NCBI GenBank assembly: GCA_905250025.1
Contig: CAJNOJ010000101.1
Span: 288,883-352,882 of the forward strand
DNA length: 64,000 nt
Source of the DNA: Adineta ricciae
Lineage: Eukaryota > Rotifera > Eurotatoria > Adinetida > Adinetidae
Reading direction: 5' to 3'
Position numbers and translations under genes: made by a program. Positions 1 to 64,000 of this stretch are shown here, piece after piece. Below the pieces are notes generated by a model that did no database searches, was not told where the DNA came from, and saw nothing but the letters and a program-made list of their open reading frames with translations. How positions within the stretch are numbered: position 1 is the first letter of the stretch; each line of letters opens with the position of its first letter.

Positions 1-1927
<1,927 letters not shown>

Positions 1928-3640
1928 TGTCAATCGATTTCTTCTGCGATATTTTATGTATTCGTTTGAAATAAAAGTGATAACTAACAGGTAAAAAGTC
2001 GCTGACGAGCAAACAGGTGATGTTCAGTCGACCGGCACATGTACGTTTACACCCATCGATACAAAATATTCTTACGTGTTCGCGATGATAACACATATAG
2101 TTACGTATCAAATTCGAAGCGCGATGCGGAACGGATCGAGCGATAAAGAGGAAAATGTTCCAGATGAGTAATTTTGAGCAAAACCATGACTTTTACAACA
2201 ATATCTGAAGTACAAATGTATTGAGCCAATGAAAATTTGAAATCCATGTTCGTTCATGCTTTCCATTTGCGATGAATTGTGTAAGAAATCAAGCAAATAA
2301 AATCAAAATGTAAGAAGACATTTTCTTGGTATACGATCCAATATGACAATGTCAAACATTTCATAGATGGCAGGAGAAACATTTCTATCAAATAGAGGAC
2401 GAACTATTGAAATTGAACATGGTGAATCGAAGAATTCTATCTTGTATTCCATCCTTTGTTTATTTCAAAATACTGTAGAACATGAAATATAGTCTTTCTA
2501 ATATCTTTTAATTTTCTGGGTCATCGATATGAATTTGATGTATCCGAATGGCGCACTGCAATTCAGTTGGTTTTGCCAATGTTTGAAAAAGAAGACGTGT
2601 CTGCTGAACGTTTGTGATTATGGTGACATGACCAACAAGAAGCTTTGCGCAGTAAATTCATGATGTCGAAGTTATTGGATAATCATTTTATCAGTGCGAT
2701 TATTTTTCTCAATGAAATTCCGTGGGTAACCAAGCCACATTTTATTGCACAATGGGAAACAATGTGAATTATGACGCGAATACATTGCAAATGGATGTGC
2801 TTTTCATCATTCGACGACTGAAGATTGGAATGAATTTAATGATATTAATAAACTCATTATTTATTAATCATTTTATACTGAATATCGAATTGCATTTTCC
2901 TGCTTGCATAATTTGTATCTGTTTAAAGTTTACCTTGCTTGATATCAAAAACGAAGATCTTGATTTACTGGCGTTCTACTTCGACCCGTCGATCAGACCA
3001 GTTGAAACACAGATTGATTTACTCAACGACAACAGCGCTGAAGACTTCAGGTTCACGAAAAATGATCGAACGACAATTAGTTCGGATGAGAAAATTACAA
3101 AGACAAAAGCTAACTGACGATATTTTTACTATAACACGAAGATATAGAAAAAAATACGCTAATTCTCGTGTGTAATTGAACGTCGATATAGTTTTTACGA
3201 CGATAATAAAGATGCTATCAAGAACAAACATGTCGATCAGTTTTCGTGTTCCCCTGTGATCACATCATGAAAAGTTAAGATGCATTTGTCAGATCGTTAT
3301 TTTGAATTTTTATAATTTTCGGTCAATGTTCATGGAACTATAACTTCATAGTAAGTTTTCTCATGGATTTTTCCTTTTTTTTTTGATAACGATTCTATTC
3401 TATACAGGGCGTTCGCTATGATGTTAATGCGATATAATCTCGGTTAAGCCCAAAGAAATCTATCGTGAAATTCATCCTTCGTCACATTTTCTCACCTTTT
3501 CCGTTTGTATCTGCTATTGTGTTCTTTTTGTGTAACATTGAAATGTCATTTGGCGTAAAAAAAGGAACGATTCAGAGAATACATGAGTAGTTTTGTTTGT
3601 CTGTTATAGATTTTCTTCGTGTGTAATTAACAAGCGAGAA
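1928..3640. other. Intergenic region between divergent CARM1 and ubiquilin
   Basis: Holds the promoters of both flanking genes. It also holds a coding-like but interrupted stretch at 2516–2767, listed separately. Open frames at 2722–3231 have no recognisable domains, and I do not call them genes. Confidence 0.5.
2516..2767 (+). pseudogene. Decayed coding remnant of unknown family
   Basis: One plus-strand frame reads as protein-like sequence for about 30 residues (from HRYEFDVSEWRTAIQL), meets two TGA stops six bases apart near 2612 and 2621, and then continues in the same frame for about 45 residues (HDQQEALRSKFMMSK onward, ending …AQWETM) before a third stop. A weaker protein-like patch in another frame follows at about 2780–2860. 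The composition (Trp, Phe, acidic and basic residues mixed) looks like former globular protein, not random AT-rich DNA. No family was recognised. It could also be chance openness. Confidence 0.3.
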
Positions 3641-5936
3641 ATGAGTGAACAAATGGATGCAAGCAATAGTGGCGCACCGGTGGTGAGTTCAAAATCAGAC
3701 ACAACATTGAAATTGGCGATTAAAACACCGAAAGAAAAGAAAGATATATCGATCGATGCATCTGCAACTGTAAAACAGGTGAATTTCGGTAGAATAGTAT
3801 CGGATGGTTCATACATTTTTGTTTTTGTAGCTGAAAGATCTAGTAGCGAATGAATTTACTACATCGTATGATCAGATTTGCCTTATCTATTCTGGTAAAA
3901 TTCTCAAAGATGATGAAGATCTGAAAAAACATGGTACGACTTTGTGTCTTATGATGAAAATTGTTTCAGTTTCGATTTTATCGTAGATATAAAAGATGGT
4001 GTCACCATTCATTTGGTTATTCGAGCTCCTAAACCCAATACAACATCAAATCCATCAGGTGCGTCTGAGCCTGCAAGCGTACCACCGATTGGAAGCCAAG
4101 CTGAAGCTCGTCCAGCGGCAGCCCCACAAGCAAATCCGGCCGGCGATTTCCCTTTTGGTCTTGGCGCTTTTCCTGGAATGGGAAATTTAAACTTCGCAAA
4201 CACAAATTTTGGTGATATTCAACAACAATTCCAGCAACAAGTAATCTCCATTCAAACGACAACAGAATTCGAATCTCTTCTCTCTTTTGTTTTTGGATAG
4301 ATGATGAACAATCCAACACAGCTTCGTCAATTGATGGACAGTCCTGTTATACAAAGTATCACTAGTAATCCTGATCTACTACGATCGTTAATGCTTAGCA
4401 ATCCACAAATTCGTGATCTAATGGATGTAGGTGAATTGAATTAGGAAATGAAACGGCCAACAATATTTGTTTGGTTTCTCTCTCTCTCTTTGCAGCGTAA
4501 TCCTGAAATATCTCATCTATTGAATAATCCTGATTTACTTCGCCAAACAATGGAATTTGCTCGTAATCCGACAGCAATGCAAGAAATGATGCGCAATCAT
4601 GATCGAGCTTTGAGTAACCTTGAAGTAGATACTTCATCTAATCTTCGCGATGGATTTTTCACGCAAGCCCTTTTTCCTTTATAGAGTATTCCTGGTGGTT
4701 TCAATGCTCTACAACGCATTTATCATGATGTTCAAGAACCAATGTATTCGGCAGCACAAGAACAATTTGGAAGTAATCCATTTACACAATTATTCACTGG
4801 CAATGAAGGTATGCACACACTCTCATCTTCATGTTTTATGAGAATATCTGATATTACAATAGGAAACACTTCAACGTCACAAACTGAGAATACGGATCCA
4901 TTACCAAATCCATGGGCACCACGGGGTACTGGGGCTACTGCCGGATCAGCACGTCAAACTCAACAGCAATCCAATGATTCAAGCAATACTCAACAGGCGT
5001 CATCGGCAATTCCAACAGGTGCAACGGGTAACTCACCCGGACTAATCTCACCAATGATGCAAAACTATATGTCCCAATTGGTTCAAAATCCTCGTCTGCT
5101 TGAAAGTGTTCTGAATGCCCCGTATATGCAACCATTGATGGATTCACTTGCTGCTAATCCAGATATTTCCAGACAAATGGTGATGAACAATCCAATGTTT
5201 GCTAATAATCCCGAATTACGTGACCAAATGCTCAATGCTTTACCAGCAATGATGGAACAAATGAGAAATCCTGAAGTACAAGCATTAATGCAAAATCGCG
5301 AAGCATTAGAAGCGATTACACAAGTACAAGAAGGTAAATTGCATTAGCTCTTCTCTTCTATCTTCGATAACATTTCTTTCTCAAAGGTCTTCAACGGCTG
5401 CATACTGCAGCACCTAATCTCTTTCAAGCGTAAGTCTACGAATACCATCTTAATTCTCTGTAAACTAAAGACAACTTTCGTTCAGTGGTGGTCTACCAGC
5501 TGGTCTTCGCTTCGGTTCAACTGGCTTAACATCACCTGGTACCACGGGAGGTTCATCAGCACCCACTAGTCAACAATCTCGACCAGCCGATTCAACTGGT
5601 ACACGTAGTAATACTTCAACAGCGAATGATTCAAATAACTATGCAGGTGTTTTCGCCCAAATGTTGAATATGATGTCTAATCAAAATATCGTATGTCTAT
5701 TTAAATTCGCATTGTTTTTACGATTGTATTTCGTGTAGAACACACCACCGGATCAACGTTATGCTGTTCAATTAGAACAACTTGTTTCAATGGGTTTCAC
5801 CAATCGAGAAGCAAATTTACAAGGTAAGTCATTCATCATTCTATTCGATTGATCTTTTTCAATGATCATTTCAGCTTTGACAGCTACAATGGGTGATGTA
5901 AATGCGGCTGTTGAACGACTTCTCTCCCAAATATGA
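3641..5936 (+). CDS. UBQLN: Ubiquilin (UBL–UBA proteasome shuttle)
   Basis: Shuttle factor that carries ubiquitinated or misfolded membrane proteins to the proteasome. Eleven exons in frame give 579 residues: 3641–3778, 3831–3933, 3987–4240, 4301–4426, 4496–4624, 4685–4808, 4863–5333, 5387–5429, 5486–5690, 5739–5823 and 5875–5936. The N-terminus is a ubiquitin-like domain ([16 protein letters not shown] … [17 protein letters not shown]). The middle carries STI1 repeats with characteristic Asn-Pro steps ([35 protein letters not shown]). The C-terminus is a UBA domain ([20 protein letters not shown] … [20 protein letters not shown]). The length is close to animal ubiquilins. The start at 3641 fits the family (MSEQMD followed by a linker and the UBL). 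A 5' extension in the same frame lacks an ATG and is not needed. Confidence 0.96.
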
Positions 5937-7461
5937 TACTTTCCTATCAATGTTTAAATTCTTCTATTACTGTTGTCATCATTGCTGGATTTCCTTTCTG
6001 TTTCTATTCAACTGTTTTGTTTGTATATGTATATGTTCGTGTGTGCGTGTATGTCTGTTTGAGAGAGGAAGAGAGAGAGAGAACAAGCAATATAGAAGTG
6101 TTGGATCGATATTCCTGATCGTATGTGCGCATATTTTTCCAATGAGAAAATGTTTCTTGTCTATATGTAATGTAGTCATTGTATTTGTATAAACAAAGAA
6201 CATTCACATTGTTATAACAATGATAACCGAGTTTTTGAATGACTTTTTCAAGAAATCAAAGTTTTCTTCATTGAACACGATTTCAACTTGTTCACAATTA
6301 ATGAGATCAGCCTCTTGCTCATCCTCTAAGGACATTCACCTACGTGATATACGCAGAATAGACGAACATGTCAATTGCAATGATAATACTCGTTCTACTG
6401 CCTGGCAATCATATCGCTCATGTTACTTGTGAATAGCTTCTTATGTGAAGTGTGCACTTTTTCTTTCAAATCACAAACTTCAATTCAAGTATCTCTTTTT
6501 CACATGTCCGTTAATTCATATTTGAGAAAAAAGTCACAAGAAAATTCAAACATATGCTCTCCTTTTCTTTGCCAATATCGATAGGTGATTGTCCTAAGGG
6601 TCTCTTGTGTGTTGTTTCAACGACAAATTACGTTTGATCTGAGCAACAAAGTGCTGTTGAATGACACAAAGCGTTGGATGTTTTTCTCAAAAGAACAAGT
6701 AAGTGTATTTCTTGTTCAAAACGATCGTTGATGAACACATCATACAGAGTAAACAGTCGAATTCACACGGAAATGAAATTGACTTTCAGAAGAAGAAGGA
6801 GAGGAAAAAACGTCATTCTCATTGATGTTCATTCGATGAACACAGGTGACTTTTTCTTTTTTCCTCTTTCACCAACTGTTCATTGTATCTTTTTCTTCAT
6901 CTAATTGAACACGTGACAGCTGCTTAATAGTTTCGAAAGTAAGCTATTTAATTCAAACAAATCATTTCGATTCGCCTATAAACATCGATATATATATATA
7001 TATATATACATAGAGAGAGAACAGATAATATTACATACCTGGAAGAGATTGGTTAAGACAGTTAGATGTGATAGCACAACTATTTTATCCATTGCATTGC
7101 ATAGACGAAATCGCCTTTCAACATTCTTTCTCATATCTCTTCTGTGCGTGTTTATTCAGTATCATATTATCCGTACATATTTGAAAATCTACAGACGGAC
7201 TACGATTTTTTTTTCTCTGTACGAAATTATGATTTCTAATCATTTAATTAAGTAAGTATGAAGACCTCAAAGACAAGGAGAGATTTGATCTTTGTTCTCA
7301 CATATGCGAAAATTTGCCACGCATAGATCATTTCTTATTAAGCTCGAAACAAACAACATGTCCTATTTACTCATCGAATTAACTTCGCGTGTGTGGAGAT
7401 GATGTAACATTCTTTTTATTTGATATACTCTGCTCTCGATGATCATGATCGATTCGTATTG
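5937..7461. other. Intergenic region, ubiquilin 3' side and TEAD promoter side
   Basis: No gene recognised. Contains a (GT/GA)-rich patch at about 6018–6085 and a (TA)n microsatellite at about 6989–7008. Small open frames at 6220–6904 and 7049–7255 are AT-rich with no domain signal. Confidence 0.5.
6988..7020. repeat. (TA)n microsatellite followed by a short (GA)n
   Basis: About ten TA units from 6989, followed by tagagagaga at about 7011–7020. This is a simple-sequence repeat in the TEAD upstream region with no sign of function. Confidence 0.8.
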
Positions 7462-9159
7462 ATGGATGTTTTTAGCATGCCGTCCTGTTGGCCATCACCA
7501 TTGCAATTCGTCAAAGATTTCGATCGAACAAATTGTTCAATTAAATCAGAAGAATCGACTTCAACGGAAGAATTAGATGATGATCAAAACAACGATGGCG
7601 AAGGAGTGTGGAGTCCAGATATTGAACAAAGTTTTCATGTAATCTCTTCATTCGTGTATGTTCAATCATGGAAAAGTTCGATGTTTTTAGGAGGCATTGG
7701 CCATTTATCCTGCATGTGGTCGAAGAAAGATCATTTTGTCTGATGAAGGCAAAATGTTTGGAAGAAATGAACTGATTTCTCGTTATATCAAAATGCGCAC
7801 TGGCAAACTGCGTACACGTAAACAAGTGTCATCCCATATTCAAGTCTTAGCAAAACGAAAGTCTAAAGAACTTCATTCGTTATTCAAAGTAACTAACAAA
7901 TTTGATGTTAATCGAAAGTTAAAACGTACAAGAATGATTTAGGATACAAGTTTTAAAGATTCGCATCGAACGTTTCTTCTCAATCAACACTATCAACAAT
8001 TACGTCATACAACAACATCAAATGCAACACCAGACAATTCTTCGCCCTATTATAATCCACCTGTTTCCATTTTTTCACCTGCGACTCCCACGTCATTTTT
8101 TGAGTAAATTCATCCACAGATTAAAATCATTGTGGAACGAAACCTTTGCGTCGCTTTAGTTTGAAATCCTTCACACCGTCATCAACTGCTGATTTTCGAT
8201 CAACAGCTCATACTCATTGCATCAACTCGAATCGATTGAAATTGGCTGAACTTGCCGGATACATCCAATTCAAATCCAACTTCAATTCGGTAACCTTTCA
8301 TTGACCACTTTTTTCGTTATATTGTCGAGTCTTTCGATTTAGAAACACTATTTACTTCATGTCAGTGAAGAAGCAGGAACCGATATGAAGCCTGAAGTGA
8401 GTAAATACGAAAGATTTGTTCGGTGTATTAACGAACGTTTTTTCTTTTGTCCAGAGAATCAAAATCAACCAAATCATGGATTTATTTCCGATGTTAAAAG
8501 ATCTTTATCGGAAAGATTTGGAAGATATGTTCTATGTTGTCAAAGTTTGGGTAAGAATTCGATGAGTTTAGATGTATATGTATGAAGAGAGATTTCGTTT
8601 AGGTCAATATGGATTATGATGAAGATCCAACAGATACATTTCACCATTATTCTGTGTATGATTTCATGTGATCTTGCTTATCAGTTGAAATTTTTCGTTT
8701 TAGTTTTGAAAGTTTAGAAAACAATCTGAATATTACAATAACTACAAAAGTTTGTTCATTTGAAAAGACAATTGTCGAAAAAATCGAGGTAGGACTTTGA
8801 AGACTAGAGAAAACTTCAAGTGAAAGTTTTCTTTTAGAACGGCACAATGAAATATGATGAAATAATGAATAAAACTCTCTATCGTTCGACAGATACATCA
8901 ATGTGTACATTTATGGTTGATTTCATAAAAAAACTCAAAACAGGAATGTATATGCGAGACATGATGAATGCTGTGCTTGAACATTTGGGTGTTTTGCAAG
9001 TAAGTAAAGTGTTTCAACTGATATCTTTCTTCATTGGACATGATTTAGACGGTAGTGAATAAAGATACAAATGAATTACTTTTATGTATTGCATATATAT
9101 TTGAAATAAGCGAATCAACAAATGGAACACAATCGGCTGCTTATCGTTTATGCGAATGA
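7462..9159 (+). CDS. TEAD: TEAD/Scalloped transcription factor
   Basis: Nuclear DNA-binding effector of the Hippo pathway, partner of YAP/Yorkie and Vestigial. Ten exons in frame give 408 residues: 7462–7638, 7691–7888, 7943–8103, 8160–8289, 8343–8396, 8455–8550, 8603–8655, 8704–8788, 8838–8999 and 9049–9159. The TEA domain is almost invariant ([11 protein letters not shown], then [17 protein letters not shown] and [18 protein letters not shown]). The C-terminal YAP-binding domain follows ([46 protein letters not shown], ending SAAYRLCE). An ATG at 7462 is available, unlike vertebrate TEADs, which can start at a non-ATG codon. The central Pro-rich part is short. The exon 3–4 join uses the acceptor at 8157–8159; the closer AG at 8118–8119 would bring in a stop. 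Confidence 0.95.
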
Positions 9160-10159
9160 TTAAATGAATGTGCATCTTTTCTTCTTTTCCCGTCTATTCT
9201 TATCGATTTGCTTCCTAATTTGTCTTCAATAAATTATTTTTCATGATATTCATGTATTGAAAGTTATTGGAAGAGAAACATACATTAGATGAGTGACGAA
9301 ATTAGAGATGTGCAAACACTCTCCAGTCGGCTACTAGAAGACATCGAGCAAAAAATTTCTTTGTTCATTTCTGTTGCTTCTCGATTATGGAGATAAGAAA
9401 AGTTCGCTTTCTATAACTAAAGCATGCGTCCATATTGGATACATCCGGTCGTTAGAGATCAGAATTGTACAAAGTGTATTCTTTGTTTTCATCGAAGAAA
9501 ATACACTACTTAATGATTATTTTTCATTTATTCATGAAGTTCGCATGAGAAACATGTATGCATATGTATAAACAGATAAGATAAGCGTATAAGAACGATT
9601 TTCAATAAAGACAACTGGACTGATTGAGTATTAACTTTTGAAAGAATTGTTTGTTTCGTTTACAAATTTGCCATTAAACAGAGAAACATGATTAAGTTGA
9701 AATTTTTTGTTTTAGTTTTGAAAGTTTAATTGTTGACGAAATCAACGAATGTGTGAATTGATTAGAAAGACAAAGGTGTGAATGAAAAGATGCAGATCTC
9801 TTGATGACACGCAGAGAATGACAAAGGTGAAATTGCATAAATTTATTTTGTTGAATCAACTAATACATAGCGAAATGTTTGCAAATTTTGAAGAAAAACA
9901 AAGTGACAAAACAAATGCGACTTCTTGAAGATTTACCCTTGTTTTTATAACTGATTTTTGAACTCATAACAAACAGCATATTTTTTATGATTATTCATAT
10001 TTCCAATAAGCAGCCCAAAAGGCTTTATTTCATACGTCGAACTGCTTGGCTGTTTTCCAGACAGAAAGATCAAATTGCACCGCATGATTTATTAGTTATA
10101 TACATCATCCAACAAAATACAACTAACTCACTTTTCATATCAAACTAAAAGCATTAGTA
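9160..10159. other. Intergenic region between TEAD and the amidase gene
   Basis: No gene recognised. Contains a 33-base near copy (9696–9728) of a TEAD intron/exon junction, described in the findings. Otherwise AT-rich, with no domain-bearing open frame. Confidence 0.5.
9228..9233 (+). terminator. Polyadenylation signal AATAAA for TEAD
   Basis: Canonical hexamer about 70 nt downstream of the TEAD stop codon at 9157–9159. Confidence 0.6.
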
Positions 10160-10801
10160 TTACGACTGTTGATTCCTATTCGAAGTAAATAATCGTGTAA
10201 ACAATCCAGTTGGTTGCCGATGAATATATTGTTGAAGGATTTGATCCCTCATCGATTCCTCGAATGGTCTCAATTGACCATTATCCTCAATAACCATCCA
10301 CCCGAACACTTGATCTACATCGTCAATATAATAACGACCATTCTCAAATCTTATTGGCACTCGACGCGCGTAATCACCTGCCCAATACTGATGTAGATGA
10401 TTTTGTTCAGCAACATGTACATGGTCGGAAACAACGTCGGTAATAATCGCCACGTGTCCGAAAGGCATTCGTAGACTACGCCGATAGATAAGTATCGAAT
10501 CTTTGACTGGTGGTTCGGGTGAACCATTCGGAACAGGTCGTAAAGGAAATTGCGTACCATCGGTAACACGTTCAATATACGTTAAACCGCGCCACATATC
10601 ACAAGCAGATGAAATATCTTTAAATATAGAACTTTTGCGTAATAACAACCATCGACGAGCATATTCGACACATTGCCATTGAAAGCCAGTGTAAATTCCA
10701 TACAGATAATGACGGCCCACCCTCCAAATACTACTGTTTCTGTTTGAATACGCTGGCACGTTTAAAGAGGCAGTGCCTTCNGAATTTCCCGTTTGAGTCA
10801 T
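10160..10801 (-). CDS. Glutathionylspermidine amidase-type CHAP domain protein
   Basis: Resembles the amidase half of bacterial glutathionylspermidine synthetase/amidase and of trypanothione synthetase: a cysteine amidase that releases glutathione from glutathionylspermidine. From the ATG at 10801 it reads 213 residues without introns. The nucleophile Cys is in GFQWQCVEYARRW, the His in MPFGHVAIITDV and the third polar position in VAEQNHLHQYW. The motif FPLRPVPNGSP and the ending QVFGWMV also match the bacterial family. No ATP-grasp synthetase domain follows, so this is an amidase alone. Absence of introns and the bacterial-type sequence suggest horizontal acquisition, and bdelloids are reported to carry acquired trypanothione-type genes. 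The N at 10781 falls in a TCN codon (Ser whatever the base). Its 5' end overlaps the U-box/VWA frame upstream, so it may be the 3' part of a fused gene. Confidence 0.8.
   Translation of the reverse strand: MTQTGNXEGTASLNVPAYSNRNSSIWRVGRHYLYGIYTGFQWQCVEYARRWLLLRKSSIFKDISSACDMWRGLTYIERVTDGTQFPLRPVPNGSPEPPVKDSILIYRRSLRMPFGHVAIITDVVSDHVHVAEQNHLHQYWAGDYARRVPIRFENGRYYIDDVDQVFGWMVIEDNGQLRPFEESMRDQILQQYIHRQPTGLFTRLFTSNRNQQS
10781..10781. other. Ambiguous base (N) at the junction of two frames
   Basis: The only N in the window. It sits exactly where the U-box/VWA reading frame hands over to the amidase frame, and omitting this one position would make the two frames continuous. It could be an assembly join, a heterozygous indel or an uncertain base call. 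Confidence 0.95.
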
Positions 10802-11213
10802 TTTGAATTTCTGCTTGAACAGCCATGGAGCCTGATGTATCAACGACACAACAAATGTCACACGGAGAACGTGTTGTGTCCGGCGGTGGTTGAATAGAAA
10901 GATGAACAAAACCGTTTGCATAGTTTCCTGTTGCTGTCAATTCATAAGGCACTGCTTTTGCTCGAGGATGACGATTAGTTTGCTCTTTAGGATGTACCGA
11001 GTTGCGATATTCACTAACTGCAGCTTTCAAGGCACGGTTAGGACGAAGATCGGTAACTGTAAGTGGTGCTCGTGTGATGGGTGAAGTTCCATGACTGGAA
11101 AGCCAAGCTTCAATAGCTGTTCGTTCGTAACTGTTCCCATCAGGATCAATGACTGGATCATTCATTAATTCATGCGTAATTGGGCAAATAAACGTACTCG
11201 AAGGCTCGGCCAT
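10782..11213 (-). CDS. U-box protein with truncated VWA domain (5' part of a broken or chimeric gene)
   Basis: Starts at ATG 11213 (MAEPSS). Residues about 5–70 form a U-box, the E2-binding fold of E3 ubiquitin ligases: FICPITHELMNDPVIDPDG, NSYERTAIEAWL, then SPITRAPL. After a linker comes the opening of a von Willebrand A domain: VHLSIQPPP … CDICCVVDTSGSMA, including the MIDAS DxSGS pattern (DTSGS). U-box plus VWA is a known eukaryotic combination. The frame runs 144 codons to the ambiguous base at 10781. Beyond it, this frame reaches a stop at about 10731 without completing the VWA fold, which normally needs about 150 more residues. The amidase frame takes over one base out of phase. Either the gene is a chimera or the N marks an assembly join. 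Confidence 0.7.
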
Positions 11214-11982
11214 GTTGTCGTTTCTAGAAATTAACAACTAATGACTTAAACAATCATTCTATTTAATACAAGAATGTTATGTGCTGTAGGTTGTGAAATA
11301 CCAACGAAAGAAAGGAAAGAAAATGTGACTCATATGTTTACTCCTGTGTTAATAATAATATTTATTAACCATTTATGGAGAAGGCTCGCAATCATAAAGT
11401 ACATTTTAGACGCAGAAGAAACGTGCTGCGCAGTAGTTTTCGAATGTTATTTTTGAATAATCATAGATAAAACAAATGCTTTATTTATTCTTCGTGGATG
11501 ATGGGATAAAGCAATTGTATGAATAAGGCAAACATGATGTCATATGCGTTTGCCATTGGGAAAGTTCCGAAAAAGAGAAATTTCCATGCAATGGCTTGAA
11601 GATGACATGGATAGTGCTTCATAACAAAGGAATCTTATTCTAAGATCGAGAATCACACGTCATTTTTCTTTTTACGACGAAATCTTATGACGATTTTTGT
11701 ATACACAAAAATATAAATAGTAACATGCAATTACGAGCTATGAGAAAATACTTGTGATAGGAACGTGAGAGAAGAATTTATGTAAAACACTTTTCAAATG
11801 TTTTCGTGCGGAAGTGGGAGTCTTGTCTCTGGCAATAATTTTCATCAAGAAGAATGGAAATACTTTGCTAAAAGAGCCCTATTATCTTTGCCTCGAGTAT
11901 TCTATTCATTTCTTAGAAAATTTCATTTTGAAAAAAGAGACACAAAGTCATTTGACATTTTCTTCACTAAGCACAAGCTTTT
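11214..11982. other. Intergenic region between divergent U-box and ART genes
   Basis: Holds both promoters. No domain-bearing open frame. An AT-rich stretch near 11700–11730 precedes the ART gene. Confidence 0.5.
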
Positions 11983-13662
11983 ATGGGTTGTTCAGAATCA
12001 AAGGTAGAGTCCAAAACGATCGAGCCGATAGAGACGAAGCCTTCTCCATTGGCGATCACACAACATCTAGTAAATGATCCTCAACCAGTTCGTGTTGTGG
12101 AGAATTTCGTTCTTCTCTGGTATTCACCGAATTCATTAAAAGGTTGGGAAAATATTAAGACAGGGCTACGTAAACTTATATCTTATATAAAAATCTTTTA
12201 TGATTCCAATGAATGCATTACCTATATCGAGAGTATTCGAATTGAACGAGTCATTTTATTGGTGCCAAACATGGATTCCTGGGTAACACCATTGGAAAAA
12301 CTGTCACAAGTAGAGAGAATTTATGTTTTCAATGATCAATCGAACATCGAGAGTTTTTGTCAACAACTGAAAACCGATCTTGACCTATGTGAACTCGATC
12401 TCATCAATATTACGGTTTTTCCTAATCCCACTCAAATTGGTGTAACATCTGCAGAACTCAAACGACAAGAAGCGTCGTTTCTGCTCGGACAATTAATGCG
12501 AGAGATGTTACATCGCTTAAAATTCGAAAATAACGCCAAAACGGAATTTGTTAACTTTTTTCGAATGAATTACGCTCACGATGAAGAACAACTACGTGCC
12601 ATTAACGATTTCGAAACGAATTATCGTCCGAATAAAGCTTTAGCGTGGTTAATGCGGCCGTGTTTTCTTCAGCGAGTTATACAACGCCTCGAACGGACAT
12701 ACGAATTCGATCTTCATTACAAAATCGCGTTTTTCGCTAAGCACGTTTGCATACAAATGAACATTTTCCAAGAGAATATCTCGTTAGCTAGAGAAAAAAA
12801 CTGGATCGTCTATCGTGGAAAGACAATGCCTCCTGAAATATTCGAAAATCTGCTGAAAAATAAATCTGGTTGTCTTTTTTCAATTTCGGCTTACTTTATA
12901 GCTGAAACGAATAAAGATTTTGCCGTTGATTTCATCTGTCGTCGTCTTATGACGTATCCGGAAAGAATCGGCGTTATCTTCGAAATGCACATCGATCCAG
13001 CGGCTCGTAGTGCAAGAAGTCCATGTGCTTGGCTTGAAGAAGTCTATGGATCGGAAACGAACGAAAAAGAAGGGATTTTATTTAGTGGACACTCGGCATT
13101 TCGTATTGAAGCTATTGAAGAAGTCACTGAGCAATCGAAAGCAATGTGGTTAATTAAACTGGTACTCGTGTCCGATGATGATCCGCAGTTGCTTCGAATT
13201 GTCTTATCATTACGTAGCAGCGATGTTTATACAAATCCGTTGTCTTATCTGGGCAAATTGTTGATGGAAAAAGGGGATTATGAACAAGCGGAAGAGTTCT
13301 TTCTTGCTCTACTTCTTGACCCATCAGTGCTCAATCAACCACATCGCCTTGCACGTGTTCATCGAGGTCTCGCTACGAATTATGCGTATAAAGGCGAATA
13401 TAGTAAAGCATTGGGACATTATCAACAAGCGATAGAACATAGTTCAGCTTATTTACCACCTGACCATCCAGATTTTGTTCCACTTTATGATGGAATTGGT
13501 AATTGTTATTATAAAATGGGTAGTTATCAAAATGCCATCGAAAAATACGAAGAGGCTGCGAAAATGCTCAGTAAAGCTAGTCAATCTATGAATGAACAAT
13601 TAACCAGTGACTTAAATACTCGTATCGCCAATACCAAAAAGTTACTGAGCCACAAACCATGA
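11983..13662 (+). CDS. ADP-ribosyltransferase-like/TPR protein with degraded active-site motifs
   Basis: Single-exon, 559 residues. It begins MGCSESK, a classic N-myristoylation plus palmitoylation signal, so the protein should be tethered to the inner membrane face. Residues about 270–390 have the arginine-specific ART layout: the first-strand Arg in WIVYRGKTMP, a region where the Ser-Thr-Ser motif should lie (SAYFIAETNKDFAVDF) and the final-strand block KEGILFSGHSAFRI. In active relatives the Ser-Thr-Ser and Glu-x-Glu motifs sit there. Here they read as AET and KEG when aligned on NKD and ILF, so NAD transfer is doubtful. The C-terminal third carries three TPR units (EKGDYEQAEEFFLALL; YKGEYSKALGHYQQAIEH; KMGSYQNAIEKYEEAAKML), a protein-interaction module common in bdelloid ART families. 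The target is unknown. Confidence 0.8.
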   Translation: MGCSESKVESKTIEPIETKPSPLAITQHLVNDPQPVRVVENFVLLWYSPNSLKGWENIKTGLRKLISYIKIFYDSNECITYIESIRIERVILLVPNMDSWVTPLEKLSQVERIYVFNDQSNIESFCQQLKTDLDLCELDLINITVFPNPTQIGVTSAELKRQEASFLLGQLMREMLHRLKFENNAKTEFVNFFRMNYAHDEEQLRAINDFETNYRPNKALAWLMRPCFLQRVIQRLERTYEFDLHYKIAFFAKHVCIQMNIFQENISLAREKNWIVYRGKTMPPEIFENLLKNKSGCLFSISAYFIAETNKDFAVDFICRRLMTYPERIGVIFEMHIDPAARSARSPCAWLEEVYGSETNEKEGILFSGHSAFRIEAIEEVTEQSKAMWLIKLVLVSDDDPQLLRIVLSLRSSDVYTNPLSYLGKLLMEKGDYEQAEEFFLALLLDPSVLNQPHRLARVHRGLATNYAYKGEYSKALGHYQQAIEHSSAYLPPDHPDFVPLYDGIGNCYYKMGSYQNAIEKYEEAAKMLSKASQSMNEQLTSDLNTRIANTKKLLSHKP

Positions 13663-13872
13663 TTGTAACTCAAGCGAGAATAATAACTTTTGCTTCGCGG
13701 TTTTACTTTAACGTAACTGTACTCTGATTCTTCAACTAAATATGTATCTCCTAGTGCCATCTTCTGTTCCTTCTCGTTGGTATTTGATATTCCCAAACAG
13801 ATGGGATAGCCGTATCATATGCCAACGATCGACATAGTTGTTTTTTTTTCTACGCTCGGTGCAGATTGTCCA

Positions 13873-14841
13873 ATGATGACTCAGTTGGAGGACTTTCCTA
13901 CCGAACTGTTTCTTTCGCTGTTTGATTATTTTTGGGCGCACGAAATCTTTTATTCATTTGGAAATCTCAATTCACGTATTGATGGAATCATCACTCAATC
14001 TCAACTGCATATTTCGTCAGAAAATCAAGATATTGTCTATTCTCCACATCGTATCCTATCATTATCGCTCACGACACCACCGGTCTGTTTAAATGAATTC
14101 ACAAATCTGCGTTCGTTAACATTGGATCGATGCTGTTTCGATGAAACATTTCAATTTCCACCCACTATACTACGCCTTTGTATAAAAAACGCAAGTTTAC
14201 TTTCGGAAAATCTGAAACTCATTCTACAAAATCCAACCTTGATCAATGTCCAATTAGATTTACATCGTAAAATAACTCTCTTCGATGATAATACATCGCT
14301 CAGTAATATTCAATACTTCACAGTCAATTACATATCATTAAATGATATAATTGAGCTACTTCGATACACTCCGAAGCTGAAATACCTTCATGTATCTCTA
14401 TTTGGTGTCGATCGAGAGAAAATCACGAACTTCACTCCGATTTCAACAATTAATCGACTAACTTGTCTTTCAATGGGAATCACATTCGATCAACTATGCT
14501 CCCAACTTCTGTCAGTATATTTCCCTAATCTTCAAAATTTGACAATTTTCACGTCCTATGTCGATCCGAATGTTTGTATTGCATCGTTGGAACACTTATT
14601 AACAAATCATGTACGTTTTGTGAAAAAGTTGAATGTTAGTGCACAGTTTGTGATTAATCCCTCAGCAGCCGCTGCGAGTAATTACAATATTGAGACGATC
14701 AAAACACGTTTTCGAAGCGCATTTTGGTTGAAACGAAATTGTCAGGTGACGTTCAAATGTTGTAACAATGATTCTCATCGCATTCGCTTGTATCTTCAAG
14801 CGAATAAAGCACTTCGACGAGCTCGTCCATCCCGATTCTAA
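13873..14841 (+). CDS. F-box-like protein of a bdelloid-expanded family
   Basis: Single exon, 323 residues from the ATG at 13873. It opens with an F-box-like segment (MTQLEDFPTELFLSLFDYF), followed by a leucine-rich, irregular repeat-like body (LRSLTLDRCCFDETFQFPP; FPNLQNLTIFTSYVDP; TPKLKYLHVSLFGV) and a basic C-terminus. F-box proteins recruit substrates to SCF ubiquitin ligases; in this family neither substrates nor the SCF link is established, so the role is inferred. An in-frame ATG at 13819 would add 18 hydrophobic residues, but the F-box start at 13873 matches the family pattern better. The gene lies 210 bp downstream of the ART gene in the same orientation. Two separate transcripts are assumed. 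Confidence 0.72.
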   Translation: MMTQLEDFPTELFLSLFDYFWAHEIFYSFGNLNSRIDGIITQSQLHISSENQDIVYSPHRILSLSLTTPPVCLNEFTNLRSLTLDRCCFDETFQFPPTILRLCIKNASLLSENLKLILQNPTLINVQLDLHRKITLFDDNTSLSNIQYFTVNYISLNDIIELLRYTPKLKYLHVSLFGVDREKITNFTPISTINRLTCLSMGITFDQLCSQLLSVYFPNLQNLTIFTSYVDPNVCIASLEHLLTNHVRFVKKLNVSAQFVINPSAAAASNYNIETIKTRFRSAFWLKRNCQVTFKCCNNDSHRIRLYLQANKALRRARPSRF

Positions 14842-14895
14842 AGGTTTAATCAAATCTGTTCTCGTCATGGAACTCTTCTACACTTTCTCCAAAAC

Positions 14896-14901
14896 AATAA
14901 A
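14896..14901 (+). terminator. Polyadenylation signal AATAAA for the F-box-like gene
   Basis: Canonical hexamer 55 nt downstream of the F-box-like stop codon at 14839–14841. Confidence 0.55.
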
Positions 14902-14993
14902 AGAACTGTATGCGATTAAATGTTGTTTATTATTCCGGAGTTAATAAAATAAGCACAATAATAAAAAAATTGAATTAGAAAGAAAAAAAGAAC

Positions 14994-15004
14994 TTTTATT
15001 CTTG
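14994..15004 (-). terminator. Polyadenylation signal of the cysteine protease gene
   Basis: On the minus strand AATAAA follows the stop codon within about 10 nt (gaataaaagtt). The 3' UTR must therefore be very short, and the transcript end nearly meets that of the convergent F-box-like gene. Confidence 0.55.
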
Positions 15005-15008
15005 TTGA

Positions 15009-16219
15009 TTAACTCGTTTTTGCAATGTAGAATGGACCGGATTCAATACCGCACATGTTGACACCTCGTCGTATTTTGAAGTATCCACTGTCTCCCCAAT
15101 TCGTTCCCCAGCTGTTTCGCACTTTCCAGTACGGTAAATTCGTCGTTGCATCAACCCCATAACCAACAATGACAACGGCATGATTTGTTGAACTCAGAGA
15201 TGTTGGACATCCAGCTGGTTGAAAAACACCTCTTTGATAAGCATTGAAATTCATCGATATTGTTTTGTATGTCTGTGTTGCTTGGCTTCCTGCGAAAAAC
15301 GACACCCACAAAGGTCCGTAGCTGACCAAAGCTTGTTGCATAGCAGCAGCATTGTTTGCTGCTACACTCCTGTATACAAGTGTTGGAAATCGTGCTCCTG
15401 CACCTGCGCTTGAGAAGGCACATCTATTAGTTCTGGCTTTGTAGGGATAGACTGTTTCGCTTTTTTCCTGCCAAAGATTCGTTTGGAGATAGCTGAACGA
15501 GTTAGTGAAATAACCACCGTTACAACCCGCATCTCTGGTTGAACAATCGACGATCTGTTGTTCACTTAAGTCACTGTTGCTCTTGAACTGAACAGCATAT
15601 TGAAATTCAAGTAAGGAAACAAAAGCGAACGCGTAACAAGAGCCACAATAGCCTTGGTTTCTGATTGGTAATACCTTCAATATATGATAAAATGAAATTC
15701 TCGTATCTAGTAGTAAAACTCTGTACTTACAACAGGTATATTCGTTCCACTGACAACCCGTTGTGTGAGATCATACGATGTTGGTAGGGTACTTCGTTTG
15801 CGCAATGTTGTACCATCCCATGTCAATAAAATATCACTTGGCTTAGCGCTTGTTGCATTGATAACACCTTGTGGTAAGTTAATTCCACTACGTAGTACAT
15901 TCAATTCATCAATAGTCCAATCAGCTAAACTAGTCAATCCCAGAGTGTGCGTGGCATCTTTTTGTCGATAATTATCAATAATGGCACTGAGTGTATTCTT
16001 GAACGAGGCAAGACGAAGATCGTTTTCACCTGGCAGTAATGAAATTCGACCGAATTGCGCTTTGTATAACGTATAAAGACTTTTGACAGCATCATCTGTT
16101 TTTGTTGATAAGCCTGTCGACGCCACTGATGCGAGGAACGATTTGAATACGGAATCTAAATCTGCCCTGGTCACTTGTAGAACAAGAACAATAATAAAAA
16201 GGCTGATGATTTTCGCCAT
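15009..16219 (-). CDS. Secreted papain-family cysteine protease (cathepsin-like, C1A)
   Basis: Lysosomal or secreted (for example digestive) endopeptidase. Two exons, 16219–15731 and 15674–15009, join in frame to give 384 residues with one 56-nt intron. The signal peptide is at the start (IISLFIIVLVLQVT), then an I29-type propeptide (LYTLYKAQFGRI … RLASFKNTLSAIIDNY … GLTSLADWTIDEL), then the mature enzyme. Catalytic Cys is in NQGYCGSCYAFA, His in STNHAVVIVGYG and Asn in WKVRNSWGTNWGDSGYF. The paired cysteines of the fold are present (IVDCSTRDAGCNGG; GVNMCGIESG). The cleavage-site region TNIPV/VLPIRNQG spans the intron. The propeptide is intact and nothing suggests inactivity. The exact cathepsin subtype cannot be assigned from motifs alone. 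Confidence 0.95.
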
Positions 16220-18015
16220 TTTTGTGATACTTTAGTATTGACTTTTCTTTTCACTGAGTGTTTCGCTCTTTTATACTCGATACGATTTACTTTTTACCCG
16301 GGCGTATTTTCGAGCCATGACATCAGATAGAATATTACTCAAATGATTCTTATCTGATCATGCATGACATATGAAAAATAAAATTGAGCTTTTCCCCCTA
16401 TTGAAACCGTGAAAATACGTCATATATTACATTTTTCTTCAGGGTAAAGATAAGTTATTGAAGCATATCGATAAAAGCCTATGAAATGATTTGGTTTATA
16501 GTGAATCATCGACTATTATATACTAGCCTGTAGAGGAAGTACTCATCAATTTCGTATTTTTAAGGGTCATTTGTCGTTTTCTCTTCCTACTGATTCAATT
16601 TCGATTACTAATATCTATCCAGGTGAAGAAATGGGTGTATCCATACGATTTGACTGTGGCCTAAAAGTAATATTCAAGTTTACTGATCACTTCCTTTCAA
16701 TGTATAAATAAAATCTAACAATGGAAAAGACGACAGACAGAGACGTGTTGAGATCCACTTGCGACGGCATTAGGAAAGATAATCTGACATATTTGTACAT
16801 TCGTTAGTGTCAGTCTTGTTGTACTCCGTATGAGTAATTTCCATTGCATGTTCAGTGCAGATGCTTTCAGTGGAAATCTTGTTACACGATTTTCCGAAAG
16901 AATCATTTCTGTCTATTTAATAGCGCATTAATTCCCGTGTTGATGAAATCCAGACATTACCTAGTCTTTCGATCACTTTTCATCATAATTATTCGAAACC
17001 TCATCGGTTTTAATCAACGTTAAACAGTTCTTCTCAAAATTTTGGACGAAAAACACGAACATTCACCTGAGTTTTTCATCATAATTTGACAACATGACGC
17101 AATACCTGTCACCGTGCGCTGTGTTGTCTCATTCAGTTCAAAAGATTCTCGTTTTGCATATCTTCCGAAGAATTTATTTCTATTTTATTTTCATTTGTAA
17201 CATGCCATGTAATAAATCATGTCTAAACGATCACCGGAAAACTCGACACGCATGTTATGGTTAATCTCTCATCACGTGCACAGAATCTAATGTACCGTCA
17301 ATTTCCGTTCGCTTCGAAAACAAGAAGCAAGCTTATTATTAAGAAAACTAGAATTGACGTCGTTCGATTTGTACAGAAAGTCATATTGGAATAACTAATT
17401 CGTAGCGCGTTTATAAATAACAAGAAAGATGACAACAGACAGAATAATGAAGTCTTGTGCAATTCTGTTCGTAACATTTGTATCTACACACTCCAGATTT
17501 TGCAAATATGATAACTGACGTGTAGAGAACTAATTACATTTGAGAAATTTGTCAAGTTTAGCAAAAACACAACTTCTTCTGTTTATCTAATTAATTGCCA
17601 TCACTTATGATAGACATTTGTAAGAATTTTTTCGACGTCTTTGCCGCGAACACGATGTTTCTTTTCGGATGATGATGAAATGAGAATCATGGCTTCGTTA
17701 GATGTTGAGTTTTTCTTCGGGAAATACGTTGACAAAAGTGTATTTTTACATTCTGCTTTGAACAGGACACAATGTTATCATTAACGATGATAATTATAGT
17801 TGCTGTTCGTTCTTCTTCCCCTTTTCTATGCTAGAAATTGTCTTTCTTATTTCCGTTTGGAAGACAGAAGAAGAGAAAATAGAGAAGCGGAAGAGCAGAG
17901 AACTAAAGAGAAGAAGAAGAAATCTTCTCTCTTCAGCTTGAGTTTTATTTTCTGTCCGATTCTCTTTTATTCGCCACGTCGATTCTTCTTCACTGAATAT
18001 ACGAATCAATGCAAT
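16220..18015. other. Intergenic region between divergent protease and GPCR genes
   Basis: Contains the protease TATA box (listed) and 1.7 kb with no recognisable gene. Purine-rich sequence at 17865–17930 lies just upstream of the GPCR start and is read through by an open frame, but it lacks an in-frame start with any family similarity. Confidence 0.5.
16268..16276 (-). promoter_or_regulatory. TATA box of the cysteine protease gene
   Basis: GTATAAAAG on the minus strand, about 50 nt upstream of the ATG at 16219. A start about 25–30 nt downstream would give a very short leader. It is the clearest core promoter in the window, and fits a strongly expressed, inducible or tissue-specific gene. Confidence 0.65.
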
Positions 18016-20764
18016 ATGCTCAAAACCAATAATTCCGAGATATTGACCAATACAACCGATAAAAATCTATTAGTTTTTCCGAATATCAACAATAATTTAA
18101 TCTACTATTTTGTTCCTATTTATACAATCTTATTTCTCATCGGTACATTCGGTAACGGCCTTGTTATCATCAGTATCATCCGTTCCTCACGGCTCCGGAC
18201 GGTGACAAATACTTATCTACTCAACATAGCAGTCGCTGATTTCGTTCTTCTACTCAGCGTCCCGTTTCTCATCGTGACAATTCTCGCTGAGGGTTGGATT
18301 TTCGGAAATGTCTTATGCAAAATGTATTATAATTTCATCCATATTAACCAATATGTCAGTTCGTTACTACTGGCAGCGCTATCGTTCGATCGATACCTTG
18401 CTGTCTGTCATCCTATTCGCGCAATTGAATTTCGAACACGAACAAAATGCGTATTGATCATTGCGGGTATGTTAATATTCAAGAGATTTGTTTTCTGTTA
18501 TTCAATATGTTTCCGTAAAGGATGTTGGCTCATCTCCGTTTTCTTTCTGGGTCCGACATGGGTCTTCGCAACAGTGACATCCGAACGGTTCGTCTTCTGG
18601 CTCGGCTATCGCGTCCAAAAGTAAGATGTTTGCTTCGTAGTACTAACACGTATATTGCAGGGCGATGCGCGAAAAAGGCTCATTGGTCTGTATTGAAACA
18701 GGATCATTGCCTTGAAGTTATTTCAGCGGATGAAATTAACGAGGAAAAAGATGTAGAACACGCACTCACCAATTTAAGGACATTGAATTCGACACAATTA
18801 TAAAGTTTCTTTCATGTCAAACAAATTAACGCTCAGATCATATAAATCCCAGCAGAGAAGAATCGATGTTTTTAGAAACAGTATGAAGATAGATGACATT
18901 TGATGATGGAAAATAGAAAATGGGCGAGGGAACATGTCTTTACGATCGATGAATTTCATTCGCGCCTTGATTAGATACCAAAAAAGCAAATATACAACGG
19001 TCTTTTCAAAGCAGTCGAGTTCAAAGATTATCCTTCGGGAACTTTTTGTTAAAAACACGAACTTCTCTCTTGGTACCTCCGCAAAATTATCGGACTAACG
19101 AGTAGAAATGAGCACGGTAAAGAGATTCATTAGCATTGAGTTTAGTTTTCCACAATACATTATTTTCTTTTTATATGCACATCACATTGCTGACAAATAA
19201 AAGATAGTTAAGGCAACATGCAGATTTGAATCCTCAAAATAGAACTACTTTTAACTGACATAGTTTCTGTTGTGCGTTGAACTGTTAACATAAGGCTTTC
19301 CTCGATTAATCTTCAAAGAAAATAGAAGACGCCTGACGATCTTGATTCACTTTATTATTAGCAATGATCTCAGTGTAAATCGAGGGGGATTTGACATATT
19401 TCGGTGGAAATCTTCGCACCTAATAATATCTATCAAATAACATTAAAAATTAATGAAGGAATTTTTACGATAAGGTGCTCAGGATGGATAAATATAGCCG
19501 ATGTTACTAGATGATTGAACAGAAAATATGGGAAATAAATCTAAAATGACAAGCATGAAATGAAAACTAAGAACACAATAGTATCTTAGGTCTGCAGATC
19601 CAAGTCACCCCTTTGACGTCATCGAATTATGAAACTGTGCTGCAGGGATGTTTTTTTAATTTTTCCTTCTCGATTTGTTCACGAAAGGAAGTGTATGGCG
19701 CAGAGAAGATTAGCAGATAAGAGTTTTTGGTCTCATTTAAACCAGAAAGATTTAGTAGAATTAAGCACGATAATTATGTTCAAGTGTTCTCTTCCTTGAA
19801 GCGATACAGATTATTCTTCGAAGAACATGCACTTTAATGACCTGAGACAACTTTGTTTAGATGTGTCATTGATTTTCCCTCGATTATCTTTACAATTCCG
19901 CCTGAAATCGTTTTCACTTACTACGCATTTTTCCTCGGATTTCTCTTTCCGGTTTCAATGATCACAACATTTTATATTCTTGTCCTTGTACGACTCAATC
20001 GCATCCGACGGAAGCACAAATCCGAGCTCAAACAACGTTCACATCGAAAAGTAACACGAATCGTTCTCGCCGTCATCACGGCTTATTTTATCTGCTGGGT
20101 ACCTTACTGGTTTCTCCAGATCTTTATCACCATCGATCCGCTGATCGATTCTCTACGGTTAAACTTTTCAATTTTACCTGCCAACACCAGTATGCGATTC
20201 CTTCGTGAATTAACTCATCTAACAACCATTATTGGTTATGCAAACAATTGCCTTAACCCGGTTTTATACGTTTTCCTTTCGGAATCCTTTCGTGAAGAAT
20301 ACTTGATTGTCTTAAAATGTTTCCATCCTTGTGGATTCTTCACAGACAGTGATTCCAATGATGACAATATCATTCAGAATTCTTATGAACGCGACTTAGG
20401 TGATCGCTCGTCGGGAGCAATCGTCGAACGGCGAGAGAAATCCATGAAGAAGATCAAACATAGCGTGGCCATCGATGAAATTCCTTCGAATTTTCAATCA
20501 CTTTCTTTATGTTTCCATCGTAACAATGACCGGAAGAGTCGTTCATCGTCGACGAGCTTCCTTCCAAAAGAACACGATGAACATTTATGTATGCCCCATC
20601 GTAAAGTGTCAGTGACATCTCGCCGTATAAAAACGGAACAAAAGAAACAATTAATGATGGTCAAATTGACCCTAAATCCAAGATTATCATCGCCAAGGAT
20701 TCTTGATGACGGCGGAGTTTACTGTGGTGAAGACACATACACCAAACAGTTGCCAGTAAATTGA
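18016..20764 (+). CDS. Class A GPCR, somatostatin/allatostatin-C receptor-like
   Basis: Plasma-membrane neuropeptide receptor. Three exons (18016–18466, 18521–18620, 19861–20764) join in frame for 484 residues. TM1 carries GNGLVI, TM2 has LLNIAVADFVLLLSVPF, TM3 ends in DRYLAVCHP, exon 2 is TM4 (CWLISVFFLGPTWVFA), TM6 is CWVPYWFLQIF and TM7 YANNCLNPVLYVFLS. The conserved disulphide pair is present: Cys in GNVLCKMYY and the ECL2 Cys made across the exon 2–3 junction. Glycosylation sites NNS and NTT precede TM1. The TM7 pattern YANNCLNPVLY resembles somatostatin/allatostatin-C receptors, but ligand assignment is tentative. Intron 2 is 1,240 nt, about twenty times longer than typical introns here. 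The basic C-terminal tail (about 170 residues) is long for the family. Confidence 0.85.
18621..19860 (+). other. Unusually long GPCR intron
   Basis: GT (gtaaga) to AG (tgtttag) interval inside the somatostatin-like receptor. An open stretch continues from exon 2 to 18803 with no homology. I see no nested gene on either strand. Confidence 0.6.
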
Positions 20765-21460
20765 TTCAGTTATCAAACTCTTCACTGTTGTTTTAAATAA
20801 ATAAATATCTCTATTGATTCAAAAGCAAGTTGTGCGCAGATCATTCAGTGAAAAAAGGGGCAGAAATGTGTGACATATGACAAAAGTATTGTCAAAAGTA
20901 TCGACAATGAGAGCATAAGAAGGAAGGCAAAATGTGACAAGAGATAAGAAATGCTTTCAACGGACTCTAAAAAGGCGTCATTTTTTCCGAATTTTTGACA
21001 TCTGGAGGAAACAAACTGGCGATGCCAAGTTCCGAGATTCATTTTGAAAAACCCCAATTTCTTTCCACTCAAACAATTCTGTCAAAATCTATTTCGACCA
21101 ATTAAATATAAGTACACAATATGATGCTTCGTTTATGTTTTATCTTTCAAGACAAACAAACAATACAATTAGAAGTTTTTTTTTGATTTTCTAGTGAATA
21201 TGTACGTGCCATTGAAGAAGGAGATTCGAGGTTATGGATGAATATAATCGGCAGAGAGAAAAACAAAACATTAGACAGATGAACAACAGCAAAAGAAGGA
21301 ACAAAACGATCTGTAATGGACACTTTTCTTAAGAGAAACAAAAAGAAGAAACGACAAAAGCATTTTGTGTTCGTTCGTAAATTTTTTCAATCAATGACAT
21401 ATACAAGGAAAGCAAAAAACTCTTTTTTTTTCTTGTTTAGCGTTCAATTCATGTGCAGAA
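20765..21460. other. Convergent intergenic region, GPCR and makorin 3' ends
   Basis: Contains an AATAAATAAATA cluster at about 20797–20808 (GPCR polyadenylation). No gene recognised. Purine-rich sequence at 21260–21360. Confidence 0.5.
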
Positions 21461-22962
21461 TTAATAAGCACGATCGCGATAACGTGATGATGTATGTCGA
21501 CTTGATGCCGGCGGCGGTGATGGTGAATGGTGATGAGAACGACCACTACCATTATGGTGACGATCGCGATCGCGCTCACGGTCTCGGTCACGATCGCGAT
21601 CACGTTCTCGATCTCGATCTCTCGATTGTGGATTTTGTTGTTTGTATTGCTTCGCTGCTTCATAATGATCGTAAAAGCATCGATCGGAATATCGGCAAAA
21701 TCCATGACGAAGGTAATATCGGCAAGGGAGTGACCTTTAGAAGAAAAAGACAAAACAAACGCTCATTAGTATTGTAGTTGAAAGAAATTCAACGAAAAAA
21801 TTTTGATTAGATGGATATACATATATACCAACGTGTGTGTGTGTGTGTGTTTTCTTTGTCAAGCTCATTCTGATATAAAGATATAAATCACAGCACATCT
21901 ATACATACAGTTGAAAAGCTTTTGATAGGTAAAAATAAGTATTTTGGTTGTTTTTCCAAATATAATTGGAGATAAATATTTCTAACAAGCCACGATAAAT
22001 AAATGGATACTCGTTTAAATGATAATCAATATATTAATTCAAGTAAATCTGTTTAAGAGTCATGGACTAAATCTGAGGAAGAACTCGAGCGACGAATAAA
22101 AACACAAGTCTAGAAGAATGAGATAGTGAAGATCACTGACAGCTTTTATGAATGATTTTATTGTTGTTGTTTTTTTTCTCGCCTTCAGTATCAACGGAAA
22201 TGTTGCGGAAAAGAAGTTTTACTTACTTTAGATGATTTTTATGTTTTTTGATGATACGCGCTTTATCATCCTTGTTATCGTACCAATGTTTGCTCGGTGT
22301 GATGAATGCTGAACGTACTTTACACACTGGACAACTAAAGTAACACAAAACAAGATGTTTTTCCGGTATTTTTCCAAACAATACCTTTCCGATTCAGCAT
22401 TATTATAACGCGAGCGTTTCCATGAGACAATACATTCGTAACAACTAGAAGAATCACTTTCAACATTGACACGGTTCGATGAAAATCAAAACTTACAAGA
22501 TATGATCGCAGTTGTCAAGAACGCCATACAATCGTTTAGCTTCATCGACATCAGCTGAACAAATGCCACAGATGTGTCGACCGGAGTTGCTACCTCCGTC
22601 CTTATGACGGCGTCGCTTTGATGATGAACTCGACGGCGGAGGTGAAGCTGGCGAACGGCGATGGCTTTCTTTGCGAACGACTGGTGATCGGGAACCTCCT
22701 ACTGAACTGCGACTGCGTGATCGAGAAACAGGTGAACGAGGCGATGGTGGGGATGGAGTTCGACTAGAAGGAAAAGGTTGACTTCGGATATTTTAATGAA
22801 CATTTTTCTATACTGTGAACTATCCCGGCGACGTTTTTGTGTTGCTGATGAAGATTGACGAGCAGCACGGCCATTACTATCTTTATCACCGATAAGAATG
22901 ACGCTTGAATGTGAATGTGATCTGGGTAAGGGCTCAGGCGAAATTGAACGTTCCGAACTCAT
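21461..22962 (-). CDS. Makorin-like RING/C3H1 E3 ubiquitin ligase with SR-type N-terminus and RD-repeat tail
   Basis: Five exons on the minus strand (22962–22814, 22763–22497, 22444–22385, 22334–22227, 21734–21461) join in frame for 285 residues. The N-terminal 100 residues are Ser/Arg/Pro-rich (SPEPLPRSHSHSS; SPPSPRSPVSRSRSRSS). Next comes a makorin-type RING: ICGICSADVDEAKRLYGVL, NCDHI-CYECIVSWKRSRYN, then SCPVCKVRSAFITPS and KHW. A single C3H1 zinc finger follows (CRYYLRHGFCRYSDRCFYDH, spacing C-x8-C-x5-C-x3-H). The tail is an Arg-Asp/Arg-Glu alternation, then His/Ser/Pro-rich. Makorins are RNA-binding E3 ligases with several C3H1 fingers before the RING; here those are missing and replaced by an SR-like region. 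The SR and RD segments suggest a nuclear RNA-linked protein. Exon phases confirm the RING and finger are one protein. Confidence 0.85.
21556..21632 (-). repeat. GATCGC-type hexanucleotide repeat coding for RD/RE dipeptides
   Basis: Imperfect tandem units of cgatcg/gatcgc/gatctc inside the last makorin-like exon. The sense strand encodes alternating Arg-Asp and Arg-Glu. Confidence 0.75.
21833..21851. repeat. (GT)n microsatellite in a makorin-like gene intron
   Basis: About nine GT units in the intron between makorin exons 4 and 5, which at 492 nt is far longer than its neighbours. Confidence 0.75.
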
Positions 22963-24186
22963 GGTTTAAGCAACTGACATATAAATACAACACAATTATA
23001 TTGTAATCTGAAAACAAAACATTAATCTACAGTCTCCCTTCTTTCTTCTCTCTTTCTTTCTTTCATTCTTTCGAATAGTCATGCATTGCAAATTTTAAAT
23101 AAACAAATAAACAAATACGCGAATCAGCGACGAGATACAAATTTCACCGAATGAATTGTCAAAAAAGAGAAATTATTCAAAGAAAACTTTTCACCATCAT
23201 CCATAAAAATTTCTTCTTTTCTCTCAGATTATTTACGAATATCCGGAAAAAATATTGACCATATTTTCATCTATAGATGTCAGCTTAACTTGTCACGTTC
23301 AAAATGCCATTATATCTCAAAACTCAAATAGATCACAAATCGAGTTGTTTTGTGCTTTAAAAATGAACAGTTTGCAACTAGAAGTTTCACGAGGAAACTC
23401 TACATGAGCCCTCGAGACGAAATACCACTTATAGTCCCATCATAAGAATCAAAGACAGTCGTCTGTATTTAGCGGATTAATAATAAAGCGTGTCGCATAT
23501 TCTTTGAAGGACATATCCGAGATTTGAAATTTATATGAGGGAATTCATTGATCTATCTTTGTTGTAAGCCGGTACATTGATTAAAAATAGTATGCCGGTA
23601 TGTTCAATCCGAGATTGTCGCCATAAGTACTAATAATATAATATCTTATTAACATTCTGGGTACCTTTTGAAGGTTATATGTTAAATTTGTTTCGGAAAA
23701 ACCTTAGAAATGCCTTCGTATTTTCAGGCTAATGGAATGGTTTTTGAGTAATTCATGATCATTAGTCAATTTGAGAACAACATTTCTGTGAACTGAAACT
23801 TCATTGATACTTATCGAACGAAGAAAAACAAATCATAAATGATGCAACTAAAAGATATGATATGTTTATTTTGAGGATGAACAAAGGATTCGTACAATGA
23901 CGAATTAACTATAGATTGAGCTTTAACGATTGCGATTTTTGATGAAAACGCAATTTTAACGAAGTGTGTCTATGAGGACATCTTTTGCCAAGTTTTCTAT
24001 TCGTTAACTTCACATCCTAATATAGTTTGTGCTTTTGCCAAATGTTTTTAAACAAATTAAGTAATATTTATGAGCAACAAACTATGATGTGCATGAAATG
24101 ATCGTTTGACTAGACAAAAGAATGCTTTCTTTTTCAGATAATTTTGCTGTTTATTCTGGAAAAATTCTCTTTTTCGAAATAATGTG
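22963..24186. other. Intergenic region between divergent makorin-like and membralin genes
   Basis: A pyrimidine-rich run at about 23035–23075 (cttcttctctctttctttc) near the makorin-like promoter. No coding region or RNA gene seen in the remaining 1.1 kb. Confidence 0.5.
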
Positions 24187-26236
<2,050 letters not shown>

Positions 26237-26609
26237 CAACTCTCCTTGTTGTCACATCCGCTGTAGAATAAAATCTTCTCTCTCATTCTCCGATCGAGCA
26301 TGTGCATGTACAGTTGAACGACTTCTCTTTTTCAGTTCTATTTTTCCTGTCGGAGTGTGATTCTTTTCTTTTTCCAAACAGTATCAAAGACGAATGTATT
26401 CCCATTATGATCAATCTCATGTTATCAATGGACGATTGATACCACAGTTTTGAAAATAAATACAAATTTTTAATATCGAATTCTTGGCGAAGGTGTTTTG
26501 TAGTTCTTCGAATCAATAGTGGAAAATATTTATTTTCTGAGGAACAAAAACAAGATAAACTTATGGTTACATCAAGTTACTTAACATGTAACATTCACAG
26601 AAAAGATTC
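26237..26609. other. Convergent intergenic region, membralin and GPCR 3' ends
   Basis: AAATAAA near 26454–26460 on the plus strand could serve membralin. TATTTATTTT near 26528 could serve the minus-strand GPCR. No gene seen. Confidence 0.5.
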
Positions 26610-29095
26610 TCAATGCCATCGGAATTTATTCAGAAATTGTCGAAGTCCTGTTCGAAACGCCATTCCGCTGTACGAGTAGAGAAAGAAATTGATCGAGTAA
26701 GACGTATACGAGAATAACTGTGTAAAGAAAACGGCGATGAAAAGTAAATGAATTAATATTTGATCATCGATTATTTCTCCATTGTCCGATAATGGATGAT
26801 GTATATCCGAGATTGTGTGATTTTTAATCTCGATAAAGACGAGATTCTTCAATTGATTTGTTGTCAAATTTGCTTTCTCTTGAAAATGATCCAGTGCAGC
26901 ATGTTGAGTGAAGATCTGTCCATCGATTGTACTATGGATTTTCACCAAAATTAAACAGATATGGGCTGGCGCATTGAGCACAAGGAAACAAGTTGAAACC
27001 AAAAGGAGCATACGGGTAACGCGAATCGATTGATTTGTTGGAGCATCCTTACTTGAGAAATGCTCGGAACCTTCGCGTGAGAAATTCGATTTAAGTGATA
27101 TATTGTTGGCTGGCTTCTGACTTAATGAGCCGGAGTGTTGCAAAAGTGATGAATGATGATTGTATACAACTGCATTTTTACCAACGATTTCAACTTTTGC
27201 CTAAAAAAAGTCAGAAATTCGTCAGTGATGATGCTGTTCGATGGAGAGTAAAATAAATCACGAGATTTGCCTCAGTGTAAACAGACTTCGTGATGAAGGA
27301 TTTTTTATATGCTGACTGATGAATTATTGACGATTGGACTACCCGCATTAATATATAGATATCCGAAAAGACGTTTTTACAGATTAAAATAGAGAACAGC
27401 GATTAACAAAGTATATCCTCTCTGACCACTATTTTTCTATTTTAGACATGCATGGGCTACGAATGAGCTTCTTGCATACTGTGTACTGACGTCTCTTCCC
27501 GGATACTTCTCTTCCACGGTTGTAAGTGTATTACTTCAAGTATCTATTATTCACGCGACTTAAGCCGCTATTGACGCGTTCTAATTTTAAAAAAGAATTT
27601 ACCTTTGTGGCGCACATTTCGTTGTCAACCAATTCTATCTCATCACTATTGATTTGTTGGATTGCCAAAACATTCTTGTTCAACGAATTATCTGAATTAT
27701 CTTTCCCGGTTATTCCATCGTCGGAGTATTGCCCTTGAAATGTCGGTAGACACGTGTATGAACAAGTTCTGGAATAAGTATCTTCATTCAGTGTCATATT
27801 CTGTTGAGCATTTCGATCTTTTTTGCGCTGTCTCGGTACTGTGGAGTTTGCAATGATCGCCGATCGAGCATGTTGTCGAATAAGATTCACAATGAGAATG
27901 TTAAATATCAAAATAAGAGAAAACGGAATGATAAATGAGCATAAAGCGTCACCAATGAACCAGATGAGATTGAATTCCTCTTGGCAATTGACGTGAGGAT
28001 TAAAATGAATCAATGCCCAACAAAAGATACAGCTAAAAAGGAATATGCACCCAAGTGGAACAATTGGCGCTGAGCGTCTTTGAGTAGCAGCTTGAATTGG
28101 ATACCGAACAGCGATGTAACGTTGGATGGTAAACAACACGGTAAGATAAGCTGAGAGTAACTCAGCTAGTTGACTAAGAAAAGAGATTGTTAAACAAAGA
28201 CGTTGCGTATCCCATTTGTTAACATCATGAATAACTCGAATTAATAGAGCAATATTTAATATGAGATCGCTGCAAGCTAAAAGAAACAAATGAACTTAGA
28301 GTATTGTTTACATCGTCTATCGATTAGTTGTAACGTTACTGACAGGGAGGATTTTATGCTCTGATTTTTTTAGCAGTCGGCGAAACTCGACAATAGTCTA
28401 TACGCGTTGTTGACGTCAGCAGTGTGACTATTAATTCAGGTAAAATGGCATGTTTGTTTACAACAAAGCCAAGAGAACAAGTTAGGAAAATAAGAGGCAA
28501 AAGACATGTTGGTTGCACGAAATCGAGGGCGACATGAGTTTATTTGAGAGTCATTCAAGACAAAAGGGCATTGTGTTATGTCAGAAAGATATGAATCTGT
28601 CAAGAACAATTTCCTGTTTTTAATAGCAAGTTGTATTGCACTCACGTATTGGGAAATGAATGTTTTCCTGAACAAAAAAGAAAATCAGAGTGACAATTTG
28701 ACGTGTTTGCAAGGTACTGTATGTAAATTTAACGTTAGTCAACTGAACGAACTCGGGAATATTTTCGATGAAGATTAAACATAGAAGAGAAATCAAAAGC
28801 AAAATCAGATTATCGTCGAACATTGTAAATCGAACTTCGATCGATGTTCTGCACGAATATCACACTTACCTAGAGCGATCAATGTCCATTTATGTCGAAG
28901 ATTTTTCGTAATAAAACTCCTTGATAGAAGAACGATGGTTGATGAATTGGCAATAAGACCAATGCAGCTAATGATAAGAATATACGGATTCGTGAATTTC
29001 ACTAAAAGCATCTGTATTTGTTGAAATTTGTTATAATATTTTGGCGTATTAATTGTTAATTTTAGTGCCGTTGCTACCGTCGATGTATTCAACAT
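26610..29095 (-). CDS. Divergent class A GPCR, peptide-receptor type
   Basis: Three exons (29095–28870, 28276–27603, 27200–26610) join in frame for 496 residues. TM1–2: LIISCIGLIANSSTIVLLS and ACSDLILNIALLIRVI. TM3 ends FTIQRYIAVRYP, so the usual DRY is QRY. TM4–5: IFLFSCIFCWALIHF and SFIIPFSLILIFNILIV. The third intracellular loop is long (over 120 residues, Ser/Asn/Gln-rich, split by an intron). TM6: MLLLVSTCFLVLNAPAHICLI, lacking the CWxP motif. TM7: SYSINFFLYSYSG, replacing NPxxY by SINFFLY. The third extracellular loop is also long, with NLT and NHT glycosylation sites. The ligand is unknown. The pattern resembles FMRFamide-like or related orphan receptors of invertebrates. Confidence 0.78.
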
Positions 29096-32000
29096 GGTTG
29101 CTGTAAATAGAGAGAGAGCGGCTAAGTTGTAGATCTAAAATACGGCAATGTTTCGATCAATGAATGTTTTCTTATCTGTTTGTCTCCTTTTCTGAATGCT
29201 TCTCTGAACTCACCAACGGTCCACGATCGTGTTTTTTTCTTTGTTTCTCTTTATCTTGTCAGTAATTCTTCACCAAAGACAATTAGACTCGCAGTATTAT
29301 GTGTTACCTGACAGGAGATGAGAATCATGCGAAAGATTCGAGTGCGATTGATGTGTCAATCACCAAATGTTAATCGTGCAGAGTGATCTATTCTCTGGGG
29401 TTGAGCTCAATGTTGTAAACTACATTCTGGTCAAAGTAGTCGAAGAAAAGGTTTGTAAAATCTTTTGAACATCTGACTATTCAGTGCTTAAGGTAAACTG
29501 CTTCGTGAAAGTAGAAGGGTGGGAAGTGTCACCAAGAAATATTTTTAGGATTAATCTGTATCAAAACACTTCTATCGCACGTCAATGAGAACTGACGTGA
29601 GAATGTGTCAGCTCAAATGTAGCTTTTCATAGTCTCGTTGATTAGGAAGTAGCGAAGCACAAAATTAGATAGTATAGGGAAGATTTCTTGGGGACGTAAA
29701 ACAAAAAAAACGAACAACTAGTTATCAGGATGATTTTTAGGAGGGTATGCTCATTTCCATTTACAAAACACGAGAAACTAATCAGTAAGCGGAGCAGAAA
29801 CTGAATAACACTGGGCAGATAAGATAATGAATAGCATAGCAATCATATACGTTCGATCAAGAGTAAATGGATACATCACGACGGAGACTACGGGTCTTGT
29901 TTCAGCTTTATAATCATTTTTCTTAATGAATACATTGTTCAGATTGTTGAAAATTAGTCAAGGAGAAGAAACGTATTTATTGTCGAGGAGGATTCGAGAA
30001 AATAAAGAATAAACTATCAAGAATATTTCCTATAAGACTTTATTCATTATCAACGGGAAGCGCGTCATTTGAAAGCTTTTGAACAAAGTCAATTCGACTT
30101 GAGCAAGACTATTACATTATGTAATGCAACTAAGAGGGTGAACAACTGCTGAGATTTGCTATAATGCCTTAATTAGAATCCCTTGACGTTTTAATGAATT
30201 TCTTTTGCGGTCACCGCAATCCCTGAAAAACACAACATCTGCTTATTTTCTTCACTGTAAGCTCATTTCAATTATCTGTAGAATGTCAACATAAAAAACT
30301 GTCTTCTTTCTCGGAGCATGTTGTAAGTGATAGAAGGTTCGTGACTTTATTATCTCGAGACTTCTCTGCTTTTCTTTCAGTTTGTTTTCTGTGAGATTTA
30401 CTTATTTAGCTAGCCATGTAAAAGGATGAAGACGTTTGATGTGTGCGTTGTGGAAAGACAAATCGCTTGGGAATGTGACAACGTTGTACTTTCGTATTAT
30501 GTTAAGAGAAACAAAGACTTAAATAATCTTTAAAAGGATAAGACGAAGGAAATCACTCGCTAGATAAACTCTGCTTCTACAACCTGACTCTCGGTAATCA
30601 AAGTTTCAGCGGATTTAATGTCACCTGGTGCAGATGTAATGCATCGTTTTGAGCAAGATGATAGAGGAGACTTTTCGCCTAGGCGGTAGTCTCAATTTAT
30701 GGCTGAGTGCACGCTTGTTCCGGTGACGTTTGACGATATAATGAAGCTACGCCTGATCATCAAGTAGAAGATCAGTAATGAAACAGTCGTTCTACTCATT
30801 CTGCCTTTATCTTTCTTAATCATATGCGAAAATGATTGCTGATAATTATCTCTTGACCGAAGCCCATCAACGACGAAAGCTAAATCGTCGGTAAACAAAA
30901 AGAGAACGGCTAACGCTGATGTCGAACGTTAATCTATCTTTGCAATGTAACAACCATGAAGAAAAAAACGCATTCCACATGAGTGTTCTGATGAAAATAG
31001 ATCTTATGAGCTTGTCTATGTTATTATTGTACTTAATAATACGAATCAAACCTTAACATTAGTTATCGAATGATATCATTATGAATTATCAATAAAACAA
31101 TAAAGAGGAAATGAAGAAAAGCTCTGTTCATGTATATAACGACCTTGAACGGATGATTAGACGATACTTTGAAATGATCTAACAAAGAAAAATTAATTAT
31201 ATTCTGTTCATGTCTTCAGTGCATTCCACTTATCCACCTGTCAAAGTTAACGATTTCTTTTGTCCGCTATTTTTATGTACATCAATCATTTACTAATGAA
31301 AAAACTATGAAAATCTTGCGTTCTTTTTTCCAATGTCGAACTCACTATGAACTTGTTCATCATCGAATCTAAATAGAAATTCTATTCCGAAATGTTTTTC
31401 TACGCGACATTTTCTGTCAAATTAATCAAATTCCGAGGCACAACTAACTATCATGGACATTTGTGATCAGACGGCTATGAAGTCTCGTTCTTCAATTATA
31501 ATCAAAGTTCTTCTTTCGACTGTCAAAAGCTTTGTCATGTTCGAAAAGAAATCTAACCGAGTGAGAAGTTTCTGTTGGACACGAAGAAATTTACATGCTC
31601 TGTCAGTATTCGTCAAGTTCTTTCTCATGCAAAACTATAACCCACACACGGATACAACGTCTAACTTAATATGTACATAAATGTCATTCATTGAAAGTAG
31701 ATTTCCGAACTAAAAATGTCAGCCTTAATAAATAATTGTAAAAACATTAGACACAAAAAGGCGTTCCACGAGAGTCGACTTCAGGACAATGACACATCAT
31801 AGACGTGCTCATCTATATACGATATGCGAATTGTTAATTATACTTGCCTTTCATTATTTTGGTCTTATGAACGTAACTTAGCAAAAGGAATTGTGTGAGG
31901 AAACGCGCTACTCGGACCTATAGTGCAATAAGAGCTGTATTGCGAGGAATGATTGGTGTGTTTAATATTACAAGAGAAACGTCAGCACTTTTGACTTTAA

Positions 32001-33889
32001 TTACTAGAGTAATCGATGAAAAGTGTTCCTTAAAGCGTCAATAAAAAGTCCGAGACGACATCCGTTTCATCAGTGTTCGCAATTCAGACTGTTTTCATCT
32101 GAGAATTTGATAAAAATATTGCGAACGGAAAAGTTTAGACTTATTCAAATTTTTCACATAAATTTACACATTTACTTCGTCTGTATGGTAATAACTTAAA
32201 TTACGTATTTAGGAGATGAAAGTTTTTACCGAAATTAATTTCTATCAGAAACACATTCCTACCCAAACCTCAAAAATATATTCTTATTCATATGCTGTCT
32301 TCAACTTACCACTTCCCTCAAACGCAGTAGCAAAGTTGCTTCTCAGAAAGGCCCACAATTTGAGCTGAAAAACTTGTTGATAAGGACGAAAGAAGCGATA
32401 ATTCCGGTTATTTATAGACTAAAGAAAACAAGTCATATCAATGCTTGTTGAAATGCTACAGATCTTGAGATTTGTCCTCTCGATGTTCACTCGTGGAGAA
32501 CGTTTTCTATACAACAGAACGAAAACGATATAGCTATTCGCTGAAACAACCTATCGGAGATAGTTTCAGCTACGCAAAAACGTGGAGAAGCGAACACGAA
32601 CAGAATTGCGAATGTAATTATTTTGACGATTGAAAATCTGGAATTCGAATGAATCTAATCAACAGCTCTCCGTCCAAAAGATATTATCACTATTGAATGA
32701 CTCGGTTGGTTTCAGTTTATATAAGACTACTAAGTGAAACTTTTGATCAGCTTAGTTTTTTAATTAGTAATTCACACTTATTTATTGGTGGTTTCGAGTT
32801 TCTTCAATTCGCACAACTAGTTGCAATGCTACCAAAAAGAAAATAATTTTTCACAAAAAAGAAATAGGACAATGTGCATAGAATTCATTGAATATATTTA
32901 GCGCGACTATTGTCTTCGTAATTTCATTAGGATTCGGTGTGAATAAAAAAATTCTTTTGTAAATCAAAATTAACTTCCGTAAAAAAATGCGAAACTAGGT
33001 CAATGCAGTCTTTTGTCATTTTCTCGACTACATAGCATAACTAGCAAAATTTTTGACGTATTACAAAATAACATGTTTTGCAGAAAATATTCTATCGGTA
33101 AGAGAAAGGTCTGAACAGGAATTTCCATGGGCGGAGCTCTAATTATCTCTAGAAAGGTCATTGTACTTCAAAGTATACTCTTTGATCCCATATCATTTCA
33201 AGAACTCTTTCTACTTGACTGATTTGAATATTGTATTTAAAATTATGTCGCGACGAACAATAAACAATCAACTACGTATTCAATTTCCAATAACAACAAT
33301 TGATCACGTTCTTCTACTCTATGACTTTCGATTTAGAAAGATCGTCTTATATCCGCAATGATCAAATTTTACCGAAGAAAACGTTCAACTCTGTGCGGTA
33401 TCCTTACGTCACTGAAATGTTTCATCTTCGTTCGCATCGGTCTCATAGGAAAGTTGACGATGACTGTAAATCAGTTTTTTCCGCTCCTAAAGAGACAAAA
33501 AAGTTTCATAATAATTCACTTGATGAATTACTATCCATATTTTCAACTGCATTGTCAATTATCTATACATTATATTTCGGATGAACTGTCTTCACCTACC
33601 GACATCTGTTGTCAACGATTTATATATGTCAAACAAAGCTTTTTCGTGAAAACTAAACATATAAATATAAAGTGATAGAATAGATTTGATTGGTCGACTT
33701 GTATTGCGGGTACTAAGGTCTACTTTGTTGTTTTCATATTTTGTTTATTAATTGTCTTATTTAAATGGTATTCACGTGAATTAATTACGAAATATTTCAT
33801 TTTGAAATTTCTCGAACTTTGTATTTTTAGATCTCGAGTTCTTCGTCATTTCTCATTTGAAATTCAGAATCAACTACATCTAATAGACA
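29096..33889. other. 4.8 kb gene-poor region
   Basis: No recognised gene. Short open frames (30692–30898 and 30867–31049 on minus; 31453–31680 and 33161–33675 on plus) have no domain signal. A slightly more GC-rich, protein-like but stop-containing patch lies at 30618–30890 (frame starting MSPGADVMHRFEQDD). The last 200 bp contain the eIF1A promoter. Confidence 0.5.
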
Positions 33890-34642
33890 ATGCCGAAAAA
33901 CAAAGGAAAAGGTGGTAAAAATCGTCGTCGTGGTAAAAATGAAAACGACGATGTCAAACGTGAATTAATTCTTCGAGAAGAAGGACAATCCTACGCTCAA
34001 GTGACACGAATTTTAGGCAATGGACATTTAGAAGCATTCTGTTTCGATACTGCGGGAGGCAAAAAACGCTTATGTCACATTCGAGGTAAATTACGAAAGA
34101 AACAATGGATTAATCAAGGTGATGTTATCCTTGTTGGACTTCGAGATTATCAAGATGATAAAGCTGATGTTATCATGAAATATCATGGTGAGTGTCAAGA
34201 CTTCTAATAAACTTCGTCTCAGTCGTTTTGCTCTCTTCCTTTAGCCGATGAAGCTCGTGAATTGAAACGAATGCACGAAATTCCAGATAACATTAACATC
34301 ACTGAAACATCGAATAGTACAAATGAAGGATTAGAAGATGTTATTTTCGATGAAAGACACAATGATGATGAATCCAGTGAGGACGAAGATGGTTTACCAC
34401 ATAATACCGGAGATCGACGAACTGGTAATGAAAGTCCTTCAGAAGATGATTCCGATGATGATGATGAAGATGATGCTGGTGGTTACTACAATCCGAATCG
34501 AATGCCCAAAAAGACCGGCAATTTGAATGCACGAAACTTAATCGGAACGAAGAAAGATTCTGGTAAAGGTGCACGCAATAATCAACGAGACGTAATCTCA
34601 GGTTCAGATTCGGATGAACGTGATGAACTCGCACACATCTAA
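33890..34642 (+). CDS. EIF1A: Translation initiation factor eIF1A with an extended, altered C-terminal tail
   Basis: Binds the 40S A site and promotes scanning and subunit joining. Two exons (33890–34187, 34245–34642) join in frame for 231 residues. Human eIF1A has about 144. The basic N-terminal tail [19 protein letters not shown] and the OB-fold ([55 protein letters not shown]) are nearly identical to other animals. The C-terminal tail is different: acidic Asp/Glu/Ser clusters, then a basic stretch ([20 protein letters not shown]), ending DELAHI instead of the usual DIDDI, the eIF5B-binding end. The start is the conserved MPKNKGKGG. The exon 1 donor is at tatcatg/gtgagt. Confidence 0.95.
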
Positions 34643-34733
34643 TGTATGCATAGATAAAGAAAAGCAATCAATTATAAGTTTCGCTTCTTTTTCTTTGTCA
34701 TCATTGAGCTATTTTTCAAAATCATATCGATGC

Positions 34734-34739
34734 AATAAA
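34734..34739 (+). terminator. Polyadenylation signal AATAAA for eIF1A
   Basis: Canonical hexamer about 90 nt downstream of the eIF1A stop codon. Confidence 0.6.
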
Positions 34740-35154
34740 CTACATTCTTCAATGATTTTCATCTGCGTATCGCATCAAAGATTGAATTAACTTCATACAA
34801 AAGAAACATGACTTGAACCACAACTTTTAACTCGATTGATTTCAATAAACTGTCGATCAAGAAGCGATTCAGAGAGATCATAACAAGAAAGTAACAACTA
34901 TTTCTAATGAATGTCAATAGTGAATAATTGGTTACAGTCTTTGCACTGATATCTTTTCGAGATCATCTAGCGAAAACTGATCAAATAGATCGTCACTAAT
35001 AGCATTCAACCAACACGAGGTAATAACTCATGCAGTTCATAATTACTTCTATATAGTATAGTCTAATCTTTTTTTTCTCTTTTGGAAACTATTTCGCTTG
35101 CGCTATTGGTACCATCGCCCATCTATTTACGTATATTCAGGAATAAATGCTCAG

Positions 35155-35270
35155 TGATCGATCAATGAACAGAATACCCTAGCGACTGCCAGCTTTAGGA
35201 GCCAGTTAATGGTTCAGACCTAGCAGTGACACCTGCCAGAGCAGCCACTCTGCTGACATCAACATTATCG
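35155..35270. ncRNA. Candidate structured non-coding RNA, strand and class uncertain
   Basis: A GC-richer block inside AT-rich DNA, without an open frame. On the plus strand it has small hairpin-forming pairs (gcag/ctgc around 35225–35240; agcag/ctgct around 35241–35257), an AGAATA box at about 35170 and ACA near 35260, six or so bases before the block ends. The arrangement loosely resembles an H/ACA snoRNA, but the long stems cannot be verified by eye. Confidence 0.2.
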
Positions 35271-35424
35271 ATTATATTTCGTCTTTTTCTTTGTCATCAT
35301 TATCATGTCGAAGTCATTAACTATGATGTCGTACAATTATTTAACTATATGTATATATTTGTATAGATAGAAAAACAAAACAGAAAATACAATAAATGAA
35401 ACCGTTTCCGAACAAATGAACTGA

Positions 35425-36050
35425 TTAAAATCGTAAATTGAGATTGAGATCAGGCAGTTTAATATCTTTGATCTTTTGCGGTAAATTCATTTCTTTCAAT
35501 GCCGTCATGGCTTTGGCTGGTGCTGCTGATATTCCCGCTTCTTGCTTTTCCATCTTCGATTGTTCGTCTACTCGTGCAACAACTTCGTTCAAATTCGTTT
35601 CTAAAACCATTCCACCGAAGCAAATCTCCTGGAGAATATAATGAACTTTGTCGGCGTGAAAGATTAAGTCAAGTTCACAAACATTCTAAACATTACACGT
35701 AAATCGTTTCTTTTCGTTTGAAGACCAAACTCCTGTTCGTTTACCTCAAAGCATTTGTCTAATGTTTCGACGAAAACTTGGATCAAATCCAAAATACCTA
35801 ATTCACTTTCTGAGCTGTCAACACAGAAGATGAAATACAACGTTGCATAATGACGATAGATCAGTCGGCAATCGTTGTCGCCAAGAATTGATCCACCTTC
35901 GAGGAAATTACAAACATTATCATCACGTTTCGATACTAATTGATACGTATCACGAAGAATGCGCTGTTGAACTTCTTCGGGGTAATGTTCGAAGAACTTC
36001 ACTAGTCTTGGTTTAGCAGAGTTATTGAAAATAAGGATTGCTTTAATCAT
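35425..36050 (-). CDS. AP3S: AP-3 complex subunit sigma
   Basis: Small subunit of the AP-3 adaptor, which sorts cargo from endosomes to lysosomes and related organelles. Two exons (36050–35745, 35685–35425) join in frame for 188 residues, close to human AP3S1. Signature runs: MIKAILIFNNSAKPRLVKFF, RDTYQLVSKRDDNVCNFLEG, RLIYRHYATLYFIFCVDSS, ELGILDLIQVFVETLDKCFE, and in exon 2 GMVLETNLNEVV. The exon 2 reading begins NVCELDLIFHADKVHY. The tail (AAPAKAMTALKEMNLPQKI) is the AP-3-specific extension, which separates it from AP-1 and AP-2 sigma. The ATG is only 131 bp from the divergent neuronal-calcium-sensor-like gene. Confidence 0.96.
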
Positions 36051-36181
36051 AATTACAGGATAAGCATAATCTATTTATATCTGAAAGGAAAAACAATCGA
36101 TCAACAAGGCTATTACGCAGTACGAATGTATTCAAGCAGAACAGCAACAAATATTTTCACATTCATTTGCGAAAAAGAAAC
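36051..36181. promoter_or_regulatory. Compact bidirectional promoter between AP-3 sigma and the calcium-sensor-like gene
   Basis: Only 131 bp separate the two divergent start codons, so both promoters and leaders must lie here. No clear TATA box apart from ctatttatat near 36070–36080. Confidence 0.5.
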
Positions 36182-36917
36182 ATGGGTAATCAAAATAACA
36201 GGGGAAAAACCTTAACCGACTACGATATCAGACTTTTCAGTCAACAAAGTCAATTGCCACCGCATATTATTCAACAACTCTACGAGGCATTTATTGAACG
36301 TGCAGGAAAAGATGGACGGTAGAGAAATAATCAAAGATTTTCTTTCTATTGAAGCTTTTTTGTTTGATTTAGAATGACAGTGAGTGATTTCAAGAAGTCG
36401 TATTTAGAAATCAATCCTAATGCTAGTCCGTACAATTTGGACAATGAAGCGGAACGTATGATTTACTTTTGTCGACAATTCTCAGGTTAATTTCGTTTTT
36501 CTTTAGGAATTTTTATAATGTTCGATCGAGATCGCAATGGTAGGAGTGAAAATCGGAGAAAGTAAACCTTGAAAGTTGATTTTGTGTATAGGAGTCTTAA
36601 CCTTCGATGAATTTATGATGGCATATGTTTTACTACAACGTGGTGTTGATACTCCGGCAAACCGTTGGCAATACGTTATCAGTGCAATGCCTCCCGGTGT
36701 TCTCTCGCGCCCTGGTTATGTTAATTCAGCTGAAGCGCTTCAACTTCTTCAACAATTGAATCAATTCTATCAGATTCCAAATTTCGAACCTACAGCGCAA
36801 CATAATATCGTCTGGACTCAATTGACTCCTCAATTAGATCCAACAGGATACATTCCTCAAGCTGAATTTCTACGTCTTATCGCAGCTCAACCGAGTATTC
36901 AACCACATATTTGGTGA
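36182..36917 (+). CDS. Neuronal-calcium-sensor-like EF-hand protein
   Basis: Four exons (36182–36318, 36373–36485, 36507–36539, 36592–36917) join in frame for 202 residues. It starts MGNQNNRGK, an N-myristoylation signal as in NCS1/recoverin. The first EF-hand region (RAGKDGRMTVSDFKKSYLE) is degenerate. The second is a good calcium loop (FDRDRNGVLTFDEFM). The C-terminal half has the helical outline but no intact loops; the last one is LDPTGYIPQAEFL. It would therefore bind calcium at one site, where usual family members have two or three. The third intron is only 21 nt and contains an in-frame TAA. Family membership rests on the N-terminus, length and one EF-hand. Confidence 0.72.
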
Positions 36918-36973
36918 ACACTGTTCGAACTATAATTTTTTCTACATCTATCCGTAATCTCAGCATTCATCGA

Positions 36974-36979
36974 AAATAA
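36974..36979 (+). terminator. Polyadenylation signal AATAAA for the calcium-sensor-like gene
   Basis: Hexamer about 60 nt past the stop codon at 36915–36917. Confidence 0.55.
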
Positions 36980-37253
36980 AACTCACGCAAGCATCAATAG
37001 TTTCTCTTCCCCACTTATTCTGCTCTCATCTTTGACAGAAAAAAATGAATGACGCAGTATGTTTGTTACCGGTATTTTCCAGGACCTTGAAAAGCGCATG
37101 CTTGTTATACATAGATATATTTAACATAGATAAATCTAGAATAATCAAACAAAGTAAGGATATGTTTGTAAAAGATACAGCTCATAGAAGAGTCTTAATT
37201 TCAAAGGAAACTTTACTGTATCAGCAAAGTGTAGATGTTTAGTTGCTATATTG

Positions 37254-37887
37254 TCAGTGCGTAGACTCTGCAGAATGGCTTTGAAGTTTCTTCAGATCAT
37301 GGTGATAAAAAATACTGCATGTTAACGCATAAATAATCGTTCTTTGTGGATTGATCTCTGTATAAGTCAGCAGATTTGGGCCAGTGGAGTTGAATTGAAG
37401 CTCTTGGAATGGCATCTTAGTTTCATGGGGCTCGATAAACGAGCGATATCGACCACAATCTTTGTTAATTATGCGATAAGCAGAAATGTATGGATAGAGC
37501 AAGGTATTACGAAAAACATTTTCCAAAAGCGAGTAAAATTGCATAAGGGTAACGCAGTTATCTTTCGTAAATTCGCTACGCGGAGAGAGCTTATTACGCA
37601 TTTCGACCAATGGTTTTATCCAATCGTAGTAGTTTAAGCTCCTCAGTACATCTATCCACTGATTTGCTTGACACTTATTAAATAAGGCTGCTTGATGAGA
37701 AAATATATCCGAAGAATCGTTACAGTTACCGAAGAACTTTCTATATCCGTCATAGGTCATCAAAATCTAAAGCATAGAATACAACATTCAAATAACATGA
37801 ATTGTTTCAGGGAGAAAATCATTTAACCTCGAAATTTGGAACGAGAGGTAACTTGCCATCAGTTGTTTGATTAACACTGTATGCCAT
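37254..37887 (-). CDS. Unrecognised conserved-looking protein, possible PUB/SPATA2-like fold
   Basis: Two exons (37887–37828 and 37766–37254), a 61-nt intron and matching phase give 190 residues starting MAYSVNQTTDGKLPLVPNFE. It is rich in aromatic and basic residues (MTYDGYRKFFGNC; WIDVLRSLNYYDWIKPL; LMQFYSLLENVFRNTLLYPY; CGRYRSFIEPHETKMPFQEL). No signal peptide or membrane segment. The block QFYSLLENVFR…LLYPY…YRSFI faintly recalls the N-terminal PUB region of SPATA2, a CYLD adaptor, but the likeness is weak. A clean intron and balanced composition support a real gene. Confidence 0.5.
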
Positions 37888-38529
37888 TATTTATTGAAAG
37901 AAAACGTTTCACAATCGATTCACAAAATGGTTATTTTACTCGACATATTATCTATCATTATCGTGTCATTGGATTTTTTCATGTCTGGACCAATTGCGTC
38001 AACACAAGATGTCACTCTTCTCTAGATATAATTCAAGTTTTTAACGAGGTACTTCAAACACAAAGTTATTGCAATGTCTCATCGACACAACTAAGACCGA
38101 TTAAAGAAAACCAGCATTGATGTTTATCAGTAATCGAATTGACATCGATAAATAAGTCGAAATTATACTAAAGTGATCCTTTCTTGGCTTCATCATGCCC
38201 CTAGAGAAAAACATTCAAGATGAAATCTAATTATCTGAATAATTCTTTCTTTATTACAAAAAAATCTATCGACAACAATCATCGAATACATTATCTCTCA
38301 ACTGTCCTTCGAATAATGTGGACATTGGCACATAAACTTCCCGCATCATAGACGCTCCGGATACACTGGACAAGAAATGTCAACACTAGACACTTTTCGT
38401 ATTATCTGGCTATATGATATGTCGATGTTAATGACATCCGAGGAGAGATAATTATGTTTGTGAAAGCTTTTTTTACAAATAACCAACAACAAATATTGAT
38501 GACTAGATAAATATGTCGTCGGATAATAT
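37888..38529. other. Intergenic region upstream of the unrecognised gene and downstream of thiolase
   Basis: An open frame at 37881–38120 on the plus strand overlaps the start of the minus-strand gene and has no domain. Nothing else recognised. Confidence 0.45.
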
Positions 38530-40104
<1,575 letters not shown>

Positions 40105-40634
40105 TCTTCAAACTGGAGCTAATGAATCCCTAGTAAATATGATATCTACACATTGAGCTGAGATGAGAGAAGAAAGAATAATTTCTTTTTCTACACTTCA
40201 AATAACATCTATGGAAGAATTTGCCGTTTTTTCATCTATATAATTATCTCAGACTATCATCTCTGTAGATAAAATCGACAAAAAATCGTTCGTTATCATA
40301 AAATATTCAATCAGACCGGAAATGCTTTTTTTATATAGAATCAGCGGGATGAACTTTTGTTTAACAGTCGAAGTGAGGAAAAAGGGAAAATCTGAGCTGT
40401 TAATTGCCGATCGAAATATCTGTTTATTGAATCAAGGAACAAATTGTTTAGAAAAGACAAAGAGAAGAAAAAAGATAACCGAAGTATCGTATATATAACT
40501 TAAAAGCAGAGATAGAGAGAGAACCGACGAAGTAACAGTGTAGAGAAACGAGAATAAATATAGAATAATAATAAAAAAAAGAACGAGAAGAAGCAGAAAA
40601 AACATGAGAAGAACTCGACTACTATGACAAGTAT
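40105..40634. other. Intergenic region between thiolase and FAM174
   Basis: Purine-rich with many A-tracts (40440–40620). No gene recognised. Contains the thiolase promoter and FAM174 3' end. Confidence 0.45.
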
Positions 40635-41043
40635 CTATCTACGAACGAACAATGTGTCATCGTCTTTCTCGTCATCATCCTCGGCATGTTCGTTGAAGAG
40701 TGGCTCTTCCATTGTTGTCGCATTGCTAAGTAATTTATATCTTCTCGATTGACGTTTTTTACGCAACCTAAAAGAGACGGAAAAAACTCTTTTCATCTTT
40801 TTGAAACTGTTGAATTTCTTCATACATAAACGTTTTCATGGTGATGTACATTAGAATCAAACAAGTTAAACCGGCAAGTGCGATGGTACTCCAGATTAAA
40901 GTTCGTCGGTCAATTTGTTTAATTTGCTTCTGGATTAATTCCTGTCCTTGAATTAATAACGGTTTTTTATTTGATGAAACTGTGGTTACAGTTTGATTAA
41001 GATGAGTTGTGCTATTCGCGACGATCATCACTGACGTGGTCAT
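40635..41043 (-). CDS. FAM174: FAM174-like small single-pass membrane protein
   Basis: Two exons (41043–40808, 40767–40635), separated by a 40-nt GT–AG intron, join in frame for 122 residues. The N-terminus is Ser/Thr/Asn-rich with NST and NQT glycosylation sites. One membrane helix (TLIWSTIALAGLTCLILMYIT) is followed by a basic stretch (RLRKKRQSRRYKLLSN). The acidic end EHAEDDDEKDDDTLFVRR closely parallels the FAM174 ending (DDEDDDNTLF…RR). FAM174 proteins are Golgi/plasma-membrane proteins of poorly known role. There is no clear signal peptide, so topology is uncertain. Confidence 0.75.
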
Positions 41044-41407
41044 GTTACAATAAATTCGAAAATGAAATGGTGCGCTGTAATCTTATTCCATTTGCGAATA
41101 AAGATAGATAAAAGAAGAACAAGAGAAATGATTCATAGATCGCGAAATCGAAAGAGGACACTACTATTCGACGGCAAGATTTCAAAGAGAGTTGAATCTA
41201 TTTATGTCTGATTAATTTGTTGTTGTCGACTTTAACAGGTTTAGAAACTCTACACGTACGTGACAAGTATCCGTTTGTTCGCGTATGTGTCAGTCTTATC
41301 ACTGAATTAGAAAATTTCATCAGACTGACAATATCACGAAACTGATAATACGGTTGTTAGGAGAATTTGTGCTACAAATTTCTTTTGCTCTTTTTTTTTC
41401 CCCATTA
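41044..41407. other. Divergent promoter region, FAM174 and hypothetical gene
   Basis: 364 bp between the two start codons. AT-rich, no other feature seen. Confidence 0.45.
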
Positions 41408-42022
41408 ATGACATCTCCGTTCTTATCATCAAATCACCGTAACAATGTTCTTTTCGAAACGACTTCTCTCACATCAAAGCAAACGCTTTCCAATGATCTC
41501 CACGATATATTTCACATACTGAAGCGTACGCCAAATCATCAAGATCTATCCCGGACAAATTGGCCATCGCCGACATACATTATTGAAAAGCATACAATTA
41601 TCAATACACCAGTTTTCAGTCAACATCAACTTTCGCCTTTCTCTCATGATGAAAAACAAGAATTTAATAACATGGCATATTGTATTGCTTATTGCACGAT
41701 TATTCTCATGGGTAAAATCTCGTTTGTTCATTCGCAAGTCTCTTAAGAATTTCTCTCAGGTATTTCACTTGGTGGTTGGCTCGGCGGTCTTTTCGAATTT
41801 CTAACAAATGGATTCAATGGATGTAGCAATGAGCATCGTGGCCATACTAAATGTCAACTGCAATATGCATCTCCAAATGTGACTGTTCGTTGTGTTAATA
41901 TATTCTACAAGAATTTGACGTTGATTAACTCTGCGTTCATCTGTCTGTGTCGTTTTCGTAATTCTCCGCAACGGAAATATCGAGATTGCGCATATCTGTA
42001 TGCTGACATTCGATCTTTTTAA
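41408..42022 (+). CDS. Hypothetical membrane or secreted protein with Cys-rich C-terminus
   Basis: Two exons (41408–41710, 41759–42022) with a 48-nt intron join in frame for 188 residues from ATG 41408. The first half is Ser/Thr/His-rich (LSSNHRNNVLFE; YIIEKHTIINTPVFSQHQ). Residues about 88–120 are hydrophobic (MAYCIAYCTIILMGISLGGW), probably a membrane helix. The last 75 residues hold five more cysteines and an NVT and NLT glycosylation site (HRGHTKCQLQYASPNVTVRC). No family recognised. ATG at 41672 is an alternative start that would make the hydrophobic segment a signal peptide for a 100-residue secreted Cys-rich protein. Confidence 0.5.
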
Positions 42023-42117
42023 CGAAACAGAGAAACCATTTTGATTCTTTTTTCATAATCAAATCACTGAAAAATAGATGGCAATCAAAAAAGTAAAATC
42101 ATCACGAATTTTCAACA

Positions 42118-43384
42118 TTAGTTAGTTTGCCAAAAAACTATTCCACACCGGCCGATGCTTCGCCTAGAATACAGCAATAGGATTGATTCGAAAGGGTTCA
42201 AGCGAGATTTACCAGCTGCACCACGTCGAAAAGTTTTCTTCACCTCAGGCCGAGCTAATTGCAGACGTCGTAAAAATTCATTCGTTTTACGACGCATATG
42301 CGCATGCAAATACGCCTGAGAATATTCAAACAAAGTTTGTCAATATGTATAGAAACAAAATCTACGTACTTTGCAACATTTTATATGATAATGAAAGTAA
42401 TTCCGAAGGATGTAAATCAAGTTAATGGTGTTCTCTCGTGATGCGGCCTTTGTATGACGAGGAAAGAGAACTAAAGGGAACGAATAAAAAATCCAGATGA
42501 TTCATGTAGATCTAACAGGCAATGTGTGCATACCGAACGTTAAATAACCAATATTATCACCTGTGCGAGCATCGGGCGTGCCTTTGAGTTCTTCGGGAGG
42601 TGTTCGATAACTGACGATGACTTGCGGGGCTTGTTGAAACTGTTGTCTTCGTTCACGAAGTCCCTTCAAAGAAGAAAATTTTCTAAAACTTGAACTTGCA
42701 CGATGAAACTCACTTCCATGAAGAAACGTCCGATGACATTATCGTCAGCATCTTTGAATACCGTCGAAAAAATCACAGTCACACGGTCAGATGATGCATT
42801 GACATACATAGTTTCATCATCGCGGTAATGTATCACCGCCCGTTTTTGATCACCAGTTGTTGGCTGTTGTTTACTTTGAAATTCGAAGTATTTTTCGAAC
42901 ACAATCGCAAAACAATGACGTTTCAGCATCGAAATCTTTCGAACTAATGGTAACCAGACGTCATTGGTCTCACCTTTCGGCAATTGACTGTTAAAATCTA
43001 ATGATAAGGTTACATCATAGCCGTCCAAAGGTGCAACTAATAAATCGCCATATTCACGGCGAAGAGTCTAAGTCAAACATGAGTATTTTTTGTTTGCATT
43101 GGACTTTCATCTTACTTCATCGGTACCATATTGTTCTAAATCTTGAAAAAATTTCAATTTAATGCTAACAACAAATGGGCTATCACGGGAATGTGTAATA
43201 TGATAAAGTGCTCCGTCGAAATCTAATCGAATTCAAATGTAGAACTTCATACAACAATGAAAATGTGTTTCTTACCGACAACATTGGTTTTGATTTCGAC
43301 TATTTTTTCTTTACGTAGAAACGTCTCGATTTGTACGGTTAACAATTCTTCTATTATACGATTATGAACTTCGAGAATAATCAT
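42118..43384 (-). CDS. ARPC2: Arp2/3 complex subunit 2 (p34-Arc)
   Basis: Core scaffold subunit of the Arp2/3 actin-nucleation complex. Starts at ATG 43384 ([20 protein letters not shown]), and runs on the minus strand through short-intron exons: LHHITHS-type strand near 43200, [75 protein letters not shown], then [26 protein letters not shown] and [20 protein letters not shown]. All blocks align with animal ARPC2. After ARPEVKK the sequence departs from the usual short ending, running about 30 residues more ([20 protein letters not shown]…). Its 3' end lies 95 bp from that of the convergent hypothetical gene. Confidence 0.94.
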
Positions 43385-43481
43385 GGTCGAGTCAAAACAA
43401 ATGCAGTGATATAACACAAAAAAAGAATTACTATCAAGTATGTGTGTTGAAGATACACAATTTTGTGGTAATGATTCATGT

Positions 43482-43498
43482 CGAGAGAGAGAGAGAGA
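43482..43498. repeat. (GA)n microsatellite upstream of ARPC2
   Basis: Short GA tract between the ARPC2 start and the EAPP end. Confidence 0.7.
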
Positions 43499-43575
43499 TA
43501 AAGATAGAGGGCAACAATCCACGGTGAGTTTTTTTTTCTAAAATAAATGTTTATTCGTAACAAAAAATCAATGGT

Positions 43576-44703
43576 TTAGTGGCTAGCGAGAACATTGGAA
43601 AAATGATACAATTCTTCTTTCGACTCATACACTCCGATCTCTGTTCCGCATTCGCTGCATAGTACAGGTCGTAAGGCTTCGTCGTGATCGCTTTCGTCAG
43701 AATGTGTTTCATTAGATTTGAATCGTTTGTTGTTGCTAGTCTTCTTTTTCTTTTGTTTTGATTTGGATGAGACCGCAACGAGGCGATTTTCATCAATCGT
43801 GCAATTGAAGACAAACATTGCTCGATATTGATTACGATTCGTTTCATGTCTAGAAGATGGAATCAGACTCGATTCGATTAAAATCAACAGGGAATTACCT
43901 TTGACAATCGTGACAAACTAAAATCATGCAACCGGGACAATTGAGAACAGCGTCAGTTGGTCCAAGCGCGGAACCATCAACTTTGTCGAGATTTTGTACA
44001 CCCTGAGATCTAAAAGACATGATGAGAGTCAAGAAGAGTGACATGGAAAAGAAAAACATACTTTAGTCGTTCTTTTGTCATCCATTTTTCATCTTCTTCT
44101 TCTTCATCGGGATCATAGAGTAGATCGTCATTAGCTTTCTCTTGTTCATCGTTGTTCAGTACGGGTTGATCTGAAAAGATTCGGTTTTGAATAGAAGAAC
44201 TTCTTCGGAGAAATCTTACTCGGTTCATCATCGCTGTCATCGTCGTCGTCGTCAACTGCTTGAGAAATCGTCAGTTTCTTCGTTTCTTTCGGCTTTTGTG
44301 CTAAGAAATAATTCGCTCAATTGGTGATGAATATGAATATGATGACAGTCTTACTTGATATTGGTAATTCAAATGTTCCACGAGTGATAAAATTTTCATA
44401 AATCTGATCTAGTTCATCTTCCATTTCATTGGTGAAAGTATTGGATTTTTTCGTTGCTAAATCTTTATTCTCATCTGTTTTCGGCATTGTCTTTTCCAAA
44501 TATTCGTGAAGTGGCCGGTCGAATTCATCATCCGAACTAAAACCCGAAAATCGTTGAATTATTTCTCAAAACTTCTCATTTTACCTGTCAGAATTCTCTT
44601 CACCCTTCTTTATTGCTGTATTACAAGGAATTTCATCTTCATCATCACTGGGTTCATTGTCTACTTCATAGCCGGTATAGTATTTAAAACGTTGATCGCT
44701 CAT
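43576..44703 (-). CDS. EAPP: E2F-associated phosphoprotein (EAPP)
   Basis: Nuclear acidic protein linked to E2F-dependent transcription and cell-cycle progression in vertebrates. Starts at ATG 44703 (MSDQRFKYYTGYEVDNEPSDDEDE), with four or more introns on the minus strand. Acidic blocks follow, then DLLYDPDEEEEDEKWMTKERL, matching the family's ELLYDP…W motif. Next is the zinc-binding region with CPG-CMILVCHDCQRHE-type cysteines (about 43985–43870), RNQYRAMFVFNCTID, a basic linker and the closing PVLCSECGTEIGVYESKEEL … NVLASH. The last block is the diagnostic end of EAPP. Paired Cys motifs suggest one or two zinc ribbons. Confidence 0.9.
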
Positions 44704-44973
44704 TTTTCTCACGAGAAGACGAAGAATATTGATCTCAAATATTAAGAAATAACAAGGAAACTGTAATTGGTCGCGGATCTATGTGTATAGATGTCACTAA
44801 TGCACAATTGATTACTTATCGTCTATAATACTCTAGAGATTCAAAATTTAGGCTCCCGGTATGTAGAATTTGATCTGTTTCAGTTAGACAAAACCGACAA
44901 TACATTTATCAAAGATATTTTATATATAAAGAAAATTTTTTTTCAATGAAAATAAGTACATTTTATGTTGATA
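44704..44973. other. Intergenic region between EAPP and the UBASH3-like gene
   Basis: 270 bp with the EAPP promoter. No feature recognised. Confidence 0.4.
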
Positions 44974-46456
44974 TCATCGTCCACTTGGTACCAAATTGAA
45001 CGGTTGATCTGAAAATCTCCATTTCGCACCATCGTATTCAGCCATATACATTGCTAACGGCGGATAATTTGATACAGTTCGATAGAATGATTCAACATTG
45101 GGTTTTACGCCTTTCAATGCATCAGTCAATGCCAATAAACCAGGTGCATGTGTTACAAGAAGCACTGTCCCACCACGATGACCGTATCTGTCAATTATTC
45201 CTCTCATCACAACAGCACTTCGCTCGAAATAATCATCTAATGTTTCCGGAACGGAAATGTTCGGAATTAACGCTTTATATTCATATTTGATATTATAACT
45301 ATTGTCTGTGAATTCTCTTTTCGTCATAAAACTATCGGTTATTTTATGATTGAGATGAGGACATTCGAATAAACCAGGCTCAATTCGAATTGGAATACGA
45401 TCGCGACGATCCATACCTAACAAAAGTCAAAACTATTAAAGAGAAAAGATTCTGATCAGCAAATACCAGTTAAAATTCGTTCACAAGTTTGTACACAACG
45501 GAGAGCAGATGATGATAAGCATACATCGGGTATTAAACCACTGCTTAACAAAGCACGTCCCACAAGACGAGCAGTTTGCAAACCGTTAACTAAAAGACGA
45601 ATATCATATCGAACAAAAGAAAATATTCAAGAAATATTCCTATACCGGTTAATGGAGCATCGAATAGAAAAGCTTGATCAGATCGTCTTTTTGGTAAAAC
45701 ACGCGGTAGATTTTGGTCGTATGGTACATACGAATTTGTACGAAATGCTCGGCTAAACCAATCCGGACCGAGTGCTTGGTTAACGCGTTCGCTATGGCGC
45801 ATAAAAATAATTCGCAAAGGTTGTGCAACAGGTGAACCAGATAAATGTCCGCCATGCAGTGCTGAAGCAGTGGGACGAGCCGAACGTGCGCCATGAGTCA
45901 TAGTACCCATAGACGGACGATTTGCACGACGACTAAGACGAATATGTCGACGATGAGCATCACTTTCATAATCCGAATCTTCATCTTGATAATTATGATC
46001 CGAAATACTCGAATGTGGTAAAGTAGAAGATACATGTGCTCTATGAGCTAATTGATGTTGACCCAAACTATTGATTGTCGGTTTCGATGATTGTGATACA
46101 TGACGTCGGACAGATGATCGCGGTGAGACCAATTGCTCATAGTCCGTACTACTGAGATGATGATGTCTCAAAAGATGTCTCCGCGATTCTAAAGCTCCAT
46201 CTGTATCGTATGCTGAATCGGAATTGATTCGATTAGAGAGTAATCTTGGTACGCGGAGAGATGAGGTTGGTACATCGTTATAATCAGCTGCTGATTGATG
46301 ATGATGATTATTCGTACTATTCTGATCAGATACTTTCCGCGTAAGCGAACGTGGGTGCCACGAATGATGGGTAGTCAATGTTCGACTGTGGTCACCTGTA
46401 TCGGTATTAACTAAAGACCATTCACGTTCCATCATCTCAGTTAAATTCTCCACCAT
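44974..46456 (-). CDS. UBASH3/STS-like histidine phosphatase without UBA and SH3 domains
   Basis: Minus-strand gene starting at ATG 46456 (MVENLTEMMEREWSLVN). The first 210 residues are low-complexity Ser/His/Arg-rich with no fold. The remainder is a two-histidine phosphatase domain of the Sts-1/UBASH3 type: LRIIFMRHSERVNQALG, then LVNGLQTARLVGRALL, CLSSSALRCVQTCERIL, RIEPGLFECPHLN and the second catalytic His in TVLLVTHAPGLLALTDAL. The first motif is RHS where RHG is usual. Vertebrate UBASH3 also has UBA, 2H-phosphoesterase and SH3 domains, not seen here. Likely a phosphotyrosine phosphatase-type enzyme. Introns are at about 45652–45590 and 45466–45420. Confidence 0.85.
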
Positions 46457-46961
46457 GATTTCCCTTTTCTAAAACGACACAATCTGTACACATCTCCGTG
46501 AAAAATAAAAACAAACTTATGACATTCGCTTTATCATTATTAATAAAAAAAAAACGATGTGATTTCGTATATGTATAGGCTACGGTTCATTGATTTTTTG
46601 TCAGTATCACTATGAAATAATGTGAATATTGACGATGTTTTAGACATACTGTGTAACAAGAGAACGGGAAAGTAAAGGACAACATAAAAAAAAACAAGAT
46701 ATTATCTTAACCCAGGCATATATCATGAAAATACTAATAAAGACAAAAAAACAACGCCAGAGAGAAGTTCAAATCTTTCACACACGTATTTTCATTTCAA
46801 GTAAAAGTTCGAAGAGATATTGATTAGTCATACTATATCTTCGTCTATATTCTTATCTTAATTGTCAATGATATCTCTAATAAATAAGACGCGTTTCTAT
46901 CTAATAAGAGAATTGTTAGTCTGTCGATGACAAACGTCTTTCCCGGAAAGTTCGCGTCTCG
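46457..46961. other. Divergent intergenic region upstream of the UBASH3-like gene
   Basis: AT-rich with poly-A tracts at 46540–46555 and 46685–46695. No feature recognised. Confidence 0.45.
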
Positions 46962-47156
46962 ATGTATAGAACAGGACAAACGAAATTGCGCTTGTTTAAC
47001 TTCTTTACTCATTGGGATTTGACTATTCAGCAAACGAAATGGCAAATCACAGCTGTCGCTGTCGCATGTATTATTTTGACTACTATTGTAGCACTTATTA
47101 TTCAACGGTTGAGCAGATTAAGGCGCTGTTGTCGTTCGAAATCGACCAATGTTTAA
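46962..47156 (+). CDS. Possible small single-pass membrane protein
   Basis: 64-codon open frame from ATG 46962. It has one convincing hydrophobic helix (ITAVAVACIILTTIVALII) followed by a basic, cysteine-containing tail (RLSRLRRCCRSKSTNV), the normal positive-inside pattern. An AATAAA lies about 130 nt downstream (near 47290). No family recognised. Short length and lack of introns leave it doubtful. Confidence 0.35.
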   Translation: MYRTGQTKLRLFNFFTHWDLTIQQTKWQITAVAVACIILTTIVALIIQRLSRLRRCCRSKSTNV

Positions 47157-47525
47157 GGTACCAAAACCCGTATTATCAGAACTTCTGAGAACTTTTATTT
47201 ATATTTAGAAGACAATGAGAAATGGCATTTTGGCTTCTTATGAATGGTACGATGAATTGTTTAAGGAATGTGTTCAAAGTTTCTTGAAAAATAAATCTAT
47301 GAAATACAAAATAAAGCATCTGTCTTCATCCACCTACTCAATAAACAATAGTGTTATTCAGATGTTTCGATAAGTTTTACGAGGCGCCATCTCTCGCAGA
47401 AAAGCTTTTCATGGGTTCTTTGTTTGTATGACCAATACTAAACAGTGTATCTAGACAGATATATAACTAGCTTGACTATTTACCAGTTAGTTTAATCAAT
47501 TGTTTGAGCCAAAGGGTATATCACC
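47157..47525. other. Intergenic region upstream of PRC1
   Basis: Contains AATAAA near 47290 and the PRC1 promoter. Nothing else seen. Confidence 0.4.
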
Positions 47526-49842
47526 ATGTCGTCATCTTTGCTGCGACAGCCTGGTGATATCGTCAATGAAGTGTATTCTGAGAATATTCCATCGATCATC
47601 AAATTATGTGATGATGTTGGTGACGATCCAAGTTCAATTGTTCAAGAAACGAAACGTGAATTACAAGTAACCATAAAAGGATTGATCTTTCCGAGTCAAT
47701 AGAATCTTCTTCTAGAAAATGGTAACTGAGATGATCGCAGAAGATGATGCACTACTTGAACGTAAACGTACTGAACTTGCACCGATACGCAAACGTTACG
47801 AATCGCTCTATCATGAATTGCACCCGGATAAAACATGTCCACCATATGGAAATACGTTACCGGTTCTCCAAGCTCTACGTACTTATGTTGATGAGTATAA
47901 ACGATTAAAAGCTGAACACGAAAAACTACTCGAACGTGAACCGGATATTCGGCGAGAAGAAAGACAATTATGTAACGAATTGAATGAACGTTCATTGCAG
48001 CTTGATAATTCTGGTTTCAATTCCAAACAACTGCTCACACAAATCAGCCTTTTGTCCGAACATATCAATGAATTACGTGGAGAAAAAGTAAAAAAAGATT
48101 TATATTTCAAAGTTTGCTTTTTTTCGAGTTTCTGCATCTCGTAGGAAAAACGTATCGATCATTTATCCGATATCGTTCGGGCATTGCATGAATATGAAGA
48201 AGTTTATGGATGGAAACGACCAACGACGGAAACTATGGTTGGTCGATTGTTAGCATTAGATCTTACACAAGTTGACCAGTATACATTGACAAAAGAAGCG
48301 ATCGAACTTGTCGACAAGGAATTTACCGAAGTAAAACGCGATTTTATCCGTAATGTTTCATTGCAAATCGATTTTACTTTTCACAGATCAGCGAGGAAGT
48401 ACGTAAAGCCGAAGCTTGTTTTGAAGAATCACACAAACAGCTAACAGCACTGATGCGAAAGCATCAATCATTAGTACCCAATGCTAAAGCCATAGCAGTA
48501 ACCAAGAGTAAACAATGTCGCTTATCAAAATTACCCGATGTAAGCGTTTTCAGTCGCTCAATGCAAACACGAACGAGTTTTTCTTGTTTAGCTCGTTGCA
48601 GAAGTTGATCGTTATACGGAACATGCCATGGAGAAACTAACGAGTGATATTTTGAAAGCACGTGAACGTATTCAATTAATCCTTACTAAACTGTCCGTCG
48701 GTGATGTAACAAACGATTCGAAATATGCTGTTTTGTATACAAGTACTTCGAAATGACTTGTGTAGGTGAATTTCTCTTCGAAATGTTTTCAGATGATTTT
48801 ACGGAGGATGTCTATTTCATGCATGAAGAACTTGCTCAAGAACTAGAAGCTCAATATGAAGTTAATCGAACGATGTATGAACAAATCGAAGCATGGAACG
48901 AATTGTTCACTGAATTTCAGGAATTTGAAGTAGGTAAAACTTATTTTGTATTGAACCGAGTCGTGTTTTCGGTTTTAGAAAAACGCCAGTGATCCTCAAC
49001 GTTTTCATCGACGAGGTTATAGTGCACTCGCTGAAGATAAAACTCGTAAGAAATTGGAAGCCTCATTACGAGATTGTGAATTACGTATTCGACATCTTGT
49101 TGATGAATATCGAGAGAAAAATCACGGGCAAGTGTTTATTATGAATGCGAATGGAAAGGAAATTTCGGATTATATTGCACAAAGAAAAGAAGATTATGCA
49201 AAAGCAAAAGAACGAGAACGTGAAGTAGCGAAAGTAAAGATAAATCTCCATTGATTTCCTCATCGATAGATATTCTCTAGGCTGGACAAACAACTTCCAC
49301 TGGCACCATTGTTGGACGAACACCTTTAAAAACGAAACAATTGGTCGGCGCTACACCAAGCGCAACAATAAAACGCGTACGGAAATTTGACCTTACCTCC
49401 ATCATTCAATCCGATAAGAATGATTTGCTTTAGGCTGAACCCAATTCAAATTTACGGACACCACTAGCTACTGCCCGTCGTGTTGGTTTGCCGACTGGTA
49501 AAACTCCATTGAACAACTCAACATTCAAAACACGAGCACAAGCTAAACAAGCGCAAACGACCAAACGTGTGAATATGGATGCAACAGCATCAACACTCAC
49601 TACGCCTGTAAAGCAACGCCGTCTTCTCGATCAAATTGCCAATACAACTGAGAACACATCTACACATAGTATAAATGCAGGAAATATAACAACAGGATTG
49701 AAATCGTCAATGATGGTATGATCGTCTTTATCTCGTTTAGTCATTTCATCAATTCTTCTTGTGTTCCGTTTAGACAACACCCTCAGGAAAACGAACTTTA
49801 GTCAAACGAGGCATTCCTACACCAATTCGAACACATAAATGA
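47526..49842 (+). CDS. PRC1: PRC1/Ase1/MAP65 antiparallel microtubule crosslinker
   Basis: Cytokinesis factor that bundles antiparallel microtubules at the spindle midzone. About nine short-intron exons from ATG 47526. The long coiled-coil dimerisation and rod part includes KRYESLYHELHPDKTCPP, YVDEYKRLKAEHEKLLERE, then EKRIDHLSDIVRALHEYEEV. The spectrin-like microtubule-binding domain follows with RIQLILTKLSVGD, DVYFMHEELAQELEAQYE, AWNELFTEFQEFE and the characteristic NASDPQRFHRRGYSALAEDK. The C-terminal basic, unstructured tail is rich in Thr-Pro sites (RTPLATARR, KTPLNNSTF, STLTTPVKQ), consistent with CDK regulation as in PRC1. The stop is at 49840–49842. Length (about 660–680 residues) fits the family. 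Confidence 0.9.
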
Positions 49843-52800
49843 CAAAAATATCGAATGAGATATGTAGATAACATGACTGATTATCGTTGTTTGTTTGTTT
49901 TCTTTCTTTCTTTCTTTTTATATGTACAGTTGACAATAATTGAAAAGTGAATTGATCATTCTATCTAATACAAAGCATTACAGCATATACTTATGATTAA
50001 TAATACAAAAGCTATCGTAATAAGATGAAAGCATTATATGCATGACGAATAAATTTCTCTTTTCCAATTAGTGAAGATGATAGGATCGAGTATTTATCCC
50101 ACCTGTCTGTCTACTGGGAGGAAATCTGAACGGTACTTCTCGAATCGTTCGTACGCACAACGTGTCGTGTTGATTAGCGCTTGCAATTTCTCTAATCTTC
50201 TAAAAAAAAGAAACAAAATTGACAAAAAAGATTAGCTATGAATTTGTAACAAACATTGTAGGTGACCTTTCTTTCATAACTAGGTTTTCTAAGAACTCTC
50301 CAGATTATACTATCAGTCTTCATGCAAGTTATTGAGGAATAGCATGTTTGCTTAACTAAGAAAGACATGGAAAACGTTTTCATTCAAAGTAAAGCAATAA
50401 GGAAATGACAAATTTACTTATATTTCGTGTTTAAACATTAGCTATAATGCATATCTTTAATTTAATCAACAATGGAAGTAACGCATATTTTTTGAAGACT
50501 GAGGCCATCATTCTTTATTTCGTTAGATCAGTTCCAAAATGTCATATCATCCGTCGCTTCGGTGAATCATGCTCAACTCAACAATTGCAATATTTCTATC
50601 TGTTTGTAGTGATAAACGTGAAATCTTTTTTCTAATACAATCGATCGCGTAGAGACTAGTATCAGTATGTACCGACATTGGATGTGCAGCTCAGGCCAAT
50701 TGAGAACAGAGTACTAGTTGAGAAAGCGGATAGATCCGAACGGGTCGAAAACCAAATTTCTTTGCCCTGAAAAAGAAAGGTACAGAGATGATTATGCGAA
50801 GAAACATCACACTTACTGAACTCTTCATTTGACTCATTCAAACTCTGTAATATGGTAAACCATGGTAACATCACCGAAGACTTATACTTTGCAAAGACCA
50901 TTTAATCATTATAATTGAAGGGAACTATCTTGACTAGTGATGGGTATTTCATTGATGACGAAGTTGATTGATATGTAGTCGAGTCTTCGCTTTCGGAGAT
51001 CTTCCTATAAATTCGAATTGATAGTTTGTTACCAGATCGATTAACTAAGCTTACTCTCCTCCATTCCAGTAAAGTGATATCATTGAATGCATAGGTTGAT
51101 CGTCGTTATCGAACGGATAAATCTGTACATACACATAAGTTTCTACTGACAACTTTTTTCTTATTTTCTAATCCTACTGAGTCTCCTTCATGTGTCTGGT
51201 CATCAGCAGGCTTTGGCATTTGACAGTGAATAAAAAAATCATTAATACAAATTTATGTTTCAACATGAGATGCGAATAAATTCACATAAAAAACATCTGA
51301 TTATATCGTTTAACCAACGGTGCCACATGACACTGACCGTCGTGAACAACGTTTTGATCGACGCTAGACAACAGATCAGTATGTGAACAAGTCGTGATGA
51401 ATATTGAGCTAAAATAGAAGGAATACGCGAACGTGAAACATTGTCTTCCCAAGAATCCAAATCAACAAAGAAAACGTTCACATTATTTTCAGATAAGTTG
51501 TATTCCATAATTACAGAACGATTCCATATATTAATGGATTCATTGTGGGTAACACAAAGCCGATTTTTACGAGGGTATGTGTACGAATGTAATTATAATA
51601 CAAATATAGAAATTATTAATAAGATATTACCAATAATAAATAAGTCAGACTCTGTTTGACATCTTTTTTTTCTTTATACAAAACTTTCATGACTAGTCTT
51701 CGACAAATGCACAACGATGCATATAAACTGAACGATATAATCATTCATCTGAATATTTTTCAATTAGAATGTTCCTGACTACAAGTGTTTTCCGGTGTAT
51801 TTAATCTCTGATATATCTGGTGAAGATCTTCAACAATTTCGCTCTGAACGATTAATTAGACAAAGTGTTCCAGACAAGAAAGACGAAGTGGATACGTCAA
51901 TCTCGGTTATCTTTTTTCAATATGCATTCGAAATCGCATATTAATTCACTCATAAACTGCCTTCGACTAAGTGCACCTTTTCTTGAAAGTCTCAGGAGAT
52001 AAACACAGTTCAGAGTTCAGTGTGCGTGCTTAAATGAGCTACGAAGAATTTCCTGAATTTATTATATTTATAGTTCAACATTATTATTCACGCATTTCAT
52101 TAATATTTTATCAATGAAATCGAGACCTATTGAATTATTTGTTCAAAGGGCAGTTTTTCTTCTTCTAATTATAGTCTCTATACGTCTTTTAATGGAACTT
52201 CTTCGAGTATATTTAGAATACGTTATTTGAATAGACGTTTCTGTTTTTGGATGGATTAGTCTTACATACCTGGTTTTATAAATTATCATCCTGACAATCC
52301 ACGGGGCTTTTCAGACATAAAATCTATTTATAATTGCATCTCCCAGTCGTCTCGGTCATATATCTGGTGAATAGTTTTTATGTCAAACGTCGATATGGAT
52401 ATGTTAGTTATACTTGACATATCACAATTGGCCTTTTCTACTAATGGATTATCGCCGTAATGGAAAGATGTTCATTCGTTCTCGTTACTGAACTTGATCG
52501 TACTTTCTCTTCTATGAAAATCAAGGTATTTTTCCTGTTGAAAACTAGGCGATTACGTCGATGAATATTAATAGAACAAATGCGACAAAGAAAAGTAATA
52601 GATGAAGAATAAGAATAATTAAATTAACCCTCGTTTTTCTTTGTTAATCAGACACAATACGTCAGATAACAGACTTTCTCTTTTCATACTGTAGAACACA
52701 CCTTCTAATTATTCGTTGTAAGTCATCACGCATATATTCTGTGGAAATTAAAAGAAAGGGAAAGGAGAAGAAGAAGAAAGAGAAAAAGAAAAAGTTTCTC

Positions 52801-53007
52801 TTCTATAACTCGACGAGTCATACAAAAGAAAGTTCGTTTATTTTTCTATTCACAAAGACAAAACCCAACTAAGCTATCTGTTTAAAATAAGACCTATCCT
52901 ATTGTTTCAATTTCTCCCATCGAAATCTGATTAGTCCGATTTCTTTATATTTAGATTGAATTATTATACTCTTAAAAGAGAAAAAAGCAAAGGCGACAGA
53001 AAAAAAA
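49843..53007. other. 3.2 kb gene-poor region
   Basis: No recognised gene on either strand. Several 60–80-codon open frames (50447–50635, 50662–50901, 51260–51508, 51441–51659) lack domains and typical codon composition. A purine-rich tract lies at about 52750–52795. It probably contains distal regulatory DNA of the serotonin-type receptor. Confidence 0.5.
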
Positions 53008-56000
53008 ATGTTTAATTCGTCAACATCATCGCTCTCAGTTGTACGTCATTTACTTACTGTAAGTATTTTCTATCTTCATTTAGATTTTAATGAGCTTGCG
53101 TCAGTATCAAGTATTTCTTGGAAGTCTGAACGTCGTTTTCTTCTACGAGTACAGAAGACAGTTGAACTTAAGAAGAGTTTGCACTGATGCTTTCTAGTTG
53201 ATTTTTGATCGAGGGTCTATCACATTTTCTTTGTTTCGATGTCCGGAAAAAGAAAAACGTAGATCTTTACTGTTTTTTTTCTGACATTTTCAATTGACAT
53301 AGCGGCAGAGAGTTCATTATTAAGAAATCAACTAAACACAATATAATGGAAAGTTCCGGCAGTGGAATGAACAAAAAACAAAACGAAGGAACAGGAAGAA
53401 AGACTCGAGAAATGAGAAATTCATCGAATTTCTTATTATCACTTGTCAAAATGGCGAAGAGAATAAGAGCGAGAAAATCTCGGTTCAATCACTGTTCGAT
53501 CGAGTAGAGACTCGATGGCGTTTTTCTTTTCTTTCCATCGACATTCATCATTTCCTGTCGTGCTTCTTCACATTTAACTGATATCAATGTGTATTTTCAG
53601 GAAAGCAATCCTTCACCATCAACGATTTGGATCGTTAATGAACGAAATTCGACACTGATCAGTTCTGACTCAACTCAAACATCTATTCGAATCATGTGGT
53701 ATCGTTTCTTACTCGTTATTGGTGAGTATATCATTGATTCCGAAAAGAAAAATCAATCTGTGTAAACAATGCGCTAATCGAATTACGAACCGACAAGTTG
53801 AACTGATCGGAAATGCACTTAACAAAAGACGTGACATTAATATGAAAAACTTCATTATTTGCTTTTCTTTTAGTTATCTTTATCACCGCCGCCGGCAACT
53901 TACTCGTCTGTCTCGCCATCGCTCGTGAACGAAAATTACAAAACACAACTAATTATTTCCTTATGTCATTAGCTATAGCCGATTGTCTCGTCGCTATTCT
54001 TGTCATGCCAATAGGAATGATCTCGGAAGTGTTAGGATATTTTCCCTTACCACACTATGCCTGTGTGATTTTCGCTACAATCGATGTTTTATGTTGCACA
54101 TCGTCCATATGGCACATGAGTACAATGTCCATGGATCGATATTTTACCATTCGTTTTCCGTTTCGCTACGGAAGGAATAAGACTCGGCGAATTATGCTAT
54201 TGAAAATCATTGCTGTCTGGGCGATAAGTGCGGCCGTGTCGTCTCCGGTGTTTGTTTTGGGTATTGTCGATAAAAGTAATGTTTTGTCCGACGGTATATG
54301 TGCACCAACGAATCCATCGTTTAAAATTTATGGGTCGATTTTTGCCTTCTATATTCCGTTCTTAATCATGATTACAACTTATGCGTTGACAATGCGTTCG
54401 TTAAGAAATGTTTTAGTTAACAAAAAGAAATACGATCGTGAACGACGCCGAAAACAAACATTCCGACCATTAGCACAAATTATAAATCAATACGCTGAAA
54501 TTGCTCAAGGTATTCGACGGACATCATCAACAAAAAAGTCTTCCGTCCCACCGATCACAACAACATCGCCAAATTCGATTTTAAATAAAACTCCTTTCAC
54601 CATCGTAACCTCAACATCACCAACCGACTCTCGTGCGCAATTCTTCGCTCCAAACCAATCCAACGGAAACTTACAACAGGACGAACATCCAACAAGTCCC
54701 ATCAGTGAACATCATAATTCTCAACATTTGTCAATTAGCTACTTGAAACATACGGGGAGTAAAAAACGACGCTATCAACAGCAACAACAACAAGCTTTGT
54801 CATTAAATCAAACAAAAAACAGCGCTGATATGAGTACAGTATACGAAATAACGGAAAATTCTAAATCAACATCCAGTTCCTACGATGTGTCAGCGATTGT
54901 TGCCAATCTTAACAAGAGAAAATCTTTAGTTGCTAGTGAATTGCAAGCTATCGAACAGGATAAACCGATACGAACGGTAATCACTCCGATTCCCTGTGAA
55001 ATCAACGAAAACGCACTCGTAGATGAAGAAGAGTCCAGTTCCACATTGGACGTCGAGAACCGAAGTAAGTACATACATTTCAAAGAATTTGACTAAGAGA
55101 GAAAATCACGAATGTGTTGTTTCATTTCTTGACAATGTCACTCTCTCGACAGTACTTTATCAGAAGGTACAGGTTGACCGATTCTTGTTAATTAGAATCC
55201 ATTCATTTTTAATCGAAATAAAAGAGGCTTTCTTCTATCATTGTTCACGTAAATCATATTTAATTAGCGTACATCCGTCTTCCTATTGATGTCAAGACAG
55301 ATCTACTTACTATTTCTATCAACTAGAACAGTTTTTTCCAGGAATGACCTGAGATATTTTTAGTCAAGTCAGTCGACATGTCTATGAAATAGGGAAGATT
55401 AACTTTTTTGTTTTGATTCAATTAAGATGAGACACGCAACACACTCTATGTGCAAATCGCATCGGCATCTCAACATTCGTCGCTGTCATTTTCGAATGAA
55501 TCGATCCTATTAACAATTCCATGGAAATATTGCATGGAAATCATTGAATTCATTCGCCAATATTATATTTTCTTTTTTCCTTATCGATTAAATCCACTAC
55601 CTATTGAAGATTCATTCAAATTTCATCAATCAACATCAACACCATTAATATATATCAGATCGATTCGACATCATCGTCATGTTTCCACGCAAACCAATCC
55701 TCCTACAGAAGTCAACATTCCACTGAATGATTACGCACCAGCTCCGTCGAAACGTCGATTATTTCCATTCAATCGTCAGCTTCTGTCGAATTCCACATTG
55801 ATATTAACCAGTCTCTTCCGTCAATCTCCGGTGACACGTGTTCGTCTAAGTGAAAGTTCAACGAAATCAACTGTTCTATTTGCTCAACGTTTCTCTGCAG
55901 CTTCCTCATCTACTCAACCACGTTATCATCCATATTCTTCCAGTTTTCGTCGCCGTCGTCCATTGGAGTCAGAATTAGAATCAACGTTGCCCTTCGAACA

Positions 56001-56751
56001 TCGTCCACGAGCTTCAACAGCTTCATCTTGTCTTGCGCCAACAACGAATCGACAGCGAAGTTATACCACAAGTCATTATTACAAACCATTACGACACCAT
56101 TATCATTCTCAATCAGCTTATGTTATAGCAAATTCTCCGAAATCCTTTCACCAATTAAGTTCGACAACAACGAACACAAACTCTTCGGATTCCTCATCGG
56201 TTATGTATCGTTATCAATCAAAATTTTTAAGCACAGCTTCCAATCACCAACATCATAATCGCGTGAGAGTTGAAGACATTGTTGCTGCCAATGAACGTAA
56301 AGCTCTTCGAGTTCTAATGATTATCTTCTGTGTTTTCATTACCTTATGGACACCGTTTTTTATCTGTACATTTATCTCCGCTGTGTGCGAAGAGTGTCGG
56401 AAGAATTTGTCGGCAAATGTCTGGTTTTCTATCACATGGCTTGGTTATAGTTCATCAATGGCAAATCCATTTATATACACGATCTTCAGCGATGTTTTCC
56501 GGCGTGCATTTTTGAACATAATCTTTTGCCGAAGCAATGAACTACTCATCTCCAGACAATTGTCAACGAAATCTTCGTATCCAAAAGGTGGAAATCATCA
56601 CCGTAAAAACGATCGGATATCGAATCGACGACACTTGACTCATGATGTGTCAGGAACATCGACACCGATACCTTTTCATTATCCGGCGATCATCGGCGGA
56701 AGTGATGCAACGATTTATGTGAATCGATGTACTTCAGATACACTTCGGTGA
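53008..56751 (+). CDS. 5-HT2-like aminergic GPCR with very long third intracellular loop
   Basis: Four exons (53008–53058, 53601–53721, 53874–55064, 55427–56751) join in frame for 895 residues. The N-terminal tail has NSS and NST glycosylation sites. TM1–2: ITAAGNLLVCLAIARE and FLMSLAIADCLVAILVMP. TM3 carries the amine-binding Asp in IDVLCCTSSIWHMSTMSMDRY. TM4–5: LKIIAVWAISAAVSSPVFVL and FAFYIPFLIMITTYALTMRSL, strongly 5-HT2-like. TM6: RVLMIIFCVFITLWTPFFIC. TM7: GYSSSMANPFIYTIFSD. The loop between TM5 and TM6 is about 500 residues, low-complexity Ser/Thr/His/Gln/Arg, and split by an intron at 55065–55426. Human 5-HT2 loops are about 75 residues. Signalling through Gq is an inference from similarity. 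Confidence 0.88.
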
Positions 56752-57543
56752 TGACAGAAAAATAGATTTCATTAACTGTTGTTGTTTCTTTCTTTTTCTG
56801 TTACGAAAGCTATGTTTATTTGTAAATCTTATTCGGTTTTTCATTCAAGCTGAATCTAAAAATACATGAAAAAGATCTTGATTAGATAGTTCTGTTCTTA
56901 TTTATTATGAGATTTACAAAAATAGAACTATAGCATCCTACTCATCTTCGCAATATCTTCGCGAGTGACGTGCGACACGTAGTGTTACAAGTAGGTTCCG
57001 TAGGATTACTCAGATATAATTACGACTTGTTGGGAAAAGTTCCTCCAGAGGACATTGCATAAAGTACTTGTCTATAAACTCGGAAAACTCTTGTTTGGTG
57101 TTACGCAGACTGAATTATAATTTTAATTAAAGTCTAGATGAAAATTGCATTGATTTATGGAGTCTCCGCCTGTATGGCGAAAAGGTGCACTGAGTCGAAA
57201 AATATCGACAGATCCTGCGTCGGAGTGCAAACTAACAACAAATTAGTTTTGCAATTTTGAACGTCTCCTTTTTTCCATCTAATTACGGATTGAATGTGAT
57301 CTACGATACAAATTTTCTTTTTTGGGCACTATATAAACCAATAGGATAAGGACATCTATCGCTTGAACGCATGTTCTATGAGTGCATCTGTTAAAGTTTG
57401 AAAGAAGCAAAGGTGGCGACGGAAAAGTAAGTCAAAATGCACTATATGACTACTGTCGACGTGGCGATGAATATCACTACTTAAAGAAGTTATTATTTAT
57501 AGACACAACTGATGTGAAGGAATTTGCTGTCATTTACGGGAAA
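56752..57543. other. Intergenic region upstream of the acyltransferase
   Basis: Possible 5' exon for the acyltransferase at about 57380–57430 (followed by gtaagt), but no start codon joins it in frame. A TATA-like tatataaac lies at about 57329. No other feature. Confidence 0.4.
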
Positions 57544-58999
57544 ATGTTTTCTTGGTTTCGCCAAGACCCGAATACTGATGCTGATCCCAAACAGCATTTA
57601 ATGGGCTCAGCAGAGAATGCACTGATGCAAGCTTCTCATAAATTTCAAGGATACATGAAATTTGGAGAAGTCCTACATCTTCAAGGCCCATGGATTTCTG
57701 TGGATATGTTGTCCAGGGCAGTTTGTGATTTACAACGTCGTCATCCAATTTTACGCACTCGTCTTCGAATGATGCCGGATAAATCGGATAGTTTTTTTCT
57801 TGAAGAAGATGAAACCGTTCGATTGAAAATTCGCGACATAGCACGAAAAAGTACCGATTGCCAGACATTTTGGCGTGACGAATGGCGACAACGAGAAAGA
57901 GATACAACGACTGTTGGCGAAGGACTTATCGAATTTTGGCTTCTCCAGGTACGAAAGAAATGAACTTACCTTTTGTAGTTGTCTTCCATTCGAGGATCCG
58001 GAAGATGTCAATAATAACAACAGCCCACAAGAAATTATGATCATTTCTGAACATGCTGTGAGCGATGGTTTATCTCTTAGCAATATGGCACATGAACTTC
58101 TCGTTGCTCTATCTGGTGAAAATGAAGATCTATTCAAAAACTCATTAGATTGGCCCATAACAATGGAAGCAGCCGCACGAAATAGCCTTACAATGTTTGG
58201 TAGAGTGATGACACTCACTCGATTTATTTTCTCAGCGATTTATTTACGTTCAACAAATCGATTACCGACTGCAAGAGTGCCTCTTGCACCTATCGAATTC
58301 CCATTAACTGACTTGATCAATCATTCTCATACCGAAGCTTCTTACCTTCTATTAAACAAAGAAGACACTCAGGCACTACTCTCAAAATGTCGTCAACAAA
58401 ACGTGACAGTTACTTCGGCAGTCAGTGCTGCAATCCTATGTGCTCTTTCAACATTTGTCAAATCTGATGCCAATCAACCTACACTTTTGAATTTTTCTAT
58501 TGGAGCCGATACTCGTCGACGATGTACACCGCCTATTCCAAATCATGATTTTCGTTATCATGTTTCAGGTTTGATGTCATTTACAATACCAACAAATGAT
58601 ATTCCAACAACAACTGAAAATATTTGGCAACTAGCGAGAAATTTTGGGGATCATATGAAGTCATGTGTTGATGCTGGTCAAATCCTTGCTCTTGGTTTGA
58701 TCATGGGAAAACTGTATCAGAAAACGTTCGGTGAACCAAATCTTAATGAACTTCCAACTTGTGGTGTATCCAGTTGGGGAATTTTACCCTTCAAAGAAGA
58801 ATATGGACGATGGAAGTTCTTGGGTATGACTCCATTTGTTAATATGATTCGTGGAGTGATGCCATTTACTACTATTCAAACTGTAAATGGAGTTTTAACT
58901 GTAATGTATGTTGGAACTGATCCGGTGATTTCAAAAACCGTTTTAGAAGGTCTCCGCGAGACTACAATGAACAAATTGCAACAGATGATTCATGGTTGA
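57544..58999 (+). CDS. Condensation-domain (PapA/NRPS-C-like) acyltransferase with apparent frameshift
   Basis: Resembles acyltransferases of the NRPS condensation/PapA5 superfamily, which move acyl groups from CoA or carrier thioesters onto alcohols or amines. From ATG 57544 (MFSWFRQDPNTD) it reads MGSAENALMQASHKFQGYMK, LQRRHPILRTRLRMM and GLIEFWLL in one frame. It then continues one base out of phase with CLPFEDPEDVNNNNSP and the catalytic xHxxxDG in IISEHAVSDGLSLSNMAHEL. Later blocks are VTSAVSAAILCALSTF, NFSIGADTRRRC and VSSWGILPF. The frame change falls between 57875 and 57961. No GT–AG pair restores phase; the only candidate is 30 nt, phase-neutral. So it is a recent pseudogene, a sequence error or an unusual splice. 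Such families in bdelloids are usually considered acquired from microbes. Confidence 0.72.
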
Positions 59000-59086
59000 C
59001 TTTTCCTCAGCTTAGTTTTCTGAAAAACATTTATTTTCATTAAAACAAATTCTGCAAAAATAGACACTGAATCGACCGGCTACGTG

Positions 59087-60058
59087 CTATGAATGAGGTA
59101 TTGTATTGGCTATACGATTAATCGGTACATTTCGTGTTAATATTGATGTACGCTCATTTTTTCGCTGGAATAACCGTCGACATTCCTTCCGAAAGTTTCG
59201 TGATGTACAAAAATAGACATAAAATGTCGAAGCACTATTGATATAAATAAGAAACGAATAAGCCATATAGGTAATAAATGATTCGATTTGAAGACGCAAC
59301 GTTGTTTTTGCAAGATTCGACGTTACGGTTAAATAAAGTGTTTGAATCGGATATGGCGTTGTTGAGAAAATATAAACAATTACTTCCCATAGTAACATAA
59401 TCATCAGACTAAAATCTCTTCGACGGATACGCACATAGGTAACATCATCATTTGTTCGGACTCGATTATGAATTAGACGTAAGTTACGCATTGTTTTCAA
59501 TCCAAAGATGATCATCAGTATTGGAGGAAGAGTGCCAGCAACAAGAAAAGAATAAATACTGTAAACGAAACTGTACGTACCAAAGGTACTGCATCGTCCT
59601 GATTGAATTGTTAATAGAATTGGAATATGTAAAGATATGATTGGCCATGTTATGATCACACAAGCAATGACACGAACTGCTACTTTTACTTGACAATATG
59701 ATCGAATGTATAGAGATGTACAACTCAATGCACAACGATCTAGACAAGCGAAAACTACCAAGGATCGACTGATCATCAGAGCCGAATGTAGAAGATACAA
59801 GCGTAATTTACAAAATGCTAACAGATACAATTCCGGATTGGGATGATCAAGAGAATAAAGCGTTGGAATCATTCCATAATTAATAATAAAGATGTTGATA
59901 AACGAAGCGATGAGAAGGTAACGTGAACAAGAATTTTTCCGATATTCTTTTCGATAAAAAACAAATACATTAATGATATTACCAAAATTTCCAAAGACTA
60001 AATAAGTGCTCATTCCATAACGCGTCAGACTTGCTTGTATGTCAGCTAGAAACGACAT
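59087..60058 (-). CDS. Intronless seven-transmembrane receptor of a bdelloid-type family
   Basis: Single exon, 323 residues from ATG 60058 (MSFLADIQASLTRYGMSTYL). Seven hydrophobic segments, with TM1 GNFGNIINVFVFYRKEY, TM2 SRYLLIASFINIFIINYGMI, TM3 ISRSLVVFACLDRCALSC, TM4 VIACVIITWPIISLHIPIL, TM5 SFLVAGTLPPILMIIFGLK, TM6 SLMIMLLWEVIVYIFSTTPYP and TM7 FIYINSASTFYVYF. The usual DRY is DRC and NPxxY is replaced by NSASTFYVY. This layout is common among the large, lineage-expanded, chemosensory-like GPCR sets of rotifers. The ligand is unknown. Confidence 0.75.
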   Translation of the reverse strand: MSFLADIQASLTRYGMSTYLVFGNFGNIINVFVFYRKEYRKNSCSRYLLIASFINIFIINYGMIPTLYSLDHPNPELYLLAFCKLRLYLLHSALMISRSLVVFACLDRCALSCTSLYIRSYCQVKVAVRVIACVIITWPIISLHIPILLTIQSGRCSTFGTYSFVYSIYSFLVAGTLPPILMIIFGLKTMRNLRLIHNRVRTNDDVTYVRIRRRDFSLMIMLLWEVIVYIFSTTPYPIQTLYLTVTSNLAKTTLRLQIESFITYMAYSFLIYINSASTFYVYFCTSRNFRKECRRLFQRKNERTSILTRNVPINRIANTIPHS

Positions 60059-61415
60059 TTCTTCAGAATGATACAACACATATGCTTTCTGCTAATAAAT
60101 AATTATACGAGAAGATAGATGTAGTCTTTCGTCTAAGAGTATTTTCCTCAAGCTAATTAGAAAATATGCATTATTATTAATGAGATGAAGATTTTACATA
60201 TGAGCACGCAAGTTTGACTTCAAAAATATAGTAATACATACTTTCCTCTGGTTAACTTTCCATTTTGAGCTACACTATTCTTAATTCTGGATCAGTAGCG
60301 AAGATTGAGAGTGATAGGATAAAACTGAACCGTTTTCTACGAACGTCTGAATTTTATAAGTTTATGGAAAGCATTTTTCTCGACGATTAACAAATAAAAC
60401 GAGACAATACGTGCTACTAGTTCAACACTACTCGACTTTGTAATGATCAATTGGATCTAAAGAGAATTATCAAAGATTCTTTCTTTCGTACGGTGAATCG
60501 AAATCTAAGAAGAGTTTTGATAAAATTTCCGGAAGGTAAACGCCTGTGAGCATCAAGACGATATCTTCTATTACAATTAATTAATTATGGAAACAGAACA
60601 CAGACTAATCAAGAGTGTACTGCTGGCTGCAAGTTTCATACAATTGCGACGATGTTTAGCGAAAGAATTGCGTATGTTAATTACATGGCGCTTTCATTTA
60701 TTTTTCCTTCTCGAAAATGGCCTCAATCCTAAACATCAGATAAGACAGATTCATACTAGAACAATTCTATTCTGATCCTTGAATAAGCGAGAAGGTCTTT
60801 CCCAGTGCATTTTAGTCTCAAGAGATTTTCATAGATCATAAAAATATCCAGAAGTGTAGAAAGAAGTCGAAATATACGCGACACATCTTTCATGGTTTTT
60901 CACATAATCTATTCGTTTGCGATCTTCGCTCTTTAGGAATATGTACTCAGACGAAGATTTATGTCACAGCGCATCTTAATGCTTTCTTATACTGTTCGAG
61001 ATGCCAAAAAAACGTTTTCATTATCTTTAGTGATGAGGGATAATGCAGAAGCTCATTGCCTCTCCAAGACAGAATTTTTGTTCTGCTATGACTTCAATAA
61101 AATAAATACAGCTTAAGATTCGAAACAAGTTAAATACTGGATCAACACATTTTTGAATGCTGTAATAGAATGACCTTCATCGAAATTTTCTCGTTCGGGG
61201 TAAAAACGTGACTGATTTTGAAGACGATTTTTCTTCTCATAGATTGACTACTATTTCTCTCAATTCAGAAGCACGTTGCTTTTCAATCCATCGTATATAG
61301 TTTGGCTGTTGTAATGCGAATAATTTTCTCATCAGAATTTCTTCTGCAAACTGACGCAATATCTTTCCTATAAAAACCTACTTCTTCTAGATTAAAAACC
61401 AAATCAAAACTAACC
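60059..61415. other. Intergenic region between divergent GPCR and leucyl-tRNA synthetase fragment
   Basis: 1.36 kb with no recognised gene. Holds the promoter of the plus-strand leucyl-tRNA synthetase fragment. One open frame at 60587–60775 has no domain. Confidence 0.45.
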
Positions 61416-62720
61416 ATGGCACCGCCAACAAAGGCAACATCTGCTGCCGCTGCTTCCACAGCGTCGACAGAAAAACGGTCTACAGTTAAACTCGACACAG
61501 TTCGAGATATCGAACAACAAATGCAAAAACTATGGGCTGATTTGAAAGTATTCGAAGCTGATGCACCTGTACAATCAGCCGACAAGTTAGATTTCTTGCT
61601 TTTTCTATTGAATACCATCGAACTGAGTATTTCTCTTTACACATTAGTTCCAATACTTTCTTGGTCACGTTCCCGTACCCATATATGAATGGTCGTCTTC
61701 ATCTTGGTCATACATTTTCATTATCGAAATGCGAAGTAAAGTATTTTTGTTGTTTGTCTTTGACTGCAGATTCTTGTCGTTTAGTTTGCCGTGGGTTTTC
61801 AACGTCTTCGTGGTAAACACTGTCTGTTTCCATTTGGATTCCACTGTACAGGCATGCCTATTCGAGTAGGATTCGCTATTACAAATAATCTATTGATCTC
61901 TTGTCTTCTGTTTTAAAGACAGCTGCTGATAAATTAAAGCGCGAAATGGAAGAATTCGGTTATCCACCTCAATTTCCTGTACCAGCGACTGAGAATGCTG
62001 AGGAGGAGAAAGCTGCATCAGCATCAGCAAAAGAGAATGAAAGCAGCAAAGTTGTTAACAAGGCAAAGAGTAAAAAGGTAAATTGTTTTTGACGATTGAC
62101 ATTCGAAGAAGATAATTTGCTTGTTGCTATTATTTAGAGTAAAGCAGCAGCTAAAACTGGAGGTGAAAAATATCAATGGCAAATCATGCGAAGTATCGGA
62201 ATTGATGACGATGAAGAGATTCGACGATTTACTGATCCGCTCCATTGGATTGCCTATTTTCCACCACATGTCAAACGAGATCTCGAAATGATGGGCTTGA
62301 AGGTACTGAGAATACCTTAGCATTCGAATTGAACATCCTTCAATGAATATTTAGGTTGATTGGCGTCGATCATTCATCACAACAGATGCCAATCCGTTCT
62401 ACGACTCATTCGTTCGCTGGCAATTTCATCATTTAAGAGATGGTGGAAAGATTGAATTTGGTAAAAGGTAATTCTTCACATTCACTTGCCATTCCTCGTA
62501 TATATTTGATTTCTTCTATCCTTTCAGATACACAATCTATTCGCCAAAAGATGGACAACCTTGTATGGATCATGATCGAGGCAGTGGTGAAGGTGTAGCA
62601 CCGCAGGAGTATACATTAGTTAAACTTCGTATTCACGATGATCACATTCCTGAGAAACTCAAACCTCATGTAACGTCATCGACAGCTGGTGTTTACTTAG
62701 CTGCAGCAACACTTCGCTGA
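61416..62720 (+). pseudogene. LARS1: N-terminal fragment of cytosolic leucyl-tRNA synthetase
   Basis: Seven exons (61416–61585, 61648–61735, 61785–61865, 61919–62077, 62138–62302, 62355–62467, 62528–62720) join in frame for 322 residues, then stop. The class I signature is intact: [20 protein letters not shown] (HIGH motif as HLGH), [32 protein letters not shown]. Also intact are [20 protein letters not shown] and [20 protein letters not shown]. It ends at AAATLR, exactly where the family continues RPETMFGQTN within the editing domain; the next codon is TGA. There is no KMSKS motif, anticodon-binding domain or most of CP1, so it cannot charge tRNA. All introns and the promoter side are preserved, so it is a recent truncation, not a retrocopy. 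It may still be transcribed. Confidence 0.9.
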
Positions 62721-63016
62721 ATGAGAAAACAGAGACTAGTGTTGAATGGAGAAGAACTGATCGTTGAACCTCTATTCTTTGGTAATCCATCAAATAGATT
62801 CATGGCCAATCGATCGATTGAAATACGTACTTGTCCAACACGAAGACAAGAACGAAAGATATCCATTCGATGTTTGTTTGCCCTTTCACTGTAACAACAG
62901 CGAAAGGAACGAAAAGAAGTTGTTTTTTTTTCATGTTTTATTTGAATGAAAACTCGGAAAGATGACAAAGCAAAAAAGAAATTTGCATCGTTCTTCTTCT
63001 TCTCGATTGCTTCTTT
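62721..63016. other. Breakpoint region between the two leucyl-tRNA synthetase pieces
   Basis: About 300 bp without similarity to the synthetase on either strand. On the minus strand it contains AATAAA (62938–62943), the likely polyadenylation signal of the minus-strand gene, about 75 nt after its stop. The truncation point lies between 62717 and this signal. Confidence 0.6.
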
Positions 63017-64000
63017 TTATTCAACGAAATAAACTAAAGCGTTGCCAATATCTTGTTGCTCTGAAACGACTGTTTCATGTTTCAGATCCACTTGTAAAAC
63101 TTGTTGTTTATTGGTTAATTCCACCAAATCTTCTAAGGGTATGTCCATGCTTGGTAATTTTCTCGAATGAAATTGTGAAATTCGAAAATAAAACAAACGA
63201 ATCGTTTTGCTGAACCGTAAAGTTCGATCAGCATGACGTCGTAAGCGTTGCTCCAATTTCTCCACGGTATCACCATTGATCATCGGAATAGTCCATTCAA
63301 AATGACCAGAATAAGATTGTCGATTAATCAAACGAATGGAAATCATTGGTTCATATCGAAAATGAATCAATGGCTTTCCAGGTAAAATCTCTTCCAAATT
63401 GGGAATACTCGCTGCTTCAATTTCATTTTCATCAATCAAACGGATGTCCACTTGTTCGATATTCAATGTTCGTCGAAAATAATCTTCATTGTTTGATAAA
63501 ACTTCATATTCATCAAAAGATAAATGACGATCCAATGCTTGAATATCTCTTGTCTTTTCCAAAAGATCTCGAGAATAAATGACAAATGACATCAATTTCT
63601 TCATGTACTTCTTGTCGATTTCTGGTCGATCTTTGAAGTGTTGAGCTAAAGTTTTTCCGTCAGGAACTTGTCGATTGTTGTTCAAATATAATTCTTTCAA
63701 TTGATTAAGAACAAATATTTGCCACGATGGATATGAACGAGCAATGAAGATCGTCGCATGTGTTGGGTGTAGCGGAGGTTGAACAGGCACTCCTTTGGAT
63801 TTATTCCCCGATTGTTGAGTTTTATAAGCAGTTAAACGAAGACGAAAGTCATGAGCGCTGTTAAGAATATGATTTTGAGAATCGATCAGTTTTTGATCGA
63901 TTTTTCCTCCTTGTGGCCATTTGGCATTCATAATTGTTGTTTGTGGATGAATCAATTGGTAGATATAATCACAAATATGTGGACAAATCGGTGCTAAGAG
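63017..64000 (-). CDS. LARS1: Leucyl-tRNA synthetase, C-terminal part; gene continues past the right edge
   Basis: Attaches leucine to tRNA-Leu in the cytosol. Only the last exon or exons are inside the window: about 327 residues with stop at 63017–63019. Upstream residues LLAPICPHICDYIYQL match the end of the anticodon-binding domain, followed by TTIMNAKWPQGG and AHDFRLRLTAYK. The eukaryote-specific C-terminal domain follows: THATIFIARSYPSWQIF, YMKKLMSFVIYSRDLLEKT, LPGKPLIHFRYEP, SGHFEWTIPMINGDTVEKL and the ending DIGNALVYFVE, all characteristic of the animal enzyme. The sequence is open and unbroken up to the edge. Whether its N-terminal half is complete lies outside the window. Confidence 0.93.
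   Translation of the reverse strand, partial: LLAPICPHICDYIYQLIHPQTTIMNAKWPQGGKIDQKLIDSQNHILNSAHDFRLRLTAYKTQQSGNKSKGVPVQPPLHPTHATIFIARSYPSWQIFVLNQLKELYLNNNRQVPDGKTLAQHFKDRPEIDKKYMKKLMSFVIYSRDLLEKTRDIQALDRHLSFDEYEVLSNNEDYFRRTLNIEQVDIRLIDENEIEAASIPNLEEILPGKPLIHFRYEPMISIRLINRQSYSGHFEWTIPMINGDTVEKLEQRLRRHADRTLRFSKTIRLFYFRISQFHSRKLPSMDIPLEDLVELTNKQQVLQVDLKHETVVSEQQDIGNALVYFVE

What the first reader, a model, noticed from the sequence alone, without database searches (positions are those of the whole stretch)
61416..64000. Convergent, tail-to-tail broken leucyl-tRNA synthetase pair
The plus strand holds the first 322 residues of cytosolic leucyl-tRNA synthetase with seven exons, cut in mid-exon after AAATLR. 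About 300 bp further, a minus-strand leucyl-tRNA synthetase C-terminus begins and leaves the window. Two pieces of the same gene family in opposite orientation imply an inverted partial duplication or an inversion breakpoint through the gene. Palindromic duplicate segments have been reported in bdelloid genomes, and this could be one seen at base resolution, or an assembly artefact of the same origin.
Basis: partly seen in the sequence, partly recalled or inferred. Interest (0 to 1): 0.75.

Follow-up and report, generated by a model that had tools for sequence, protein, structure and literature searches.

The report
Truncated synthetase remnant beside intact paralogue
Two different old copies of the same housekeeping gene sit next to each other in what is probably a bdelloid rotifer, and on one chromosome copy a breakage or joining event has left only the first quarter of one of them beside the end of the other; it is a local structural variant or an assembly mis-join, not a palindrome or an inversion.

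Summary
In detail: window 61416-62717 encodes 322 N-terminal residues of cytosolic leucyl-tRNA synthetase in seven exons, and a minus-strand LeuRS C-terminus runs from 63020 off the window. But the window ends at its contig's end (C101), and the allelic contig C134 shows what the pieces are: two different, old LeuRS paralogues (dS about 1.75) that lie head-to-head there, A (minus) and B (plus). The window's N-terminal piece is B at allelic divergence (dS 0.133); its C-terminal piece is A. Both keep their C134 orientation, and A has its own N-terminus there, so no inversion and no palindrome. Between flanks shared with C134, C101 has 1.41 kb of B where C134 has 1.51 kb of other DNA; the junction 62716|62717 is blunt, same-strand (C134:176449 to 168825) and makes an immediate stop codon. 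Best reading: a recent end-joining repair event on one haplotype, perhaps at the edge of a loss-of-heterozygosity tract (A dS 0.041; no allelic partner found to the right in the stretches tested). An assembly or amplification chimera is not excluded; the remnant shows no decay. Ordinary in kind, modest interest.

The parts
61025..61306 (+). F: block shared with two places on C134, 167026-167313 (allelic place) and 174788-175035 (5' flank of LeuRS-B); these two are direct repeats of each other (85%)
61416..62717 (+). LeuRS-B remnant: codons 1-322, seven exons, start of the class I synthetase catalytic domain; no lesion up to the junction
62716..62717 (.). blunt junction: left side matches C134:176449 (LeuRS-B exon 7), right side matches C134:168825 (3' flank of LeuRS-A); no shared base beyond the join
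62718..62720 (+). TGA stop codon created by the junction
   Evidence: (sequence)
62717..63016 (-). 3' flank of LeuRS-A (97% to C134)
   Evidence: 9 of 303 sites differ, stop codon included
63017..64000 (-). LeuRS-A C-terminal coding part with its stop, open frame to the contig end; the last 121 bases are identical to C134:170528-170648, which continues into the rest of LeuRS-A

Best explanation
The window ends in a haplotype-specific structural variant at a LeuRS pair. The genome carries two old LeuRS paralogues, A (minus) and B (plus), head-to-head. On the haplotype of contig C101 the left flank runs directly into the allele of B, which is cut after codon 322 and joined, same strand, to DNA 0.3 kb beyond the stop of A; A itself is intact as far as the contig goes. 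SHOWN in this assembly: identities, orientation, collinear flanks, blunt junction, immediate stop, A's own N-terminus on C134, and the divergence step at the junction. INFERRED: a double-strand break within the B allele was closed by non-homologous joining to the A-side end, with the DNA to the right taken from, or later homogenised with, the other haplotype (loss of heterozygosity), so the B allele lost its last three quarters. The same product could come from F-primed ectopic copying plus end joining, or from a 7.6-kb tandem duplication plus F/F'' deletion. The confidence given here is for a real direct-orientation join by one of these three routes (about 0.22 inter-homologue, 0.20 F-primed, 0.18 tandem duplication; the last two are also listed as rivals and are part of this figure). 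The remnant is expected to have no function.
For: C134 is largely collinear with window 1-61306 and again with 62717-63507; only the 1.41 kb between differs, 1.51 kb of other DNA on C134. Remnant against C134-B: dS 0.133, dN 0.0134, introns 30 of 336 sites, the level of alleles in this window (20 frames that passed the filter, pooled dS 0.156, range 0.084-0.238). A on C101 against A on C134: dS 0.041, below each of those 20; 8 of 201 against 26 of 213 synonymous sites differ, Fisher p 0.002. C101's last 121 bases equal the start of the C134 piece holding the rest of A, and that piece starts exactly at the first difference between C101 and C134-left. No second copy of X beyond a 45-base match, none of B past codon 322, and no allelic partner for C134 at 181-185 and 211-216 kb; at 184-190 kb only a dispersed repeat matched, but there 40 of 225 candidates were scored. 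Partners of 92-94% return at 241 and 260 kb.
Against: The remnant has, by my reading, about 3-5 of 10 differing residues derived on its own branch. If it had been released for as long as A has diverged (dS 0.041), about 15 would be expected (my arithmetic: half of 0.041 times 753 sites), so it is either younger than that or is really part of an intact allele wrongly joined. C134 errs nearby: of nine N runs in the 185 kb read, two have exactly duplicated ends (220 and 142 bases), a third (170527) 221 bases at 99.5%, and one allelic block seems placed beside itself. The piece after 170527 differs once in 221 bases from C134-left, so 'collapsed' is not exact. At 241 kb two contigs (C131, C11) match at 92-94%, so the partner picture there is not simple. 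No reads, depth or second assembly were available. F's site pattern (18 shared with the allelic F, 7 with the B-side F, 12 unique to C101, 1 three-way, of 246) does not settle which arrangement is ancestral.
Confidence: 0.6

Rival explanations
1. Assembly or amplification chimera: in the animal the C101 haplotype carries a full B allele, and the join to A was made by the assembler, a gap closer or whole-genome amplification close to the contig's end.
For: The junction lies 1.3 kb from a contig end; the remnant looks fully constrained (omega 0.10, no lesion); C134 has join scars. If the genome is the A. ricciae ARIC003 assembly (inference), its DNA was whole-genome amplified; REPLI-g is the kit named for that study's samples (passage), and such amplification makes chimeras.
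Against: No N and no shared bases at the junction, so a graph assembler had no repeat to slip on there. Most amplification chimeras are inverted (406 of 475); direct ones under 10 kb were 11 of 475, and complementary bases were reported in 90.9% of directly joined segments under 10 kb apart (passages, PMC1855051), whereas this join is direct, 7.6 kb and blunt. The rest of the B allele and a second X were not found in the assembly.
Confidence: 0.27
2. F-primed ectopic repair (a route within the best explanation): a break in X on the C101 haplotype, invasion of the direct repeat F'' beside B, copying of 1.4 kb through B to codon 322, then blunt joining to the A-side end, with separate loss of heterozygosity.
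For: F and F'' are direct repeats exactly at the left edge of the copied stretch, and X alone is replaced.
Against: Needs a separate homogenisation of A and of what lies to its right; C101's F keeps a stretch of about 28 bases that the allelic F has and F'' lacks, to within about 30 bases of its end, which leaves little room for the switch.
Confidence: 0.2
3. Tandem duplication of C134-equivalent 168825-176449 (A, F'', B codons 1-322) followed by F/F'' recombination that removed X and the first A (also a route within the best explanation).
For: The junction has the direction of a tandem-duplication join (176449 to 168825, same strand), and F/F'' are direct repeats.
Against: Two steps, with no intermediate seen; needs separate loss of heterozygosity.
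Confidence: 0.18
4. Inversion breakpoint or palindrome through one LeuRS gene.
For: The two pieces read towards each other in the window.
Against: Same relative orientation on the allelic contig; different paralogues at about 69% DNA identity; no blastn self-match at E 0.01 or better in window 58001-64000. One search lists nine inverted pairs of 16-21 bases at 75-82%, which look like chance.
Confidence: 0.02

Closest known systems
Degenerate tetraploidy of bdelloids: homologues and ohnologues (Flot 2013 as described in PMC5916493)
   Same: Allelic dS here is 0.156, and A against B is at ohnologue-like depth (1.75); A. ricciae is reported with homologue KS 0.14 and ohnologue KS 1.27 (passage).
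   Different: A and B sit side by side on one contig; the contigs matching the left flank at ohnologue-like identity (C165, C275) gave no LeuRS match.
Genomic palindromes reported in the A. vaga 2013 assembly
   Same: Related genes in opposite orientation on one contig.
   Different: A reported palindrome is a run of homologous genes in mirror order (definition read). Here it is one pair of old paralogues, and the window's join is in direct orientation. None were detected in A. ricciae.
Collinearity breaks between homologues
   Same: A local break of collinearity between allelic contigs; 8 breaks in 466 blocks were reported for A. ricciae, and many breaks in the two species span scaffold gaps.
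   Different: Base-resolved, with no N at the join, and about 1.5 kb in size rather than block-sized.
Loss of heterozygosity and gene conversion in asexual animals
   Same: Divergence between C101 and C134 drops at the junction, and no allelic partner was found in the stretches tested to the right up to 216 kb.
   Different: Not demonstrated by read depth here; could be collapse or missing contigs.

Membership tests
Cytosolic leucyl-tRNA synthetase (LARS1 type) | class I catalytic N-terminal half | tested here: met
   remnant hits PF00133 and PF09334, each over the first part of the profile
Cytosolic leucyl-tRNA synthetase (LARS1 type) | anticodon-binding, RagD-binding and ubiquitin-like C-terminal domains | tested here: met
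   window minus frame hits PF08264, PF24810 and PF22947; the four solved chains found are all named cytoplasmic leucine--tRNA ligase
Genomic palindrome / inverted duplication | arms of the same sequence or gene in reverse order on one chromosome | tested here: not met
   no blastn self-match in window 58001-64000; the pieces are paralogues A and B, and both keep their C134 orientation
Inversion breakpoint | one side of the junction is inverted relative to the allelic arrangement | tested here: not met
   both sides match C134 on the plus strand
Non-homologous end joining product | blunt or microhomology junction between non-allelic ends | tested here: met
   zero shared bases at 62716|62717; that it formed in the animal is untested
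Loss of heterozygosity tract | doubled depth or identical phased haplotypes | not testable with these tools
   no reads held; only absence of allelic partners in tested stretches and 121 identical bases
Loss of heterozygosity tract | sharply lower divergence on one side of a boundary | tested here: met
   dS 0.133 left, 0.041 right of the junction

The most novel reading that the evidence does not exclude
A base-resolved scar of illegitimate repair between non-allelic sites of two homologues in a desiccation-tolerant asexual animal: a blunt join inside a gene that is at the same time the left edge of a long tract where the other haplotype was copied. If so, the haplotypes were left with complementary damage, B cut on one and A's C-terminus broken by a 20-base deletion and a MITE-like insert on the other, so loss of heterozygosity and paralogue loss came together.
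Probability: 0.2. Interest if true: 0.5.

Novelty: new member of a known kind. Interest (0 to 1): 0.28.

Why it matters
It removes a candidate palindrome from bdelloids, where reported palindromes have been read as evidence of genome structure incompatible with meiosis. If the junction is real, it is a small, datable scar of non-allelic repair with its sequence edges known, useful for asking whether end joining starts loss-of-heterozygosity tracts in these animals.

Tried and rejected
Inversion and palindrome: rejected by the allelic contig. A recent copy of C134's B: rejected, because remnant and C134-B differ at allelic level. An ancient pseudogene: rejected, with no lesion and omega 0.10. 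A functional short LeuRS: not pursued, because the remnant matches only the first part of the catalytic-domain profiles and none of the C-terminal domains. Searching the 82-aa last-exon frame for an independent record ending at the same stop: best hit 87% over 56% of the query; no identical record among the 120 shown of 143. Long-read or transcript support: none held. Naming the species: 130.5 Mb, GC 36.3% (window) and 35.4% (C134 stretch) and the divergence levels fit Adineta ricciae ARIC003 (135.6 Mb, 4302 sequences, GC 35.5%), but the protein search returned no near-identical protein (best bdelloid hits 74-80%), so this stays an inference. Simion et al. 2021 on A. vaga chromosomes is not held; only its title was seen in a reference list.

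The first gene-model script gave wrong exons in part (10 exons for the remnant) and was replaced by the homology-guided one. The frames used for allelic dS were filtered (stop-to-stop of at least 130 codons, at least 120 aligned codons, no stop in C134, omega under 0.35); frames that failed were dropped unprinted, so their number is not given.

Full report
OBSERVATION. Homology-guided splicing of window 61300-63200 against a Rotaria LeuRS gives 322 residues in seven exons, all six introns GT-AG, the last exon (62528-62717) ending ...AAATLR and followed at once by TGA. The minus frame 64000-63020 is the C-terminal 327 residues of a cytosolic LeuRS.

CONTEXT. The window is C101:288883-352882 of a 130.5-Mb, 1033-contig assembly, and C101 ends at window base 64000, so extension on the same contig is impossible. 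Contig C134 is the allelic contig: window 1-61306 aligns in largely collinear blocks to C134:97859-167313 with 6.7% divergence over 60,326 aligned sites. Two further contigs, C165 and C275, match parts of a 5-kb piece of the left flank at 69-88%, as an ohnologous pair would; three LeuRS searches of the genome returned matches only on C101 and C134 (only best candidates are scored).

WHAT C134 SHOWS. C134 carries two LeuRS genes head-to-head: A on the minus strand (C-terminus at 169128, N-terminus near 174.3 kb) and B on the plus strand (aligned 175147-179160). They differ by dS 1.75, dN 0.198 over 1145 codons. Single-N joints lie inside A at 170527 and 173931; A's C-terminus with the left flank, and A's first exons with all of B, each lie in an N-free piece. 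In a tree of 16 proteins A falls outside the ten-row group that holds B and the Adineta and main Rotaria LeuRS; that group has support 82/84, not a strong value, while 99/96 holds A and those ten together; B is next to A. vaga (88/87). So A and B probably parted before Adineta and Rotaria did. The window's plus piece is B; its minus piece is A. Both match C134 on the plus strand: 61025-62716 to 174788-176449, and 62717-63507 to 168825-169615. No inversion is needed. Between the shared flanks C101 has 1.41 kb of B where C134 has 1.51 kb (X, 167314-168824), which has no other copy in the assembly except a 45-base match.

JUNCTION. At 62716|62717 the next base of B and the preceding base of the A flank on C134 both differ from C101, so the join is blunt. 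It runs from C134:176449 back to 168825 on the same strand, the direction of a tandem-duplication join. It changes codon 322 from CGA to CGC and makes TGA the next codon. The joined sequence occurs nowhere else in the assembly; its halves match C134 at 97% and 98%.

DOES A HAVE ITS OWN N-TERMINUS? Yes on C134. For C101 it is inferred: its last 121 bases are identical to C134:170528-170648, a piece that begins after the N at 170527 exactly at the first difference between C101 and C134-left, as a shared graph segment would; C134-left itself differs from that piece once in 221 bases. That piece and the next (after the N at 173931 with 220 duplicated bases) hold the rest of A.

DATING. Remnant against C134-B: 322 codons, dS 0.133, dN 0.0134, omega 0.10; introns 30 of 336 sites; 1 of 109 sites just upstream of the start codon. 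Twenty filtered open frames of the left flank give pooled dS 0.156, range 0.084-0.238. So the remnant is an allele of B, or a copy of one, not an old pseudogene. A on the two contigs differs by dS 0.041 over 320 codons and by 9 of 303 flank sites, below each of the 20 frames; total divergence that low (2.06%) occurs in 1 of 47 non-overlapping windows of the left flank. Divergence therefore drops at the junction. To the right, C134 at 175-180, 181-185 and 211-216 kb found no allelic partner apart from the LeuRS pieces and more distant matches; at 184-190 kb only a dispersed repeat matched, with 40 of 225 candidates scored; at 241 kb (C131, C11) and 260 kb (C332) matches of 92-94% return. This fits loss of heterozygosity, but also assembly collapse.

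AGAINST. Ten residues differ between the remnant and B; by my reading against nine other sequences, three to five changed on the remnant's side. Neutral decay for as long as A has diverged would give about 15 (my arithmetic). Either the truncation is younger, or the remnant is part of an intact allele. C134 shows assembly scars (joints with duplicated ends; a 2.7-kb block apparently placed beside its own allele at 111.7-121.1 kb). Amplification chimeras are a concern if this is ARIC003 (whole-genome amplified; passage), but published junctions of that kind are mostly inverted and usually have complementary ends when under 10 kb apart (passages).

LITERATURE. Nowell et al. 2018 (PMC5916493; one whole section and passages) detected no palindromes in A. 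ricciae and 8 collinearity breaks in 466 blocks. Jaron et al. (PMC7953838, passages; first author recalled) report 19 palindromes in A. vaga and none in three other bdelloids, and warn of scaffolding artefacts. A population-genomic study of A. vaga (PMC7749112, passages) found a single palindrome in a new assembly.

VERDICT. What remains is a local, haplotype-specific truncation of one LeuRS paralogue beside the other: probably a repair scar, possibly an artefact.

Noticed in passing
C134:169616-169951 (L010:9616-9951): A MITE-like insert of about 336-338 bases with inverted ends (CCCAGGTC...GACCTGGG) and an AT duplication, plus a 20-base deletion, interrupt the C-terminal coding part of LeuRS-A on C134; C101's copy lacks both. 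Related stretches lie at C134:253.6 kb (88%) and 108.3 kb (77%).
   Followed up: partly
C134:179160-179178: LeuRS-B stops before the C-terminal ubiquitin-like domain that A has; of the first 12 hits listed, three (P0005, P0008, P0012) also lack it.
   Followed up: partly
C134:111723-121070: Two 2.7-kb copies, 94% identical, with single-N joints at 118323 and 121071: probably two alleles placed in one contig by the assembler.
   Followed up: no
C134:182360-202187: An inverted repeat of about 1.8 kb at 73% identity (182360-184105 and 202187-200430), with a single N at 184103.
   Followed up: no
C134:185505-186380: A dispersed repeat of about 0.87 kb with dozens of relatives, mostly at 73-86%, over the genome.
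   Followed up: no
C134:167314-168824: X, 1.5 kb of DNA found once in the assembly, present on C134 where C101 has the LeuRS-B remnant; content not identified.
   Followed up: partly
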